Shown piece after piece: positions 1 to 64,000 of a stretch of 64,000 nucleotides of DNA; position 1 is the first letter of the stretch; each line of letters starts with the position of its first letter. The translations under genes were made by a program, and so were the position numbers. The notes beneath the pieces were generated by a model that worked only from the letters and a program-made list of their open reading frames with translations, searched no databases and was not told the origin of the DNA. Source of the DNA: Nitrospiraceae bacterium (GTDB lineage Bacteria > Nitrospirota > Nitrospiria > Nitrospirales > Nitrospiraceae); assembly GCA_019637075.1 (NCBI GenBank), contig JAHBWI010000008.1:1-64000 (forward strand). Direction: 5' to 3'.

Positions 1-54
1 GTATTAGGCGCGCCGCCAGCGTTCGTTCTGAGCCAGGATCAAACTCTCATAAAG
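1..54 (-). rRNA. 16S ribosomal RNA, 5' end (partial)
   Basis: The reverse complement contains the universal bacterial 16S start region (GAGTTTGATCCTGGCTCAG, the 27F primer site) followed by the conserved AACGCTGGCGGC block. Aligning GAGTTTGATC to E. coli position 9 puts the mature 5' end near base 54. The rest of the gene lies outside the window to the left. Confidence 0.97.
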
Positions 55-125
55 GTTCTACTTACATTGGACCCGAGGGCCACCTCTTCAATACACCTTA
101 CCTTGCTCATTTCTCGCTCTATTCA

Positions 126-139
126 GTTGTCAAAGAACC
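126..139 (-). promoter_or_regulatory. boxA-like rRNA antitermination element
   Basis: The minus strand reads GGTTCTTTGACAAC about 75 bases before the mature 16S end, close to the boxA consensus (TGCTCTTTAACA) bound by NusB/NusE in rRNA leaders. The gene for NusB is at 54355-54828. The call rests on sequence and position only. Confidence 0.6.
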
Positions 140-165
140 GTTCGCGTTCGTCACGCGAGCCGCGC

Positions 166-195
166 AATTTACTATGCTCGGCTTGACCCTGTCAA
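166..195 (-). promoter_or_regulatory. putative rRNA operon promoter
   Basis: On the minus strand a perfect TTGACA (-35, bases 195-190) is followed after 18 bases by TAAATT (-10, 171-166) and then by a GC-rich stretch (GCGCGGC). A GC-rich discriminator is typical of stringently controlled rRNA promoters. It lies about 115 bases upstream of the mature 16S end and upstream of boxA. The -10 is imperfect and the spacing is 1 base over optimum. Confidence 0.4.
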
Positions 196-354
196 GTGGG
201 TCGGTAACTTTTTTTGATCTGGGTTCCTGAGAATCCGTCGCGGGGATAACAACCGCATCGGCCACTAGGCTGGATCAAACGTGCATCTTTATACCAATCT
301 GGTTTTCTGGAGTCAAGCCTTGCTTTCAATTTTTTATTATCGCAGAGTAATCGC

Positions 355-1404
355 ATGAATTCGTGGCTCTCATTGAAGCGGCGCACCCTCTTGAAGCTCA
401 CTGGAATTGCGGCTTCCGCGGGCCTCACCGGTGGTTGCGACGCAGTAGGGTCGGTGTTCGGTCGCATGTTTGCCATGCCGCCTCGCGATACAAATTATTT
501 CACACCGAGCAATAAATTTTACGTCGTCAACTACTCCGATTCACCATTCAGCGTCTCACGAGACCTGCGCCAAGACGAATGGAAATGCAGCGTCAAAGGT
601 GAAGTGAAGAAGCCGCTGACGCTCGGTTGGCGCGATGTCCTTAATCGAGACACCTTCGAGCAAGTCTCGACCCTCATGTGCATCGACACACTGCCGGGCG
701 GCGACAGTCTCGGCAACGCGCGCTGGCGCGGCATTTCACTCAAAAAGCTGCTTCTTGAGGCCGGGGTGGACGAAGAAACGACGCGGGACATCGTCTTTCG
801 TGGGGCCGACGGCTACGATGACAGCATCCCGCTTGCGCGGGCGATGCAGGATAACGTCATGCTCGCGTTCCTGATGAACGGAGAAAAGCTCCCGAAGGAG
901 CATGGCTTTCCCCTGCGGCTCATCGTGCCCGGCCTCTACGGCATCAAGAACGTAAAGTGGATCATCGAAATCGAAGCCTACGCCGGAGATTACAAGGGCT
1001 ATTGGCAACGCAAAGGCTGGACGGACGACGGCACGATCAAGATTTTTTCACGCATCGATTCGCCAGGCCACTATCAAACCCTGCGTGGACCGGAGCAAAC
1101 CTTCCGAGGCATCGCATTCGGCGGCCCCAACTCCATCAGCAAAGTGGAGATCAGTCTAGACGCCGCAAGAACGTGGGACTCCTGCAAAATCGAAACGCCC
1201 ATGTCGCCCTTTTCGTGGGTGATCTGGAGCTACAGGTGGCGGCCGACAAAACGCGGCAAGTACCAGGTATCGGTGCGAGCGTGGGATACGGCGGGGCAAC
1301 TGCAGATCGCCGATATCGTGCGTCCGCAGCCGGCAGGCGCGAGCGGCCTGCACACCATCATCGCGGATGTCGACAACGTGGAGCCGAGGGGAGAGAAGAG
1401 ATAA
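355..1404 (+). CDS. Tat-exported sulfite-oxidase-family molybdopterin oxidoreductase
   Basis: 349 residues. The N-terminus has a twin-arginine motif (KRRTLLKL, residues 8-15), a hydrophobic stretch and GGC at the end of the signal, so it may be a Tat-exported lipoprotein. The body matches the oxidoreductase molybdopterin-binding fold of the SUOX/YedY family: Cys109 in LMCIDTLPGGDSLGNARW is the expected Mo-ligating cysteine followed by the conserved GN-RW-G block. The C-terminal third (about 240-335) resembles the Mo-co dimerisation (Ig-like) domain of sulfite oxidases. Substrate is unknown; the family includes sulfite oxidases and protein-methionine-sulfoxide reductases. No heme partner gene is adjacent. 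It diverges from the 16S gene. Confidence 0.85.
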   Translation: MNSWLSLKRRTLLKLTGIAASAGLTGGCDAVGSVFGRMFAMPPRDTNYFTPSNKFYVVNYSDSPFSVSRDLRQDEWKCSVKGEVKKPLTLGWRDVLNRDTFEQVSTLMCIDTLPGGDSLGNARWRGISLKKLLLEAGVDEETTRDIVFRGADGYDDSIPLARAMQDNVMLAFLMNGEKLPKEHGFPLRLIVPGLYGIKNVKWIIEIEAYAGDYKGYWQRKGWTDDGTIKIFSRIDSPGHYQTLRGPEQTFRGIAFGGPNSISKVEISLDAARTWDSCKIETPMSPFSWVIWSYRWRPTKRGKYQVSVRAWDTAGQLQIADIVRPQPAGASGLHTIIADVDNVEPRGEKR

Positions 1405-1468
1405 TACCGAGGAGGATCCAGCTCGACTTCCCGCGCTGGAGATCACAGAGCTTGATGACAGGCAGGTC

Positions 1469-2023
1469 TCAGTGAGTGCCAGCCCCCTCCGCCCGGGCGT
1501 TGGCTACCGTCGCAGCAAAATGTTCCACCAGGGCACGCAGGCCCTTTAGCACCGCATCCGACACTTCCTCTTTCGGACCGTACCCCAAAATCGCTTGATT
1601 CCACAGCGGGCTCTGACGACGCTGCGCCGTATACGCTCCGCCCGTGCAGTCCACGTGATAAGCGGCAATATACTGCTCTCCCACTGTCCACACCTCGCAT
1701 GCAAAGAATCCGAATTGGTGCAGCCGCTCGCCTGCGTCGGCCGATGGAATCCCGGAACCCTCAATCCCTACGCCTGGAATCCTATTGAGCAACGCGAGGC
1801 GGGCCAGGTCGGTCAACTCCCCACGCTTGATGCCGAGCCGCTCCGCTGTACCTTGGGTCTGAACCTCCACAGAAGCGAATCTCCTGATTTGTCTGAGGTC
1901 CGCGCTTGGAGAGCTTTCGCTCTCCCCGCTGACGCCCGGAGCGGCCGAAACCGGCACCTCGCCGGCGTAGACGGTGAACAGCGCAACAAAGAACCCCCAT
2001 GCCAGGCTTTTCTTCAACACCAT
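1469..2023 (-). CDS. exported hypothetical protein
   Basis: 184 residues from the ATG at 2023, which has a GGAGAGGAG ribosome-binding site; a longer upstream frame is less likely. Residues 1-28 form a clear signal peptide (Lys-Lys, hydrophobic core, AxA-like end). The mature part is small, with two cysteines (in FFACEVW and HVDCTGG) that could pair. I do not recognise the family. It is convergent with the preceding molybdoenzyme gene. Confidence 0.65.
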   Translation of the reverse strand: MVLKKSLAWGFFVALFTVYAGEVPVSAAPGVSGESESSPSADLRQIRRFASVEVQTQGTAERLGIKRGELTDLARLALLNRIPGVGIEGSGIPSADAGERLHQFGFFACEVWTVGEQYIAAYHVDCTGGAYTAQRRQSPLWNQAILGYGPKEEVSDAVLKGLRALVEHFAATVANARAEGAGTH

Positions 2024-2633
2024 CGAAGCTCCTCTCCGACACTGGTCTGCACTGCAATATCTGCAATGCGGCCTACTCTGCCACATTCCACGAAAGAGTT
2101 CATTGGAGAAATATCGTCACGGCCCCATCCAGCGGCAAATGACTCACCCTGACACAACAGCGCCGCCCACACTCCACTCGACTAGCCAACGCAGGCAATG
2201 GGAACAACATCGATTGAAGCTCAACTATCGGCGCGATGCTCTTCTGCATTGTGTCATGCTTGGACGGGCCGCCGGAGCTTGCCTCCAGCACGGGAGACCC
2301 GAAGAACGGATGGTCCGAAGCGAACCGGCGGAGTCAGTGATGTGCTCCAGGAAGTTGCACACGTTCCGTGTTTTCCCACATCGGTACGGATCTTGACTTG
2401 CCCATTCAACCCTAGGGTATCCAACCGATCAGCAACCGCTGATGCACAGAATCCACGCCGCCATAGCACTAGGCATGAAATTCTCCAATTAAAATACGGA
2501 GGGACAAATATCTGCAACTCGCGACCCAAATGGCCCTAGTTTAGTGACCTAGAAGTATGGTGAGATTTACCATCCCGGTCCGTATCGATCCACCGGCCCT
2601 GAGCATCACCACTCCCAGAGTCGGAAGGTACGA
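2024..2633. other. 610-base intergenic region
   Basis: Divergent upstream region of the exported protein (minus) and the hybrid sensor kinase (plus). Short frames here have no ribosome-binding site or recognisable product. No RNA gene or clear repeat was seen; both promoters are presumably here. Confidence 0.5.
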
Positions 2634-5600
2634 ATGAGCCCTGCGATCAGGATTCTCAGCCGCCTCCCTTCTGGGATGCCCCAGACATCCAACTCTTCCC
2701 TCATTGCGCTGGAACAGACCAAGCTACTCTTTGGGAATTTTCGCATCGGCGCAATCGCAATTTTTCTCAACGCCGTCTTTCTGACGCTGGCGCAGTGGAA
2801 CGTGGTTTCCCATCGAGGCGCCGCGCTGTGGCTGGCCTATATGCTGCTGGTGCTCGCCGGCCGCATCGGCCTCTGGTACGCGTACGCTCAACATGGTGCT
2901 GCAGACCAGACCTCGACTCCATGGCGAGAGCGCTACATCCTTGGCTCTACCGCCACTGCCATCGGCTGGGGTGCGGCTTCGTTCATCCTCTACCCTCCGG
3001 ACTCGTTCTTCCATCAGCTGTTCCTGACATTCGTCGTGGCCGGCATGACGGCAGGCGCTGTCGCGGCCCTCAGTCCCATCTTCAGCGCCTATCTGCTGTC
3101 GGCGGGGTTCACCGTGGTCCCGCTGATCGGACGGCTTGTCTGGGGAGGCCAGGAACTGCATGACCTCATGGGAGGCATGGTCGTCCTGTTCTTTCTGGCC
3201 ACAACGATTGCGGCGCGCAACATGAGCCACGCGATTGAGACGGGACTGGCGCTGCGCTTTCAGAATCAGGATCTCTCACAAACCTTGGCCCAGAGCGAAG
3301 AAGAGCTTCGGATGCTGCACGAGGCGGGCCCCTCGATGTTCTTCACGCTGGATGAATCCGGTCGGATTCTGAGCGCCAACCGCTTAGTCGTCGACAAGCT
3401 CGGCTATTCCGTGGATACCCTGCAGCAACAGCCCATCCTCTCCCTCATCCGTGACGAGGACCGGCCCACCGTGGAGCAGGCCCTCCCCACACTCACGCAG
3501 CCCCCCTGGCCCGTCCATCGGTGGCAGGTTCGACTGCGACGAGCGAACGGCAGTGATATTTGGATTGAGGCTGATGCCAGAGCCATCCGTTCGGTCAACG
3601 ACGGATTGCTCCTCTTTGTCGTCGCCCAAGACGTGACCGAGCGGAAGCGAACCGAGGACGCGTTGCGGGACTCTCAAGAACTCGTGAACTCCATTTTGGA
3701 GCATCTCCCGAACATGGTCTTCGTAAAAGACGCGCGAGACCTGCGGTTTGTTCGGTTCAACAAAACCGGCGAGGAGCTGCTCGGCTACTCGCGATCGGAG
3801 CTGCTCGGCAAGTCCGACTACGATTTTTTCCCGAAGGCCGAAGCCGACTTTTTTACAGAGAAAGACCGTGAGGTGCTGAAGCACGCGCACTTGGTCGATA
3901 TCCCCGCCGAGCCGATCCAAACCAAGGAAAAAGGGACCCGGTACCTCCATACCAAGAAGATTCCGTTGCTCGATTCGACCGGGACCGCACGCTACCTACT
4001 CGGCATCTCGGAGGATATCACCGAACAACGTGAGGCGCGCGAGCGCCTGGCCCTCTATCGGGAGATCATTTCGAAATCGACCGATGCCATTGTCATCTTC
4101 GATCTCTCCGGTCATTACATCGAACAGAACGCTGCAAATCGCCGCCTCCTGGGCTACTCAAACGAGGAGATCGCGGGCAAAAGCCCGGCCATTCATTTGG
4201 GTGGAGTGCAGTTTTCCACGATCATGGAATCGCTGACCGGCACCGGTCGATTCCGTGGCGAGGCGCTCAGCACCGCAAAAGACGGCACCAAAATCCCCAT
4301 CGACCTAAACTGTTTCGCGGTTTTCGACGAGGAAGGACAGCCCATCTGCTACGTCGGCATCAAACGAAACATCACCGAGCGAAAGCTGGCCGAGGAAGAA
4401 CTGCGCCGGACACACGCCGAGCTCGAACAGCGCGTGGCCATGCGCACGGCGGAGCTGACGGCAGCCTACCATACGCTGCAGAAGGAAGTAAGCGATCGGG
4501 AGCGCGCCGAGCAGGCGCTGCGCAGTTCGGCTGACCGCACCATCCGATACCAGCAGGCACTCCTCACACTCGCCAAGGAACAGGCCAGACCGGCGGCCTC
4601 AGGACTGCCTTCCGTGCTGCGCCGGATCACCTCCCTGGTCGGCGAAACTCTGGATGTGCAGCGGGTAGGCATATGGCTGTGTGGCACTGACCGAAACACG
4701 CTGGTCTGTGAGGACCTCTTCCACCTTCCGACCCGCACACACCAGCGAGGCGCCACCCTGGATGTCCGGGCGACACCGACCTTTTTCACCGCCTTGGAGG
4801 AAAGCTCGGTGCTTGCGGCAACGGATGCGCGGTCGGACCCGCGCACGGCAGAGTTCCTAGACAGTTACCTCATTCCGCAGGGCATCACCTCCATACTCGA
4901 TGCCCCGATTCGCCTCGACGGCCGGGTCATCGGCGTTCTGTGCTGCGAGCATATCGGGCCGGTTCGCACCTGGGCTCCGGAGCATGTCAGTTTCGCCAGC
5001 GAGGTGTCCAAGAGCGTCTCGTTGCACATTCAATCTCAGCAGCGACGACAACTGGAGGACCAGTTTCGGCAGGCGCAAAAACTCGAGGCGATCGGCCGCC
5101 TGGCGGGCGGCATCGCCCACGACTTCAACAACATGCTCACCGTGGTCCTGGGCTATTGCGGTTTGATCCTGCAGCAATCCACCCCCGCCGATCCACGGCA
5201 CCGGCAGATCGTGGAAATCCAACGAGCGGGTGAGCGGGCGATGACGCTGACCAGGCAACTCCTGACCTTTAGCCGGAAACAAGTCATCCAACCCCGTCTG
5301 CTGAACGTGGCCACACTGGTCACCGACTTGACCAAGATGCTGAAACGGCTGATCGGTGAGGACGTGGAGTTGCAGACATCTCTGAATCAGAGCCTGTCGC
5401 TGATATTGGCCGACCCCGGACAACTCGAACAGGCGATCGTGAACCTGGCCGTCAATGCGCGTGACGCGATGCCCCACGGAGGTCGTCTCACCATCGAAGC
5501 CATCAATGAGATCGTCAAGGAACCGCGCGCGGTCGATTCAGGCATTCTCCAACCGGGCGACTACGTCAGGCTCACGCTGCAAGATACGGGGATCGGGATA

Positions 5601-6251
5601 CCTGAGGACCTGCGCGGTCAGATTTTCGAACCTTTCTTCACGACGAAGGACCCTGGAAAGGGCACAGGGCTTGGCCTGGCCATGGTGCACGGGGCGGTCA
5701 CGCAATGCGGAGGCGCCATCGAGGTGCTCACCGAGGAAGGCCTAGGATCTTCGTTCCGACTGTATTTCCCGAAGGCCAAAACCGGTTCCACCGCCAAACC
5801 GACCCCGGTCGCAACCCTCCCGTTAACACGCGGCACCGAGGCCATTCTATTGGTGGAAGACGACGAGACGGTGCGGGAGCTGGCGCGAGAAACGCTGATT
5901 ACGCAGGGCTATTCGGTCTTCGAGGTAGGCAACGGCCTGGAGGCGATTGAATTTCTCGAGAAGTCCCCCTCCCGCATCGACCTGCTCCTCTCGGACACGA
6001 TTATGCCGAAGATGGGCGGGGTAGAGTTGTTTCAGCGTGTGGCATCGACGCGACCCGACCTCAGAATCCTACTCATGTCGGGCTATTCTGGAGACAAGAC
6101 CCCTCTGCCGGATTTGGCGCATGCGTCGTTTGCGTTCCTGCAGAAACCCTTCAGTCCCACCGAGCTGTGTAGGAAGGTGCGGGAAGTGCTGGACCGCCGA
6201 CCAGAGGAAGCAGCCGCGGCATTTGGCTCCGAAAAGGACCCGGTGGGCTAA
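2634..6251 (+). CDS. membrane hybrid sensor histidine kinase (PAS3-GAF-HisKA-HATPase-REC)
   Basis: 1205 residues; the ATG is preceded by GGAAGG. Order: about five to six membrane segments (residues 35-200), three PAS domains (about 225-340, 345-465, 470-590), a coiled linker rich in Ala/Glu/Arg (590-650), a GAF domain (about 655-805), then a HisKA box with His829 in LAGGIAHDFNNML, an HATPase domain with N-box (VNLAVNARDAMP) and G-boxes (DTGIGI, GTGLGLAMV), and a C-terminal receiver whose phospho-acceptor is Asp1121 in LLLSDTIMP. It should sense a membrane or small-molecule signal and relay phosphate internally. No output regulator is adjacent, so the target is unknown. Confidence 0.93.
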   Translation: MSPAIRILSRLPSGMPQTSNSSLIALEQTKLLFGNFRIGAIAIFLNAVFLTLAQWNVVSHRGAALWLAYMLLVLAGRIGLWYAYAQHGAADQTSTPWRERYILGSTATAIGWGAASFILYPPDSFFHQLFLTFVVAGMTAGAVAALSPIFSAYLLSAGFTVVPLIGRLVWGGQELHDLMGGMVVLFFLATTIAARNMSHAIETGLALRFQNQDLSQTLAQSEEELRMLHEAGPSMFFTLDESGRILSANRLVVDKLGYSVDTLQQQPILSLIRDEDRPTVEQALPTLTQPPWPVHRWQVRLRRANGSDIWIEADARAIRSVNDGLLLFVVAQDVTERKRTEDALRDSQELVNSILEHLPNMVFVKDARDLRFVRFNKTGEELLGYSRSELLGKSDYDFFPKAEADFFTEKDREVLKHAHLVDIPAEPIQTKEKGTRYLHTKKIPLLDSTGTARYLLGISEDITEQREARERLALYREIISKSTDAIVIFDLSGHYIEQNAANRRLLGYSNEEIAGKSPAIHLGGVQFSTIMESLTGTGRFRGEALSTAKDGTKIPIDLNCFAVFDEEGQPICYVGIKRNITERKLAEEELRRTHAELEQRVAMRTAELTAAYHTLQKEVSDRERAEQALRSSADRTIRYQQALLTLAKEQARPAASGLPSVLRRITSLVGETLDVQRVGIWLCGTDRNTLVCEDLFHLPTRTHQRGATLDVRATPTFFTALEESSVLAATDARSDPRTAEFLDSYLIPQGITSILDAPIRLDGRVIGVLCCEHIGPVRTWAPEHVSFASEVSKSVSLHIQSQQRRQLEDQFRQAQKLEAIGRLAGGIAHDFNNMLTVVLGYCGLILQQSTPADPRHRQIVEIQRAGERAMTLTRQLLTFSRKQVIQPRLLNVATLVTDLTKMLKRLIGEDVELQTSLNQSLSLILADPGQLEQAIVNLAVNARDAMPHGGRLTIEAINEIVKEPRAVDSGILQPGDYVRLTLQDTGIGIPEDLRGQIFEPFFTTKDPGKGTGLGLAMVHGAVTQCGGAIEVLTEEGLGSSFRLYFPKAKTGSTAKPTPVATLPLTRGTEAILLVEDDETVRELARETLITQGYSVFEVGNGLEAIEFLEKSPSRIDLLLSDTIMPKMGGVELFQRVASTRPDLRILLMSGYSGDKTPLPDLAHASFAFLQKPFSPTELCRKVREVLDRRPEEAAAAFGSEKDPVG

Positions 6252-6719
6252 TTCGTCGGGTCAGCCCGCACCGCTCCATTCTCGAAGCTACGGTTCCCCT
6301 GCTGACCGCTTCTCGCCAGATTGAAACGTGAAACCTTTCCGCCGATTCCCCACCGACGGCGGTTTGAGAAACTCACGAGCCGACTGCGGCCACAGCTCAT
6401 TGGCCTCCTCGTCTCGCCTGGGATCTGCATGAACGTGACGGACCGGACGGATCTGTTTTTGTTCCATAACAGCCCTCCATTTCCCGCGGTTCGGAAGCAG
6501 CACCTGATTTATTCTCGCACGTCGCCCCCGATTGTCGATACATTTCTTTGATCCGGCGTAGGGGTAAGCCGGGCGACCCACTTTCGGGACACCCCCTTCC
6601 ACGATCTCGGCCGTTCGTCCGTCGAACTTGACGGCACTCCTTCCCCAAGGTCATGCTGTCGTTTGATTTCTCCCCGTTTCCCGCTGAACTGCGTGCCACG
6701 TTTCATGCAGGAGGACACC
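6252..6719. other. 468-base intergenic region
   Basis: Region between the sensor kinase and the hydrolase. Several short frames overlap on both strands but none has a ribosome-binding site plus a recognisable product. I see no RNA gene or strong terminator. Confidence 0.45.
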
Positions 6720-7640
6720 ATGCCACGGATTTCCCTCATCGCACTGGCCCTAGTCTTAATGTTGGCCGGTTGCACGACTCCAACTGCTCCTACGACTCCC
6801 CCCACGGACCGTCAGGCCGGGATGGCTCGTGCCCGTATCAGCCAGCCGGTCAGCACGCCGACTCAGCCGACGAGGCGAACGGTCAACTTGCCTGGGGTGC
6901 AATTAAGTATCCTCGAAGCCGGTAACGGGGACCCGGTGATCTATGTGCATGGTGTGGTAACGACCAGCAACATCTTTCCGAAGCATGTGGCGGCCTACTC
7001 GCCGGCCTATCGTGGCATCGCGGTAGACTTGCGCGGCTACGGCGAGTCCGAGAAGACCCCGAGCGGCTCCAACATCGATCAGTTCGTGGCCGATCTCATT
7101 GCCCTGGCGGATCACTTGGACATTCGCAAGCCCGTATGGGTGGGGGTCTCGATGGGCGGGATGATTCTGCAGCGGCTCGCGCTGACCCATCCGGATCGCG
7201 TGCGAGCGCTGGTGTTGGTCTCCACGACCGATGGCGCGATGATCCTCGACAAAGACCTCCCCACCATCGGCATAGACCGCGACTACCGGGAGGTCTCAAA
7301 ACATATCATCGTAGAGAGCTTCCCTGCGGGCACGAACCCTCGCCTATATCAGCCCCTACTGGACCGTATCTCCACCTGGAACGGGGACGTGCTGCGTGAA
7401 GCCCTCACCTCGATGTCCCGATTCGATCTCCACGGCCGGCTGACCGCGATCACCGCACCGACCTTGATCATGGTCGGCGCGAAGGATGACGTCGCGACGC
7501 CGGCGATCGCCAAGGGCATTCAGAGCCAAATTGCGGGGTCACAACTCGTCGAGTTCGATACGGGCCACTTCATGATGGCCGAAAACCCGGAACAGTTTCA
7601 GTCGGTCCTTGGCGCGTTTCTGACGAGCCTCCCGCGCTGA
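6720..7640 (+). CDS. alpha/beta-hydrolase lipoprotein
   Basis: 306 residues from the ATG at 6720, chosen because AGGAGG lies just upstream and the protein then begins with a lipoprotein signal ending in LAGC. The fold is a classical alpha/beta hydrolase: HGVVTT oxyanion segment, nucleophile elbow GVSMGG with Ser144, acid in VGAKDD, and His in DTGHFM. It is most similar in layout to 3-oxoadipate enol-lactonase/haloperoxidase-type hydrolases but the substrate cannot be inferred. The lipobox implies anchoring at the outer side of a membrane, unusual for this family. Confidence 0.88.
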   Translation: MPRISLIALALVLMLAGCTTPTAPTTPPTDRQAGMARARISQPVSTPTQPTRRTVNLPGVQLSILEAGNGDPVIYVHGVVTTSNIFPKHVAAYSPAYRGIAVDLRGYGESEKTPSGSNIDQFVADLIALADHLDIRKPVWVGVSMGGMILQRLALTHPDRVRALVLVSTTDGAMILDKDLPTIGIDRDYREVSKHIIVESFPAGTNPRLYQPLLDRISTWNGDVLREALTSMSRFDLHGRLTAITAPTLIMVGAKDDVATPAIAKGIQSQIAGSQLVEFDTGHFMMAENPEQFQSVLGAFLTSLPR

Positions 7641-7655
7641 TCCATGCGGAGCGGG

Positions 7656-8297
7656 TTACCCACCGGGCAACCGTCGCGGCCGTCTCGATACAGTCGACGC
7701 GAACTCCGCCCCGAGACGGCGGAGTTCCACCTCGCTTAGGTCTCGCCACTCGCCCGGCGACAACTTTCCCAGCACGACCGGCCCGATGGCCACGCGCACG
7801 AGCCGGAGCGCTGGATGCCCCACGGCGGCCGTCATGCGGCGGACCTGCCGGTTCATTCCCTCGCGCAGGGTAATCTCAATCCAGCACGTCGGAACGGTTT
7901 TGCGAAACCGAATCGGCACGGGCCGTGGCGGCAGTTCCGGCTCAGACTCCAGCATCCGCACCTCGGCCGGTCTAGTCTTCGTCCCGCCCAACAGGACCCC
8001 CTCACGAAGCGCTGCCAGCGCGCCCTCGTCGGGTATACGCTCAACTTGCACCCAATAGGTTTTCGGCAACTTGTGTTGCGGGTCCGTGATCTGGTGGGCC
8101 AATCGTCCGTCGGAGGTTAGAAGAAGCAGCCCTTCGCTGTCGCGATCCAACCGACCAGCGGCATAGACGCTCGGCACCTGGACGTAGTCGGCCAATGTTG
8201 GCCTCCCCTCGGGATCGGTAAAACAGCACAACACGTTATAGGGCTTGTTCAACGCGAGGGTCCTGGGAAGCGCAGCAGGACTAGTGCGCATCAGCAC
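7656..8297 (-). CDS. rluE: 23S rRNA pseudouridine synthase, RluE type
   Basis: 213 residues. It has the RsuA/RluB/E/F-family catalytic segment AGRLDRDSEGLLLLT with the catalytic Asp, the NKPYNVL start motif and REGMNRQVRRM. There is no N-terminal S4 domain, as in RluE, which modifies U2457 in E. coli 23S rRNA. It is convergent with the hydrolase (15-base gap). A second, S4-containing paralogue is at 15537-16436. Confidence 0.88.
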   Translation of the reverse strand: MLMRTSPAALPRTLALNKPYNVLCCFTDPEGRPTLADYVQVPSVYAAGRLDRDSEGLLLLTSDGRLAHQITDPQHKLPKTYWVQVERIPDEGALAALREGVLLGGTKTRPAEVRMLESEPELPPRPVPIRFRKTVPTCWIEITLREGMNRQVRRMTAAVGHPALRLVRVAIGPVVLGKLSPGEWRDLSEVELRRLGAEFASTVSRRPRRLPGG

Positions 8298-8366
8298 ACA
8301 ACCAACAGACGGGGAAATCCTTCGTTGAAATGCGCGATCACGACAGGGGTAACGAGCGGAGGCTGG

Positions 8367-8972
8367 TCAGAACAGCCGCTTGAAACGCGCGGCATACTCT
8401 TCCGGCGGAACGGAGGTGGGAAAGAAGTTGGACTTTCCCTGAGAAGTAATTCTGGTTCGGACTAGCAGGCTACCGTCCCCCTCCACGGTGAGCTCTTGTT
8501 CGGTCGTAGAGATGACGCGAACCGGCTCCGGCACCTGATCGCCTTGCACACGCATGCGTTGGATCACGATGTGATTCGGCTGGCACACCACCCGGTCTTC
8601 CGGTTGCAGATCCAACTGGTGTGACGCAATGGTGCCCTCGTGCCGATTGATCAATTCGAGCGTGTCGTCGTGCAGCACCTCGACGCGTTCGGCGCCCTGC
8701 ACCAATTCCGCCTTCGGCGACAATCCCAGCATAGCGTTGAGCGTCAGCTTGGCATTGCGGTTTCGATAAAAATCGACCGTCCCCGGCAACGCTTCTCCAT
8801 ACAGCTCATAAACTCCACCGATTTTGGGACATTCCGGGGCCGCCAGTGTGGGTTTCAAATTTTGGCTCGGCGGCATGCCCGCAGATTGGCAACCAACCAG
8901 CCACAGAAGCGCGGCCGCACCCGCAAAGCGGATTGAGCGCGACCAGCGATGGTCATGTGAGCAAATCACCAT
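8367..8972 (-). CDS. putative lipoprotein, unknown function
   Basis: 201 residues. A long basic N-terminus leads to a hydrophobic stretch and lipobox-like LVGC (residues 25-28). The remainder is about 170 residues of mixed beta-rich character with one other cysteine pair region (ECPK and VVCQP). No family recognised. The 5' flank of about 220 bases separates it from the divergent zinc peptidase. Confidence 0.6.
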   Translation of the reverse strand: MVICSHDHRWSRSIRFAGAAALLWLVGCQSAGMPPSQNLKPTLAAPECPKIGGVYELYGEALPGTVDFYRNRNAKLTLNAMLGLSPKAELVQGAERVEVLHDDTLELINRHEGTIASHQLDLQPEDRVVCQPNHIVIQRMRVQGDQVPEPVRVISTTEQELTVEGDGSLLVRTRITSQGKSNFFPTSVPPEEYAARFKRLF

Positions 8973-9196
8973 ACGTGAAGTCTAGCGAAGCGAGCGCAGG
9001 GTTGTCCAGGCAGAAAGTCACTCGTATTTCGTGGCGCACAACATTGAACAGAGCGGCTCGACCTGGAACAGGCCCTCCCTGGAGCGAAGCGTCGGCTGCG
9101 CCTAATCAGACTTGCACCGACCGGCCCGATGTGATTCCATCGGACTGCACCCGACGACTCCGGACCGTGGTGCGACAGTCAATGTGGAGGCTCGCC

Positions 9197-10057
9197 ATGC
9201 GCTGGGAAGGTCAACGCGAAAGCGACAACATCGAAGATCGCCGCGGCATCGCTGTCGGCCGGCCCGGCGTCGGGATCGGCATTGGTGGGCTGGTACTTGT
9301 CCTAGCCGTCAGCTTTCTCACCGGGACCAATCCCCTGACGATTCTGAATCTGCTCAACGGTGTGCAAGAGATCACGGCGCCTCCCGTCTCTGACCAGGCC
9401 GGCCGCACCGGCGCACCCAGCGACACACTCGGGAAGTTTGCGTCGGTGGTGTTGGCCGACACAGAAGACACCTGGCGCGCGCTGCTTCCAAAGCTCGGCC
9501 AGACCTACGAGGAACCTCAGTTGGTCCTCTTTACCGGCGCAGTCCGATCCGCCTGCGGCACGGCCTCAGCCGCCGTCGGTCCCTTCTATTGCCCCAACGA
9601 TCGCAAAGTCTACCTCGACCTGTCCTTTTTTGATGACATGGCCAAACGGCTGGGCGCCCCAGGCGATTTTGCCCAGGCATACGTGATTGCACACGAAATC
9701 GGCCATCATGTGCAAACCCTGTTAGGAGTCGCCGACCAGGTCTCACGGCAGCAGCATCGTGCATCGCGGGCTGAAGGCAACGGGCTCTCCGTGCGAATGG
9801 AGTTGCAGGCTGATTGCCTGGCCGGTGTGTGGGGATACCATGCCCAATCCCATCGCAATCTGATCGAGCCCGGCGATTTCGAAGAAGGACTGCGAGCTGC
9901 AGCGGCGATCGGAGACGACCGGCTCCAAAAGATGGGGCAGGGCTACGTGCAGCCGGAAAGTTGGACCCATGGGTCCTCCGAACAACGGATGAGTTGGCTC
10001 CGACGCGGCCTCCGATCCGGTGATCCCGCTGCCTGCGATACGTTTTCAGCCGGATGA
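9197..10057 (+). CDS. neutral zinc metallopeptidase, YpfJ family
   Basis: 286 residues from the ATG at 9197, preceded by GGAGG; the reading frame is open further upstream but without a good start. The N-terminus is MRWEGQRESDNIEDRR followed by a single membrane segment (about 25-45), typical of this family. The zinc site is H166-E-I-G-H170, with a downstream conserved Glu in ELQADCLAG. The C-terminal part carries the family blocks AAAIGDDRLQ and THGSSEQR. The protein is predicted to be anchored with the peptidase outside the cytoplasm; physiological substrate unknown. Confidence 0.92.
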   Translation: MRWEGQRESDNIEDRRGIAVGRPGVGIGIGGLVLVLAVSFLTGTNPLTILNLLNGVQEITAPPVSDQAGRTGAPSDTLGKFASVVLADTEDTWRALLPKLGQTYEEPQLVLFTGAVRSACGTASAAVGPFYCPNDRKVYLDLSFFDDMAKRLGAPGDFAQAYVIAHEIGHHVQTLLGVADQVSRQQHRASRAEGNGLSVRMELQADCLAGVWGYHAQSHRNLIEPGDFEEGLRAAAAIGDDRLQKMGQGYVQPESWTHGSSEQRMSWLRRGLRSGDPAACDTFSAG

Positions 10058-10129
10058 TCCCGGTTGGGCTTCCAATTTAGCCTTGCGCTGTTTGAAGACC
10101 GTTCTCCCACTTCCCTTTTGGAGGCGCAT

Positions 10130-10570
10130 ATGGGTTTGCTTGATTCGTTCAACTCAACCGCCATGGCAGAAGCCCACGCCATTGCGCCCGACCCACCGTG
10201 GAAGGCCAAGACCGTCGTGGCAGCAGGCTTGGCGACCGTCGCCGGCCTGGCCGGGTGGATGACCGATCTTGCATCACCGGCCATCGCCCGTTTCGGCGGC
10301 AGCTACATCGCCGGCTTCTTTATCGGTTGGGCACTCCGGCGATTCGTGAAGTTGATGGTCGTACTGGGAGCCTTGGCGATTGCCGCGATTGCCTTGTTGA
10401 AGAATGCCGGCTGGTGGACCACCGACTGGGCGGCGCTGGAACGGCAAGTCACAGACAACGCAGCCGCCCTACGACGTGGAGCAGAGGGGTTGAAAGACCT
10501 ATTGACCGGCTACCTCCCCTCCGCCGGCGCAGGTGCAGGGGGAGTCTTTCTGGGTTTCCGAAAGAAATGA
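10130..10570 (+). CDS. FUN14-like small membrane protein
   Basis: 146 residues from the ATG at 10130 with GGAGG eight bases upstream. Residues about 30-105 contain a Gly-rich membrane region with GGSYIAGFFIGWALRR followed by a second hydrophobic helix, the pattern of FUN14-domain proteins. Bacterial members have no assigned role. It follows the zinc peptidase by 72 bases on the same strand. Confidence 0.6.
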   Translation: MGLLDSFNSTAMAEAHAIAPDPPWKAKTVVAAGLATVAGLAGWMTDLASPAIARFGGSYIAGFFIGWALRRFVKLMVVLGALAIAAIALLKNAGWWTTDWAALERQVTDNAAALRRGAEGLKDLLTGYLPSAGAGAGGVFLGFRKK

Positions 10571-10629
10571 TCCGGCAAGGCGGTCTGCCTGACGAGAGCC
10601 GCTGCATGAACGAGGGCTGACGGTCTTGG

Positions 10630-11196
10630 TCAAAATCCTGTGCCGATACTGATCCCGCCGCCGCCACGGGTTCCTCCGCCCACCCCGACTCCGCCGAACA
10701 CGCCCCAATAGGGACTCGGGCCTCGCAACTCGGCGGCGCTCCGGTCTTCCCAGCGATGCAGGTGTTTCACTTCGACCGTGGGGTACCGGTAGTCGGCCTC
10801 ATCGAGTTTCCCCATGGTCGCACCGGTCACTTCTCCCACGATGGTTACCCGTGCCCCGTCTTTGAGGGTGGCAGGATCAAGGAACGCGTTGTGGATCGCC
10901 AGAAACCGCCCTTTTGACTCAGTGCGTTGGAGCACGGGCGCCTCCTCATCGGTCGCCGGGAGCTGAAGGACTTCCAGTTCAGTTCCGCTTTGGAGCGCCT
11001 TGGCTCTCAGAACCTCGCCGGCCCAGACAACCATCCGGCCACGATAGGTGTCGGGACTTTCCAGTACCTGCCCAAACGCAATCGACCGATCGATGTGCGG
11101 TTCCAGCGATGCTGGAATCACCGGCGCGGCGCAGCCGGCTCCGCCGAGAAAGGACAGAAGACAGCAAGCTGAGAAGAGACGTTTGGTGATGTTCAT
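10630..11196 (-). CDS. Slp-family outer-membrane lipoprotein
   Basis: 188 residues from the ATG at 11196. The signal ends in GAGC (lipobox), followed by a segment (VIPASLEPHIDRSIAFGQV, then GRMVVWAGEVL) characteristic of Slp/YeaY starvation lipoproteins. The C-terminus is extremely Gly-rich. No ribosome-binding site is visible before the ATG, and a TATACT hexamer at 11208-11203 would place transcription start almost at the ATG, so translation may be leaderless. It diverges from the PDZ protease. Confidence 0.78.
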   Translation of the reverse strand: MNITKRLFSACCLLSFLGGAGCAAPVIPASLEPHIDRSIAFGQVLESPDTYRGRMVVWAGEVLRAKALQSGTELEVLQLPATDEEAPVLQRTESKGRFLAIHNAFLDPATLKDGARVTIVGEVTGATMGKLDEADYRYPTVEVKHLHRWEDRSAAELRGPSPYWGVFGGVGVGGGTRGGGGISIGTGF

Positions 11197-11332
11197 GGAG
11201 TCAGTATAAACGACGCCTTCGCTCGACGCTATCTCACGATCGTGAAATTCTCGCCCACGATGCATTCCCATGCACGCCGAGCATGGATTATACTCGCGCG
11301 AGGCCGGTCCCCGACGAAAGGAACATGAGAGC

Positions 11333-12352
11333 ATGATCGCTTCCTCTGTGAGACGAACAGTCTGTGCGGCACTACTGCTTTGTGGGCTCCTCGCTTCGCT
11401 TTTTTCGGCCCCTGCCGCCGACGCCGTGGACCCGGCGACACTCGAGCGGGCCAAGCGCGCGACCATCGGCGTGCTGGAAGATACGCAGGACCAGCGCACA
11501 CCCGACAAGCCCGGGAAATTGCTCGTGCGCGGCACGGGATTCCATGTCCGCGACGGCTATATCGTGACCGCGCGGCATGCCGCCGAAAAGCAGGAAGCCG
11601 CCACCGGCACCTTCATTCCCAAGCAAATCCGCATCCTCACGGCGGATCTGCACGAGCTGCCGGCTGAACTGGTTGGAGACAGCGCCTTCATGGATGTCGT
11701 CGTCTACCGTATCGTCCAGCAGCATCGCGGAAAGGTACAGGCCGCCGTGCCCTTCTCGAGTGCAGACCCGCTTCCTGGACAGGAAGTCTTCACCGTCGGC
11801 TACCCGATGGGCTGGGGACCCACGATGTCGTTCGGCCACTTGGGCAACACCAGCACCTTCTTGCAGACAGTGGACGGCCGATTGATTCAAGCCGACGTGG
11901 CCGCCTGCAGCGGCAACTCGGGCGGCGGGCTCTTCAATGAAAAGGGCGAGGTGGTCGGGATTATGCACGCGATCATCCAAACCGAACGGGACGATTCGAC
12001 GGCCCGCTGCAGCCGCATGGCATTTGCCATTCCCGGCATTCTGGCTGAACGGATCGTGACCGCTGCCCTCGAAGGCAAACCGCTGACGTTTTCAAAGATG
12101 GGCGTTCAGATGATGGCTGTGCGTGACGGAACCAGGTGGCGGATGGCGGTGAAAGACGTGGGAGAACCGGCTAAGTCGGCAGGCCTGCAAAAGCACGACG
12201 TCATCATCGCCGTGGACGATACCGACATCGACGACGCCGCACACTTGAAGAACTACTTGATCGAGAGAACCAGCCCTGGCCAGCAAGTCCGCGTGAAAGT
12301 ACGACGTCTCGACACGGACTTAACGTTTACAGTCACCCTCGGCGGGGGATAA
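11333..12352 (+). CDS. exported trypsin-like serine protease with PDZ domain
   Basis: 339 residues from the ATG at 11333 with a signal peptide ending around AADA. The chymotrypsin-fold triad is visible: His82 (TARHAAE), Asp121 (FMDVVVYR) and Ser196 (CSGNSGGGLF). Residues about 245-339 form a PDZ domain (VGEPAKSAGLQKHDVIIAVD). The layout is that of a short DegP/HtrA-like periplasmic protease with a single PDZ. It is transcribed away from the Slp-like lipoprotein, with a TATACT hexamer at 11289-11294 in the 136-base shared upstream region. Confidence 0.87.
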   Translation: MIASSVRRTVCAALLLCGLLASLFSAPAADAVDPATLERAKRATIGVLEDTQDQRTPDKPGKLLVRGTGFHVRDGYIVTARHAAEKQEAATGTFIPKQIRILTADLHELPAELVGDSAFMDVVVYRIVQQHRGKVQAAVPFSSADPLPGQEVFTVGYPMGWGPTMSFGHLGNTSTFLQTVDGRLIQADVAACSGNSGGGLFNEKGEVVGIMHAIIQTERDDSTARCSRMAFAIPGILAERIVTAALEGKPLTFSKMGVQMMAVRDGTRWRMAVKDVGEPAKSAGLQKHDVIIAVDDTDIDDAAHLKNYLIERTSPGQQVRVKVRRLDTDLTFTVTLGGG

Positions 12353-12367
12353 CCATCCACACCTGTA

Positions 12368-13147
12368 TCACCCCGGCAGCGTCTGGTACCAGCCATTCGC
12401 TTGGGCCAGATGCACCGGGGTATCGAACAGTGCCGTCAGTCTTTCCGCAGTCAGGATTTGCTCCTTCGCTCCGTCCGCCCTCACGGCTCCACGCTTCAGC
12501 AATACGACACGACTCATCTCGGGCGGAATCTCATGGATATGGTGGGTGACCAACAAGATCGTTTTCCCCTTCGACATGAGCCGGCGAATCGTCGAGAGAT
12601 AATGGAAACAGGCATGGAGGTCGAGCCCGCTGGTGGGCTCGTCAAGCACCAACACCTCCGGATCATGCACAAGCGCCCTGCCGAGCAGGAATCGACGCTG
12701 CTCGCCCGTGGACATTTCGCCGAACGCGCGGTCCTGCAGATGGCCGATCTCCAGTTCCTCCATCACTTCCATTCCACGCACGAGTTGCCCATATCCGAAT
12801 TCTTGATGCTGGTATGTATCGACACTGGCGAAATACCCCGAGAGGATCACGTTAATGCCGCGGGCTCCGTCGAGGTAGCGGTGCTGAAGATCGTGGGATA
12901 CCAGACCGAGGCGCTTGCGCAAATCCCAGACGTTCCACCGTTGCTCGCCGAACAGCCGCACCACGGTCTCCTCCCGTGGTGTCGGATGCAACTCCATCGA
13001 GAGCAGTTTCAGCAATGTGGATTTTCCTGCCCCGTTGGGACCAAGAATGGCCGTATGCACACCTTCATCGATACTGAGCGAAAAGTCGGTCAAGACCTCG
13101 CGATCGCCGCGATAGACGGTGGCATGTTGAACATCGAGGATCCTCAC
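12368..13147 (-). CDS. ABC transporter ATP-binding protein (ModF/YlmA-like)
   Basis: 259 residues. Walker A GPNGAGKST (about 36-44), signature MSTGEQRR, Walker B VLVLDEPT and H-loop VTHHIHE are all present. There is no permease gene nearby. Single-domain ATPases of this kind (YlmA/ModF-like) are often orphan. Its ATG overlaps the stop of the upstream lipoprotein gene by 4 bases (13144-13147), so the two are translationally coupled. Confidence 0.88.
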   Translation of the reverse strand: MRILDVQHATVYRGDREVLTDFSLSIDEGVHTAILGPNGAGKSTLLKLLSMELHPTPREETVVRLFGEQRWNVWDLRKRLGLVSHDLQHRYLDGARGINVILSGYFASVDTYQHQEFGYGQLVRGMEVMEELEIGHLQDRAFGEMSTGEQRRFLLGRALVHDPEVLVLDEPTSGLDLHACFHYLSTIRRLMSKGKTILLVTHHIHEIPPEMSRVVLLKRGAVRADGAKEQILTAERLTALFDTPVHLAQANGWYQTLPG

Positions 13148-13527
13148 AGGGCAGGCTTTTGCACGGCAACGGCGCCGTTACAAGTGGCGGGCATCAGTTC
13201 TCCCGCATGTAGGTATGACGCATGCGACCACTCCCGCAGCACTCCGGTACCGTCGAACGTCAATCGGTACTCGTCGCACCAGGAGCCCAACGTCGACCAG
13301 GAACTTTGGCTCATCGGTTCGAGATCTCTCACCTCATACAACCATTGCGCTTCCCCGTCTGACAAAACGGTCACGGAACGCGGCTTTCCCAATTGCGACT
13401 GCACATCCTCCTGCGTTGCCTTTCCGGCTGCTACGCGGAGATAGACAGATTCTTTTGGGATAAAGAACGCACACCCGTCCACCATCAGGACCAATCCTAC
13501 TCCCAGCACCGACAGGAAGCGGTTCAT
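13144..13527 (-). CDS. small BamE/SmpA-like lipoprotein
   Basis: 127 residues from the ATG at 13527. The signal ends in MVDGC, a plausible lipobox. The sequence GKATQEDVQSQLGKPRSV is the helix-turn motif seen in SmpA/OmlA-type (BamE-like) folds, followed by WLYEV and strands. Function unassigned; it is coupled to the ABC ATPase that follows. Confidence 0.68.
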   Translation of the reverse strand: MNRFLSVLGVGLVLMVDGCAFFIPKESVYLRVAAGKATQEDVQSQLGKPRSVTVLSDGEAQWLYEVRDLEPMSQSSWSTLGSWCDEYRLTFDGTGVLREWSHASYLHAGELMPATCNGAVAVQKPAL

Positions 13528-13776
13528 CGACAGCCCCAAGCCAGGTTGGACGCTTCCATCTTACACCTGGACAGGTTCGACGGGTAGGCCGAAGGGAACG
13601 TGGTCACCCCGCCCCTGAGAGAATTAGGGGAGAGGGCTATACGGTTCGATAGGGGAAGGGAGGCGAAGGGAACCAACACGCGAACCGATCCAACGACGCC
13701 TCACAGGCCGTTGCATCGAGAAAACAGTGCCGTAACCATCGACCGGGAAGGAGAAGAGTCCGCCCCGGTCAGGTGG

Positions 13777-15540
13777 CTACTCAACCAAATCGAGCTTGAT
13801 CCGCAATTCCTTGAGTTGGTCGGGGCTGACGCTCGAAGGCGCTTCCGTGAGCGGACATTGCGCCCGTTGCGTCTTGGGGAATGCAATGACGTCACGGATC
13901 GAATCGGCCCCACCCAGTAACATGATCAAACGGTCGAGACCGAAGGCAATCCCTCCATGCGGCGGTGCGCCGTATTCCAGCGCCTCCAAGAGGAAACCGA
14001 ACTTTGCCTCAGCCTGGTCCTTGGTGATCCCGAGCAGGTCGAGAATCTTGAACTGCACGTCGCTGCGGTGGTTACGAATGCTGCCGCCACCGATCTCGCT
14101 GCCGTTCAAGACCATGTCATAGGCCTTTGCCCTAGCCTTGAGAGGCTCTCCCTCGAGATGGGACAGGTCCTCGTCCATGGGAGCCGCGAATGGATTGTGC
14201 ATGAACACGTAGCGCTTCTCTTCCGGCGAGTAATCCAAGAGAGGAAACTCCGTCACCCACAGCGGCTTCCAGGCCTGCTTATCAATGAGGTTCAATTCCT
14301 CGCCGAGCAAGAGCCGGATACGGCCCAGGACGTCATGCACGATCGAAGGCTTGTCGGCTCCGAACAGGACCAGATCCCCAGGCTTGGCGTCCGGCAGCGC
14401 CGCGGCGAAGGCCTTGGCATCAAGAAACTTGGCGATCACTGACTCCAACTGGCCCTCGGCCGTGATTTTCAGCCAAGCAAGTCCCTTGGCGCCGAAACTC
14501 TTGGCCGTTTCCCCCAGTGCGTCGATGCGGCTCCTCGCAATCGACCCACCACCGGCTACGATCAGGGCCTTGACGATGCCGCCTTTCGTGGCGGCATCCT
14601 TGAATACCTTGAATTCGCTCCCTGCAGCGAACCCTGTCACATCGTGCAACGGCATCCCGAATCGCAGATCGGGCTTGTCCGATCCGTACCGCCCCATTGC
14701 CTCTGCATAGGTCATCCTGGGGAACGGCGTCGGCAACTGCACCCCGCCGGCGTCCTTGAAGACGGAGACGATCATCCGCTCCATGAGCGCCATGACTTGA
14801 TCGCGATCGACGAACGACATCTCCAAATCGATCTGGGTGAACTCCGGCTGCCGGTCGTTGCGGAGGTCTTCGTCGCGGAAACAGCGGGCGATCTGGTAAT
14901 AGCGGTCCACGCCGCTGACCATCAGCACCTGCTTGAACAGCTGCGGTGATTGCGGAAGCGCAAAGAAGGTTCCGGGGTTGACACGGCTCGGGACCAAGTA
15001 ATCGCGGGCGCCCTCAGGCGTGCTCTTCGTCAAGATGGGGGTTTCGACCTCGAGAAATCCTTCGTTGTTCAAAAACCCCCGCACTGCCTGCATAATCCCG
15101 TGACGCATGCCCAACAGTTTCTGCATCCTCGGACGGCGAAGATCCAAATACCGATACTTCAAGCGAAGGGACTCCGTGATATCGGCATCATCCTCGATCA
15201 TAAACGGAGGGGTCTTGGCTTCGTTCAGTATGTCCACGGCATCGACGAAGACTTCGATCTCACCCGTCGCGAGGTTGGGATTCTTGGATTCGTCCGGCCT
15301 CGCCATCACTTGCCCGGTGACCGACACGACGCACTCGCTGCGAAGGGCATGGGCCGCCTGATGTACCGTGGCATTGCGTTCGGAGTTGAACACCACCTGC
15401 GTGATGCCGGTCCGGTCGCGCAAGTCGATGAACATGACGGTCCCGTGGTCACGACGCCGCTGCACCCAACCATTCAACGTGACCTGCTGCCCGACCTGCG
15501 CCTTCCGCAACTCTCCGCACCGATGGGTTCGTACCTTCAT
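13777..15540 (-). CDS. aspS: aspartyl-tRNA synthetase
   Basis: 587 residues, the usual bacterial length. It has an OB-fold anticodon-binding domain (1-110, with WVQRRRDHG), class II motif 2 ([21 protein letters not shown]), the bacterial GAD insert (about 290-420) and motif 3 ([15 protein letters not shown]). Nitrospirota lineages may use a non-discriminating form; that cannot be decided by eye. It overlaps the upstream rluB stop by 4 bases (ATGA). Confidence 0.97.
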
Positions 15541-16436
15541 GCTGATCTCCGCATCCCTCGTCCGCTCGTATTCCGCCTAGGCCGGCCGGACCCGCGCTCC
15601 GGTTTTCGTCCAGCCCGCTCCAATTTCGATTGCCGGGTCGGCCGCGCTTTCGGCTTTGCCCAGGTGGTAGGTTTCGGCTTCGGCGCCGGTTCTTGCCCGG
15701 CCTCACGGACCATGCGATCCTCGACATGCTCGCGCAGCCGATTGGCCTCCCGATCAGTGAGAAACCGATAGGTACCGGAAGGCAAATCACCCAAGACCAG
15801 CGGTCCCATCCGTACGCGGGTCAGCTTGATCACCGGATGCCCCACGGCTTCCATCATCCGCTTGACTTGGTGCTTGCGGCCTTCATGGATCGTGACTTCC
15901 AGCCAGGAATTGCTCTCGGCCTTGCTCACCTTCACTACTTTCGCCGGAGCCGTCACGCCGTCTTCCAGCTTCACACCCCGCTCCAACGCATCAATATCCT
16001 CGTCGTTCAACACGCCCTTGACCTTGATCAGGTAGGTCTTTGCGACGTGGTATTTCGGATGAAGGAGCGCCTGCGCTAAGTCACCATTGTTCGTGAGCAA
16101 CATGAGCCCTTCGCTATCGAAATCCAATCGCCCGACAGGAAATACCCGAACGGTGACTCCATGCAGGAAGTCCTTCACCGTAGGGCGCCCCTCCGGATCG
16201 TCCAAAGTGGACATCACGTGCTTTGGCTTGTTGAGCATGAGATACACAAACGGCTGGGCGGCACGCAGATGCTTCCCGTCCACCTTCACGTGGTCTCGCT
16301 CCGGATCCACTTTGGTACCGAGCTCGGTCACCACGATGCCGTTGACCGTGACGCGCCCGGCCGTGATCATCTCCTCGGCCTTACGCCGAGACGAAAGGCC
16401 GGTGCCTGCGATCAATTTTTGCAACCTCACTTCCAC
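15537..16436 (-). CDS. rluB: pseudouridine synthase with S4 domain, RluB type
   Basis: 299 residues when started at the GTG at 16436, which has AGAAGG six bases upstream; the frame stays open to 16511 but the extra residues have no family match. S4 RNA-binding domain at the N-terminus ([19 protein letters not shown]), catalytic block [15 protein letters not shown], and [11 protein letters not shown]. The last 60 residues are Arg/Lys/Pro-rich and probably bind rRNA. In E. coli RluB modifies U2605 of 23S rRNA. Confidence 0.9.
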
Positions 16437-16454
16437 AAATGTCCTTCTATCACG

Positions 16455-16465
16455 CGTATCTCGTG
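16455..16465 (-). repeat. short intergenic repeat, copy 1 (CACGAGATACG)
   Basis: The 11-base word CACGAGATACG lies 19 bases before the rluB start. The same word, in the same orientation, precedes guaA and purB. A related inverted word (ACGCTTCACGA, 16503-16513) is in the same gap. Confidence 0.45.
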
Positions 16466-16532
16466 ACTCGAGTGCCGAGAGGAACGGTCCGTTCGGCGCT
16501 CCACGCTTCACGAACGATGCTTCAGGCCAGTG

Positions 16533-18089
16533 CTATTCCCACTCGATCGTGCTGGGCGGTTTGGAACTGATGTCGTAGACGACGCGATTGACGCCCATGA
16601 CCTCATTGATGATGCGGTTGGACATTCGGCCTAGGACGTCGTAGGGAATCTTTGCCCAGTCCGCAGTCATCCCGTCCAAGCTGGTGACCGCGCGAATGGC
16701 GATGACGTGATCATAGGTCCGCTGGTCCCCCATCACACCCACCGTGCGAATCGGCAGCAGCACCGCAAAGAATTGCCAGATCTCCCGATAGAGCCCGGCG
16801 CCGCGAATCTCTTGGTCGACGATCACTTCGGCGGCACGGAGAATCTGTAACCGCTCTTTGGTGACGGAACCCAAAACGCGGATGGCTAATCCAGGACCGG
16901 GGAACGGCTGCCGCCACACCACTTCGTCCGGCATCCCGAGTTCTTTTCCCAACACGCGGACTTCATCCTTGAACAGTTCTCTAAGGGGCTCGATAAGTTT
17001 GAGCTTCATCCTGGCCGGCAAGCCGCCCACGTTGTGGTGCGTTTTGATGGTCGCGGAGGGCCCTTTGAAGCTGACGCTTTCAATCACGTCCGGATAGAGC
17101 GTCCCCTGGACCAAGAATTTGATGCCCTTGAGCCGCTTCGATTCCGCTTCAAAGTTTCGGATGAAGAGCTTGCCGATCGTCTTCCGTTTTCGTTCGGGAT
17201 CGGTCACGTTCTTCAAGGCCGCGAGAAACTGCGTGGTCCGATCCAAGAAGTGGAGATCCATCTTGAAATGCGCGGCGAAGGTCTTCTGCACCTGTTCACC
17301 TTCACCGGTACGGAGGAGGCCGTTGTCGACGAAGACACAGGTCAGCTGATCGCCGATGGCCTTGTGGGTGAGGACAGCCGCAACCGACGAGTCGACTCCA
17401 CCGCTCAGCGCACAAATCACTCGGTTTTTGCCGACCTGTTCACGAATCTGTTCGACGGCCGACTCGACATAGGACCGCATGGTCCACGAGGCCTTGCAGG
17501 CGCAGATATCGTAGACGAAATTGCGCAGGATTTGAGTGCCTTCAGACGTATGCGCCACTTCCGGGTGAAATTGCAGACAGTAGATCCGCCGCTTCTGGTC
17601 GTCCCGCTTCATCGCCGCGACGGGGGAATTGTCGGTGTGCGCAATCGAGCGGAAGCCCGGAGGCATGCGCTCGATTCGATCACCGTGGGACATCCAGACG
17701 GTAGTCGACCCAGCCTGTCCGATACCCTTGAAGAGATCCGACCCGTCGTCGATTCGCAATTCAGCCCGGCCATATTCGCGGTGGGGCGCTTTGACGACTT
17801 CACCACCCGAGAGATGGGTCACAAGCTGCATGCCATAGCAGATGCCGAGAATGGGGATTCCCTGATCGAACAACTCTTTGGGGACCTGTGGGGATTTCTT
17901 GTCGTAGACGCTGGCTGGCCCGCCGGAAAGGACGATGCCTCGTGGGCGATAGGCCAAGATCGTGGCGAGGGAGGCCGTGCAAGGCAGGATCTGAGAGTAG
18001 ACTTGCGCCTCGCGGATGCGTCGGGCGATCAGCTGCGTATACTGAGATCCGAAATCGAGAACGAGGATTCTATCGTGCCAGAGTTCCAT
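16533..18089 (-). CDS. guaA: GMP synthase (glutamine-hydrolysing)
   Basis: 518 residues. N-terminal class I glutamine amidotransferase with Cys in ILGICYGMQ and His/Glu in [13 protein letters not shown] pyrophosphatase domain with P-loop [13 protein letters not shown]-terminal dimerisation domain ending KPPSTIEWE as in other GuaA proteins. Converts XMP to GMP. It lies directly downstream of guaB, which makes XMP. Confidence 0.97.
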
Positions 18090-18094
18090 GTAGT

Positions 18095-18164
18095 CGTATC
18101 TCGTGAAGCGTGAGTCGTCGTTCGGCTAGTGAGGGAATCTGAATTGCGAGATACGCTTCACGAG
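18095..18164. repeat. inverted repeat between guaB and guaA, containing repeat copy 2
   Basis: CTCGTGAAGCGT (18100-18111) is repeated exactly as its inverse ACGCTTCACGAG (18153-18164), and CGTATCTCG (18095-18103) as CGAGATACG (18147-18155). The 12-base arms enclose about 41 bases and could form a stem in the guaB-guaA transcript. The arm nearest guaA contains the CACGAGATACG word also seen before rluB and purB. Confidence 0.6.
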
Positions 18165-18181
18165 GAACGGTTCACGCGGGG

Positions 18182-19648
18182 CTATTCCCAATCCATACGG
18201 TAATTGGGTGCTTCCTTGGTAATGATGACGTCGTGCACGTGGCCTTCCCGCAGACCGGCGACCGTCTGTCGGATGAATCGAGCGCTTTTCTGCATGTCCG
18301 CGATTGTCTTGCAACCGCAGTAACCCATGCCGGACTTTACGCCGCCGACCAGTTGATAGACCACCGCCGCCACCGGTCCCTTGTAAGGCACGCGGCCTTC
18401 GATGCCTTCTGGAACGAGCTTCTGCACCGGGCGGCCTCCCTGGCCGTAGCGATCGCCGCCGCCTCTCTCCATCGCTCCGATGGACCCCATACCGCGGTAG
18501 ACCTTATAAGTTCTGGCCTGATACAGCACGGTTTCTCCAGGCGATTCCTCGGTGCCGGCCAACAGGCTGCCGAGCATGACCGCCGAGGCCCCGGCTGCAA
18601 GCGCCTTACTGATATCGCCTGAATATTTGATCCCGCCATCGGCAATAACGGGAATTCCGGTCCCGGACAGAGCCTTCGCGCAATCGGCAATGGCCGTCAG
18701 CTGCGGCATGCCGGCGCCGGATACGATACGGGTCGTGCAGATGGAACCGGGCCCAACGCCGACCTTCACCGCATCGACTCCAGCCTTCATCAAGTCCTTG
18801 GCTGCTTCAGCCGTCGCAATGTTGCCGGCGACGACTTCCAGTTTGGAGTGCAGCTTCTTGACCATTTTGACCGTGTCCAACACCGCCTGCGAATGTCCGT
18901 GGGCGGTATCGACGACGACAAGGTCCACTCCGGCCTTGACGAGCAGATTCACCCGCTCTTCGGTCTCCGGGCCAACGCCGAGGGCGGCCCCGACACGCAG
19001 ACGCCCATGCGTATCTTTGCAGGCATTCGGATATTTGATGCGTTTTTCGATGTCCTTGATCGTGATCAACCCCTTCAACTCGAACTGCTTGTTCACGACC
19101 GGCAGCTTCTCAATCCGATGTTCATGGAGAATCTCTCGAGCCTTCTCCAAACTAGTACCTTCCGGCGCCGTGATGAGCTTGTCACGCTTCATGACTTGAG
19201 AGACCTTCAAGTCCATGCGAGTCTCGAAGCGCAGGTCTCGGTTGGTCAGGATGCCTACGAGCTTGCGATTCTTGGTGACGGGAATACCGGAGATGCGGTA
19301 CTTCGCCATGAGGCTGTGGGCGTCGCGGATCGTCTGATCCGGGGAAATCGTGACGGGATCGAGAATCATCCCGCTTTCGGATTTCTTGACCCGATCGACT
19401 TCCGCGGCCTGGTCCACGGGAGACAAGACCCGGTGAATGATCCCGATCCCACCTTCTTGAGCCATTGCAATAGCAAGCCTGGCCTCAGTGACGGTATCCA
19501 TCGCGGCGCTGACGATGGGAATGTTGACTTGAATGTTTCGGGTGACGACGGTACGGGTGTCGACTTCGCTGGGTATTACCTGCGATTTGGCCGGCACGAG
19601 GACGACGTCGTCGTACGTCAACCCAACCCGAATCTCCTTATCCAACAT
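18182..19648 (-). CDS. guaB: inosine-5'-monophosphate dehydrogenase
   Basis: 488 residues from the ATG at 19648 (GGGAAGGG upstream). A longer open frame to 19762 is not family-like. TIM barrel interrupted by two CBS domains (about 93-210), catalytic loop [13 protein letters not shown] with the nucleophilic Cys, and C-terminal GRVPYKGPV flap region. It oxidises IMP to XMP with NAD and commits purines to GMP. Confidence 0.97.
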
Positions 19649-19768
19649 TAGCCGCTCACCCTTCCCGAGCCCACCATGCGCGATGGTGATATGCCCGCCA
19701 GCTTCGTTCTTATAGGACCAGGCTGCCTCGCAGAACGGTCGGTGAGACCATCCCACGCTCACCCAGTT

Positions 19769-22738
19769 CTAAACCTGAGTTCCCTTTTCCACCTTCTCTA
19801 ACTCCGCTGCCGCTTCCGCCACTTCCTGCAGGCGCTCACTACCTTCGTCCGCCGGCATGAACTGCTGGACGCGGGTGTTTCCGCTGTCCACCACGTACAC
19901 GCTGCCCCTGGAGTCGACCGCCAACCCGTAGGGGAAGTTGAACTGTCCTTCACCGACACCGAACCCGCCCCACTGAGTGATGAAGTTACCCTCGCGGTCG
20001 AATTTTTCTACGCGATGGTTGCCCGTATCGGACACATAGACATCGCCTTGGGCATCGATCGTCACACCCCACGGAGACCGCAACTGCCCTGCCTCTTGGG
20101 CCAACGGGCTGCTCGCGTGACCGGCTTCTGAACTGCCGCCCCACTTGGTAATGAGCTGGGGGAGGACGTTCGTGCTGGTGTCGAACTTCTGGATGCGGTG
20201 GTTGCCCATATCGACGACATACACCATCCCATCCGACTGATCGACGGCAATTCCGCGCGGGAAGTAGAACTGGCCGTCACCATTACCGAAGGTACCCCAC
20301 TGCATGATGAACTCGCCGGTCATGTCGAATTTCTGTACTCGGAAGTTCGCGCTATCGACAACATAGATATACCCGCGCACTCGGTCGATCGCGATGCCCC
20401 AAGGCGCGTTAAACTGACCTTCGCCGTTGCCGCGCGAACCGAACTTCATCAGATAGCCGCCCAACTTCCCGTCAAACTTCTGCACCCGATGATTGTTGGT
20501 ATCGACGACATACACATCCCCCTTGGCATCGCACGCGATACCGGTTGGGTTGTGGAAATTGGCGTTGGCCGAGCCAAAGTTTCCCCACAGGATGATGAAG
20601 TTGCCGGCACTGTCGAACTTCTGAATTCGGTTGTTGCCGTTGTCGACCACAAACAGGCTGCCCTGCTGATCGATAGCCATGCCGTACATCGGGGCCATGA
20701 ACTCGCCCCCATGCAGCAACGAAGCACCGCGGCCCGGTTTTCCCCACCTGGATACACAAAGATACCCGGAGGTGTTGACCAAGATAGTCGCGCTGGCCGG
20801 CGTCGAGATGTTGTTCCCAATGTCCTTGAACCAGACGAAGATTGTCTTTTGCCCGTCGCTCGGCGACAGAATGAACGGAATGGTCGCGCCGAACTTGATC
20901 GCCGGCGTGACATCGACCCATCCCGGCGTGCCGGACATCGGAGTCATCGGGTTTTCGGAAATGAAGTAGGCCCCGACACCCGTGTCCAAGTCATTCGCAG
21001 AGATGGTCACAACCACTTCAGGGGAATTGGTCATGAATGCGCCATGGTTGATGACGGCGTACGGGTTTTGCGGCGCAGTGATGTCGATGAGGACCGGCAT
21101 TGCCGTGACTTCCTCCGACACACCACTCTCGGTCTCATCCTCATAGACAGCCGTCAAAACATAGAAATAGGACTGGTCGTTCGTAAGCCCTGAGTGGTTG
21201 TAGGGACTCGACACGCCCTCAATCTTTGTCCCGCTATCGATCGTGATGTTCGGCTGCGTGTGGAAGTAGAGGTTGTAGGACACCGCGCCTGGAACGTCCA
21301 TCCAGCTCACGAAGGTTTCAGTGTCACCGGCCTTGATCGCGACATTACGCGGTGCCGGGTACTTGGTCGGCTCCTGGGCCTTGGTCTTGTCTTCCTTGCC
21401 GCGGTTCAGCTCTTCGTCCGTTGGTATGTACTTGATGACGCGGTGATTTCCGCTGTCGACCACATACACCGCCCCTTCCTTGTCCACCGCCACGCCGGAC
21501 GGAAAATTCAACTGCCCTTCCGTCTTACCGCGGTTTCCCCAAGCACACAGGAAGGTGCCGTTGCCGTCGAATTTTTGAATCCGATGATTGCCTTGATCGA
21601 CCACATACACGTTTCCAACCGCATCGCAGGCCACACCCCACGGTGACTTGAATTGGCCCGGTCCGCTGCCCTCGCGTCCCCACTTGGCCAGAAAGCTGCC
21701 GCGCTGATCGAACTTCTGGATCCGATTGTTCCCTTCATCGGCTACGAAGATATTGCCGACGAAATCGACCGCCACACCGCGCGGGAAAAAGAATGCGCCG
21801 TCGAAGCTGCCGTCTCGCCCCCACTTCAAGAGAGGGGACCCGTCGCCTTTGAATTTCTGAATGCGTGCGTTGTTCGTGTCGGTAACGTAGATGTTGCCCT
21901 CTTGGTCCGTCGTAACCCCCCACGGCGCATCAAACTTATTCATGTCGGCACCGCGCCAGGCAAACCCGAACTTGCCCCAAGCCTTCATCGGATTACCGTC
22001 CGCATCCAACCGCTGTACGCGGTTGTTCCCGGTATCTGCGATATAGACGTGGCCGTCGGCATTCGTCGTCAAGCCTCTTGGGTAATAAAACCCGCCCTCA
22101 TCCGTACGTGGTTCGCCGCCCCAGCGCCCGATGAACTTGCCGTCTTTGTCGAATTTCTGGATGGAGTGATTGTCGGTGTCCGCAATATAGATGTTGCCGT
22201 CCTTATCGATCGCAATGCCGGTCGGGGAGCTCATTTCCCCGTCGTCCACCCCTTCCTGGCCGAAGATATTGGCAATCAGGTAGGGAGCGGGGATCGCCAT
22301 GACTTCCTGCGACTCGAGGCTCTCGCCCTTTGAGGTTACGACTGTGACGACATAGTGGTAGCAGCTGCCGTTGGCCAGGTCATCGTGCACGAACGGGGAC
22401 TGTGCTCCCTCCAGGCACGTCGCCTTTTCTTTCTTCACGCCGATGACTGTTTTGAAGTCATCAGGCCCAGCAATGGGACGGGTGAGCTCAGAAAACTTGA
22501 TCTGCACCCCTTTCGTCGTCATGAAATACAGGTTGTAATACATGGCGTCCGGCACGGGGTCCCATGAAACAGTCACGCGCCCATTGCCCGCCTTGGCCGT
22601 CACTCCGGTTGGCGCTGGAGGAAGTTCCTCCTCCTCGGCAACGGAGTCTCCGGCGCCCCACTCACTCTGGCCGCTGTCAGCCGTGAGAAGATGCCGGTCG
22701 AACCGAAAGAATTCGTCGAAGAGCCAGGCCTTGATCAT
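19769..22738 (-). CDS. NHL-repeat double beta-propeller protein with fibronectin-III-like domains
   Basis: 989 residues. N-terminal FN3-like domain (about 40-150, PTGVTAKAGNGRVTVSWD), six NHL repeats (about 155-440, each with P-x-G-I/V-A-x-D ... V/I-Y-V-x-D-x-x-N-H-R-I-Q-K-F), a second FN3-like domain (about 455-555), an Ig-like linker (555-660, ITAPQNPYAVINHG), then six more NHL repeats (about 670-970). Each set of six fits one closed propeller. There is no signal peptide or membrane segment, although such proteins are often extracellular. Function unknown; likely a protein- or polymer-binding scaffold. It is upstream of guaB on the same strand with a 120-base gap. Confidence 0.85.
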   Translation of the reverse strand: MIKAWLFDEFFRFDRHLLTADSGQSEWGAGDSVAEEEELPPAPTGVTAKAGNGRVTVSWDPVPDAMYYNLYFMTTKGVQIKFSELTRPIAGPDDFKTVIGVKKEKATCLEGAQSPFVHDDLANGSCYHYVVTVVTSKGESLESQEVMAIPAPYLIANIFGQEGVDDGEMSSPTGIAIDKDGNIYIADTDNHSIQKFDKDGKFIGRWGGEPRTDEGGFYYPRGLTTNADGHVYIADTGNNRVQRLDADGNPMKAWGKFGFAWRGADMNKFDAPWGVTTDQEGNIYVTDTNNARIQKFKGDGSPLLKWGRDGSFDGAFFFPRGVAVDFVGNIFVADEGNNRIQKFDQRGSFLAKWGREGSGPGQFKSPWGVACDAVGNVYVVDQGNHRIQKFDGNGTFLCAWGNRGKTEGQLNFPSGVAVDKEGAVYVVDSGNHRVIKYIPTDEELNRGKEDKTKAQEPTKYPAPRNVAIKAGDTETFVSWMDVPGAVSYNLYFHTQPNITIDSGTKIEGVSSPYNHSGLTNDQSYFYVLTAVYEDETESGVSEEVTAMPVLIDITAPQNPYAVINHGAFMTNSPEVVVTISANDLDTGVGAYFISENPMTPMSGTPGWVDVTPAIKFGATIPFILSPSDGQKTIFVWFKDIGNNISTPASATILVNTSGYLCVSRWGKPGRGASLLHGGEFMAPMYGMAIDQQGSLFVVDNGNNRIQKFDSAGNFIILWGNFGSANANFHNPTGIACDAKGDVYVVDTNNHRVQKFDGKLGGYLMKFGSRGNGEGQFNAPWGIAIDRVRGYIYVVDSANFRVQKFDMTGEFIMQWGTFGNGDGQFYFPRGIAVDQSDGMVYVVDMGNHRIQKFDTSTNVLPQLITKWGGSSEAGHASSPLAQEAGQLRSPWGVTIDAQGDVYVSDTGNHRVEKFDREGNFITQWGGFGVGEGQFNFPYGLAVDSRGSVYVVDSGNTRVQQFMPADEGSERLQEVAEAAAELEKVEKGTQV

Positions 22739-23044
22739 GGTGTTCCTCGTGATACGAAATTGGTGAAGATTAGCGGATGTTTCAATAACTTAGATCGGGC
22801 AGTCTAACAAAGCGAAAAGAAGGGAGTCAAGGTAATGGACAGCGGCCTTGGGACCTGCGGCTCAGCAGAAGCGATCCGCTGCAACGCCTTGCTGGACATG
22901 GCGTTCCAATTGATTCCTGGTAGGTGGCGTCCCCCCCAAAGCCGGATGGATACATGTCCAGCATCTGACTTAGCCTCAGCTTTCTCGACAACTGAGGCCG
23001 ACTCGTCGTTCGCGTTCTGTAGCAGACTTAATCGGAGGTGTACC

Positions 23045-23614
23045 ATGTGGTCGACGAAAATCATTCTAGCGTCCATCGCCACGGGTTTCCTGCTCGCACC
23101 CTATGTTCAAGCAGCCGAGTCATCTGAGGTTGAAATGTGGGAATGCTCGGGGCCGGACGGGACCACGCTCTATACGAATAAGGAGCGTCCCGGTTGCCAA
23201 CCGAAATCCCTCAAGGCCCTTTCAATCGTTCCCTCTCCGCCGGATTTCCCGCTCATCCCCCTGGTCAGCGGACATCCAACCCCGCAGCTCCCCCGCCCCG
23301 ACTGGTATTCCTACGACACTCCAATCGGAGCCCTTCGCAACATGCGGCAAGTCCCCGATTGGAGTCGTGATTGGTACGCCAGCAATGCTCAGGGAGGGCC
23401 GGTTCAGGTTGAGGTCTGCAGCATGTATATGGAGTGGTTGAACCTGAATCAGAAGACGCGCGGGGGGATGTTCTACGGAACTGATCCGTCGTATGGAGGC
23501 GATCCGTCGACCAGGCACTCGCGGACACCCGGCAACTCCTTCGCAGACAACGCCCGCTACCAGGCCCTGAACCACATTTTCGGAGCAGGTTTCGTCCCCA
23601 TCGGTTGCCAGTAG
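23045..23614 (+). CDS. exported hypothetical protein with DUF4124-like start
   Basis: 189 residues from the ATG at 23045, preceded by CGGAGGTG. Signal peptide to about residue 23 (YVQAAES). The first mature segment (MWECSGPDGTTLYTNKERPGC) has the cysteine-flanked look of DUF4124 domains. The remainder is rich in Pro, Trp and Tyr, with two more cysteines. Unknown role. The 306-base region 5' of it (22739-23044) shows no other gene. Confidence 0.65.
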   Translation: MWSTKIILASIATGFLLAPYVQAAESSEVEMWECSGPDGTTLYTNKERPGCQPKSLKALSIVPSPPDFPLIPLVSGHPTPQLPRPDWYSYDTPIGALRNMRQVPDWSRDWYASNAQGGPVQVEVCSMYMEWLNLNQKTRGGMFYGTDPSYGGDPSTRHSRTPGNSFADNARYQALNHIFGAGFVPIGCQ

Positions 23615-23636
23615 GCTAAACGATCACGTGATTGCT

Positions 23637-23669
23637 CCGGAAGGCATCAGCATCGAGGATGCCTTCCGG
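23637..23669. terminator. perfect 12-bp hairpin between convergent genes
   Basis: CCGGAAGGCATC (23637-23648), a 9-base loop, and GATGCCTTCCGG (23658-23669) pair perfectly. It lies between the 3' ends of the exported protein (plus) and scpB (minus). There is no long T-tract on either side, so it could be a bidirectional transcript-end stabiliser rather than a strong intrinsic terminator. Confidence 0.55.
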
Positions 23670-23748
23670 AAATTCCTTAGCCCTATGGAAGGAAAGAACG
23701 CACCCGCGGCTGGCGAACAACCGGTAGAATCGTGTGCAATCGGATTGA

Positions 23749-24726
23749 TTAAGCTTCTTCCGCTACCTCGGCAACGACCAAATCGGATTCTTCGCTGACA
23801 ACCGAATCCTCGACAGCTTGCTCCATCGGTTCAGTATCGGCCCCGGCGGCTTCTTCCGATTCAGCCTCCGATGTCGCAGCCGCTTCCATCTGCAGCTCAG
23901 AATCCGTGGACTCGGACATCGGCACATCAATTTCCACGGTCTCCTGCGATGTCCCTTCTACTGCCACCGTCTCTTCTATCGGCAGCATAGCCTGCTCGGA
24001 CTCGCCGAGCTCCTTGAATTCACGCAGCGGCGGAAGTTGCGACAGGTCTCGAAGGCCGAAATGCTCCAGAAAGAATTTCGTCGTGCCGTACATGATCGGA
24101 CGGCCCGGCTCCTCTTTGCGGCCCACGATTCGGACAAGCTTTCGCTCTAAGAGCGTCCGCAACACGCCTGATGTTTCGACTCCGCGGATCTGCTCGATTT
24201 CTCCGCGAACGATCGGCTGCTTGTAGGCGATGATCGCGAGAGACTCCAAGGCAGACCGTGACAACTTGGCCGGCACCTTCGCCTTGTCCATACGCTTGAG
24301 CCAGAGAGCGAACTCCGCCTTCGTGACTATCTTGTAGCCGCCGGCAATCTCGACGAGTTGCAGGCCTCGCCCTTCCTGCTCATAGTCATACCGCAGGGCA
24401 GCCAGGGCCTGCTCGACATCCTGTTTGCCAGCCCCACCGAGCAACGACACAAGCCGGGGAAAGGGAATGGGGTCGTTCGCCACAAACAACATCGCTTCGA
24501 GAATCCCCTTGAGCGTGCGTACATCCGGCACGGCCGATTCGATAGCCACCGATGCGGCTTGGTCTTCTGCGAGGGGCGTGCCGTTCATCGCGGACTCGGC
24601 AGGCGAAGCGTCACCCGTGAGATCGGACATCTCGGTTTCGGCCACGGGCTGCGGCTGCGGGGAGTCATCAGTCTGCGGCTGCACACCGATTGCCTCCTCG
24701 ATCACCCGCGCGATGCTCGAACTCAT
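23749..24726 (-). CDS. scpB: segregation and condensation protein B
   Basis: 325 residues from the ATG at 24726, which overlaps the scpA stop by 4 bases. The winged-helix ScpB core is at about 70-235 (LKGILEAMLFVANDPIPF, ESLAIIAYKQPIVRGEIEQIRGV, GTTKFFLEHFGL). The N-terminal 65 and the last 85 residues are acidic, low-complexity extensions, making it longer than typical ScpB (about 180-200). With ScpA it forms the kleisin subcomplex of SMC. Confidence 0.93.
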   Translation of the reverse strand: MSSSIARVIEEAIGVQPQTDDSPQPQPVAETEMSDLTGDASPAESAMNGTPLAEDQAASVAIESAVPDVRTLKGILEAMLFVANDPIPFPRLVSLLGGAGKQDVEQALAALRYDYEQEGRGLQLVEIAGGYKIVTKAEFALWLKRMDKAKVPAKLSRSALESLAIIAYKQPIVRGEIEQIRGVETSGVLRTLLERKLVRIVGRKEEPGRPIMYGTTKFFLEHFGLRDLSQLPPLREFKELGESEQAMLPIEETVAVEGTSQETVEIDVPMSESTDSELQMEAAATSEAESEEAAGADTEPMEQAVEDSVVSEESDLVVAEVAEEA

Positions 24727-25502
24727 ACATCCCTCCATTCGGAATCTTCGGCCGGATCTCCCTCGGTCACCTCGGAAAACGCGCGTGACACAAGAATCGC
24801 ACCAAACGTCTCGCCTTGAAACACTCGTACGACTCGAATCCGGATCAATTCTAACAATGCCAAGAACGTTACGATGACGACGATGCGGTGACTCGACGTT
24901 TCGAACAAGGCCGTGAAAGCGATGGAGTCATGTGTCTCCAGCGTCTCAATAATCGAGTTCATCCGGTCACGCACGGTCAGGTTGTCCGGGATGATCTCTA
25001 CGAGCTTCTTGCCTGGATGTCTGGCAAGAACCCCCTGCAACGCATCCACGAGATCGAACAGCGACACGTCGTCGAGCAGGGACTCATCGTGCCGAACAGT
25101 CGGCTCCGGTCCCGACTCCCGCGCAAACACATCGCGCCAAAGCCGCTCTTTATAGTCGAGTTGGGAAGCTGCTTCCTTGAACTGCTTGTATTCGAGCAGG
25201 CGCCGAACCAATTCCTCCCGTGGGTCGGGGCCGTCTTCTTCGTCGCCTTCAGTTTCCTCGACTGGTAGCAACATTCTCGACTTGATGTGCAGCAACGTCG
25301 CGGCCATAACGAGAAACTCTCCGGCAACGGCCAGATTCAGTTCCTTCATCACCGACAGATAATCCAGATACTGCTGAGCGATCAGCGCGACCGGAATATC
25401 GTAGATGTTGATTTCGTTTTTCTTGATGAGGTGGAGGAGAAGATCGAGCGGCCCCTCGAACTTCTCGATCTTGACCTGGTAGGGAAGTTCTGTTTGGTCC
25501 AT
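24723..25502 (-). CDS. scpA: segregation and condensation protein A (kleisin)
   Basis: 259 residues. The start (QVKIEKFEGPLDLLLHLIKKNEINIYDIP) is diagnostic of ScpA; the C-terminal winged helix includes TFLALLELIRIRVVRVFQ. It bridges SMC heads and binds ScpB. The smc gene is not in the window. Translationally coupled to scpB. Confidence 0.95.
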   Translation of the reverse strand: MDQTELPYQVKIEKFEGPLDLLLHLIKKNEINIYDIPVALIAQQYLDYLSVMKELNLAVAGEFLVMAATLLHIKSRMLLPVEETEGDEEDGPDPREELVRRLLEYKQFKEAASQLDYKERLWRDVFARESGPEPTVRHDESLLDDVSLFDLVDALQGVLARHPGKKLVEIIPDNLTVRDRMNSIIETLETHDSIAFTALFETSSHRIVVIVTFLALLELIRIRVVRVFQGETFGAILVSRAFSEVTEGDPAEDSEWRDV

Positions 25503-25577
25503 CAGGTATCAGACAAGCCCTGATAAATTTTGGATCTTATACCAGCTTATGGGGGTACGAGCAAGACCAAAACTATA

Positions 25578-25595
25578 TGTAGGGGTCTCCCTACA
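25578..25595 (-). terminator. putative terminator after pentapeptide-repeat gene
   Basis: TGTAGGG and CCCTACA form a 7-bp stem with a 4-base loop. On the minus strand it lies 3 bases past the stop of the pentapeptide-repeat gene and is followed by TATAGTTTTGG, a short T-rich tail. Weak but well placed. Confidence 0.4.
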
Positions 25596-25597
25596 GG

Positions 25598-26704
25598 CTA
25601 TTTGGCCCTCATCCCGTAAAACAGGAGCACCAAACCGATCAACACCAACCCTGCCGTAACGGCCTGAGACCAAGGCCCCGAATCCTGGCTCCCGGGACGA
25701 GCCTGGGTGATGCGCTTGGCGCGAGCCAACAAGGGCGGCTGGGCAAACGTTGCACGCACCAGGTCATCGTCACTCTTAAATTCGCTGTCGGAGAAATCCG
25801 CTATCCCTCCAAACCGGGCTGAGGCAAAGACCGGCGGCCGATCAAACTGGGCAAACAGAAAAAAGGCCTCACGCTCGAACCGTGCGTCAGAAAAGTCGCA
25901 TTTCGCCATACACCGCGCCCCGGAAAACCCGGTCCCCAGGTGAAAGCGGACCCCGGTAAAATTGGCTGGCTGCTGAAAAACGACTTCCAAGAGTTCGGAC
26001 AAACCCGAAAAATCGGCGGCCTTGAACACCGCCGGCCCCCCAAATTGCGAGCGATGGAATCGAGCATGAGGCCCAAAGCGCGTGTCCGCATACATGGCTC
26101 CTTGCGTGAACCGACTTTGTACGAAGTAGCTTTCCGCATCGAATGTAGCCTTCGAGAGGTCCACCATGCCCAGATACACCGTCCGTGACAGATCCAGTTG
26201 ACCCCCGAAGCGAGTCTCCGTGAGTATGACGGGGCCGGTGATGACCAAATATCCTCCCTTGAGACGGTTCATGAGCCGACCATCCACCCGAGAACGGGTC
26301 AGGACAAAAGGCCCCTGGATGACGTGGAGATCTTCTGCTTTCACCGGTTCCAAGGCCTGGCGGTCCTGGGCGGTGATGGAGGTAAGCGCCTCGAGTTTGG
26401 TCACAGGCAGTTCGTCAAAAAACACATCCCCCTTTACCACGACTCCGGAGAGATCCACCCCCTTGCCCTTCAACAGGGCCGCCATCAACTCACCAGCCGG
26501 AATGGCCCTGGCTTCCCGCTCCGCTTCGCTACAGCTACGGCTCAGATGAATCGTCAGAACGGGGCCGCTGGGATCGCTCGACCGTTCGACCGTACAGTCG
26601 GCCCACACGGCAGCAACCGGACAACCCCACAACCCGATCGCAGCGAGTAACCGAACGACCAAAGGCCAGAACCAAGCCGGAGCATGGGCACTCATCAATT
26701 GCAT
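25598..26704 (-). CDS. exported pentapeptide-repeat-type protein with C-terminal anchor
   Basis: 368 residues. Signal peptide (ends near VWADC), then a region with Cys-containing strands, then about 180 residues of degenerate A(D/N)LXX/F-type repeats (DLSKATF, DTRFGPHARFHRSQFGG, ADFSGL, CDFSDARFEREAFF) expected to form a right-handed quadrilateral helix. One membrane helix near the C-terminus (VTAGLVLIGLVLLFYGM) is followed by a short Arg/Lys end. The topology suggests a periplasmic rod tethered to the inner membrane. No specific role can be assigned. Confidence 0.75.
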   Translation of the reverse strand: MQLMSAHAPAWFWPLVVRLLAAIGLWGCPVAAVWADCTVERSSDPSGPVLTIHLSRSCSEAEREARAIPAGELMAALLKGKGVDLSGVVVKGDVFFDELPVTKLEALTSITAQDRQALEPVKAEDLHVIQGPFVLTRSRVDGRLMNRLKGGYLVITGPVILTETRFGGQLDLSRTVYLGMVDLSKATFDAESYFVQSRFTQGAMYADTRFGPHARFHRSQFGGPAVFKAADFSGLSELLEVVFQQPANFTGVRFHLGTGFSGARCMAKCDFSDARFEREAFFLFAQFDRPPVFASARFGGIADFSDSEFKSDDDLVRATFAQPPLLARAKRITQARPGSQDSGPWSQAVTAGLVLIGLVLLFYGMRAK

Positions 26705-26797
26705 GGGACCTTATATAAGGAGCCCTCCCCGTCCGAAGCAAGCCGTTGGATCAATCCGACTTTACAGGCCGGCAGGCTTTGATAGACTTTTCCCTGA

Positions 26798-27469
26798 ATG
26801 AACACCGCGTTGACCAGACATCTCGCTTGGCGCCTGTTGCTCACGGGCTACCTCACCCTGACGCTGCTCGCCATCTCCACCGTCAGTGCAACGGCAGAGT
26901 CGGTCGTGGAAGTTCCGATCTTGGCTGCGATCAAGAACAATGATCGCGGCGTCTTTGAATTGCTGTTGTTACGATGGGATCGTCAGACTTCGCCCTCGCC
27001 GATTGAACTGAGGTGGCAGGGCGGCAATGTCCGGCCAGGGATGTCAAATGTCTCCTCAATGGCGCAAGCGTTCAGGTACGCGGTTGAACACCATACCCGG
27101 GAACCTTTGACCGGCACCGTCCACACGATCGGAATCGCATACGCAGCCACCAACAGCGACGGTCCCAGCGCTGGTGCTGTAATGGCAGTGGGATTCTCGG
27201 CCCTGCTGAACGGGGATCAGATCCAGCGTGGGATCGCACTGACCGGCACGATCAGCCAGAACGGAACAATCGGCCCAGTAGGCAGCATACCGGACAAAGT
27301 TCGCGCAGCCGCCCGCGAAGGTTACAGAACCGTACTGATCCCAGAGGGACAATACTCCGATCCACGCTGGGATTTGACCAGGCTGGGCTGGGAACTGAAC
27401 GTCGAAATCAAGGAAGTGGGAACGATTGACCAGGCTTACCAACTCATGACCGGGCGCACGCTCCACTAA
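26798..27469 (+). CDS. exported stand-alone Lon-type (S16) Ser/Lys peptidase domain
   Basis: 223 residues. After an N-terminal signal or anchor (about 8-34, ending SATAE) the protein consists of a Lon proteolytic fold only. Ser124 in GPSAGAVMAVG and Lys167 in GSIPDKVRAA are 43 residues apart, exactly the spacing of the Ser679/Lys722 dyad in E. coli Lon, and TGTISQNGTIGPVG is the conserved strand between. There is no AAA+ ATPase or LAN domain, so it would act without ATP-driven unfolding outside the cytoplasm. It is divergent from the pentapeptide-repeat gene. Confidence 0.85.
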   Translation: MNTALTRHLAWRLLLTGYLTLTLLAISTVSATAESVVEVPILAAIKNNDRGVFELLLLRWDRQTSPSPIELRWQGGNVRPGMSNVSSMAQAFRYAVEHHTREPLTGTVHTIGIAYAATNSDGPSAGAVMAVGFSALLNGDQIQRGIALTGTISQNGTIGPVGSIPDKVRAAAREGYRTVLIPEGQYSDPRWDLTRLGWELNVEIKEVGTIDQAYQLMTGRTLH

Positions 27470-27482
27470 TCTCCGGCCACCG

Positions 27483-27953
27483 TCAGCTCACAGGTTGGTC
27501 CTGCACCGCAGGGCCAAGGCCTTCCACAATCGCGCGGTACTCCTCTTCGGTCAGCCGGTGCATACCAAGACTCAACCGACGGGCAAACTCCGCCTGCTCC
27601 GGAACACTCAAAACTTGTTGCAATAGCGCTTGGCACTCAGGTGCCGATGAGGCCCACCGGCGAACCGGCTTGACCTGTACGAACCCATAACGCGCCTCCG
27701 CCCGGAATTCATCCTTGAGCAAATCATCCAATGCAGTGAATGGCTGCACGGCCGAGACGATAGCAAATTCGGCGCAGATCCCCCCCTTGAGAACATAAAC
27801 CAAGCCGTGAGACTGAGGCGTGAGGAATTTTTGCAGGTTATTTCGGATCAGATCGGTCCGCAATCCCCAGAGGCATGCCCCCATTTGAAGGTCTGCACTT
27901 TCTTGGGAGGTGCGTTCGCGCAGGGCTCCGGCGACAAAAAGAAAATGGCTCAT
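27483..27953 (-). CDS. hypothetical protein
   Basis: 156 residues when started at the ATG at 27953 (MSHFLFVAGAL...); the frame is open to 28058 but neither start has an obvious ribosome-binding site. The sequence begins with strands and a short helix, then a segment HGLVYVLKGGICAEFAIVSAVQPF, loosely reminiscent of EVE/PUA-like folds. I cannot assign a family. It is convergent with the Lon-like gene (14-base gap). Confidence 0.5.
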   Translation of the reverse strand: MSHFLFVAGALRERTSQESADLQMGACLWGLRTDLIRNNLQKFLTPQSHGLVYVLKGGICAEFAIVSAVQPFTALDDLLKDEFRAEARYGFVQVKPVRRWASSAPECQALLQQVLSVPEQAEFARRLSLGMHRLTEEEYRAIVEGLGPAVQDQPVS

Positions 27954-28122
27954 AGGATGGTGGCATCGCACCACGACGGGGCCAGCCCCCCAACTGCCAC
28001 CGCTGTGCCTTGGCACTGCAGCTTCGAAAGCCGTGGGGACAGCCCTCATCGGGGACAATAAAAGTCAGTGTATTAGGGTATGGGAAGCAGTCGCACGAAA
28101 GGTATCGTGAAACGGCCGACGC

Positions 28123-28596
28123 TCAGTTATTCCGATAGTCGTCCGCGTCATCGAGCAGATCTTCGGACTTCTCGAGGTAGTCGACATCATCGTCTTCGTC
28201 GTCCAACCCGAGTTCTTCTTCCATATCCTCTTCCATATCTTCCGGCATCTCGTCGAGTTCTTCGTCCGACATCTCCTCTTCGTCGTCCAAATCGACTTGA
28301 TCCGGTTCGATGTCGTCCCGCACCGGCTTCGCAATGACCTTTTCCGGCTTCGGCGGTTTGGGTTCCGGCACAACGGCAGCGGCCTTCGCAACTTTCTTCG
28401 GTTTCTCGGGAACAGCCTTGGGCGCAGGAGCGGGCTTGGAAGCCTTGGCGGCTTTTGGTTTGGCAACCGACTGTTTCTTCGCCGGTTTCGCTGCAGCTTT
28501 CTTTGCGACCTTCTTGACCGGCTTCTTGGCTGCAGCCGCTTTAGGCCGCTTGGCTTTTGCGGGAGCCACTTTCTTCTTCGCGCTCTTCTTCGCCAT
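28123..28596 (-). CDS. histone-H1-like Lys/Ala/Pro-rich protein with acidic tail
   Basis: 157 residues from the ATG at 28596, preceded by AGAGGAGGAAG. The first 95 residues are Lys/Ala/Pro repeats (KKPVKKVAKKAAAKPAKK) as in bacterial H1-like nucleoid proteins. The last 50 are almost all Asp/Glu (EEEMSDEELDEMPEDMEED). The protein is thus strongly bipolar and intrinsically disordered. DNA or RNA binding by the basic half, regulated by the acidic half, is plausible but inferred. Confidence 0.72.
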   Translation of the reverse strand: MAKKSAKKKVAPAKAKRPKAAAAKKPVKKVAKKAAAKPAKKQSVAKPKAAKASKPAPAPKAVPEKPKKVAKAAAVVPEPKPPKPEKVIAKPVRDDIEPDQVDLDDEEEMSDEELDEMPEDMEEDMEEELGLDDEDDDVDYLEKSEDLLDDADDYRNN

Positions 28597-28849
28597 TCGA
28601 CTTCCTCCTCTGAAGTTCTCAGGCCAGCCTTGGGGGCTTCGGCGGCCACCATCTAGCATGAACCGCCGTACTCTTGCAACCACCTGGGAATTCATCACTT
28701 ATTGTCGCGTTCTGCGACGACATACCGATGGGCTGCAAGGACCGGTTTGCCGCTCTGGATGTCCGAAGAAAACGAAAAACTGTGAATCCCTACAAAGCAG
28801 GCCAGGCCCTTTGTATAATACACACAGACAACGAAAGGACATTCTTCCC

Positions 28850-29233
28850 ATGCTCACGCGGTTTGTTCGGACTCTGGTTCCCTCGCTGGCTCTCGCCGGC
28901 TTCGTGGCGTTTCCCACCTCGGCCGCGGCGCCGGTGGCGTCCGTGTTAATGGATAGCGGCTCACCCTATTACGTGCCGGCTTCGGTTACAGTGACCGCCG
29001 GTGCGGCCATTCGCTGGGACAATCCTACGCCTACTCACCACACCGTGACTCACGATGGTTGCTTCCAGGAAGACACCCGTTGCGCGTTCGACTCCGGTGC
29101 GGTTGATCCTGATGGAAGCTACACGATTCCTAGCCTCCCCCCTGGACGTTACCCGTATCAGTGCCGGATCCATCCGATCATGCGTGGCCTGATCATCGTC
29201 ACGGAATCCGCCCTTATGCCGTCTCAGACATAA
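28850..29233 (+). CDS. exported type I copper protein (cupredoxin)
   Basis: 127 residues from the ATG at 28850 (GAAAGG upstream). Signal peptide ends near TSAAA. The fold has the plastocyanin-like ligand set: His in PTHHTVTHDG, then Cys, His and Met in YQCRIHPIMRG (C-x2-H-x2-M). It should carry one electron in the periplasm. Small cupredoxins are numerous in nitrite oxidisers, but no redox partner gene is adjacent here. Confidence 0.85.
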   Translation: MLTRFVRTLVPSLALAGFVAFPTSAAAPVASVLMDSGSPYYVPASVTVTAGAAIRWDNPTPTHHTVTHDGCFQEDTRCAFDSGAVDPDGSYTIPSLPPGRYPYQCRIHPIMRGLIIVTESALMPSQT

Positions 29234-29342
29234 TCAGACCGGGTCCTTCCCGGCTCAGTCACAACAGGCACCTGCGCGCCTCCTTGCAGGTGGCAGTCTC
29301 CGTCGTGTAGGCTGCTGACCCGCAGCTACCGGAAGGCGCCGC

Positions 29343-30836
29343 ATGAAACCTGCAGCCGCAATTCAAGAGCCGCTCAATCTCTCGGGTGATGTCCTCAGGC
29401 AATGCGCTTGGCGCATTCCCGACCTCATCGCCTACCAGCACAATTTTGACGAATGGTGGCTGGCGCCGCTGGACGACGACTTCCCGATCGTGCGCCTCAA
29501 TTCGGTCGGGCTCGAAATGCTGACCTCGATGAACGGACATATCACCGTCGGCGCGCTGCTCGAGAAATACGGCGACAGGGTCTGCGGACCCGACGGACAG
29601 CCCGGGACCTGGCACTTGGAACGCTGGGCCATTCCCAATTACTCGCTTTGCTATTTTGGAACGGAACCGCCCGGAGGCCATCGCCATAAGGCCAAGTGGG
29701 ATCTCCTGCTTCAGCAGATCCGGGAAGGTTGGTCAGGCCAGCAGGAGTTCGAGGGCGAAGAGCATCTCGAGGATTTCCATCTCCAGGAGTTGAATGAAAG
29801 TGAGTTGGAGGACGGACACTTCGACCTCATCGAAACCACCGTTTCCCATTTGTTCCGCGAACCCTGTGAGGCCTTGGGTGGAGCGACTTATGGTCGGCTG
29901 CTCATGCGGCAGCTGAGGCGGCTCGGCTGGTTCAAACCCAAACCAAAGATCATCGTGGAAGTCGGCGGCGGGCTAGGGTACGTGGCTCGCGAGTTGGGGC
30001 AGGAACTCCTGCCGTTCGAGAAGCAAGGCATTCAATATGTCTCCCTCGACGTGACCCGGCCGTTCCTCGGACTCCAGCGGAAGCGCGCCAGGGCCGGCGG
30101 GTGGACCGTTACCGGCACCCAGGCCAATGGGGAATTCCTGCCGTTCAAAGATAATTCCGTCGATCTCATTGTCGACAACGAAAACATGGCCGACATGACC
30201 CCGGTCAAGCTCTCCCGAAAAGAGCTGATTGAAGGAAAAGGCGACACGGTCCAGCACCAGGAAGCGTTGGATTGGATCAGACGGTTGCGGCTCCCGCTCG
30301 ACGCCGATTTGCCGGATGAAGTCATCTTCAATCTTGGACCGATGCGGTTTGCCGCCGAGGTTTGGCGGGTCCTCAAACCGGGGGGCAGAGCGTTTCTCAC
30401 CGAATTCGGCATTGAAGAGGGTTGGCCGGCGGCGGTGAAACTCCCGCACCATACGGAATACGAGGTTCAATACAGCCACCTCCGACAGGCTGTGCGCTGG
30501 CTGGGATTCCAGGAACGCTATCTCCCGCTCCCCCAGTTCCTTCAGATCAAGCCGGACACCAAGGTACTGTGCACCGGAGCCGCTTACACCATCCAGCGAT
30601 TTTGTCAGGGCCTCGGCAAACCCTTCTCCGTCCGCGCGTACACTGAAGGCGAACTGATGAAGGTACTTGGCGACATGTTGCCCAAGCTCCAAGGTTGCCA
30701 CTACCACGACATCGCCGATCCAGCCTGGTTCGGCCTGATCGACTTCAAGGTGCTCCTCCTCGAAAAGCCGGGTGGTGCCCCGCAGGCCGCCTATACCGAG
30801 CAAAAGGGCGGGTTTCGCTGGTATTCGCAGCGATAA
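29343..30836 (+). CDS. SAM-dependent methyltransferase with N-terminal PqqD-like region
   Basis: 497 residues. The class I methyltransferase motif I is IIVEVGGGLGYVARELG (about 204-220), followed by YVSLDVTRPF and a post-II segment DNSVDLIVDNENMADM; FAAEVWRVLKPGGRAFLTEF is the later conserved strand. Residues about 45-80 (FPIVRLNSVGLEMLTSMNGHI then VGALLEKYG) resemble the winged-helix PqqD/RiPP-recognition fold. Substrate unknown. It follows the cupredoxin gene by 109 bases. The N-terminal comparison is by eye and weaker than the methyltransferase call. Confidence 0.78.
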   Translation: MKPAAAIQEPLNLSGDVLRQCAWRIPDLIAYQHNFDEWWLAPLDDDFPIVRLNSVGLEMLTSMNGHITVGALLEKYGDRVCGPDGQPGTWHLERWAIPNYSLCYFGTEPPGGHRHKAKWDLLLQQIREGWSGQQEFEGEEHLEDFHLQELNESELEDGHFDLIETTVSHLFREPCEALGGATYGRLLMRQLRRLGWFKPKPKIIVEVGGGLGYVARELGQELLPFEKQGIQYVSLDVTRPFLGLQRKRARAGGWTVTGTQANGEFLPFKDNSVDLIVDNENMADMTPVKLSRKELIEGKGDTVQHQEALDWIRRLRLPLDADLPDEVIFNLGPMRFAAEVWRVLKPGGRAFLTEFGIEEGWPAAVKLPHHTEYEVQYSHLRQAVRWLGFQERYLPLPQFLQIKPDTKVLCTGAAYTIQRFCQGLGKPFSVRAYTEGELMKVLGDMLPKLQGCHYHDIADPAWFGLIDFKVLLLEKPGGAPQAAYTEQKGGFRWYSQR

Positions 30837-30867
30837 GCGGTTGAGGTAACGGGAATAGCCGATCCGG

Positions 30868-31257
30868 TCAGGACCGGCCTAAGTAGCCCAGCTGTATCAG
30901 CCACCACATTCCGAGGAAGAAAGTACCGGCCGTCAAGGCCAATATCGGAAAACCCCAGATGTTGAACGGGCGATCGATCTCCGCGAGATATCCCTCTCCC
31001 GATATGTAGCGCACCGGAACTTCGCTCTCGATCTCGAGCACCGAGTGGCTGTTGGAGATCGTTGTCTGGAAGCGCACGAGTTTGTTGGTGCCGGCATCTC
31101 TGAATTCGATGACCGGTTCCCCCGAATCCCCTTTCGAACGCACGACCCTGCCGACTGCCCGACGGCCTTCACGCAACAAACGCACGCGAGCCTTCACAAC
31201 CAGCAGCCCGACCAGCCACACGCATGCTGTCATGCCAAGCAGCAGCCACTCAGCCAT
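30868..31257 (-). CDS. DUF3592-type membrane protein
   Basis: 129 residues: N-terminal membrane helix (4-22), a soluble beta-rich segment (GRVVRSKGDSGEPVIEFRD ... VPVRYISGEGYLAEID) and a C-terminal helix (WGFPILALTAGTFFLGMWWLI). This arrangement is that of DUF3592 proteins, of unknown function. Confidence 0.72.
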   Translation of the reverse strand: MAEWLLLGMTACVWLVGLLVVKARVRLLREGRRAVGRVVRSKGDSGEPVIEFRDAGTNKLVRFQTTISNSHSVLEIESEVPVRYISGEGYLAEIDRPFNIWGFPILALTAGTFFLGMWWLIQLGYLGRS

Positions 31258-31350
31258 CTCGCCGACCCGAACTTCGCTCGATGGTTCCCATCATGATGAG
31301 TAGTTGTGAGCCGACGGTCTTGAGCGTCGATTCGATGACCCTGCTTACAT

Positions 31351-32304
31351 TCATGCTGTTTGCCGTGCCAAATCCAGCAACACACCTTCGCGCAGTCCAT
31401 AGTCACTGACGAGCACCGTCGTCACGCCCAGCGTGTCCATCACGGTTCTCAAGATGATCGCACCCGCGGCAATTACATCCTCGCGGTTCCTCTCCAACCC
31501 CGGAAGCCCCACGCGGCCGGACTTGGTGCGACTCAGCAATGTCGCTTCCAAGGCTTGAACTTCTGTTCGCATCAGGCGGTAGTTGTGAATCCGCGCCGGC
31601 TCGTAGGCAGACAACTGCTGCGCCATCGCCGCAAGCGCCGTAATCGTCCCGGCAGTTCCGACGAACACCGCAGCCCGATAGCCTTCCATCTCCAACACTG
31701 CAGCCCTGGTTTCCCTTGCCGCCCATTCTCTTGCCTGCTCGACTTCCTCGCTCGTGGGTGGATCGTGCTGCAATACGCGCTCGCACAAGCGGACAACGCC
31801 GATGTCGACCGATCGGACTAGCGGAGAGCGGCCGGGACGGTCGAGGATCAGCTCGGTACTTCCACCCCCGATGTCCAACGCCAGCATGTCCGTCACGCCC
31901 TTCGGCAGACCGGATCTGATTCCCAGCAGCGTCCGTCGCGCCTCTTCTTCTCCGCTGATCACCTCCACCGCCAACCCCGTCTCACGCCTGACCAGATTGA
32001 CAAACTCATCCCGATTGGCGGCGTCCCGCACAGCACTGGTGGCGACTGCGACCGCCGCTTCGACTTGCGCTCGTTCGATGGCCTGGCACCACTGTTTGAG
32101 CGTCGGAATCACACGCGCCATGGCATCGGGATGAAGGGTCCGATCCCGATCGACGCCCTGGCCAAGCCGCAGGATCTTCCGCTCGGACTGAATCTCGCGC
32201 AACGAACCCGATGGCAGGAGCTCGGCGATGAGCAATCGACAGGTGAGGGTACCGATGTCGATCCCGGCAAGAATGCGCGGGAGGGGGGCACTGGAAGCGG
32301 TCAT
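31351..32304 (-). CDS. Ppx/GppA-family exopolyphosphatase/pppGpp phosphohydrolase
   Basis: 317 residues from the ATG at 32304; a TTG at 32331 would overlap the upstream gene. ASKHA-fold phosphate motifs GIDIGTLTCRLLIAE and ALDIGGGSTELIL, and GTAGTITALAAM, place it in the Ppx/GppA family. It lacks the C-terminal HD-like domain of long Ppx, giving the short (about 300 residue) class. It hydrolyses polyphosphate and/or the pppGpp terminal phosphate. Overall order is recG, coiled-coil protein, then this gene. Confidence 0.9.
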   Translation of the reverse strand: MTASSAPLPRILAGIDIGTLTCRLLIAELLPSGSLREIQSERKILRLGQGVDRDRTLHPDAMARVIPTLKQWCQAIERAQVEAAVAVATSAVRDAANRDEFVNLVRRETGLAVEVISGEEEARRTLLGIRSGLPKGVTDMLALDIGGGSTELILDRPGRSPLVRSVDIGVVRLCERVLQHDPPTSEEVEQAREWAARETRAAVLEMEGYRAAVFVGTAGTITALAAMAQQLSAYEPARIHNYRLMRTEVQALEATLLSRTKSGRVGLPGLERNREDVIAAGAIILRTVMDTLGVTTVLVSDYGLREGVLLDLARQTA

Positions 32305-32317
32305 CAGCTGAACCGTC

Positions 32318-32644
32318 TCACTGACCCTCAAGTGAAATATCGTTCATCTCGAGCAACAATTTCGTCTTCTCTTCCTGCAGCGTGCGCACCTGCTGCATCA
32401 GACGAGCAATGTCTGGGTCTGTCACGATCCTCTCGACGGTTTCCCCACGCTCCTGCAACTCCAGGGTCCGTTCACCGATATCTCCATACAGATCGTCGAG
32501 CTGTTGATCGACCTTGCGCAATTCCAGCCGATATCGAAGCAGTTCGCCCTCTTCCAGCGCTCGAGTCGCCGCATGGGCCGTCCCGTGGCGCAACGTGACC
32601 CATCCTGCGCGTAGATCGTGTCCCAAGCGCTGCAACAACCCCAT
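32318..32644 (-). CDS. small coiled-coil hypothetical protein
   Basis: 108 residues, almost entirely predicted helical: LRYRLELRKVDQQLDDLYGDIGERTLEL and MQQVRTLQEEKTKLLLEMND. No membrane segment or known motif. It is tightly placed between recG (15 bases upstream) and the Ppx/GppA gene (13 bases downstream), so it is likely co-transcribed. Confidence 0.7.
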   Translation of the reverse strand: MGLLQRLGHDLRAGWVTLRHGTAHAATRALEEGELLRYRLELRKVDQQLDDLYGDIGERTLELQERGETVERIVTDPDIARLMQQVRTLQEEKTKLLLEMNDISLEGQ

Positions 32645-32659
32645 GCGTCCCTCCTTCTG

Positions 32660-35221
32660 CTATCCAACCACACTGAGGGCAAGCCGGTCTTGCCATCGGC
32701 GAACCAAATTGCGCTTCAAAGCCTGATGCCCAGGCTGAGACAAGGTCCCATCGCACGCCACCAGAGCAATGGCCTCTCGTCTTGCCTGTTCGAGCAAATC
32801 CGCATCCCGCACGAGATTCGCCACCTTGAACTCCGGGACGCCCCACTGGCGTAAGCCCAGTAGTTCACCCGGTCCTCGAATGCGCAAATCATCCTCGGCG
32901 ATCACGAAGCCATCCGTGGATTTGACCAGTGCTTCCAACCGTTGCTGGGCGGTCGACTCCGCCCTGGGCGTTCCATCAGCCGTCACGCGGGGCCCTGCCG
33001 CGCGCAGCGGTGACGACGCCATCAGAAGGCATAGCGACTGATGAACTCCTCGCCCGACCCGGCCCCGCAACTGATGCAGCTGCGCGAGGCCGAACCGCTC
33101 CGCATGTTCGATGAGCATGACTGTCGCGTTGGCGACGTCCACCCCAACCTCAATGACGGTGGTAGCCACCAGTATCTGAATATCCCCAGCCTGGAAGGCC
33201 CTCATGGTCCGTTCCTTCTCCGCAGCCGATAACCGACCATGCAGGAGCCCGACTCGCCATTGGGGATGCTCGGCTTGAATCTGTTCCGCCCCTTGCATCG
33301 CCGCCTTGAGATCGATTTTTTCCGATTCTTCCACGAGGGGATATACGATATACGCCTGCCGCCCTAACTGGATCTGGTCCCGGACGAGTTGCCAGGCTTT
33401 GTGACGTTGGCTTTCTGCAAACAGGAACGTGCGGACCGGTTTTCTCCCAGGCGGAAGCATATCGATTACCGACACATCCAAATCACCATACACAGTCATC
33501 GCCAGCGTGCGGGGAATCGGTGTCGCCGTCATGACCAATACATCCGGCGCATAGCCCTTCTCCAGCAAGGACTTGCGCTGCAACACACCGAATTTGTGTT
33601 GTTCATCGATAACTGCCAAGCCGAGGTTTGCAAACTTCACCCGCTTCTGGATCAAGGCATGGGTCCCGATAGCGACATGCGCCTCACCCGACGCCAACTG
33701 CCTCACCTTCTCGTTCCGTTCCTTTGCTTTTCCACCTCCGGTCACAAGCACCGCCGACAAGCCGATCGTCCCCAGCAGCGACGAGAGATTCCGGAAATGC
33801 TGCTCAGCCAAAATCTCCGTCGGAACCATCAACGCTGATTGATAGCCCGAGCCGCAAGCCATCGCGATTGCCTTCAACGCCACCACGGTTTTTCCGGATC
33901 CGACATCACCCTGAACCAGCCGATTCATCGGTTGCGTCGACACCATGTCCGCCTGGATTTCGCCGAACACACGCTCCTGCGCAGGCGTCAGGCGGAAGGG
34001 CAACGCTTTTTCGAGGCTGGTGAGCAGCGGCACGTCGGCGCGAAAGCGAAATGGCTTGGGCTCATCCTTCGTCGCCCGATGCCGGAGAGCCATGGCAGTC
34101 TGCAGTACGAACAATTCTTCGAAAGCCAGCCGTCGATGGGAGGGACTCATGCCACGATCAAGCCGTGGAAGGTCCGTTTTAGGAGCCGGAAAATGCAGAA
34201 GCCGAATCGCCTCGGAAGCGGGCATCAAGCGGTACCGCGCCCGAATCTGAACCGGCAGGATTTCCTCGACCTCGGCGCCATACTCGGCCAACAGACCGTG
34301 GATCAGCCCCCGCATCTGGCGGGACGTCCAGCCCTTGGTTTCGTGGTAGACAGGCACGATCCGACCGAGATGCAGCAACTCGTCTTCGCTGCCGGTTAAG
34401 ATCTCGAATTGCGCCACCTCGAGCCGAAGCTCGGTCCAGCCGCTCCTGCCCGCAATCACTCGTCCGGTCATCATGACCCGCAGGCCTTCCTTGAGCACAT
34501 TTTCCAAGTACGGCTGGTTGAAAAAGGTCGTCTGTACGGTCCCGGAACCGTCGCTCAACCATACCGTCAGAAGCGCCATCCGCCGGAACCTGGCCTTACT
34601 TGCAGAGGCCTTCGTGATGGAGCCGCAGACCGTGACCGCCATCCCTGGAACGAGCTTCGCCATCGGTGTCACGACCGAGCGGTCTTCATACCTCCAGGGT
34701 GCTGTCCAGAGCGCCTCTTCGACAGTCGAAATTCCTAGTCGTTCCAGCAACTGTGTCCGCTTTGGTCCCACTCCCTTGGCAAATCGAATAGGCAAGTCCC
34801 ACAAGGGTCGCCCCGCCTTCCATTGAGAAGGCGACACCGTCGCTTCTCGCTCCCCAGAGTCCGTCGGCTCTGAAGGTGCGCGTTCCGCTCCTGTCGCACC
34901 GCTCAACTCGCGCAGCAAGTCCAACGCCTTCGCAAGACGGTCTCGCTGCTCCATCGGAGACAGGCCGGTATGGAAATCGACAAACAGGTTTCGTAGGGAG
35001 AGCAAGCGAGCTTCGACCGATCGTGGGTAGACCCGCCCCCCTAATAGCTCGATCACTTGCTCGGAAATAAACCGGTCGAGATTGCGGACTGCCCCCAGAT
35101 GTGCCCCTGCATCCCGGGAGGCAAACTCAATTGGACGGGTGACACGTTCCACGAAGGCGGGCAAAACATCGCTGGGGGTGGGAACGTCAGGACGTGGCAT
35201 CCTGACGCGGGATCGTATCAC
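32660..35221 (-). CDS. recG: ATP-dependent DNA helicase RecG
   Basis: 853 residues. Wedge/OB domain in the first half (YEDRSVVTPMAKLVPGMAVTVCG), helicase motifs Walker A GDVGSGKTVVAL, DEQH box (VIDEQHKFGV), TATPIPRTLAMT, VATTVIEVGVDV and QLRGRVGRG. About 140 residues at the N-terminus extend beyond E. coli RecG (693 residues), as in many non-proteobacterial RecG proteins. It remodels stalled replication forks. The exact start is uncertain (ATG at 35221 or at 35200). Confidence 0.96.
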   Translation of the reverse strand: MIRSRVRMPRPDVPTPSDVLPAFVERVTRPIEFASRDAGAHLGAVRNLDRFISEQVIELLGGRVYPRSVEARLLSLRNLFVDFHTGLSPMEQRDRLAKALDLLRELSGATGAERAPSEPTDSGEREATVSPSQWKAGRPLWDLPIRFAKGVGPKRTQLLERLGISTVEEALWTAPWRYEDRSVVTPMAKLVPGMAVTVCGSITKASASKARFRRMALLTVWLSDGSGTVQTTFFNQPYLENVLKEGLRVMMTGRVIAGRSGWTELRLEVAQFEILTGSEDELLHLGRIVPVYHETKGWTSRQMRGLIHGLLAEYGAEVEEILPVQIRARYRLMPASEAIRLLHFPAPKTDLPRLDRGMSPSHRRLAFEELFVLQTAMALRHRATKDEPKPFRFRADVPLLTSLEKALPFRLTPAQERVFGEIQADMVSTQPMNRLVQGDVGSGKTVVALKAIAMACGSGYQSALMVPTEILAEQHFRNLSSLLGTIGLSAVLVTGGGKAKERNEKVRQLASGEAHVAIGTHALIQKRVKFANLGLAVIDEQHKFGVLQRKSLLEKGYAPDVLVMTATPIPRTLAMTVYGDLDVSVIDMLPPGRKPVRTFLFAESQRHKAWQLVRDQIQLGRQAYIVYPLVEESEKIDLKAAMQGAEQIQAEHPQWRVGLLHGRLSAAEKERTMRAFQAGDIQILVATTVIEVGVDVANATVMLIEHAERFGLAQLHQLRGRVGRGVHQSLCLLMASSPLRAAGPRVTADGTPRAESTAQQRLEALVKSTDGFVIAEDDLRIRGPGELLGLRQWGVPEFKVANLVRDADLLEQARREAIALVACDGTLSQPGHQALKRNLVRRWQDRLALSVVG

Positions 35222-35364
35222 AGCCCCTCACCCTCCTCAACGAGCGGAGAACGCTTGACTGGCATCGGACCGACGCCGGAGCAGCCTGATTTATCGACTT
35301 TTCTTGGTGCTTTTCAGACCCGATGTTAGAGTGATCCTGCGGCAACTCATCCATTGGGGCACCC

Positions 35365-36807
35365 ATGTATCGTCGCAATATTAGACACATTCTGACTCCC
35401 CTTGCGGTGCTAATCGGAATATTCGTTCTCTACCATGCCTGGATCAAACCCCATTTCTTCCCCGATCCTCCGCCGCCGCCACCGAAAGTTGTCGTCGAGG
35501 AAACAGCCCCAGCCCCTTCAACACCAGTTGCCCCACCACCAGAAGCGGTTCAGGACGAACCGAAGCGTCCGCGCACCCTGGACCCCGTCAGCATTCCGGT
35601 TCCAAAACATTCGGAACTGCTGAGCGCCATCCATGAAGAACTCGAGAAACGAAATTTGGCCATAGCTGAAACAAAACTCAGCGAGATTCCGTCGTCTTTG
35701 ATGGCGGAATCCGCCACTAAACGGCACGTTGCGATTCTTTGGAACAATTTGGGAATCTTGCAGGAACGGAACGGTGGCACCGAAGTCTCCGTGAAAGCTT
35801 TCAAGAAGGCCGTCGCCTTGGACCCTCAGAACGCGGTGGCCCATCTCAACCTGGCCCATGCCTATTGGGGACTGCGCGACCCCGGACTGACTCTAGACTT
35901 TCTCAGAACAGTGTCTGCCTTAGCGCCGGATGAGCCCTTCCCACACCTGGCCTTGGCCGACCTGCTGCAGGAAAAGGATCAGATGAAGGACGCCGCCCGT
36001 CATTTGGCTGAGGCCAAGGAGCGGATCAAAAAGGACCCAGGCCTGCAGTCATACTTGAATTCGGTGACTGCAAAGGTACAGCACACCGAAAAGATCGAGG
36101 AGAAGCTGTCCGCCCACAGCACCGTCCACTTCACCGTAAAATACGACGGCAACGAGGACCCGGCTACCTGGACGACCGTACTGGAGATTCTCGAGGAGTC
36201 TTACCGCGACATCGGGCAGAAGTTTAACCATTTTCCGACCAAACCGATCATCGTCGTGCTGCATACGAAAGATCAGTTTCAGAGTGCCACGGGAAGCCCG
36301 GGCTGGGCTGACGGATTGTTCGACCCCGTGCTCGGTCGAATCCAAATTCCAAGCCAGGGAGCGGCAACCGACCGTACCTGGTTGACACGGGTTCTGCGGC
36401 ATGAGTTCGTACACGCGCTCATCCACGACGAGCTAGGCGCCAACAGCGGTACCATTCCAACCTGGCTGAACGAGGGATTGGCGATGCAACTGGCCGGGGA
36501 TCAGTGGCAGGAACTGAAAGATGTCATCCACGGAGAGCAGGCGCTGATGCCGCTCACGGCTTTGGAAGGCAGCTGGGATACCCTACCGGCCGAGACTGCC
36601 AGCGTGGCCTATGCAGAAGCCAATTCGGCCACCCACTATCTGATCGATCAGTTCGGCATGCACAAGGTGCATGAGATCTTAGCCCACCTGAAGGCCCGCC
36701 AGACGATCACGGCAGCGATTCACGATAAGCTGCTGATGTCCTACGATCACTTCCAGCAGCAGTGGGCGGACAACTTCGGCGGCAAACTGCAGCAGCCGAA
36801 GTCTTAG
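35365..36807 (+). CDS. membrane-anchored TPR protein with HExxH peptidase-MA-like domain
   Basis: 480 residues. One N-terminal membrane helix (9-26), a Pro-rich linker (33-75), tetratricopeptide-like repeats (about 85-235) and a C-terminal metallopeptidase-like domain with HEFVHALIHD (zinc-type HExxH) and NEGLAMQLAG, where the Glu would be the third ligand as in gluzincins. The C-terminal domain resembles the peptidase MA family. The active site should face the periplasm. Substrate unknown. Confidence 0.82.
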   Translation: MYRRNIRHILTPLAVLIGIFVLYHAWIKPHFFPDPPPPPPKVVVEETAPAPSTPVAPPPEAVQDEPKRPRTLDPVSIPVPKHSELLSAIHEELEKRNLAIAETKLSEIPSSLMAESATKRHVAILWNNLGILQERNGGTEVSVKAFKKAVALDPQNAVAHLNLAHAYWGLRDPGLTLDFLRTVSALAPDEPFPHLALADLLQEKDQMKDAARHLAEAKERIKKDPGLQSYLNSVTAKVQHTEKIEEKLSAHSTVHFTVKYDGNEDPATWTTVLEILEESYRDIGQKFNHFPTKPIIVVLHTKDQFQSATGSPGWADGLFDPVLGRIQIPSQGAATDRTWLTRVLRHEFVHALIHDELGANSGTIPTWLNEGLAMQLAGDQWQELKDVIHGEQALMPLTALEGSWDTLPAETASVAYAEANSATHYLIDQFGMHKVHEILAHLKARQTITAAIHDKLLMSYDHFQQQWADNFGGKLQQPKS

Positions 36808-36810
36808 AGT

Positions 36811-37821
36811 TCAACGCAGGCTGGTCTGATGGCTCTCGACACCCCGTGGGCTTGTACTGTTCCATAGCGGAAGCGTCTGGGGATGAGGCTCACTGTCCGG
36901 TTCGACCGTCGGCTCGTCGATGTGGTCCAGTTCCTCGAACGAGTCCTGCCATAGCAGTTTCCCCGATGCTCGCTCATATGTCTTCACCACCAAGTCGAAT
37001 ACATGCCCGATAGGTTCGCCGGCGCGAGGTGCGACTCTGGACTCATCGACCACGGCTGCCGCCTTCACCTTCTTCTTGTTGCCGGGGACGAATTGATCCT
37101 GCCACACCACACCCCCGGTGGAAGGATTGACCGCCCGGACCGAATAGAGAGTCTGCAAGGGTTTTTCCTTCTGCCCCCCGATCCGCACCGCGGACGGTTG
37201 CCGGGGGATCAGCGTGGCAGTTGTCTTCGTCATGCCACCTTGACCTTCCTTCAAGAGATTCAACTGTCCTTCCCACAAAAACCTGCCCGTTTCCGCATCG
37301 TACACGCGAAGGATGAATTTGGGCGCTCCGGCTCCATCTACACCAATCCCGCCGGCAAAGATTCGCCCTTTGTTGTTGTCATGCTCCGACACCCCTTCCT
37401 CTTTCACATTTAGTTCAAATGAGTCCTCGGAAAGGACGGCGCCGGTCTGGGCGTGGTATGTGCGAACGGTAATCATCGATGAATCGGCGGCTTGGAAGCC
37501 AAACCCCGCGGCAAGCACATCTGAATGCTCAGCCCGTGACTGTGCGATTGGGACGTCCTGATCGAGCGATGCCGTGGTCCAATCAGTAAACCGAAATGGA
37601 GAGGCGTCCGAGTCGGCGGGACAGAGCCAGACCGCCACCCAGAGTACCCACACGAACCAACCAAGAACCCCGCGCGTCGCTAGTGAAGGAGATCCACTTT
37701 GAACCTGGATTGTGTTGGGAGCGGAATCAGGCTGGTCGAGGGAATGTCGGTATTGATTCGCCACTGGTGCCTCCCTGGTGAGACGCGATTGTGGCCCGCA
37801 GGGATGTGTCTGGTAAACCAC
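36811..37821 (-). CDS. exported hypothetical protein with PQQ-like strands
   Basis: Up to 336 residues. The first 45 residues look non-coding; a hydrophobic signal (VLGWFVWVLWVAVWLCPADSDA) suggests the true start is near 37640-37690, possibly a GTG. The mature part has repeated segments of the form YDAETGRFLWEGQL, VNPSTGGVVWQDQF and YERASGKLLWQDSFEE, each like one blade strand of a PQQ-type propeller, but only three are clear. Function unknown. Convergent with the TPR/HExxH gene. Confidence 0.6.
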   Translation of the reverse strand: MVYQTHPCGPQSRLTREAPVANQYRHSLDQPDSAPNTIQVQSGSPSLATRGVLGWFVWVLWVAVWLCPADSDASPFRFTDWTTASLDQDVPIAQSRAEHSDVLAAGFGFQAADSSMITVRTYHAQTGAVLSEDSFELNVKEEGVSEHDNNKGRIFAGGIGVDGAGAPKFILRVYDAETGRFLWEGQLNLLKEGQGGMTKTTATLIPRQPSAVRIGGQKEKPLQTLYSVRAVNPSTGGVVWQDQFVPGNKKKVKAAAVVDESRVAPRAGEPIGHVFDLVVKTYERASGKLLWQDSFEELDHIDEPTVEPDSEPHPQTLPLWNSTSPRGVESHQTSLR

Positions 37822-37945
37822 ACCGTGGCCTGGGCGTTCCCCTCAAAAGTGGGAGTCAGCGCGAACGGCGGCTCATGCTCAACACCCTTCGCAACCGGTG
37901 ACAAGGGCTGTTGCCGCAGCGCGTTGCCCAGGCTATAGTGCCGGC

Positions 37946-38359
37946 ATGAACCAGACAAAGCCTCTCTTGGGTCTACTTGGGCTGCTGATCGCGATTGAAG
38001 CCGGTCTTCAGACCATCGCCCCGAGTTCAATTGAGTCCGATACGACACGCGCACTGCTCATGGGATTTTTGTTTGGAGTCCCGGCATGTCTCACCGGGGC
38101 GGTCATGTGGACGGGACGGCGATGGGCCGTGATGGCGATCGTCATGTACGGAACGATTGCGCTGGCGCTTGACTTGGCAACCCTTGTGCAGGAACTCAGC
38201 CAGTCCGCCTTGCGTGTCCCAGTCGTGGTGCTGACGGCGGGAAGCAGCCTCTGCTGTTTTTTGCTGATGTTGCTCGGTGGGCGGGCGGTGCTTACGATCG
38301 AGGACGCTGGGCCTGGAGTAGACCGCCGTCCCAATCTTCGGTCCCCTTCTTCATTCTGA
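37946..38359 (+). CDS. small integral membrane protein
   Basis: 137 residues from the ATG at 37946. Four hydrophobic helices (about 6-25, 37-53, 62-82, 92-113) and a charged C-terminus. No family recognised. Its last 68 bases overlap the 3' end of the convergent methyltransferase gene, so the C-terminal tail may be poorly conserved. Confidence 0.6.
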   Translation: MNQTKPLLGLLGLLIAIEAGLQTIAPSSIESDTTRALLMGFLFGVPACLTGAVMWTGRRWAVMAIVMYGTIALALDLATLVQELSQSALRVPVVVLTAGSSLCCFLLMLLGGRAVLTIEDAGPGVDRRPNLRSPSSF

Positions 38360-39317
38360 CCGGCTTCACATTCACATATCCCGCCCGACGGAGCCAGGCC
38401 GAAGTCGCATCGAGTGAATAGGTATTGCCTCGTTCGGTAAAGAGCAGCATCGTGACGGCAAACAGAGAGGCTTCCTCGGGATAGAGCCCTTCCCGATCGT
38501 GGAGAAACGCATCTTGGATGATGAGCCGTCCCCCTGACTTCAATGCACTCAACAGCCTTTCAAACAGCGCTTGGTTTTCCTCTGCCGAATAGATGTGCAA
38601 CACGTTCGAGTACCAGATCACATCGTATTGGCCGGGTACGGGATCCCGCATGAAATCTAATGGAAGGTATGACAACCTGGCCCCGGCCTTGAGAGGCCGA
38701 GCGATTTCCTGGGCCACCTCCAGCGCCTCCGGGCGATCACACACGGTTGCTCGAAGCGCAGGATGCTCGGCAAGAAATGCGAGCGCATATGTTGCCGGAC
38801 CTCCGCCCAAATCCAACAATCGCCCGGCTTTTCCAAGGTTCACTTTTTTTGCAATGGCAGCCGCCACATCGACAGACCGATGATGCATCGCCCAGGTGAA
38901 CTGCCGGCGATACCCAGGCACCTCCGGCTCGTCGTGATCGAGGGGGGACCCGGTACGCACAGCCTCGGTCAGCCGGGACCAGTCATGCCATTGGCTCTTG
39001 AGCAATTCGAGATAGGCGCCGCGGTAGGCGCGATCACGTGCATTCAAGGCCGTCGCGGCGAACGGGCTATTGCGATAGCGGGGCCCCTTTTTCGTCAATA
39101 GTCCGCACATCGCCAAATTTCTGCAGAGAATCTCCAACCCGCGCTCGCTGACTTTGAGCTCAGCGGCGAGCGGAGCGACCATGCGGGCCCTTTTGCCCAA
39201 TGCAGTAAATAAATCCAGTTCCAGGGCGGAAAGGATGACACGGGGCAGCCGATAGGCCGTGAGGAGGTCACGGAAGGTATCGAGGGAGGTGATAGGAGAT
39301 GCGAGAATTTCCGACAT
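38292..39317 (-). CDS. O-methyltransferase-like SAM-dependent methyltransferase
   Basis: 341 residues from the ATG at 39317. N-terminal winged-helix dimerisation domain (YRLPRVILSALELDLFTAL, then VSERGLEILCRNLAMCGLL), then a class I methyltransferase domain with LLDLGGGPATYALAFL and VIWYSNVLHIYSAEEN. This is the layout of plant-type/antibiotic O-methyltransferases. It is the last gene of the long minus-strand run that starts with the RiPP-like genes, separated from the next gene by 13 bases, so a tailoring role is possible but unproven. Confidence 0.82.
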   Translation of the reverse strand: MSEILASPITSLDTFRDLLTAYRLPRVILSALELDLFTALGKRARMVAPLAAELKVSERGLEILCRNLAMCGLLTKKGPRYRNSPFAATALNARDRAYRGAYLELLKSQWHDWSRLTEAVRTGSPLDHDEPEVPGYRRQFTWAMHHRSVDVAAAIAKKVNLGKAGRLLDLGGGPATYALAFLAEHPALRATVCDRPEALEVAQEIARPLKAGARLSYLPLDFMRDPVPGQYDVIWYSNVLHIYSAEENQALFERLLSALKSGGRLIIQDAFLHDREGLYPEEASLFAVTMLLFTERGNTYSLDATSAWLRRAGYVNVKPVRMKKGTEDWDGGLLQAQRPRS

Positions 39318-39330
39318 GGACGGTGGCGAG

Positions 39331-39768
39331 TTACGAACCAAAACGGAATTGGGATTGGCACCACTGCACGGCGGCGGTGACATCATCCGCTTGTTGGAAA
39401 TCGAAGTGTTTGCGGAACGTGATTGCAACATACTCGTCGTTCATTTCCGTTTCTTCCTCGAAGCCGGCCTTCAGCAGCGCCGGACGCTTTTTCGAGACCG
39501 CGGGTCCGAGGAAATACTTCGCTTGCTTGGCGACTTCATCACTTCCGAGATCCTCGGTGGTGCCATCACACATCAGACTCTTCACATCATCCATTGCGAT
39601 GCCGTGCTGACAGAGCAGCACTCCATCGGGTCGCACTTCCAGCACCCACCCGTCATCGGTCAAGTCCAACGCCAATGCCCCGCCCGGATCAAGCTCATAG
39701 AAGCGAGGCACGGCAGTAACTAAACGGCTTCGAATGTCTTCCCAGCGGGAACCGGCCGCCATGCTCAT
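39331..39768 (-). CDS. hypothetical protein
   Basis: 145 residues, acidic, no signal peptide or membrane helix. The sequence AKYFLGPAVSKKRPALLKAGFEEETEMND and FRKHFDFQQADD has no family I recognise. Its first codon overlaps the stop of the upstream TPR gene by 4 bases, which supports it being real and coupled. Confidence 0.62.
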   Translation of the reverse strand: MSMAAGSRWEDIRSRLVTAVPRFYELDPGGALALDLTDDGWVLEVRPDGVLLCQHGIAMDDVKSLMCDGTTEDLGSDEVAKQAKYFLGPAVSKKRPALLKAGFEEETEMNDEYVAITFRKHFDFQQADDVTAAVQWCQSQFRFGS

Positions 39769-40589
39769 TGGTTCGACTCCCGACGTGAGGCCCCCGCGTC
39801 TTCAGCCACAAGTTGCGCGCGCAACCGCTCCAGACGCTTGGTGTTCTCATCCAGCTTGGGTAGCTTATACTTGCGATCCATTTGCACGACGGATTCCATT
39901 AATTCCGAGGCCTCCCGTAAGCGACCAAGCTCCTCATAACATTGCGCAAGAACGTAGCGGGCCGCGCCGACCCGCAATTCATCGCGCCCCCGTTCGGCAA
40001 TCGATTGGCTCGTGTGGCAACAAGCCATCGCATCCTCGTACCGCTTCTGTGTTGCAAAGGTCCGCCCCATCATGCGCCAAGCATCTGCCACGCCCCCTTG
40101 GTTATCAAGCCGTCGCATGAGGACGAGAGATTGTTCATAATGACGAATCGCTTCATCAAACAGGCCGGTCTCGCGGGCGACCAATCCCAAGTCCGAAAAC
40201 AGAACAGCCTTCCCCATCTCGTCATGCACCCGAGTCATGATGTCCAAGGCTTCCAAGTAATAGGCGCGAGCTCGGTCCCATTCCCCTGCGTCGGCCCGGA
40301 GATTGCCAAGGTTCGCCAAGGTAGTGCCGATGCCCTTGTCGTCGCCGAGTACCTTTTGTAATTCAAGCACTTCCTGGTAGTGATTTTGCGCCGCCTCGCG
40401 CCGACCGCTCACGGCGCAGATATTGCCAAGATTGCCCAGCGTGGCGCTTAGCGCACGCTGATCACCCGTCAGACGATCACACTCCAGTGCCTTAGCGTAG
40501 CAGGCGTAGGCCTCGGTGTAGAGACCCCGGGCAAAATGCTCATTGCCTTGGCGATTAAGTTCTTCCGACAGTCCGTTACGTAGAGGCAT
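39765..40589 (-). CDS. tetratricopeptide-repeat protein
   Basis: 274 residues from the ATG at 40589, which is 5 bases past the upstream MBL gene. It is built of about six TPRs of the NB-ARC/Rap/LGN type (ALSATLGNLGNICAVSGRRE, TTLANLGNLRADAGEW, AVLFSDLGLVARETGLFDEA, DAWRMMGRTFATQKRYEDA). No signal peptide. It should serve as a protein-interaction scaffold. Confidence 0.8.
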   Translation of the reverse strand: MPLRNGLSEELNRQGNEHFARGLYTEAYACYAKALECDRLTGDQRALSATLGNLGNICAVSGRREAAQNHYQEVLELQKVLGDDKGIGTTLANLGNLRADAGEWDRARAYYLEALDIMTRVHDEMGKAVLFSDLGLVARETGLFDEAIRHYEQSLVLMRRLDNQGGVADAWRMMGRTFATQKRYEDAMACCHTSQSIAERGRDELRVGAARYVLAQCYEELGRLREASELMESVVQMDRKYKLPKLDENTKRLERLRAQLVAEDAGASRRESNQ

Positions 40590-40593
40590 CGTA

Positions 40594-41190
40594 TTACGCC
40601 TGAAGCACCCGTTCAACGACCGGTTTGGCACCTGTCAAAATGCTAGCGCCATCGCCTACGAGAATCGAGTCGAAATTGTACTTGAGCAGCCGCCGCAGGC
40701 CTTCCCTGGCCTTGGCAGGATCGCTGTATTTCTCCGGTGGCAGGAGACTCAGGCTTCCCGATGGTTTACCGATCAAGGCATCGCCCACGATCAACACACC
40801 CCGTCCCTGCTGAAGAAAGAGTGCCGACTCGCCGGAAGACTTCTGGTCCTTCAGTTGAATCACCCAAATCCCGCCGGGGAGCAATTCTCCGTCACGAAAG
40901 GTCTTCGTCGGCTTCAGGTCCATTTGCGAGGCATCTGCTTCCGGCACATAGAGTTGACATTTGAACTCTCCCTGCAGGGCAGCCGCCTCCCGAATATGGT
41001 CTCTGTTTGTAATCACGATATAGTCAAGTGGGCCATTGCGCCTGATGTGGGTACCGGCCTCCGCCGTCATCGGCGGCGGATCGATCAGGATTTTATGGTC
41101 CCCGACTGAAAGGAATAGACCATTGAAATCAAGCTGTTTTTCTTCGGAAAACCATGAGTATTGCCAGACACCCGGAAGCAAAGCCTTCAT
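40594..41190 (-). CDS. MBL-fold protein with reduced metal-binding motif
   Basis: 198 residues. The fold is metallo-beta-lactamase-like: early strands (FNGLFLSVGDHKILIDPPP), DYIVITNRDHIREAAAL where HxHxDH would be expected, and VLIVGDALIG for the later Asp. Only Asp-His of the first motif are kept and the two leading His are missing, so it may bind one metal or none. Enzyme activity is uncertain. It precedes the TPR gene closely (4 bases). Confidence 0.68.
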   Translation of the reverse strand: MKALLPGVWQYSWFSEEKQLDFNGLFLSVGDHKILIDPPPMTAEAGTHIRRNGPLDYIVITNRDHIREAAALQGEFKCQLYVPEADASQMDLKPTKTFRDGELLPGGIWVIQLKDQKSSGESALFLQQGRGVLIVGDALIGKPSGSLSLLPPEKYSDPAKAREGLRRLLKYNFDSILVGDGASILTGAKPVVERVLQA

Positions 41191-41271
41191 TGTCTCAATC
41201 GAGTCCCTTCCCCAGTAGGAGTCGCGCCAAGAATATGTCTCACACCCCGGCTCGGAACCGTTCGGAGGCGC

Positions 41272-41511
41272 TCACAAACCGGCCATATTTTCCCGAACTG
41301 TTTTCGTCACCTTGGCAAGAATGCTCGCATCCTCCGTCAGATCGATAATATCGTCTTCCGGAATGGTAATGAACTTGCGGTTCTTCCCCTTCGTCAGCGA
41401 GATCAGAAACATGCTGTTCGTCGGCTTAGTCGGGATAACAACCTCGACGGCTGCATCAAGCCCCTCCACCACTTCGACAAACCGCTGCTTACCTTCAGCC
41501 CACTCGTCCAT
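41272..41511 (-). CDS. small hypothetical protein
   Basis: 79 residues from the ATG at 41511 (TAGGAGCAG upstream). Alternating strand and helix character (FVEVVEGLDAAVEVVIPTK, NRKFITIPEDDIIDL). No signal peptide or motif known. It is 14 bases downstream of the thioredoxin-like gene. Confidence 0.6.
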   Translation of the reverse strand: MDEWAEGKQRFVEVVEGLDAAVEVVIPTKPTNSMFLISLTKGKNRKFITIPEDDIIDLTEDASILAKVTKTVRENMAGL

Positions 41512-41525
41512 AGCGATTCCTGCTC

Positions 41526-42053
41526 CTACATTCCGCTCACAGCCAGTAACTTTTCGACTTCCTGTATGATGACATCCGCGCCGGCCAGTTCCATATTCCC
41601 CACCCGCTGCCAACGGATCACGCCTTTCTGATCGATCACGTATACATTGGGGATGAACTTTCCCCCACCATAGAGCTTGTCAGTGGTCTTCGATGGATCG
41701 AGCAGGTAGGGATACGTCACCTTCACTGGAAACGCACTCAAAAATTCGCCCACGTCACGCTTGGGGTTTCCGGATGAGTTTACCCCAATCACGGCTACAT
41801 TTTTCCCAGCCATGGCCTCGTGAACTTTTTGCAAATTTGTCCCCTGCACCATACAGGGATCGCAGATATGGAATAGGCCAAGCACAATGACCTTGCCTTT
41901 CAGGTTATCCAATGCAACGGATTCACCTGTCATTGATGCCAAAGTAAAGGCCGGTGCAGACTCGCCCACCTTGAAGAATCCTGCCGCCAACAGGTTATCT
42001 GCGCTCCAGATTGAGGCGATAAACAACCCCAGGATGATCAGCGATCGCTTCAT
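41526..42053 (-). CDS. exported TlpA/ResA-like thioredoxin-fold protein
   Basis: 175 residues. Signal peptide (LLAAGFF at its end), then a redoxin domain beginning VGESAPAFTLASMTGE, with a CxxC active site in FHICDPCMVQ and the cis-Pro region KFIPNVYVID. It is expected to reduce or isomerise periplasmic disulfides, or support cytochrome maturation. A 176-base gap separates it from the upstream nucleotidyltransferase, so co-transcription with the RiPP-like genes is uncertain. Confidence 0.85.
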   Translation of the reverse strand: MKRSLIILGLFIASIWSADNLLAAGFFKVGESAPAFTLASMTGESVALDNLKGKVIVLGLFHICDPCMVQGTNLQKVHEAMAGKNVAVIGVNSSGNPKRDVGEFLSAFPVKVTYPYLLDPSKTTDKLYGGGKFIPNVYVIDQKGVIRWQRVGNMELAGADVIIQEVEKLLAVSGM

Positions 42054-42229
42054 GGATACCTCCTTCTGCGGGATTTTCCCCCTTCGTACGACCCATCACG
42101 CGCCGTAAGACCGGCCCGTCGCCATACGCGAGGGTATCCTAGCACGCGTTTTTTTTCGGGAGCAAGGATGACAACACGAGGGAGGCAGAAGCATTGACAG
42201 ACCGACGGCGGGGGAGAGCAGACGGAGCT

Positions 42230-43525
42230 TTATCCAGGACTGTGTAGCCAACGCGCCATAGCTCGACGCAGGCGGGCGATCGGCAAGCATCGCACGACCA
42301 ACCGTTGAATCGGCTTCACAATTCGATACAGCACCCGCAATGAGGACTGTCCTCGAAACCACGCTCTGTCCCCCTGTACCACCAGTGAATCAACCCGACA
42401 GAGGGATAGCCCGAACTTCCACCGCTCAAGTGTCGAGTCTTTCAACATATAGTACAGGGCTTCCGCCTGCTCCTCGTCCACACCCTGCTCTGGACGCTTG
42501 AGCAATTGCTTGGGCATGTAACGAATCACCGTGGAGAAATCGGTATCTGAATCGATTTCCATCGCGACGATTTTAGGCAAACCGATTTCGAAAAGATTCC
42601 GAGCCAGCGCCAGTCCCAGCAACACCATTCGACGGCAGCCCCACTCATCGGCCTGAAACAGAACGCGACTCCAATCCAGCGTCTTTCGGCGCTGAACCAG
42701 CTCCGCCACGTCGCACACCCATTTCAGTTGTTCCCACCCGTGCTTCGAACCGTGCACGCAGAGCAGAATCAGGAGATCCTCCGGACACAACCCCATTACC
42801 GGTCGTGTGGGAAGATGCACCGGCTTCAGGCGGGTCCAGAACACGCCGCGATCCAGCCGAAATGCAAAATGCTGCCGGGCCATCAGCCATTGGAGATCGA
42901 CAGCAACAATACCGTTTTTTTTCTGAAAAAAATTGTACGGTTCGTCAGATTCGCTGGCATGCTCATTTCGGCTGGACAATTGATACCCCTGCGCCCACAG
43001 TGCTTGCCTAGCCTGTGGAATGGACGACTGATCAACAATCAGGTCAAGGTCGGCGCACTCCCGCAAGCTCAGATCTCCATAGGCCGCTTGTGCTAAACTG
43101 ACCCCTTTGAACGGAATAGCGCGCACACCTCTCGCCGCCAGTGCATCCAGCACCGCGACTAGCTCCTTCGCCAACAATGTATTCAACAGGGTGTTGGCTT
43201 GAATGTGCCTCCGCAATGCTTCATGCGTTTCCTTTGCGATTACGCCGGGGCAAATGCTCGCCAAATTCCGATAGACCAATGGGATGACACCGTGGGCCCG
43301 CGCCAGTCGCCACACCAATTCCCAATCCAGCGGCTCGGTCACCAGATCAGCCACCTCGACTCGCACAAATTCCGTGACAGTCGTTCTGGCGCATAACACC
43401 AGCAAACGCCCCTCACGAGACAGATGTGACAGTCCGGTCGCAGGAGCGATTGCACCGACAGTCAGTCTGACTCCAGGACGCTGTCGTTTCCAGAGATTGA
43501 TCAAAGACACATCTTCCCGTCTCAT
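42230..43525 (-). CDS. nucleotidyltransferase-family protein (RiPP-locus type)
   Basis: 431 residues from the ATG at 43525, which overlaps the kinase stop by 4 bases; the open frame extends further but is antisense-like. The central domain matches the NTP_transf_5 group: AIPFKGVSLAQAAYGDLSLRECADLDLIVD, where D-L-D is the metal-binding pair, and CPEDLLILLCVHGSKHGWEQLKWVCDVAEL. Members of this family occur in lasso-peptide clusters next to HprK-like kinases (for example the paeninodin type). Its exact reaction is not established; nucleotidylation of peptide or protein is a guess. Confidence 0.82.
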   Translation of the reverse strand: MRREDVSLINLWKRQRPGVRLTVGAIAPATGLSHLSREGRLLVLCARTTVTEFVRVEVADLVTEPLDWELVWRLARAHGVIPLVYRNLASICPGVIAKETHEALRRHIQANTLLNTLLAKELVAVLDALAARGVRAIPFKGVSLAQAAYGDLSLRECADLDLIVDQSSIPQARQALWAQGYQLSSRNEHASESDEPYNFFQKKNGIVAVDLQWLMARQHFAFRLDRGVFWTRLKPVHLPTRPVMGLCPEDLLILLCVHGSKHGWEQLKWVCDVAELVQRRKTLDWSRVLFQADEWGCRRMVLLGLALARNLFEIGLPKIVAMEIDSDTDFSTVIRYMPKQLLKRPEQGVDEEQAEALYYMLKDSTLERWKFGLSLCRVDSLVVQGDRAWFRGQSSLRVLYRIVKPIQRLVVRCLPIARLRRAMARWLHSPG

Positions 43526-44574
43526 GCTGATGCTCCGGACGAATTCGTGTGGACCTGTAAAAGAGGCGTCACCAATTGAGGCAACTCCAGCACATCCCTG
43601 CCAAAATACAGGCGGTAGCAATCTGTCATCGCAACCAAGCGACTTAAGGCGTGGAACTCCGTCTTCGCCACCACCGGATCAAATACCAACAGAGAATGGG
43701 GAAGAATGAGCTCAAGTGCCTGTTTTTTTGACAATGGCTCAAGACAACTGTATGGAGCATCGATGACTTGAGGGAATAGGATGAGCCGCGGCACACAAGG
43801 CCGACCCAGAGGCCAAGGGTAAAGTTCTTCAGCGTAAAAGTACCGCTTGGGGATACCGGGACGCAGGATCGACTGCGGCGCCTCGCGCAGTTCCGGAAAG
43901 AATTCCACTGTCCGGTCCGTGACATTGACCTTCAAGGGATAGGGCAATAGTTCGACCCCCTGTTCGGTCATTCGAAAGAAAGGATGATCGTCGGACAGGT
44001 AGCGATAGCCGGAACGCAACAGTGAGAGAAACGCGGTCGTCTTGCCCCTCCCGCTAAACCCCGGGATCAACACCCCTTTCCCATCTTTTTCCAAGGCGGT
44101 TGCGTGAAAGGTAAACAACCCACACCGCTTGGCCAGTTCGACGATCACGAAATGCACAAAACTCGCTCGAACGTCCAGGGACATTCTCTCCGGCCGAACG
44201 ATCCATCCCTTGGCGGATCTGCTGCTCCCATCGATCACGATGAGGCCTTCGCCATGAAAATCGGCTATCAGCATGCCTCCATCGGCAAAGATGTCGCATT
44301 GCCAAGTCGTGGTGCCGACATCCCCCTTCGGGATACCGCTTCCTTGATACAGCCGCTTCGCTGTATCGGGAATCTGAACGGGGACCTGTTCGCGGTGATC
44401 CACAGCCGTCAAACCGACCTCCAGCAGTACTCCCTGATGGGACGCCCGACACTCGAAATAACCTAGGAGCTGGGAGGTTGCCTCAACAAGAACACATGAA
44501 TCTGTGCGCAAGCGAATATTCACCCCGTGGATCGAGAGAAACACCTGATGTTCTGCATGTGTGACAAGCATCAT
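43522..44574 (-). CDS. HprK-related serine kinase (HPr-rel-A/lasso type)
   Basis: 350 residues; GGGAGA precedes the ATG. The C-terminal half has an HPr-kinase P-loop GFSGRGKT (172-179, Lys178), the preceding FTFHATAL typical of this family, and YLSDDHPFF after it. The first 150 residues have the N-terminal domain of HprK-related kinases rather than of true HprK. There is no ptsH nearby. In paeninodin-type lasso pathways a homologue phosphorylates a serine of the precursor. Here both precursors downstream of B1 carry one invariant serine (residue 29). Confidence 0.87.
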   Translation of the reverse strand: MMLVTHAEHQVFLSIHGVNIRLRTDSCVLVEATSQLLGYFECRASHQGVLLEVGLTAVDHREQVPVQIPDTAKRLYQGSGIPKGDVGTTTWQCDIFADGGMLIADFHGEGLIVIDGSSRSAKGWIVRPERMSLDVRASFVHFVIVELAKRCGLFTFHATALEKDGKGVLIPGFSGRGKTTAFLSLLRSGYRYLSDDHPFFRMTEQGVELLPYPLKVNVTDRTVEFFPELREAPQSILRPGIPKRYFYAEELYPWPLGRPCVPRLILFPQVIDAPYSCLEPLSKKQALELILPHSLLVFDPVVAKTEFHALSRLVAMTDCYRLYFGRDVLELPQLVTPLLQVHTNSSGASA

Positions 44575-44670
44575 TGCTCTCCCTGTTGCACGATATCCGA
44601 AGCTCAGCGATCCAAAATCCTCAGGGTTGGCCAGCCTGTTCAGCTGGCCAACCCCATCAATGCACCAGGC

Positions 44671-44781
44671 TTATTTTAGATCCTGACACACACGAGACAG
44701 CACGATCGCCGTCACATCACGCAACAACTCATGCTTCACAAGGGCCGGCTTCACATATGCAACTTTCTTCTGCTGTTCCAT
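44671..44781 (-). CDS. RiPP precursor peptide 2, lasso-like leader
   Basis: 36 residues, too short for ordinary gene calls. AAAGGAGAGCATC ribosome-binding site before ATG at 44781; stop TAA at 44671. It begins MEQQKKVA, then YVKPALVKHELLRDVTA (residues 9-25), then IVLSRVCQDLK. Tyr9, Pro12, Leu14 and Thr24 match the spacing of the lasso leader motif Y-x2-P-x-L-x9-T. It is 26/36 identical to the next peptide. The difference is concentrated after residue 25, as expected for leader/core. No Gly/Ser/Cys sits at the predicted core position 1. Confidence 0.82.
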   Translation of the reverse strand: MEQQKKVAYVKPALVKHELLRDVTAIVLSRVCQDLK

Positions 44782-44868
44782 GATGCTCTCCTTTCAGCTC
44801 CCCAGGAGCATGAACGGGGCGAACGAGCAGGATCGATCGCCCATGATTGTTCTGCGACAGGCCCCCTA

Positions 44869-44979
44869 CTAGTTTTCGCCACGGACGATGCGGGACACGA
44901 CCAAGGCCGTCACGTCACGCAGCAACTCATGCTTCACGAGCGCTGGCTTCACGTACGCCTGCTTCTGCTGCTGTTCCAT
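44869..44979 (-). CDS. RiPP precursor peptide 1, lasso-like leader
   Basis: 36 residues. Very strong ribosome-binding site (AAAGGAGGTGAGG) before ATG at 44979; stop TAG at 44869. The gene starts 6 bases after the PqqD-like gene ends. Sequence: MEQQQKQA, YVKPALVKHELLRDVTA, then LVVSRIVRGEN. Leader positions Tyr9, Pro12, Leu14, Thr24 fit the lasso-type recognition motif, with Glu replacing the usual Gly at position 18. Ser29 and Arg30 are shared with the paralogue. The predicted core is 11 residues or fewer. Confidence 0.85.
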   Translation of the reverse strand: MEQQQKQAYVKPALVKHELLRDVTALVVSRIVRGEN

Positions 44980-44985
44980 TCGTCC

Positions 44986-45303
44986 TCACCTCCTTTCAGT
45001 TTGAATAAGCCCCTCTTGCGTCAAGGCGGATATGAGCTCTATCAAATCACGCGTGGCCTGCTCCCCTGTCACTTCGAACCTGGCACACACTAATGACAAC
45101 AAATCCTGAATTGATCGATCACCGGCGCAGTGATCCCAGATCAGAGCACCGACGGGATTCAACGTGTAATATCGTCCCGTGCTCAAATTGAGGAGCACGG
45201 CTTCACCGTCCATGTTGGTCCCATGCACATCTTCGTTCCTTTTCGGGAATACCGTTGCGAGCTCGCAAGACTGGCGGCCAAGAATTTCAGCCGGCATAGG
45301 CAT
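44986..45303 (-). CDS. PqqD-like leader-binding protein (lasso B1 type)
   Basis: 105 residues from the ATG at 45303, which has GAGGAGG seven bases upstream. The sequence is a typical RiPP recognition element of the PqqD family: GEAVLLNLSTGRYYTLNPVGALIWDHCAGDRSIQDLL, where the winged helix binds the leader peptide. Its product would present the two 36-residue precursors, encoded immediately downstream, to the peptidase and kinase. It is a free-standing domain, as in clusters where B1 and B2 are separate genes. Confidence 0.9.
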   Translation of the reverse strand: MPMPAEILGRQSCELATVFPKRNEDVHGTNMDGEAVLLNLSTGRYYTLNPVGALIWDHCAGDRSIQDLLSLVCARFEVTGEQATRDLIELISALTQEGLIQTERR

Positions 45304-45774
45304 CGACAACCTCCTCAGTCAAAAAATGAACGGCAACGCAGATGATCGACATGCGACATGGCGTACAACACAGTTCAAGGAGTGAAGAGTAGCGGTGAGA
45401 CTGGACGGCCCACGCAAATCGCATCGCATCATTAAGAATCGAGTGACTCGGCCCAACGAGAGCGGCCTTGGATCAACCTGTCAAATGCACCGACCGTGAA
45501 TGTGATGACTGCCCATGCGCCGAGGCCCACAATACCGGGCTCTTTATGTGGCAACCATTACCACTGCGACTGGTCCGAACCATCTTTTTGGGGGGGATGT
45601 CCTACGCCCACACCGACGCCGTACGGACAGATTAGCAGGCGGCCTGATGCACTCTACCTCCTCAAATCAACTGCAGGATGTTCGAGGGAACCGGTGACAC
45701 GCTGTTGTTCAGAATTGCACGCAGATAGAGCGATTGTTCCCAAACAACCGTCCCGCCGAGTGGAAGAAGAAACC
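45304..45774. other. 471-base region between B2 and B1
   Basis: No complete gene with a good start is visible on either strand. It probably holds the promoter for B1 and the precursors. It also holds a possible broken short peptide gene at 45558-45652, listed separately. Confidence 0.5.
45558..45652 (-). pseudogene. possible frameshifted short peptide gene
   Basis: A perfect GAGGAGG (45663-45657) stands 4 bases before a GTG at 45652, but the frame stops after six codons (VHQAAC). A single -1 shift leads into a 24-codon frame, LL-ICPYGVGVGVGHPPQKDG... SQW, ending at TAA 45558. The Gly-Val run and the strong ribosome-binding site beside RiPP genes make a decayed or sequencing-error precursor possible. 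It may equally be chance. Confidence 0.25.
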
Positions 45775-46218
45775 CTACCGGATGTCGGTCTTCACAACCT
45801 GAGAATGGGCGGAGGGGGAAGGAAAACACACGGTTACGGCAAAAGAGCGCCAGTATGGTGAAGGCTCGAGAAACTCTTTGTCCTCGAGCATCAACCATGC
45901 ATGGCCCTCGAGTTTGCCGTTCAATCTGGCTACCCCACATCGGAACTGTGCAGGGAAGCCGAACTTTCGAGCGAACCAGAGGAGCGTCAGAGAGCGAGGG
46001 AAGCAGTTGCCTTTGAGATTGTATGGAAACCGATCCAGCCAGCGATCGGTATAGTACGCAGCGTCATCCATTCCTACATGATCCTGAGTGGACGCCACCG
46101 GTCCGCTGGCCAACCATCCTAATAATCGTGGCAGGCTCACCACACGCAAGGCGAGACGGATAGCTAGGATAACTAGGCCTGTTTGTGTAACGAGGCGGTA
46201 TTTGCGAATGAGCCGCAT
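45775..46218 (-). CDS. lasso-type B2 leader peptidase (transglutaminase-like Cys protease)
   Basis: 147 residues. After a hydrophobic N-terminus (about 13-37) the protein matches the B2/transglutaminase-like core: Cys72 in GNCFPRSLTLLWFARKFGFP and His106 in LEGHAWLMLED, with an acidic residue following, as in the Cys-His-Asp triad that cuts lasso leaders after the conserved Thr-x. It is transcribed upstream of B1 and the precursors, with 471 bases between. The C-terminus ends where the family normally ends. Confidence 0.87.
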   Translation of the reverse strand: MRLIRKYRLVTQTGLVILAIRLALRVVSLPRLLGWLASGPVASTQDHVGMDDAAYYTDRWLDRFPYNLKGNCFPRSLTLLWFARKFGFPAQFRCGVARLNGKLEGHAWLMLEDKEFLEPSPYWRSFAVTVCFPSPSAHSQVVKTDIR

Positions 46219-46301
46219 ACCGCTCAGTGTAGCAATCGGGACAGAGAAGTCCAGACGATCCTAGGTTCAGACCGCTGATGCAGGGGGATACGAAGGGTGC
46301 A

Positions 46302-47732
46302 CTAGCGTGACGGTTCGAAAAGCCCCAACTGGCGCTCTTCGGCGCGGGTGAACGAGATGGGATATCGCTCGGTAAAGCAGGCGTTGCAGTACTGTTCCGG
46401 GGCACCGGGAGCTGACTTCAGCATTCCGTCGAGACTCAGATAGGCCAGGCTATCGGCCGTGATGTATTTGCGGATTTCCTGCGCCGTGTGGCTGGAAGCA
46501 ATCAATTCCTTCTTGTTCGGCGTGTCGATACCATAGAAACAGGGTGAGACGATCGGCGGTGAACTGATCCGCATGTGGACTTCCTTCGCCCCTGCGTGCC
46601 GAAGCATTTTCACGATCTTCCTGCTGGTCGTGCCGCGGACCAACGAATCGTCTACCACAACCACCCGTTTGCCTCGAAGGACCTCCGGCACCGCGTTCAA
46701 CTTCACTTTCACACCGAAGTGACGAATGGACTGTTCCGGTTCAATGAATGTGCGGCCCACGTAATGATTCCGGATCAGGCCCGTTTCGAAGGGGATTCCA
46801 GACCCCTCTGAGAACCCCAAGGCCGCCGGAACCCCTGAATCAGGAACGGGAATCACGATGTCCGCCTCGACCCATGACTCCTGAGCCAGTTGCCGCCCTA
46901 GAGCCTTCCGAATGGCATACACCGCGCTGCCGCCGAAAATCCTGCTGTCTGGTCTGGCAAAGTAGACGTATTCAAATACGCACATGGCAGGGTCCGTCGG
47001 CGGGAACGGCCGGTAGCTGGTGATCCCAGCATGATCCAGGACCACCAGCTCTCCCGGGTCGATCTCCCGCACATACTCCGCATCAAGCAAATCAAACGCG
47101 CAGCTCTCGGAGGCCACCAGCCAAGAATCTCGCAACCGGCCCAGGCACAGGGGCCGGAGGCCATGGGGATCCCGAGCTGCGACGAGACCCTGATCGGTCA
47201 TGAGGACGATGGAAAAGGCACCGCGCACCTGACTGAGGGAATCGATGACGCGGTCCAGCAGCGTATCTGCGCGCGAATGGGCAATGAGGTGGATGATGAC
47301 TTCCGTGTCCGAGGTCGACTGAAAGATCGCTCCGTAGGCTTCCAACTCGCTGCGGAGCATCGTCGCATTGATGAGATTGCCATTGTGGGCCACCGCCAAA
47401 TTTCCGAAGGCAAAATTCACCGTCAGCGGTTGCACGTTCTTAAGCCCCGCGCCTCCCGCGGTGGAATATCGGTTATGGCCGATCGCCATATGTCCGGGCA
47501 ATCGGGCCAATTCACGCTGCGAAAAAATGTCGGCGACCAGCCCCTGGCCCTTCTCGATATAGAACTGCTCACCGTCATTCGACACGATACCCGACGCCTC
47601 CTGCCCACGATGCTGCAGGGCATAAAGGCCGAGGTAGGCGAGATTCGCCGCTTCCTTGTGGCCGTAGATGCCGAACACGGCACACTCGTCGTGAAACTTG
47701 TCGGGCTGGTATATGGGTAATTCGTTCGGCAT
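46302..47732 (-). CDS. purF: amidophosphoribosyltransferase
   Basis: 476 residues from the ATG at 47732 (MPNELP...). This start leaves a 15-residue propeptide before the catalytic Cys ([11 protein letters not shown]), as in Bacillus-type PurF. The Ntn amidotransferase domain ([11 protein letters not shown]) is followed by the phosphoribosyltransferase domain with [13 protein letters not shown]. First committed step of purine synthesis; last gene of the purSQLF order. The frame is open upstream into purL, but those residues are not family-like. Confidence 0.95.
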
Positions 47733-47745
47733 GATCAGTCGGGTT

Positions 47746-49998
47746 TCAGTCCTGGCTGAGGGCACGGGGGATCGCTCCGGCCCATCGGTCATATACGGTG
47801 TCGAGGTCAAGATCGAGTGTGCACCCTGGCGTCCGCCGATCGCCATCGACGGTAACGGTCAAACGAGCTCCTCCCACGGTTCCAATTCGAGCGGCGGAGA
47901 CCCCGGCGTCCCAAGCCGCGTTAAGCACGCGATCGGCATGCTCCGGTCGCACAGACAGCAGAATCCGTGATTGGCTTTCCCCAAATAGCAGCGCGTCCCG
48001 GCGCAACCCATCAAGCGGCAATTGTATCACAGCACCGAGCCTTTCTCCTGGACCGGAGATGCAGCTCTCGGCGAGCGCGACCGCGAGGCCCCCGTCCGAA
48101 CAATCGTGTGCGGACTGCACGAGTCCCTGACGTATCAGATTCAACGCGCAGGCTTGTACGGCCCGCTCTGACTCGAGGCTCAACAACGGAGGAGAGCCCT
48201 GTTCCCGGTGATGCAGCACGCGCAGATACTCTGTCCCCCCCAAATCCTCACGCGTCTTGCCCAAGAGAATGATCGCGTGACCGCTCGCTTTGAACCACTG
48301 GGTCACGGCCTGATCGGCCCGATCAATCAGCCCAACCATCCCGATCATCGGCGTCGGGTAAATGGAGAGGTCGTTCGTTTCGTTGTAAAAGCTGACGTTG
48401 CCGCTGACGATCGGTACGCTCAACGCCTCGCAGGCATCCTTCAGCCCCTCAATGGCCATGACGAATTGCCACATGATGTCCGGGCGCTGTGGGTTCCCGA
48501 AATTGAGACAGTCTGTTACGCCGATCGGCTGAGCCCCTGAACAGACCAAATTGCGCGCGCACTCGGCAATGGCAATCTTGGCGCCCTCATAAGGATTCAG
48601 CAAACAATAGCGCCCATTGCAGTCGACCGACACAGCCAGCGCCTTGTCCGTACCTTTCACACGCAACACGGCCGCATCCGAGCCAGGCCGAACGATCGTA
48701 TTCGTGCGCACCATATGGTCGTACTGTTCGTAGACCCAGCGTTTGCTCGCGATGGTCGGAGATTCCAACAGCGCCAGAAGCGCGGCATTCGGATCCTTCA
48801 CATCCGGCAGCGCGTCGTAATTCAGCGATTGCAGCATCTCCTGATAGGCCGGCGGGGCGCTCGGCCGATCGTATCGCGGTCCCTCGTCCGCCAGCGCCTT
48901 TGCCGGAATGTCGGCCACCACCGTGCCGCTATCCTTGACCACCACGTGCCCTGTGTCGGTCACCCGCCCGATGACCGCCGCATCAAGGTCCCATTTGCGG
49001 CAAATCGCCAGGACCGCATCTTCCTTACCAGCCTTCGCCACCATGAGCATCCGCTCCTGCGATTCGGAGAGCATGATCTCATAGGGCGTCATACCGGGTT
49101 CGCGCCGCGGCACCTCCGCCAATTCCAACTCCACGCCGGTCCCTTCGCGAGAGGCCATCTCACAAGCCGAGCTGGTCAGTCCGGCGGCGCCCATATCCTG
49201 AATGCCAACCAGCAAGTCCGTCGACATCAGTTCCAAGCAGGCTTCAAGCAACAGCTTTTCCGTGAATGGATCGCCGACCTGTACGGTGGGCCGCTTCTTT
49301 GCCGATTGCTCGTCGAACGAGTCCGACGCCATCGTGGCGCCGTGAATTCCATCGCGGCCGGTCTTCGAGCCGAAATAGATGACCGGGTTGCCGACGCCTG
49401 CCGCCTTACCACGAAAGATTCTGTCCTGCCTGGCGATTCCCAAACAAAACACGTTGACCAATGGGTTAAGCGCATAGATGTCGCTGAAGACGATCTCGCC
49501 GCCAACCGTCGGAACGCCCATACAGTTACCATAACCGGCAATTCCAGATACGACGCCTTTCAACAGTCGCCGATTCTGGGGATTGTCCAGCCCTCCGAAT
49601 CGGAGAGAATCCAGCAACGCGATCGGCCTGGCTCCCATCGTGAAAATGTCCCGAAGAATCCCACCGACGCCAGTCGCCGCCCCCTGATACGGTTCGATGA
49701 ACGAGGGGTGGTTGTGCGACTCCATTTTGAACACGGCACACAGACCATCGCCGATGTCCACCGCTCCGGCATTTTCCCCCGGTCCCTGCACCACGCGAGG
49801 CCCGGTCGTCGGCAGTTTCTTCAAGTGGATCCGTGAACTTTTGTAAGAGCAATGTTCCGACCACATCGCGGAAAACATGCCCAACTCGGTCCAGTTTGGA
49901 TCGCGTCCGAGGATGTGCAAAATCTTTTGGTACTCCTCCTCGCTCAGTTTGTGCTGGTCGAGGATCGCCTTGGTCACTACAAGCGGTTTCGTCGTCAT
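47746..49998 (-). CDS. purL: phosphoribosylformylglycinamidine synthase, large subunit
   Basis: 750 residues from the ATG at 49998 (AGAAGG upstream). This is the short PurL that works with PurS and PurQ. It has the AIRS-like duplicated fold: [13 protein letters not shown] near the start, [19 protein letters not shown], and [16 protein letters not shown], the ATP/Mg site. It makes FGAM from FGAR, ATP and glutamine-derived ammonia. Confidence 0.97.
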
Positions 49999-50044
49999 CG
50001 TGCCTTCTATCTGGCTAGGAATCACTGTGCAGTCGGATGGAGCA

Positions 50045-50767
50045 TCATGCCCCGACCGTGTCGGGCTCCAATTTGGTCTTCTTCAACGTATCCAGCATGG
50101 AGAGGAAAATCCGTCGCCCGTCTTCGTTGCCCAGGAGGGACTCAGCGCAGCGTTCCGGATGCGGCATCATCCCAAGCACATTGCCCTGCGCATTGACGAT
50201 GCCGGCGATATTGTCCATTGATCCGTTGGGGTTCGCGTCCGCAGTCACTTTTCCGTCGGCATCGCAATAACGGAAGATGACCTGGGCGTTCGCCTGGATA
50301 CCGGCCAATGCCACGGGATCAGCATAATAGTTGCCGTCGGCATGCGCGATGGGAATCCTCAGCACCTGTCCGGACTCACATTGGTTCGTGAAGCTGGTCG
50401 CGGCATTTTCCACCTTCACATACACGTCCTTGCAGATGAAGTTGAGCGAGGTATTTCGGAGCATGGCTCCGGGCAACAACCCGGCCTCCAGCAGAATCTG
50501 AAAGCCGTTACAAATACCGAGCACCAGGCCGCCCTTTTTAGCAAAGTCTTTGACCGCCCCCATCACCGGCGAGAATCGCGCAATGGCTCCGGTCCGCAAA
50601 TAATCCCCGTAAGAAAATCCACCGGGAATGACGATGGCATCCAGCCCCGCCAGCAGGGTCTCCTTATGCCAAATCATTTCCACATACTGTCCCAGCACAT
50701 CCTTAAAGATATGCTCGCAGTCATGATCGCAATTACTGCCGGGGAATACGACGACGCCTATCTTCAT
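50045..50767 (-). CDS. purQ: phosphoribosylformylglycinamidine synthase, glutaminase subunit
   Basis: 240 residues. Class I amidotransferase with [15 protein letters not shown] at the N-terminus, [12 protein letters not shown], nucleophilic Cys in [19 protein letters not shown] and a His in [11 protein letters not shown]. It supplies ammonia to PurL. Adjacent to purS and purL. Confidence 0.97.
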
Positions 50768-50867
50768 AATGTTCAGGGCTTACGGCGCATGACGAATGGC
50801 ATATTGTTGTTGAGTGGGATCAGATCCACGCTTCCGCCATCCGCTTTAGGCTATAAGCCATGTGCTC

Positions 50868-51122
50868 CTATCCGAGTTCGTACCGATATTCCTCGATGAT
50901 CGTATTGGCGAGCAGCTTCTCGCACATGGCCTTGACCTCGGCTTCGGCCTTGGCCTGATCCTGCTCAGCGACCTCCACTTCCATATACTTCCCGACACGC
51001 ACGTTTGACGTGTGCTTGAACCCCAGCGCATCCAGCGCGTGCTCAATGGCTTTGCCTTGGGGGTCCAAAATACCCTGTTTGAGGGTCACATGGATCTTGG
51101 CCTTCACTGCTCCCTCCCTCAA
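50868..51122 (-). CDS. purS: phosphoribosylformylglycinamidine synthase subunit PurS
   Basis: 84 residues, typical PurS length. KIHVTLKQGILDPQGKAIEHALDALGF and VRVGKYMEVEV are conserved for this subunit, which bridges PurL and PurQ. GGAGGGAGC precedes the ATG. Confidence 0.95.
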   Translation of the reverse strand: MREGAVKAKIHVTLKQGILDPQGKAIEHALDALGFKHTSNVRVGKYMEVEVAEQDQAKAEAEVKAMCEKLLANTIIEEYRYELG

Positions 51123-51176
51123 CCTACAGCATTCATGATCATCGGTGCTCGTCTGGGTAAACCGGCGACGGCTCGA

Positions 51177-51401
51177 CTACCGCTTCACTTCCTGCCCTTG
51201 GTTCTTCGTCAAATTGTTCACATACTTTCGAATCCGAAAAATCACCCCGACGGTCGCCAAACCAACAAGGGACAGTAGGATGAAGGCCCAGCGCCAAGGA
51301 GATTCACGCAGATGGTACGCCATCATGGCGACGGTGGCCGCCCACATCAAAATGGCCGCCACGAGCCCATATTCCATGATGAACCGCACAACCCGACTCA
51401 T
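51177..51401 (-). CDS. small two-helix membrane protein
   Basis: 74 residues with two membrane helices (about 9-28 and 37-55) and a basic C-terminus. No family recognised. It lies between purC and purS on the same strand and is probably co-transcribed, but nothing links it to purine synthesis. Confidence 0.65.
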   Translation of the reverse strand: MSRVVRFIMEYGLVAAILMWAATVAMMAYHLRESPWRWAFILLSLVGLATVGVIFRIRKYVNNLTKNQGQEVKR

Positions 51402-51422
51402 CGATGCTCCTGCCCCGCAATC

Positions 51423-52136
51423 CTACCCGCACACTCGCTTCAACACTTCCTGGTAAGCTTCCTCGATCTTCCCCATGTCTTTCCGAAACCGATCCTTATC
51501 CATCGACTCCTTGGTCGCCTGGTCCCAGAATCGACAGGTATCCGGGGAAATTTCATCCGCCAAAATGAGTTTGTTGTGATGCACGCCAAATTCGAGCTTG
51601 AAGTCGACGAGGATCATGCGGCGGTCGCGGAAGAACGGCAGCAAGACCCCATTGATTCGATGGCCAAGGTCGCGCATTTCCCGTAACACGGCCGGCGTCG
51701 CCACGTTCAGCAACCGCAGGTGGTCGTCGTTCACCAACGGATCGCCCAGGGCATCATCCTTATAATAGAACTCGATGACGGCCGGCTCGATGGCCACGCC
51801 TTCCTTCAGGCCCAATCGCTTGGCCAGACTGCCGGCCACGACGTTGCGCACCACCACTTCGACCGGCACGATCGTGACCTTCTTGGTCAGCATTTCCCGA
51901 TCGCTCACGCGTTCGAGAAAGTGCGTGGGAATGCCGGCAGCCTCCAGGAGCCGAAACAAACGCTCCGAGACCTTGTTGTTCACGACACCCTTTTCGACGA
52001 TCGTTCCACGCTTCTGCGCATTGAATGCCGTCGCGTCATCCTTGAAATACTGCAGCACCTGATCGGGCCGATCAGTCGTGAAAATCTTCTTCGCCTTGCC
52101 CTCGTAAATCATCGTGCCTTTGGTCTCGACGGTCAT
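51423..52136 (-). CDS. purC: phosphoribosylaminoimidazole-succinocarboxamide synthase
   Basis: 237 residues. IYEGKAKKIFTTD, GVVNNKVSERLFRLLEAAGIPTHF and the VEVVVRNVVAGSL active-site segment identify SAICAR synthetase. GGAAGGAGACC precedes the ATG. Confidence 0.97.
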   Translation of the reverse strand: MTVETKGTMIYEGKAKKIFTTDRPDQVLQYFKDDATAFNAQKRGTIVEKGVVNNKVSERLFRLLEAAGIPTHFLERVSDREMLTKKVTIVPVEVVVRNVVAGSLAKRLGLKEGVAIEPAVIEFYYKDDALGDPLVNDDHLRLLNVATPAVLREMRDLGHRINGVLLPFFRDRRMILVDFKLEFGVHHNKLILADEISPDTCRFWDQATKESMDKDRFRKDMGKIEEAYQEVLKRVCG

Positions 52137-52159
52137 GGTCGGTCTCCTTCCGCCCCCGG

Positions 52160-52954
52160 CTAGCGGGCGAACATTTCCAGAATCTCATCCAACGGTTTCA
52201 CCGTACCCAGCAGCGTCGGATGTCCCACCCGCCGATTGTGCCGAAACTCATTCACTTTTTCCAACGCGAGCAGGAGGTTGTGAAAATCCTCCAGCTTGTC
52301 GGTTTCGAAATACGTAATGAAATCGAAGTCGTCCAAACCCGTCGCATGGTACAACTTCCGCTTGACGGTCATGTGATAGGGCAACGCCGCCTCAGTATGC
52401 TCCTTCATCATCGCAGCGCGCTGTTGCTGATCCAGGCCCCACCATTCGGCGTCTTTTCGTATCGGAATCACGATTGCGAAGGGCTTGGCTCCGGGATTGC
52501 TGGGCACCTTGAGATTGGCCTTCATATCGTCCGAAAAGCCCGGCACGTAGTTGGGCTTCTTCGTGAGGCCGTGAAAGAGACTCGCCGGTTTCAGATGCCG
52601 TCCGAACCTGGTGCCCTGCAGCGCCACCAAAAACTGTTGCGTGTCGGCAAGCGAGAAGGCATGCAGGCGGAACATCAGGTCTGCGTGATCGGACAGACCC
52701 CGCAGGAGGTAGGAGTCGATCAGAACCTTCTCGCTCCATCGGTCCAGCAGACCCTTTACCTCCGTCACCGCAACGACGCGGGCATCCCCACCCAACTCCC
52801 ACCATTCATGGTCCATCTCAAAGGCAGCAAAGGTCCCGTAGACCCCTGGATCGGAAAGTAACCGTTCCCGGTCGGCGGCCCAAGCCGGGACGACCGCCCA
52901 CAAGGCCACGAGTGAGAGGATGGCGCAGAGTCGAAACCACTTGCTCACGCTCAT
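52160..52954 (-). CDS. cld: periplasmic chlorite dismutase
   Basis: 264 residues from the ATG at 52954. Signal peptide of 26 residues (cut after PAWA). In precursor numbering Lys167, Trp171, Trp172, His186, Arg199 and Glu236 become 141, 145, 146, 160, 173 and 210 after removal, the same numbers as the heme-site residues of the structurally studied enzyme of 'Ca. Nitrospira defluvii' (proximal His160, distal Arg173). This is the pentameric, respiratory-type clade, which turns chlorite into chloride and O2. The ribosome-binding GGAGG is part of the last codons of purB, so translation is coupled. Confidence 0.95.
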   Translation of the reverse strand: MSVSKWFRLCAILSLVALWAVVPAWAADRERLLSDPGVYGTFAAFEMDHEWWELGGDARVVAVTEVKGLLDRWSEKVLIDSYLLRGLSDHADLMFRLHAFSLADTQQFLVALQGTRFGRHLKPASLFHGLTKKPNYVPGFSDDMKANLKVPSNPGAKPFAIVIPIRKDAEWWGLDQQQRAAMMKEHTEAALPYHMTVKRKLYHATGLDDFDFITYFETDKLEDFHNLLLALEKVNEFRHNRRVGHPTLLGTVKPLDEILEMFAR

Positions 52955-52956
52955 TG

Positions 52957-54288
52957 TCACCTCCGCCGTCTGCCCTTCGAGTTGGAGGAGGACCTTTTGC
53001 TGAACACCCGCCGAAAAATCTCATCCATGTGCCGCAGATAATACTTCGGGTTGAAACACGCGCGGATTTCGGCCGGCTTCAGATGTTTGGTGATGAATGG
53101 ATCCTGCTCAGCCAGAACCTGCAGCGCCCCGCCCCCTTTCCACGAGGCCATCGCATTCCGCTGGACAGCCTCATACGATTCCTTCCGCTGAGCCCCCTTG
53201 TCGATCAAAGACAGAAGGAGCCGCTGCGAATACACCAATCCTCCGGTCAATTCGAGATTCCGCTTCATCCGCTCGGGGTATACGATCAGATTGTTGACCA
53301 CGTCCGTGATCCGAGCCAGCATATAGTCGATCAGGATCGTGCTGTCCGGCATGATGACGCGCTCGACCGACGAGTGGCTGATGTCGCGTTCATGCCACAG
53401 CGCAACATTCTCCATCGCGGCCAGGCTGTTGGATCGAATAAGTCGCGCCAGTCCGCACAGGTTTTCCGAGGCGATCGGATTGCGCTTGTGCGGCATCGCG
53501 GACGAGCCCTTCTGTCCTTCCGAGAAATATTCCTCGGCTTCCAACACCTCAGTCCGTTGAAGGTGGCGAATCTCCGTGGCGATCTTTTCGATCGAAGCAG
53601 CCAGGAGCGCCAAGGCCGTCGCATAGGCGGCGTGGCGATCGCGCTGGACCACCTGGTTGGAAACCGGGTCTGATGTCAGGCCCAGCTGCGCACAGACAAA
53701 TTCCTCGATGGCCGGGCCCTGGTGCGCGAACGTCCCCATCGCACCCGAAAGCTTGCCGACAGCAATATCACGCCGTGCTGCCTCGAGTCGGACCTTGTGG
53801 CGGCAGATTTCTTCGTACCAGATCGCCAGCTTGAACCCGAACGACACCGGTTCGCCGTGAATCCCATGCGACCGCCCCACCATCACCGTATGTCGATGCT
53901 CGAACGCGCGTTTCTTCAACACGGCAATGAGCTCGTCCAAATCCACCAAAATCAGGTCTAGCGCCTCGGTCATTTGCACGGCCAACGACGTATCGACGAT
54001 ATCGGAGGAGGTCAGGCCCATGTGGAGGAACCGATGCTCCGGTCCCACGGAATCCATTAAGGACTCCAGAAAGGCGATCACGTCGTGCTTGGTGATCTTT
54101 TCAATCTCGGCGATGCGGGCGACGTCGATCTTGGCTTTTTTCCTGATGCGCGCGCTGGTCCCCTTCGGCACCTGGCCGTCACGCTCGAAGGCTGCGCAGG
54201 CCTGCAACTCAACCTCCAGCCAGATTTCGTACTTGTGTTGAAGATCCCAAATGGCCGCCATCCGCGGCCTGGTATAGCGTTCAATCAT
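52957..54288 (-). CDS. purB: adenylosuccinate lyase
   Basis: 443 residues, short-type PurB. Signature SSAMPHKRNPIASE (fumarase/aspartase superfamily loop with the catalytic Ser), TSSDIVDTSLA and SHGIHGEPVSFG. Acts twice in purine synthesis. The stop is 2 bases upstream of the cld start. Arg/Ser-rich C-terminus (SSSNSKGRRRR). Confidence 0.96.
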   Translation of the reverse strand: MIERYTRPRMAAIWDLQHKYEIWLEVELQACAAFERDGQVPKGTSARIRKKAKIDVARIAEIEKITKHDVIAFLESLMDSVGPEHRFLHMGLTSSDIVDTSLAVQMTEALDLILVDLDELIAVLKKRAFEHRHTVMVGRSHGIHGEPVSFGFKLAIWYEEICRHKVRLEAARRDIAVGKLSGAMGTFAHQGPAIEEFVCAQLGLTSDPVSNQVVQRDRHAAYATALALLAASIEKIATEIRHLQRTEVLEAEEYFSEGQKGSSAMPHKRNPIASENLCGLARLIRSNSLAAMENVALWHERDISHSSVERVIMPDSTILIDYMLARITDVVNNLIVYPERMKRNLELTGGLVYSQRLLLSLIDKGAQRKESYEAVQRNAMASWKGGGALQVLAEQDPFITKHLKPAEIRACFNPKYYLRHMDEIFRRVFSKRSSSNSKGRRRR

Positions 54289-54296
54289 TCTTTACT

Positions 54297-54320
54297 CGTA
54301 TCTCGTGGTTCGTATCTCGC
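54297..54320 (-). repeat. short intergenic repeat, copy 3 (CACGAGATACG, doubled)
   Basis: On the minus strand the 66-base nusB-purB gap reads GCGAGATACG AAC CACGAGATACG just before the purB ATG: two tandem copies of the GAGATACG word. Same orientation relative to the downstream gene as before rluB and guaA. Confidence 0.45.
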
Positions 54321-54354
54321 ATTTCCAACCAGCGTGTGATGGGCAACTCGTTCT

Positions 54355-54828
54355 TTACGCTTCGCTGCTTCCACCATCCCCGGCGCCGACGACCGGCAGT
54401 TCCGGATGGGCGCGCTTTCTGGCCAACCGATCATCGGTACCGAATAACTTGTCCAGAATGCCGTTGACGAATTTGGAGGCCTCGTCGTCTCCGAAACTCT
54501 TGGCTAACTCGATCGCTTCGTTCAACGTCACCTTGGCCGGCACCTCCGGCAGATACAACAATTCGAAACAACCAAGCCGAAGGATATTGCGGTCGACAAT
54601 CGGCATCCGGCTGACTTTCCAATTCGTGGCCTGCGCGCCGATCAACCGATCCAACTCCGGTTTGTGCTTCAAGACCCCGTCGACGAGTCGCTCGGCGAAC
54701 GCCTTCATCTCCTCGTCCAGCGGGTAGGATTTCCAAAATTCTTGCAGCCAAAGACCGGGCTGGCCGTGGATGTCATACTGAAACAAGATCTGGATCGCGC
54801 GTTCGCGGGCTTGATGTCGTGACGCCAT
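54355..54828 (-). CDS. nusB: transcription antitermination factor NusB
   Basis: 157 residues. [19 protein letters not shown] at the N-terminus, [16 protein letters not shown] and [26 protein letters not shown] identify NusB. It binds boxA of rRNA leaders together with S10, such as that at 126-139. Commonly follows ribH, as here. Confidence 0.95.
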
Positions 54829-54840
54829 GGTCTCCGCCGA

Positions 54841-55383
54841 TCAGCGCGACCGCCGTGAGGCGGACCGTGACGGACGCCGGCTGGAAACAGGCGGCGCCGG
54901 CGCTTCCCCCACCTGGTCTTTGGCTAGTTGCCGCATGAGCGTCGCCATCTCGATGGCGGTTTTAGCGGCATCGGCCCCGCGATTCATCTTCGCCGGGTCG
55001 GCGCGCTCGATCGCCTGGGCAACCGTATTGGTAGTCAGCACGCCGAACACCACCGGCACATTGGTTTCCATCGAGGCCTGTAGAATGCCGCGGCTCGCTT
55101 CCGCACTGATGAAATCGAAATGAGGCGTATCACCCCGGATCACGGCTCCGAGGCAGATCACGGCGTCGAACCGCCCGGACCGCGCCAGCTGCCGCGCGAC
55201 CAATGGGATCTCGAAGGCACCGGGCACCCGAACCACCTCCAGGTCATCTTCTTTCGTCCCGGCTTTGGTCAGGGTCTTCGCACATTCGGCAAGCAGACGG
55301 CTGGTGACAAACTTATTGAATTTGCTCGCGACAATCCCAAACCGGAGACCGGTTGCGTCGTGGGAGCCTTTGCGCAGTTTCAT
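54841..55383 (-). CDS. ribH: 6,7-dimethyl-8-ribityllumazine synthase
   Basis: 180 residues. FGIVASKFNKFVTSRLL, VRVPGAFEIPLVARQLA and AVICLGAVIRGDTPHFDFI with the catalytic His. The C-terminal 25 residues are Arg/Ser/Pro-rich, beyond the usual end. Penultimate step of riboflavin synthesis; sits between ribBA and nusB. Confidence 0.96.
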   Translation of the reverse strand: MKLRKGSHDATGLRFGIVASKFNKFVTSRLLAECAKTLTKAGTKEDDLEVVRVPGAFEIPLVARQLARSGRFDAVICLGAVIRGDTPHFDFISAEASRGILQASMETNVPVVFGVLTTNTVAQAIERADPAKMNRGADAAKTAIEMATLMRQLAKDQVGEAPAPPVSSRRPSRSASRRSR

Positions 55384-55683
55384 GTGGACGGAATTCCCCG
55401 GAAGCAGAACTGAACTCTTGACGCACCAGCGTCGGAAAAGCGGATCATACCTGGTCCCGCCCCTAAATGGCTACTCGTTTTCAGGCTGACAGCTGGAGCC
55501 GATGACGGGAACCTGTAACTATGGCGGATCCGTGAATTCGGATAGTGCTGCACTCGCGCTTCGTACGTTCGCAGCTATTGAGATAGTTGCCCTGCGCGCC
55601 CCGACCGAGCACCGCGTATCCCTGCGCAATCCGATCTGATATTGAGTGCGGGTGTGCTTCCAGAGACCTATCGCGACTGCCCC
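55384..55683. other. 300-base region between ribBA and ribH
   Basis: No gene seen. I looked for the FMN-riboswitch core (AGGGGCAGGGTGAAATTCCCG-like) on the minus strand and did not find it, so control of ribH by FMN is not supported here. Confidence 0.5.
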
Positions 55684-56892
<1,209 letters not shown>

Positions 56893-56946
56893 AACACCTC
56901 ATCACTGGAAAAGGGGCAGACACCTTCCCTTTTTTTACGCCACGTG

Positions 56947-58179
56947 TCAACGGGAAAAGCCCTCGACCTTGCGGGGTGCCGACGCCATGGCGAGGCCTCG
57001 TCGACCCACAAGGACGACGCTCATCGCCGCCGCGGCTGACAACAGGGCGAACAGCACCCAGCCTGGCCCATAACCACCGGTGAATTCGTGAATACCGCTG
57101 AACCACACCGGGACGAAAAACCCACCGAGACTGCCGGCCGCCCCGACTAACCCCGAGGCTAGACCGATATGCTTCGGATACCACTCGGCCACGATTTGAA
57201 ACACCACTCCGTTTCCTACCCCCATAAGCCCGACCGCCAACACAAACCATGCCGTCGCCCAGTTCAATGAAAGCACTTGGCCCGCAGCCAAAAGCACAGC
57301 CGCAATCCCAAACAGCACGGCCGCCAGCATTCTGAGCCCACCCCATCGGTCCGCCAGATACCCTCCGGCCGGTCTGATGACACTGCCGAGCAAACTACAA
57401 CCGGCAGTCACTGACCCGGCCAACACCAGACCCAGCCCGTAGCTTTCGTGAAAATAGAGCGGAAGGAAGCTCGCCAACCCGACGAATCCGCCGAACGTCA
57501 GTCCGTAAAGGCCGGCCAGCCAGTACACTCCACGCTGCCCTGTCATCGCAAGGAGGGCCTGCCACCAGAACTGCGCCGGTCGCTGCTGGCGCGGCTGAGG
57601 ATCCTGGCGCACGAGAAGCGCGAAACATACCAACGCCACCATCACGGGAGCAGCCATGAGCCCGAAGACCCCATGCCAACCGGCAAGCCCCTCCAACCTA
57701 GGAGCCAGCGCCAGTGAAAACACGGTACCGACATTGCCTGAGGCCACCAATCCCAACACCAGCCCCTGATTGGCGGGAGGGTAGTTCCGGCTGGCGATCG
57801 GCAGGGCGACCGCGAAGCTGGCGCCTCCCATTCCCATTAGCCCACCCACCGCAAGCAACTCGAAGTAACCGGTCGCCCCGCACCAACCCCAGAACAAGGC
57901 AGCCAGTTGCAGCCCCAAGACCGCCAAGCCAGTCGGCTTGGCACCCCAGCAATCGCAGGCCCACCCGACGACGATTCGAAGGCCCGCCCCGGTCAACAAC
58001 GGCAGCGCCACGAGGACACTCTGCTGCGACGGAGACAGACGGAGGTCTGCGCCGATCGCCACCACCAATGCCCCTAACAAGACCCAGACCATGAAGCTGA
58101 CGGTGAGGTGCAGCCACGCTCCAATCAACGTCGGCCAGTGTCCGCTGCGCAACGCCTCCGGGATCCCGCCCAGACTCAC
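56947..58179 (-). CDS. nitrate/nitrite porter of the NarK/NasA MFS family
   Basis: 410 residues with about 12 membrane helices. The first half has the nitrate-porter-like GLMGMGGASFAVALPIASRNYPPANQGLVLGLVASGNVGT; the second has GSVIRPAGGYLADRWGG and AEWYPKHIGLASGLVGAAGSLGG. The Gly-rich segments and Arg residues in the two halves fit NarK-type substrate sites. In a nitrite oxidiser it could move nitrite in or nitrate out. It is 54 bases upstream of ribBA on the same strand. Confidence 0.82.
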   Translation of the reverse strand: MSLGGIPEALRSGHWPTLIGAWLHLTVSFMVWVLLGALVVAIGADLRLSPSQQSVLVALPLLTGAGLRIVVGWACDCWGAKPTGLAVLGLQLAALFWGWCGATGYFELLAVGGLMGMGGASFAVALPIASRNYPPANQGLVLGLVASGNVGTVFSLALAPRLEGLAGWHGVFGLMAAPVMVALVCFALLVRQDPQPRQQRPAQFWWQALLAMTGQRGVYWLAGLYGLTFGGFVGLASFLPLYFHESYGLGLVLAGSVTAGCSLLGSVIRPAGGYLADRWGGLRMLAAVLFGIAAVLLAAGQVLSLNWATAWFVLAVGLMGVGNGVVFQIVAEWYPKHIGLASGLVGAAGSLGGFFVPVWFSGIHEFTGGYGPGWVLFALLSAAAAMSVVLVGRRGLAMASAPRKVEGFSR

Positions 58180-58279
58180 TAAGGCAACCTCCTCGACCGG
58201 GAAAAATTCCGGTTGTTCAGCGCACTATACGAGCCGGTGTTTCAGCGGCGCAAGTGAGCGCCCGCGCGCGATCTCGCCT

Positions 58280-58307
58280 TTGTCCCGCCTGTGACATCTG
58301 TTATAGT
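58280..58307 (+). promoter_or_regulatory. putative sigma-70-type promoter of the RpoH-like gene
   Basis: TTGTCC (58280-58285) and TATAGT (58302-58307) are 16 bases apart and 32 bases before the ATG. The -35 has 4 of 6 consensus bases and the -10 has 5 of 6. This is the divergent region with the narK-like gene. Confidence 0.45.
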
Positions 58308-58338
58308 CACTTTCTTGAAACGAGGCCGAACACGCACG

Positions 58339-59349
58339 ATGACGTCCCCTAAACAGGCGCACAACCAGGATGAGGAGATCACCGACGAAGCGGCGGATGC
58401 CGAGTTGTTGGACCCGACGGACGAGGAAGTGACGGAGGAAGAGGATTCGCCGTCCCCGTCTCGCAGCAAGGACCTGACCGAACAACCGCTCGGCACCTCG
58501 CTGGTCCCGGTCACCGGGCTTCAGCAGTACCTCACCGAAGTCCGCCGTTATCCGTATTTGTCGAAGGAAGAGGAGCTCCGTCTCTTCGAGGAATACCAGC
58601 AGCGGGGTAGCCGGGATGCGGCAATGAAGCTCATCCTTGCGAATTTGCGCGTCTCCGTCGCAATCGCCGCCGAATACCTGCACACCGGCGCCGACCATAT
58701 GGACTTGATTCAGGAAGGCAACGTCGGGTTGCTGCAGGCCATCAAGAAATTCGACCCGACGAAGAATGTGCGCTTTTACGCCTATGCGGCCTGGTGGGCG
58801 CGCGCCTACATCCTCCGTTACCTGTTGAATACTTACCGCCTGGTCAAGGTCGGCACCACGCAAGACCAGCGCAAGCTCTTCTACAATCTGAAAAAGGAGA
58901 AGGCCAAGCTTGAACGGGAAGGGTTCACCCCTGACACAAAGTTGCTGGCCGACCGATTGAACGTCCGCGAGCGCGACGTCATCGAGATGGATCAGCGCCT
59001 CGGAAGCTGGGAGTTATCACTCGACCAACCCATCGGTGAAGAACAAGACGGCACGCTCATGGACATCCTGCCGGCCCAGGAGCAGGGGGCCGATGAGAAG
59101 CTGGCCGACCAACAGCTGAAGAACCTCTTCCGCCGCAAGTTGGCTGAATTCATCACGACGCTCGACGAGCGGGAAGAGGATATACTGCGCAACCGCATCC
59201 TCTCTGAATCGCCTCTCACCTTAGAGGACATGGGTTCCAAGTATGGCATCACCAAGGAACGCACGCGCCAATTGGAGGCTCGCATCATCAAGCGGCTTCG
59301 GGATTACATCAAGAAAGACGTCAAAGACTTCGACCGCTTGCGCACGTAA
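58339..59349 (+). CDS. RpoH-like (sigma-32 type) sigma factor
   Basis: 336 residues from the ATG at 58339; an upstream in-frame start at 58291 would lie over the promoter. After an acidic 50-residue N-terminus come region 2 (LANLRVSVAIAAEYLHTG, DLIQEGNVGLLQAIKKFDP, YAYAAWWARAYI), the RpoH box (QDQRKLFYNLKKEK), and region 4 (LTLEDMGSKYGITKERTRQLEARI). RpoH controls heat-shock genes; groES-groEL is 1.8 kb downstream on the same strand. RpoS-like or other group 3 identity is possible but the RpoH box argues against it. Confidence 0.82.
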   Translation: MTSPKQAHNQDEEITDEAADAELLDPTDEEVTEEEDSPSPSRSKDLTEQPLGTSLVPVTGLQQYLTEVRRYPYLSKEEELRLFEEYQQRGSRDAAMKLILANLRVSVAIAAEYLHTGADHMDLIQEGNVGLLQAIKKFDPTKNVRFYAYAAWWARAYILRYLLNTYRLVKVGTTQDQRKLFYNLKKEKAKLEREGFTPDTKLLADRLNVRERDVIEMDQRLGSWELSLDQPIGEEQDGTLMDILPAQEQGADEKLADQQLKNLFRRKLAEFITTLDEREEDILRNRILSESPLTLEDMGSKYGITKERTRQLEARIIKRLRDYIKKDVKDFDRLRT

Positions 59350-60877
59350 GCGCGGGTGGTGCTGCACGACCGCAATTGCGCTCATCCTCACCCTCCCATT
59401 GCTGGCCTCAGCGGGCACGCCCCTTTCACCGATCGTTCAAGAAAACCTACGTCCCGGCGATCCCTCGTGGGTCCTCACGGATCCCGCCGACCATGAAGTC
59501 GAAGGCTACGCTTCGGCCACCAGCATCAATCTGGGCGAATCGCTCAAGCTCTACATCCACACCACGGATCCAACCGTCGGGCTGGCGATCTATCGCATGG
59601 GCTGGTATGGAGGACTCGGTGCGCGACTGGCTCAGGGCCCAATCAGTCTGCCGGGACGACAACAACCCATGCCTGTTGCCGATCCCGTCAGCGGCCTCAT
59701 CGAATGCGACTGGCACGTGTCGTACATCGTTGATACCAGCTCAACTGATCGAGCCGATTGGCTGAGCGGGGTCTATCTCGTCAAACTCACCGCCCATCCG
59801 AGCGGGAAACAAAGCTACATCATATTTGTCCTTCGCGAGGACGAACGGCCCTCAGACTACCTCTTCCAGTCCAGCGTCACGACCTTCCAGGCCTACAACA
59901 ATTGGGGCGGAAAATCAGGATATCCGTCGAACAGTCTCGACGAACAATGGGCACGGAAATTGTCCTTCAACCGGCCCTACGCCAGGAGCCAACACTCCGC
60001 CGGATGGCAGGGAGTCGGCGCTGGAGATTTTCTGACCTCGACCTCGATTCATCCCACCCGCACGGTCTCTACCGCTGGGTGGGAATACAACATGGTGCGG
60101 TGGCTTGAACACGAAGGGTACGACGTGACGTACAGTACCGATCTCGATACCCACCGTCGTGCAACCTTCTACCGAGGCCGCAGGGCGTGGCTATCGGTCG
60201 GCCATGATGAATATTGGACCAGCGAGATGCGCCGGCATGTGGAGGAGGCTCGCGACCATGGGGTCGGCTTGGGTTTTTTCTCAGCCAACACCTGCTACTG
60301 GCAGATCAGGCTGGAGCCCAGCCCCGTTACCGGTGAACCGGACCGCACAATGGTCGCCTACAAAGAGGTGGCGGCGACGGAAGACCCCGTTGCTTTGGAC
60401 GGCGATCCGACCAACGACCATTTCGTCACGACCCAGTGGCGCGAGCAACCGCTGAACCGACCTGAACACCTGCTTTTGGGCGTCATGTTCGAAACCGTGC
60501 CGGTCGATGGTGACATTCAGATCACCAACCGCGAGCACCCAATCCTGGCCGGGGTCCCAATTCCTCCCGACGGCCGCCTTCCCGGCCTGCTTGGCTATGA
60601 AATCGATCGGACGTTCCCGCACGGACCATTTGGCCTCACAGTGTTGGCACGTTCGCCTGTGCCGCATCGGGGAGAGACCGCCTATGGAGAGATGACGCTG
60701 TATCAAGCCCCGAGCGGCGCCTGGGTCTTTGCGACGGGAACGATCCAGTGGAGCTGGGGCTTGGACGACTACAATGCGCCGACGCTCCGAACCAGTCGCC
60801 TCAGCCCAGCCGCTCAGCAGCTGACCCGTAACGTACTAGCCTGGCTCGTGGGAAGGGGGCGTTCTTCCAAGCCATAA
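59243..60877 (+). CDS. exported protein related to N,N-dimethylformamidase large subunit
   Basis: Up to 544 residues; the only ATG (59243) lies 107 bases inside the sigma-factor gene and gives a 38-residue Ser/Arg-rich lead before the real signal peptide (TTAIALILTLPLLASAG). No ATG, GTG or TTG occurs in frame between, so either the long overlap or a rare start is used. The mature part has an N-terminal beta-sandwich (residues about 60-210) and the domain typical of DMFase large-subunit C-termini: FQAYNNWGGKS, GHDEYWTSEMRRHVEEARDHGVGLGFFSANTCYWQIR, and GTIQWSWGLDDYN. Enzyme activity not established. Confidence 0.75.
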   Translation: MASPRNARANWRLASSSGFGITSRKTSKTSTACARKRGWCCTTAIALILTLPLLASAGTPLSPIVQENLRPGDPSWVLTDPADHEVEGYASATSINLGESLKLYIHTTDPTVGLAIYRMGWYGGLGARLAQGPISLPGRQQPMPVADPVSGLIECDWHVSYIVDTSSTDRADWLSGVYLVKLTAHPSGKQSYIIFVLREDERPSDYLFQSSVTTFQAYNNWGGKSGYPSNSLDEQWARKLSFNRPYARSQHSAGWQGVGAGDFLTSTSIHPTRTVSTAGWEYNMVRWLEHEGYDVTYSTDLDTHRRATFYRGRRAWLSVGHDEYWTSEMRRHVEEARDHGVGLGFFSANTCYWQIRLEPSPVTGEPDRTMVAYKEVAATEDPVALDGDPTNDHFVTTQWREQPLNRPEHLLLGVMFETVPVDGDIQITNREHPILAGVPIPPDGRLPGLLGYEIDRTFPHGPFGLTVLARSPVPHRGETAYGEMTLYQAPSGAWVFATGTIQWSWGLDDYNAPTLRTSRLSPAAQQLTRNVLAWLVGRGRSSKP

Positions 60878-61191
60878 TTCCACCGAACGGCACCGGCTGC
60901 CCCATATCCAACAAGGCCGCCGCGGCCGTCGAACCTCTCGTTTGTTGCCAAGAGGCCCAAATCGATCAAGAATTCATCTTTTCAAATCAATAAGTTGCAA
61001 ACAATTATCCCATTGCAATGTGGGGGAAAATAATTTTATAGTCGTCACTCTTGACTTGCCTCGGGGTGGCGCTATCTATCCTCCGAGTTTTCTGCAGGTA
61101 CGCCTTGCAGTAGCACGTCGGACCTAATTCCAACGTCTCACACAATCAACAATCGGGCTTAGGGCGCTCACTACCAGAAGGAGGATACGGT
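60878..61191. other. 314-base upstream region of groES
   Basis: It contains an AT-rich island (60961-61050) with a perfect 10-base palindrome CATTGCAATG (61011-61020). A CIRCE element (TTAGCACTC-N9-GAGTGCTAA) is not present. The putative promoter is listed separately. Confidence 0.6.
61051..61078 (+). promoter_or_regulatory. putative groES-groEL promoter
   Basis: TTGACT (61051-61056), 16-base spacer, TATCTA (61073-61078), preceded by the AT-rich island. It looks like a housekeeping promoter rather than a sigma-32 promoter. It lies 114 bases before the groES ATG. Confidence 0.4.
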
Positions 61192-61491
61192 ATGGCTACG
61201 GAAGCAAAGGAAAAGAAGTCAGTTGCCAAGAACTTTCAGCCGCTCGGTGATCGTTTGTTCGTGACCTACACCGAGGAACTGGAACGTACGGCGGGCGGCA
61301 TCTATGTGCCGGATTCCGCGAAGGAAAAGCCGCAGCGGGGTATCGTCCAGGCGGTGGGCAAGAAGGTCGAGAACATCAAGGTCGGCGACCAAGTCTTGTT
61401 CGATAAGTATTCCGGCAGCAAGCTTCGGATCGAGGACGAAGAGTGCTTGATCCTCAAGGAAGAAGACATCCTCGGCATTTTCACCAACTAA
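61192..61491 (+). CDS. groES: co-chaperonin GroES (Cpn10)
   Basis: 99 residues. [34 protein letters not shown] is the usual start of Cpn10, with a mobile loop; [20 protein letters not shown] and [10 protein letters not shown] end it. AGAAGGAGGATACGGT precedes the ATG. First gene of the pair with groEL. Confidence 0.97.

Positions 61492-64000
<2,509 letters not shown>

Follow-up and report, generated by a model that had tools for sequence, protein, structure and literature searches.

Linear polyphosphorylated peptides (LPPs) of Bacillota have been described as cyclase-free, kinase-modified products (Popov et al. 2026, PMC13381572). In these peptides Ser3 of the core is polyphosphorylated, the S3A substitution abolishes the modification and the product detected is linear, while LppN had no detectable effect in the heterologous host (PMC13381572). 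Binding of the leader by the RiPP recognition element (RRE) was shown for both lasso and LPP systems. Paeninodin-type phosphorylated lasso peptides (PadeK, ThcoK) and pseudomycoidin (PsmK/PsmN) also depend on an HprK-like kinase, whose HKDD motif we took from PMC9266682, and in pseudomycoidin PsmN attaches a hexose to phospho-Ser (PMC9266682). HPr-rel-A gene sets (TIGR04352/TIGR04353) join an HprK-related kinase to a PqqD-like protein, and graspetides are made with MvdC/MvdD-type ATP-grasp maturases. The literature collection searched contained no paper on a lasso-like or RiPP locus of such kind in Nitrospira.

The locus analysed here belongs to a Nitrospiraceae bacterium (GCA_019637075.1) and lies on contig JAHBWI010000008.1, of which positions 1 to 64,000 were considered (the window). 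Between 42230 and 46218, on the minus strand, it contains in order the genes for a B2 peptidase, a B1/PqqD-like RRE, two 36-aa precursors, an HprK-like kinase and an NTP_transf_5 nucleotidyltransferase, which confirms the six-gene arrangement given by the sequence-only reading. The flanking genes, also on the minus strand, are purF upstream (46302..47846), which is outside the pathway and is a neighbour also in relatives, and a gene for an AhpC/TSA thioredoxin-fold protein downstream (PF00578, 41526..42053); in genomes with an empty site these two genes adjoin directly. The discrete RRE, the HprK-like kinase, the NTP transferase and the lack of a macrolactam cyclase are as in LPP loci. The LPP family is a characterised counterpart that the earlier reading, which knew of no characterised product, had not taken into account. 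Unlike the patchy, capsule-linked loci of Bacillota, however, this one is vertically inherited at a fixed chromosomal site in Nitrospira, including the sequenced Candidatus Nitrospira defluvii. With the paeninodin-type and pseudomycoidin clusters the locus shares B1, B2, an HprK-like kinase with HKDD and the NTP transferase, but it has neither cyclase nor exporter, and its leader motif carries Tyr, not Trp.

The B2 gene (45775..46218, minus strand) encodes a lasso-type leader Cys-peptidase of 147 aa, which in profile searches scored 53 bits with PF13471, being the sole match of the whole genome, and 46.7 bits with NF033537 (lasso_biosyn_B2, cut-off 33). The residues Cys72 and His106, together with an acidic residue at position 118 (Glu118 here), are kept in 47 of 47 aligned homologues, in agreement with the Cys72/His106 leader peptidase first proposed. 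LPP loci have the SpI-like LppS in place of B2; an LppS-type SpI (SipW/archaeal-type signal peptidase) was absent at the locus, and the best TIGR02228 match of the genome, on another contig, reached 32 bits as compared to 51.85. B1 (44986..45303, minus strand) is a discrete PqqD-like RRE of 105 aa, an assignment borne out by 70 bits with PF05402, above cut-off, while lasso-specific cut-offs were not reached (lasso_PqqD_Bac, 62 bits vs. 80). Its start is likely the ATG at 45303, judging from the AGGAGG upstream and from the 105 aa that are usual among relatives, rather than the TTG at 45309 in the program-made list of open reading frames. The suggested likeness to HPr-rel-A did not hold, since the kinase scored 57.8 bits with TIGR04352 (cut-off 200) and B1 16.3 bits with TIGR04353 (cut-off 35).

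Precursor P1 (44869..44979, minus strand) reads MEQQQKQAYVKPALVKHELLRDVT-A followed by the core LVVSRIVRGEN, and P2 (44671..44781, minus strand) reads MEQQKKVAYVKPALVKHELLRDVT-A followed by IVLSRVCQDLK; both have 36 aa and a good Shine-Dalgarno sequence, and the precursor alignment places them in a conserved family under purifying selection. The earlier reading would have been refuted had such frames not been conserved; they are, in 62 of 175 family genomes, far beyond chance. The dN/dS ratio is 0.04 in the leader, and therefore the small precursor frames are real, and 0.18 in the N-part of the core; between the P1 and P2 leaders 55% of synonymous sites differ with zero amino-acid changes. The precursor of Candidatus Nitrospira defluvii (L202) is MERQIKPEYVKPALVKHELLRDVTAIQLSRVLDRTPA. 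The leader motif is YxxPxL, and the YxxP leader, the conserved N-part, the variable C-part and the conserved Ser near the core start all recall LPPs. As lasso leaders as a rule have Thr at -2, cleavage would be expected after Thr-Ala. The resulting cores of the genus group have 8–13 aa, as compared to 45 in LPPs, with Ile as first residue in 23 of 25; Ser4 and Arg5 are present in 25 of 25, with Ser codons TCC, TCT and TCG and variable adjacent positions. Other relatives have Ser (46) or Tyr (15) at core position 3, in 61 of 61 cases. Ser is thus at position 4 here and at position 3 in LPPs and most relatives, which may reflect a different register or another cleavage point. C-termini are variable (Asn in P1, Lys in P2) with no fixed Ser acceptor, and the acceptor is probably the N-proximal core Ser, unlike the C-terminal Ser of the paeninodin type. 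Asp or Glu occurs at core positions 7–9 in only 12 of 25 cores (none in P1, Asp9 in P2); this, together with the length of 8–13 aa, makes a conserved lasso ring impossible. Of the features that mark lasso clusters, B2 and a discrete B1 are present, and the cyclase and a core Asp/Glu at 7–9 are not.

The putative peptide kinase (43522..44574, minus strand, 350 aa) gave matches under cut-off with both PF07475 and TIGR04352, and its AlphaFold model (pLDDT 89) resembles PEPCK (Z 15) and, with 145 positions aligned, HprK/P (Z 13). The gene is present in 81 of 175 family genomes and in 62 of 62 genomes with precursors. His157, Lys178, Asp195 and Asp196, which form the HKDD set, are intact in 54 of 54 kinases of precursor-bearing loci, whereas the set is broken in 4 of the 5 kinases of loci without precursor (three related genomes carry H157Y+K178R and another one H157D), although these loci share descent and the counts are not independent events. 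The nucleotidyltransferase (42230..43525, minus strand, 431 aa) scored 223 bits with PF14907 and has the G-x17-D-x-D active site; as its ATG is at 43525, it overlaps the kinase gene by 4 bases (ATGA), just as the sequence-only reading had noted. Its model (pLDDT 87) is similar to MenT1 (Z 14), ANT(2'')-Ia (Z 12.6) and FKRP (Z 8.4). In four genomes where it is kept without the kinase, the second active-site Asp is Glu; its survival alone in some genomes, at 55–66% identity, hints at a second role.

The absences reported here come from profile searches of the genome, which is 100% complete. The claim that no lasso cyclase is in the window was correct, with zero PF00733 matches on the contig, and a cyclase elsewhere, which would have refuted that reading, was looked for in the whole genome: the best NF033535 match has 347 bits as compared to the cut-off of 525, and the seven AsnB-like proteins, all with the glutaminase catalytic Cys first (MCGI/MCAI), are better matches to AsnB or eps-amidotransferases. 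Loci of the nearest genus, ordered purF-B2-B1-P-kinase-NTase, likewise have no cyclase. Three kinds of candidate were discarded among relatives: the matches of about 476 aa labelled ASN beside B2, at the conserved purL-purF flank, turned out to be PurF, a protein with the same glutaminase domain; an AsnB 4.4 kb from a kinase (L090) is an XrtA/PEP-CTERM-type amidotransferase (TIGR03108, 625 bits); and two true lasso loci of the family with cyclases, L097 (G054) and L098 (G171), have only distantly similar kinases (25% for L097, E 2e-4 for L098). As for the exporter, the statement that the window has no ABC exporter stands for a peptide exporter, but an ABC ATPase-subunit frame, not a membrane-ATPase peptide exporter, lies at about 12419–13105, 30 kb from the locus. 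An MsbA-like exporter is present in many relatives, as in LPP loci, but not at this locus or in its lineage, and the genome has no orthologue (best match about 30% identity). In other-genus relatives (L069, L072) and in a sister-family locus (L199), an ABC exporter and two ATP-grasp genes stand between B2 and B1, and a comparison of gene maps suggests that the B2-B1 spacer (45304..45774, minus strand) may be a deletion scar.

Taken together, the product of the locus is quite probably a linear phosphopeptide RiPP with lasso-type handling but no lasso closure, made by an LPP-like pathway in which B2 replaces LppS; the comparative evidence favours the B2-released, kinase- and nucleotidyltransferase-modified peptide that had been predicted. 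Further in its favour, B2, B1, precursor and kinase decayed jointly in G038, and the nucleotidyltransferases of the four genomes without the kinase carry the Asp-to-Glu change. We infer the chemistry and function of the product as follows. P1 and P2 would be made in excess over the enzymes, aided by a stem-loop after P2, and their YxxPxL leader, by analogy with lasso and LPP systems, would be bound by the B1 RRE. The kinase would then (poly)phosphorylate the core Ser, at position 4 in the genus group and at position 3 in most relatives, as LPP Ser3 suggests, and the nucleotidyltransferase, considering PsmN and the fold, may add a nucleotide or a phosphosugar/hexose to the phospho-Ser as a cap or an extension. 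Cleavage by B2 after Thr-Ala would free some 11 residues, and for want of a cyclase this peptide would remain linear. A phosphate and a second group are probably placed on one conserved Ser of a short linear peptide, which a lasso-type peptidase sets free. Against this reading, S3Y of LppA was not phosphorylated (PMC13381572), and yet 15 relatives have Tyr at that position.

The lasso-type leader, B1 and B2 would also suit a true lasso peptide whose cyclase gene lies elsewhere in the genome, and in 6 of the 62 relatives with precursors another contig does carry a lasso-C-like gene. Nevertheless, this reading is largely refuted and extremely improbable, given that our genome has no such gene and 56 of the 62 have none of at least 380 bits, that sister-family loci lack it too, and that the cores are too short, with no fixed ring-closing acid. 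Additional cross-linking by a ligase outside the locus is suggested by the tandem MvdD/GRASP-like ATP-grasp genes in clusters of g4, g14, parts of g15 and g17 and the sister family, a graspetide-like trait found in relatives only (one protein has 125 bits with TIGR04187 and 91 bits with MvdD, both far under family cut-offs). It is very unlikely here, where the genome has no homologue at E 1e-10; the core of precursors that go with ATP-grasp genes also differs, being rich in Lys and Glu (QKYKEKTSDK...). In contrast to graspetides, leader and accessory set are lasso-type.

Decay of a once larger cluster into a locus with no product any more would explain the missing exporter and ATP-grasp genes, and several nearest-genus genomes show real decay. 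We regard it as very unlikely: all catalytic residues are intact, dN/dS is 0.04 in the leader and 0.18 in the N-part of the core, the differences between the P1 and P2 leaders are synonymous only, and the neighbouring genus keeps the same gene set in about 20 genomes. Kinase-only and NTase-only loci at the same chromosomal site in some genomes may instead mean that both enzymes serve another cellular target, the peptide being a regulator or adaptor and not a substrate. This, too, is unlikely, since such orphans mostly lack catalytic residues, while kinases of precursor-bearing loci are always intact and the precursor-kinase association is strict. Also weighing against the linear-phosphopeptide reading are the lack of a detectable LppN effect in the heterologous host, the lone nucleotidyltransferases and the kinase of G046, which keeps HKDD though its locus has no precursor.

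With a linear phosphopeptide of this kind, RiPPs that rely on a kinase and have no cyclase would occur beyond Bacillota, in the main nitrite-oxidising bacteria. The precise prediction is a phosphate on Ser4, and the simple gene set allows one to ask whether a lasso B2 peptidase can free a linear phosphopeptide. More tentatively, the locus might represent an ancient Nitrospirales class with an origin separate from LPPs, lasso-derived, whose cyclase was lost before the split of the two Nitrospirales families while B2 was kept. Its short peptide, phosphate-linked and capped by the NTase, would then serve the cell in a conserved way, much as a cofactor, signal or regulator does (in view of vertical inheritance and no exporter in its own lineage), and in sister lineages ATP-grasp ligases and fatty-acid-hydroxylase-like enzymes would act on the same leader. 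Loci that range from the full set, which includes exporter, ATP-grasp ligases and hydroxylases, down to the empty site form a natural series, one that bears on the group added by the nucleotidyltransferase and on the purpose of the peptide.

Between the last precursor and the kinase lies a conserved 12-bp stem-loop (44624..44654, minus strand). An Rfam search of 41500–46500 gave zero matches and a promoter/terminator scan was not above shuffled sequences; the stem-loop has no T-run and was rejected as a consensus terminator. It was rejected also as a dispersed palindrome, as a search of its own genome with a model of it (R1) returned the locus stem-loop as best match (E 2.8e-5) and otherwise weak ones. 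Among hairpins trailing precursors, 78 of 85 beat the best of 20 shuffles, and 11 of 13 pairs show changes on both sides.

The minus-strand gene set begins with a lasso-type leader peptidase (B2; 45775-46218), which scored above the cut-off of the lasso B2 model NF033537 and is the sole protein with the PF13471 domain that the profile search found in its own genome (G000). It is followed by a PqqD-like RRE protein (B1; 44986-45303), which in the profile search was above the PF05402 cut-off and below those of the lasso-specific PqqD models, by two 36-aa ORFs encoding the precursors P1 (44869-44979) and P2 (44671-44781), by an HprK-like kinase that fell under all curated cut-offs (43522-44574), and by an NTP_transf_5 protein (NTase; 42230-43525). 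The kinase and NTase genes share an ATGA overlap. On the same strand, purF (46302-47846) flanks the locus on one side and an AhpC/TSA gene (41526-42053) on the other. An ABC ATPase-subunit ORF at 12419-13105 (minus strand), 30 kb off the locus, is no membrane-ATPase fusion exporter.

The genome G000, which is rated 100% complete, contains no lasso cyclase according to the profile search, in which the top score with the cyclase model NF033535 was 347, as compared to a cut-off of 525. The seven full-length AsnB-like proteins of this genome all open with the catalytic Cys that class II glutaminases use, and on each of them NF033535 is outscored by models of asparagine synthase or of exopolysaccharide amidotransferase. 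Over 175 genomes of the family the NF033535 scores were roughly bimodal, with ordinary AsnB proteins at or below about 325 bits and a high group of some 20 genomes, which scored 360-508 bits per piece. Comparison of the two genome lists placed 6 of the 62 precursor-bearing genomes in the high group, and in these six the cyclase and the precursor were always on different contigs. Since the cyclase is also missing from the loci of the sister family, the cyclase-free plan is probably old within the order.

In the precursor alignment (A1), the leader YVxPxLVKHELLRD[VI]T shows almost no variation. Within the genus group its pS is 0.58 and its dN/dS 0.04, and the P1 and P2 leaders differ at 55% of synonymous sites without a single residue change. 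For the core, dN/dS is 0.18 over the first six residues and about 0.5 over the remainder. The peptides are thus under purifying selection. Counted after the lasso-type point Thr-Ala, genus-group cores are 8-13 aa long; Ser4 (encoded by TCC, TCT or TCG) and Arg5 are present in 25 out of 25 precursors, while positions 2, 3 and 6 onwards vary. The remaining 61 precursors have Ser (46) or Tyr (15) at core position 3. The fixed Asp/Glu at core positions 7-9 that a lasso ring needs was not found in the cores. In paeninodin the acceptor Ser is at the C-terminus (PMC9266682), which is variable among these precursors.

A stem-loop of 10-14 bp, with arms approximating GCTGGCC/GGCCAGC, lies behind nearly every precursor gene of the order, mostly 2-40 nt past the stop; in the window it occurs after P2 only (44624-44654, minus strand). 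Among the precursor-trailing hairpins, 78 of 85 were better than the best of 20 mononucleotide shuffles. In an alignment of 31 hairpins both sides had changed in 11 of 13 pairs, which is support for homology more than a test of it, because the hairpins were selected for pairing. The element may act in processing or attenuation, setting the precursor:enzyme ratio. It has no T-run, and was also seen behind precursor stops in the neighbourhoods L040-L090.

The AlphaFold model of the kinase (pLDDT 89) resembles the catalytic domain of HprK/P over 145 residues (Z about 13, 3.2 Å) and also matches PEPCK (Z 15). That of the NTase (pLDDT 87) has a core of the minimal-nucleotidyltransferase type, matching MenT1 (Z 14), ANT(2'')-Ia (Z 12.6) and LnuA (Z 11). 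A weaker match is FKRP (Z 8.4), an enzyme that uses a CDP donor to transfer ribitol phosphate.

The four catalytic residues of lasso-tailoring kinases, His-Lys-Asp-Asp (PMC9266682), correspond here to H157, K178, D195 and D196, and all four are retained by each of the 54 kinases that come from precursor-bearing loci. They are lost in four of the five loci that have a kinase and no precursor: H157Y and K178R in one clade (G158, G159, G160) and H157D in G048, with G046 keeping them. At the same site, other genomes are at various stages of loss: the entire cluster of G038 is pseudogenised, truncated precursor included; G036 has a broken B2 and an intact NTase; B1 and NTase remain in G022, G031 and G040, only the NTase in G029 and G043, and only B2 in G131; in G008, G013 and G054 the site is empty and purF adjoins TSA. 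The second NTase Asp is changed to Glu in G022, G029, G031 and G040. These losses, which represent few independent events, fit enzyme catalysis retained for the peptide. In the orphan purF-site kinases L087, L088, L091 and L099 the catalytic residues are broken (H157Y/K178R or H157D) and the rest is conserved; these kinases perhaps have a non-catalytic role. The orphan NTases L185-L189, found at this site with or without a divergent B1, are full length, four with the Asp to Glu change, and may serve another role.

The linear polyphosphorylated peptides (LPPs) of Bacillota, to which Popov et al. (Nat Commun 2026; PMC13381572) consider them restricted, are made by a discrete RRE, an HprK-like kinase, an NTP transferase, an exporter and an SpI-like peptidase, without a cyclase; the kinase adds several phosphates to core Ser3, which S3A abolishes, and leader removal requires the RRE (PMC13381572). 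The Nitrospira locus follows this pathway logic and has the N-proximal Ser as well. Its peptidase is the lasso B2 in place of the SpI-like one, a defining LPP feature, and for this reason we do not class the locus as an LPP; judging from this comparison, it appears to work like one. B1 would bind the leader through its RRE, Ser4 would be phosphorylated, the NTase would cap, and B2 would cut after Thr-Ala, leaving a product that stays linear.

The kinase was found in 81 of the 175 family genomes (a few being distant matches), among them all 62 in which the A1 profile detected precursors. A draw of 396 genomes from across the phylum yielded precursors only in Nitrospiraceae and in two sister-family genomes of the same order. 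Sixty neighbourhoods were retrieved for comparison. In genus g13, to which Candidatus Nitrospira defluvii (FP929003; L202) belongs, the arrangement is purL-purF-B2-B1-P (1 or 2)-kinase-NTase-TSA-MBL-TPR, and that of the window is identical. The locus is inherited vertically at a fixed site and has no exporter in the window's lineage, which faintly suggests a resident role rather than that of a mobile bacteriocin. A kinase 39% identical lies on a contig labelled Methylomirabilota (L163, PQAQ01000198.1), by transfer or mis-binning. The sister-family genome G397 carries five precursor-like genes at separate places (L195-L198), some with no biosynthetic gene close by.

In genus g14, parts of g15 and g17, and the sister family, the cluster adds an MsbA-like ABC exporter and two tandem ATP-grasp proteins (best scores, 125 bits with TIGR04187 and 91 bits with MvdD). 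These larger clusters also carry one or two fatty-acid-hydroxylase-superfamily proteins and, in some, a second B1-P-kinase unit; the ATP-grasp units pair with precursor cores that are Lys/Glu-rich (QKYKEKTSDK...) or of the GTSGVKTSDK type. A whole-genome search of G000 found neither an ATP-grasp homologue nor an exporter orthologue. The window's locus may be a reduced form. Larger cyclase-less relatives (L060, L063-L069, L072, L077, L079, L199) add two tandem ATP-grasp maturases, and often fatty-acid-hydroxylase-like enzymes, to the lasso-type B1/B2, the HprK-like kinase and the NTase; they are possibly a further RiPP type. A second cyclase-less set (L093-L096, from G060, G057, G117 and G115) comprises B2, a precursor containing ...FVRPVLTRHATLPAVTAAFFG..., an HprK-like kinase 26-28% identical to that of the window, a radical SAM protein, B1 and NTase.
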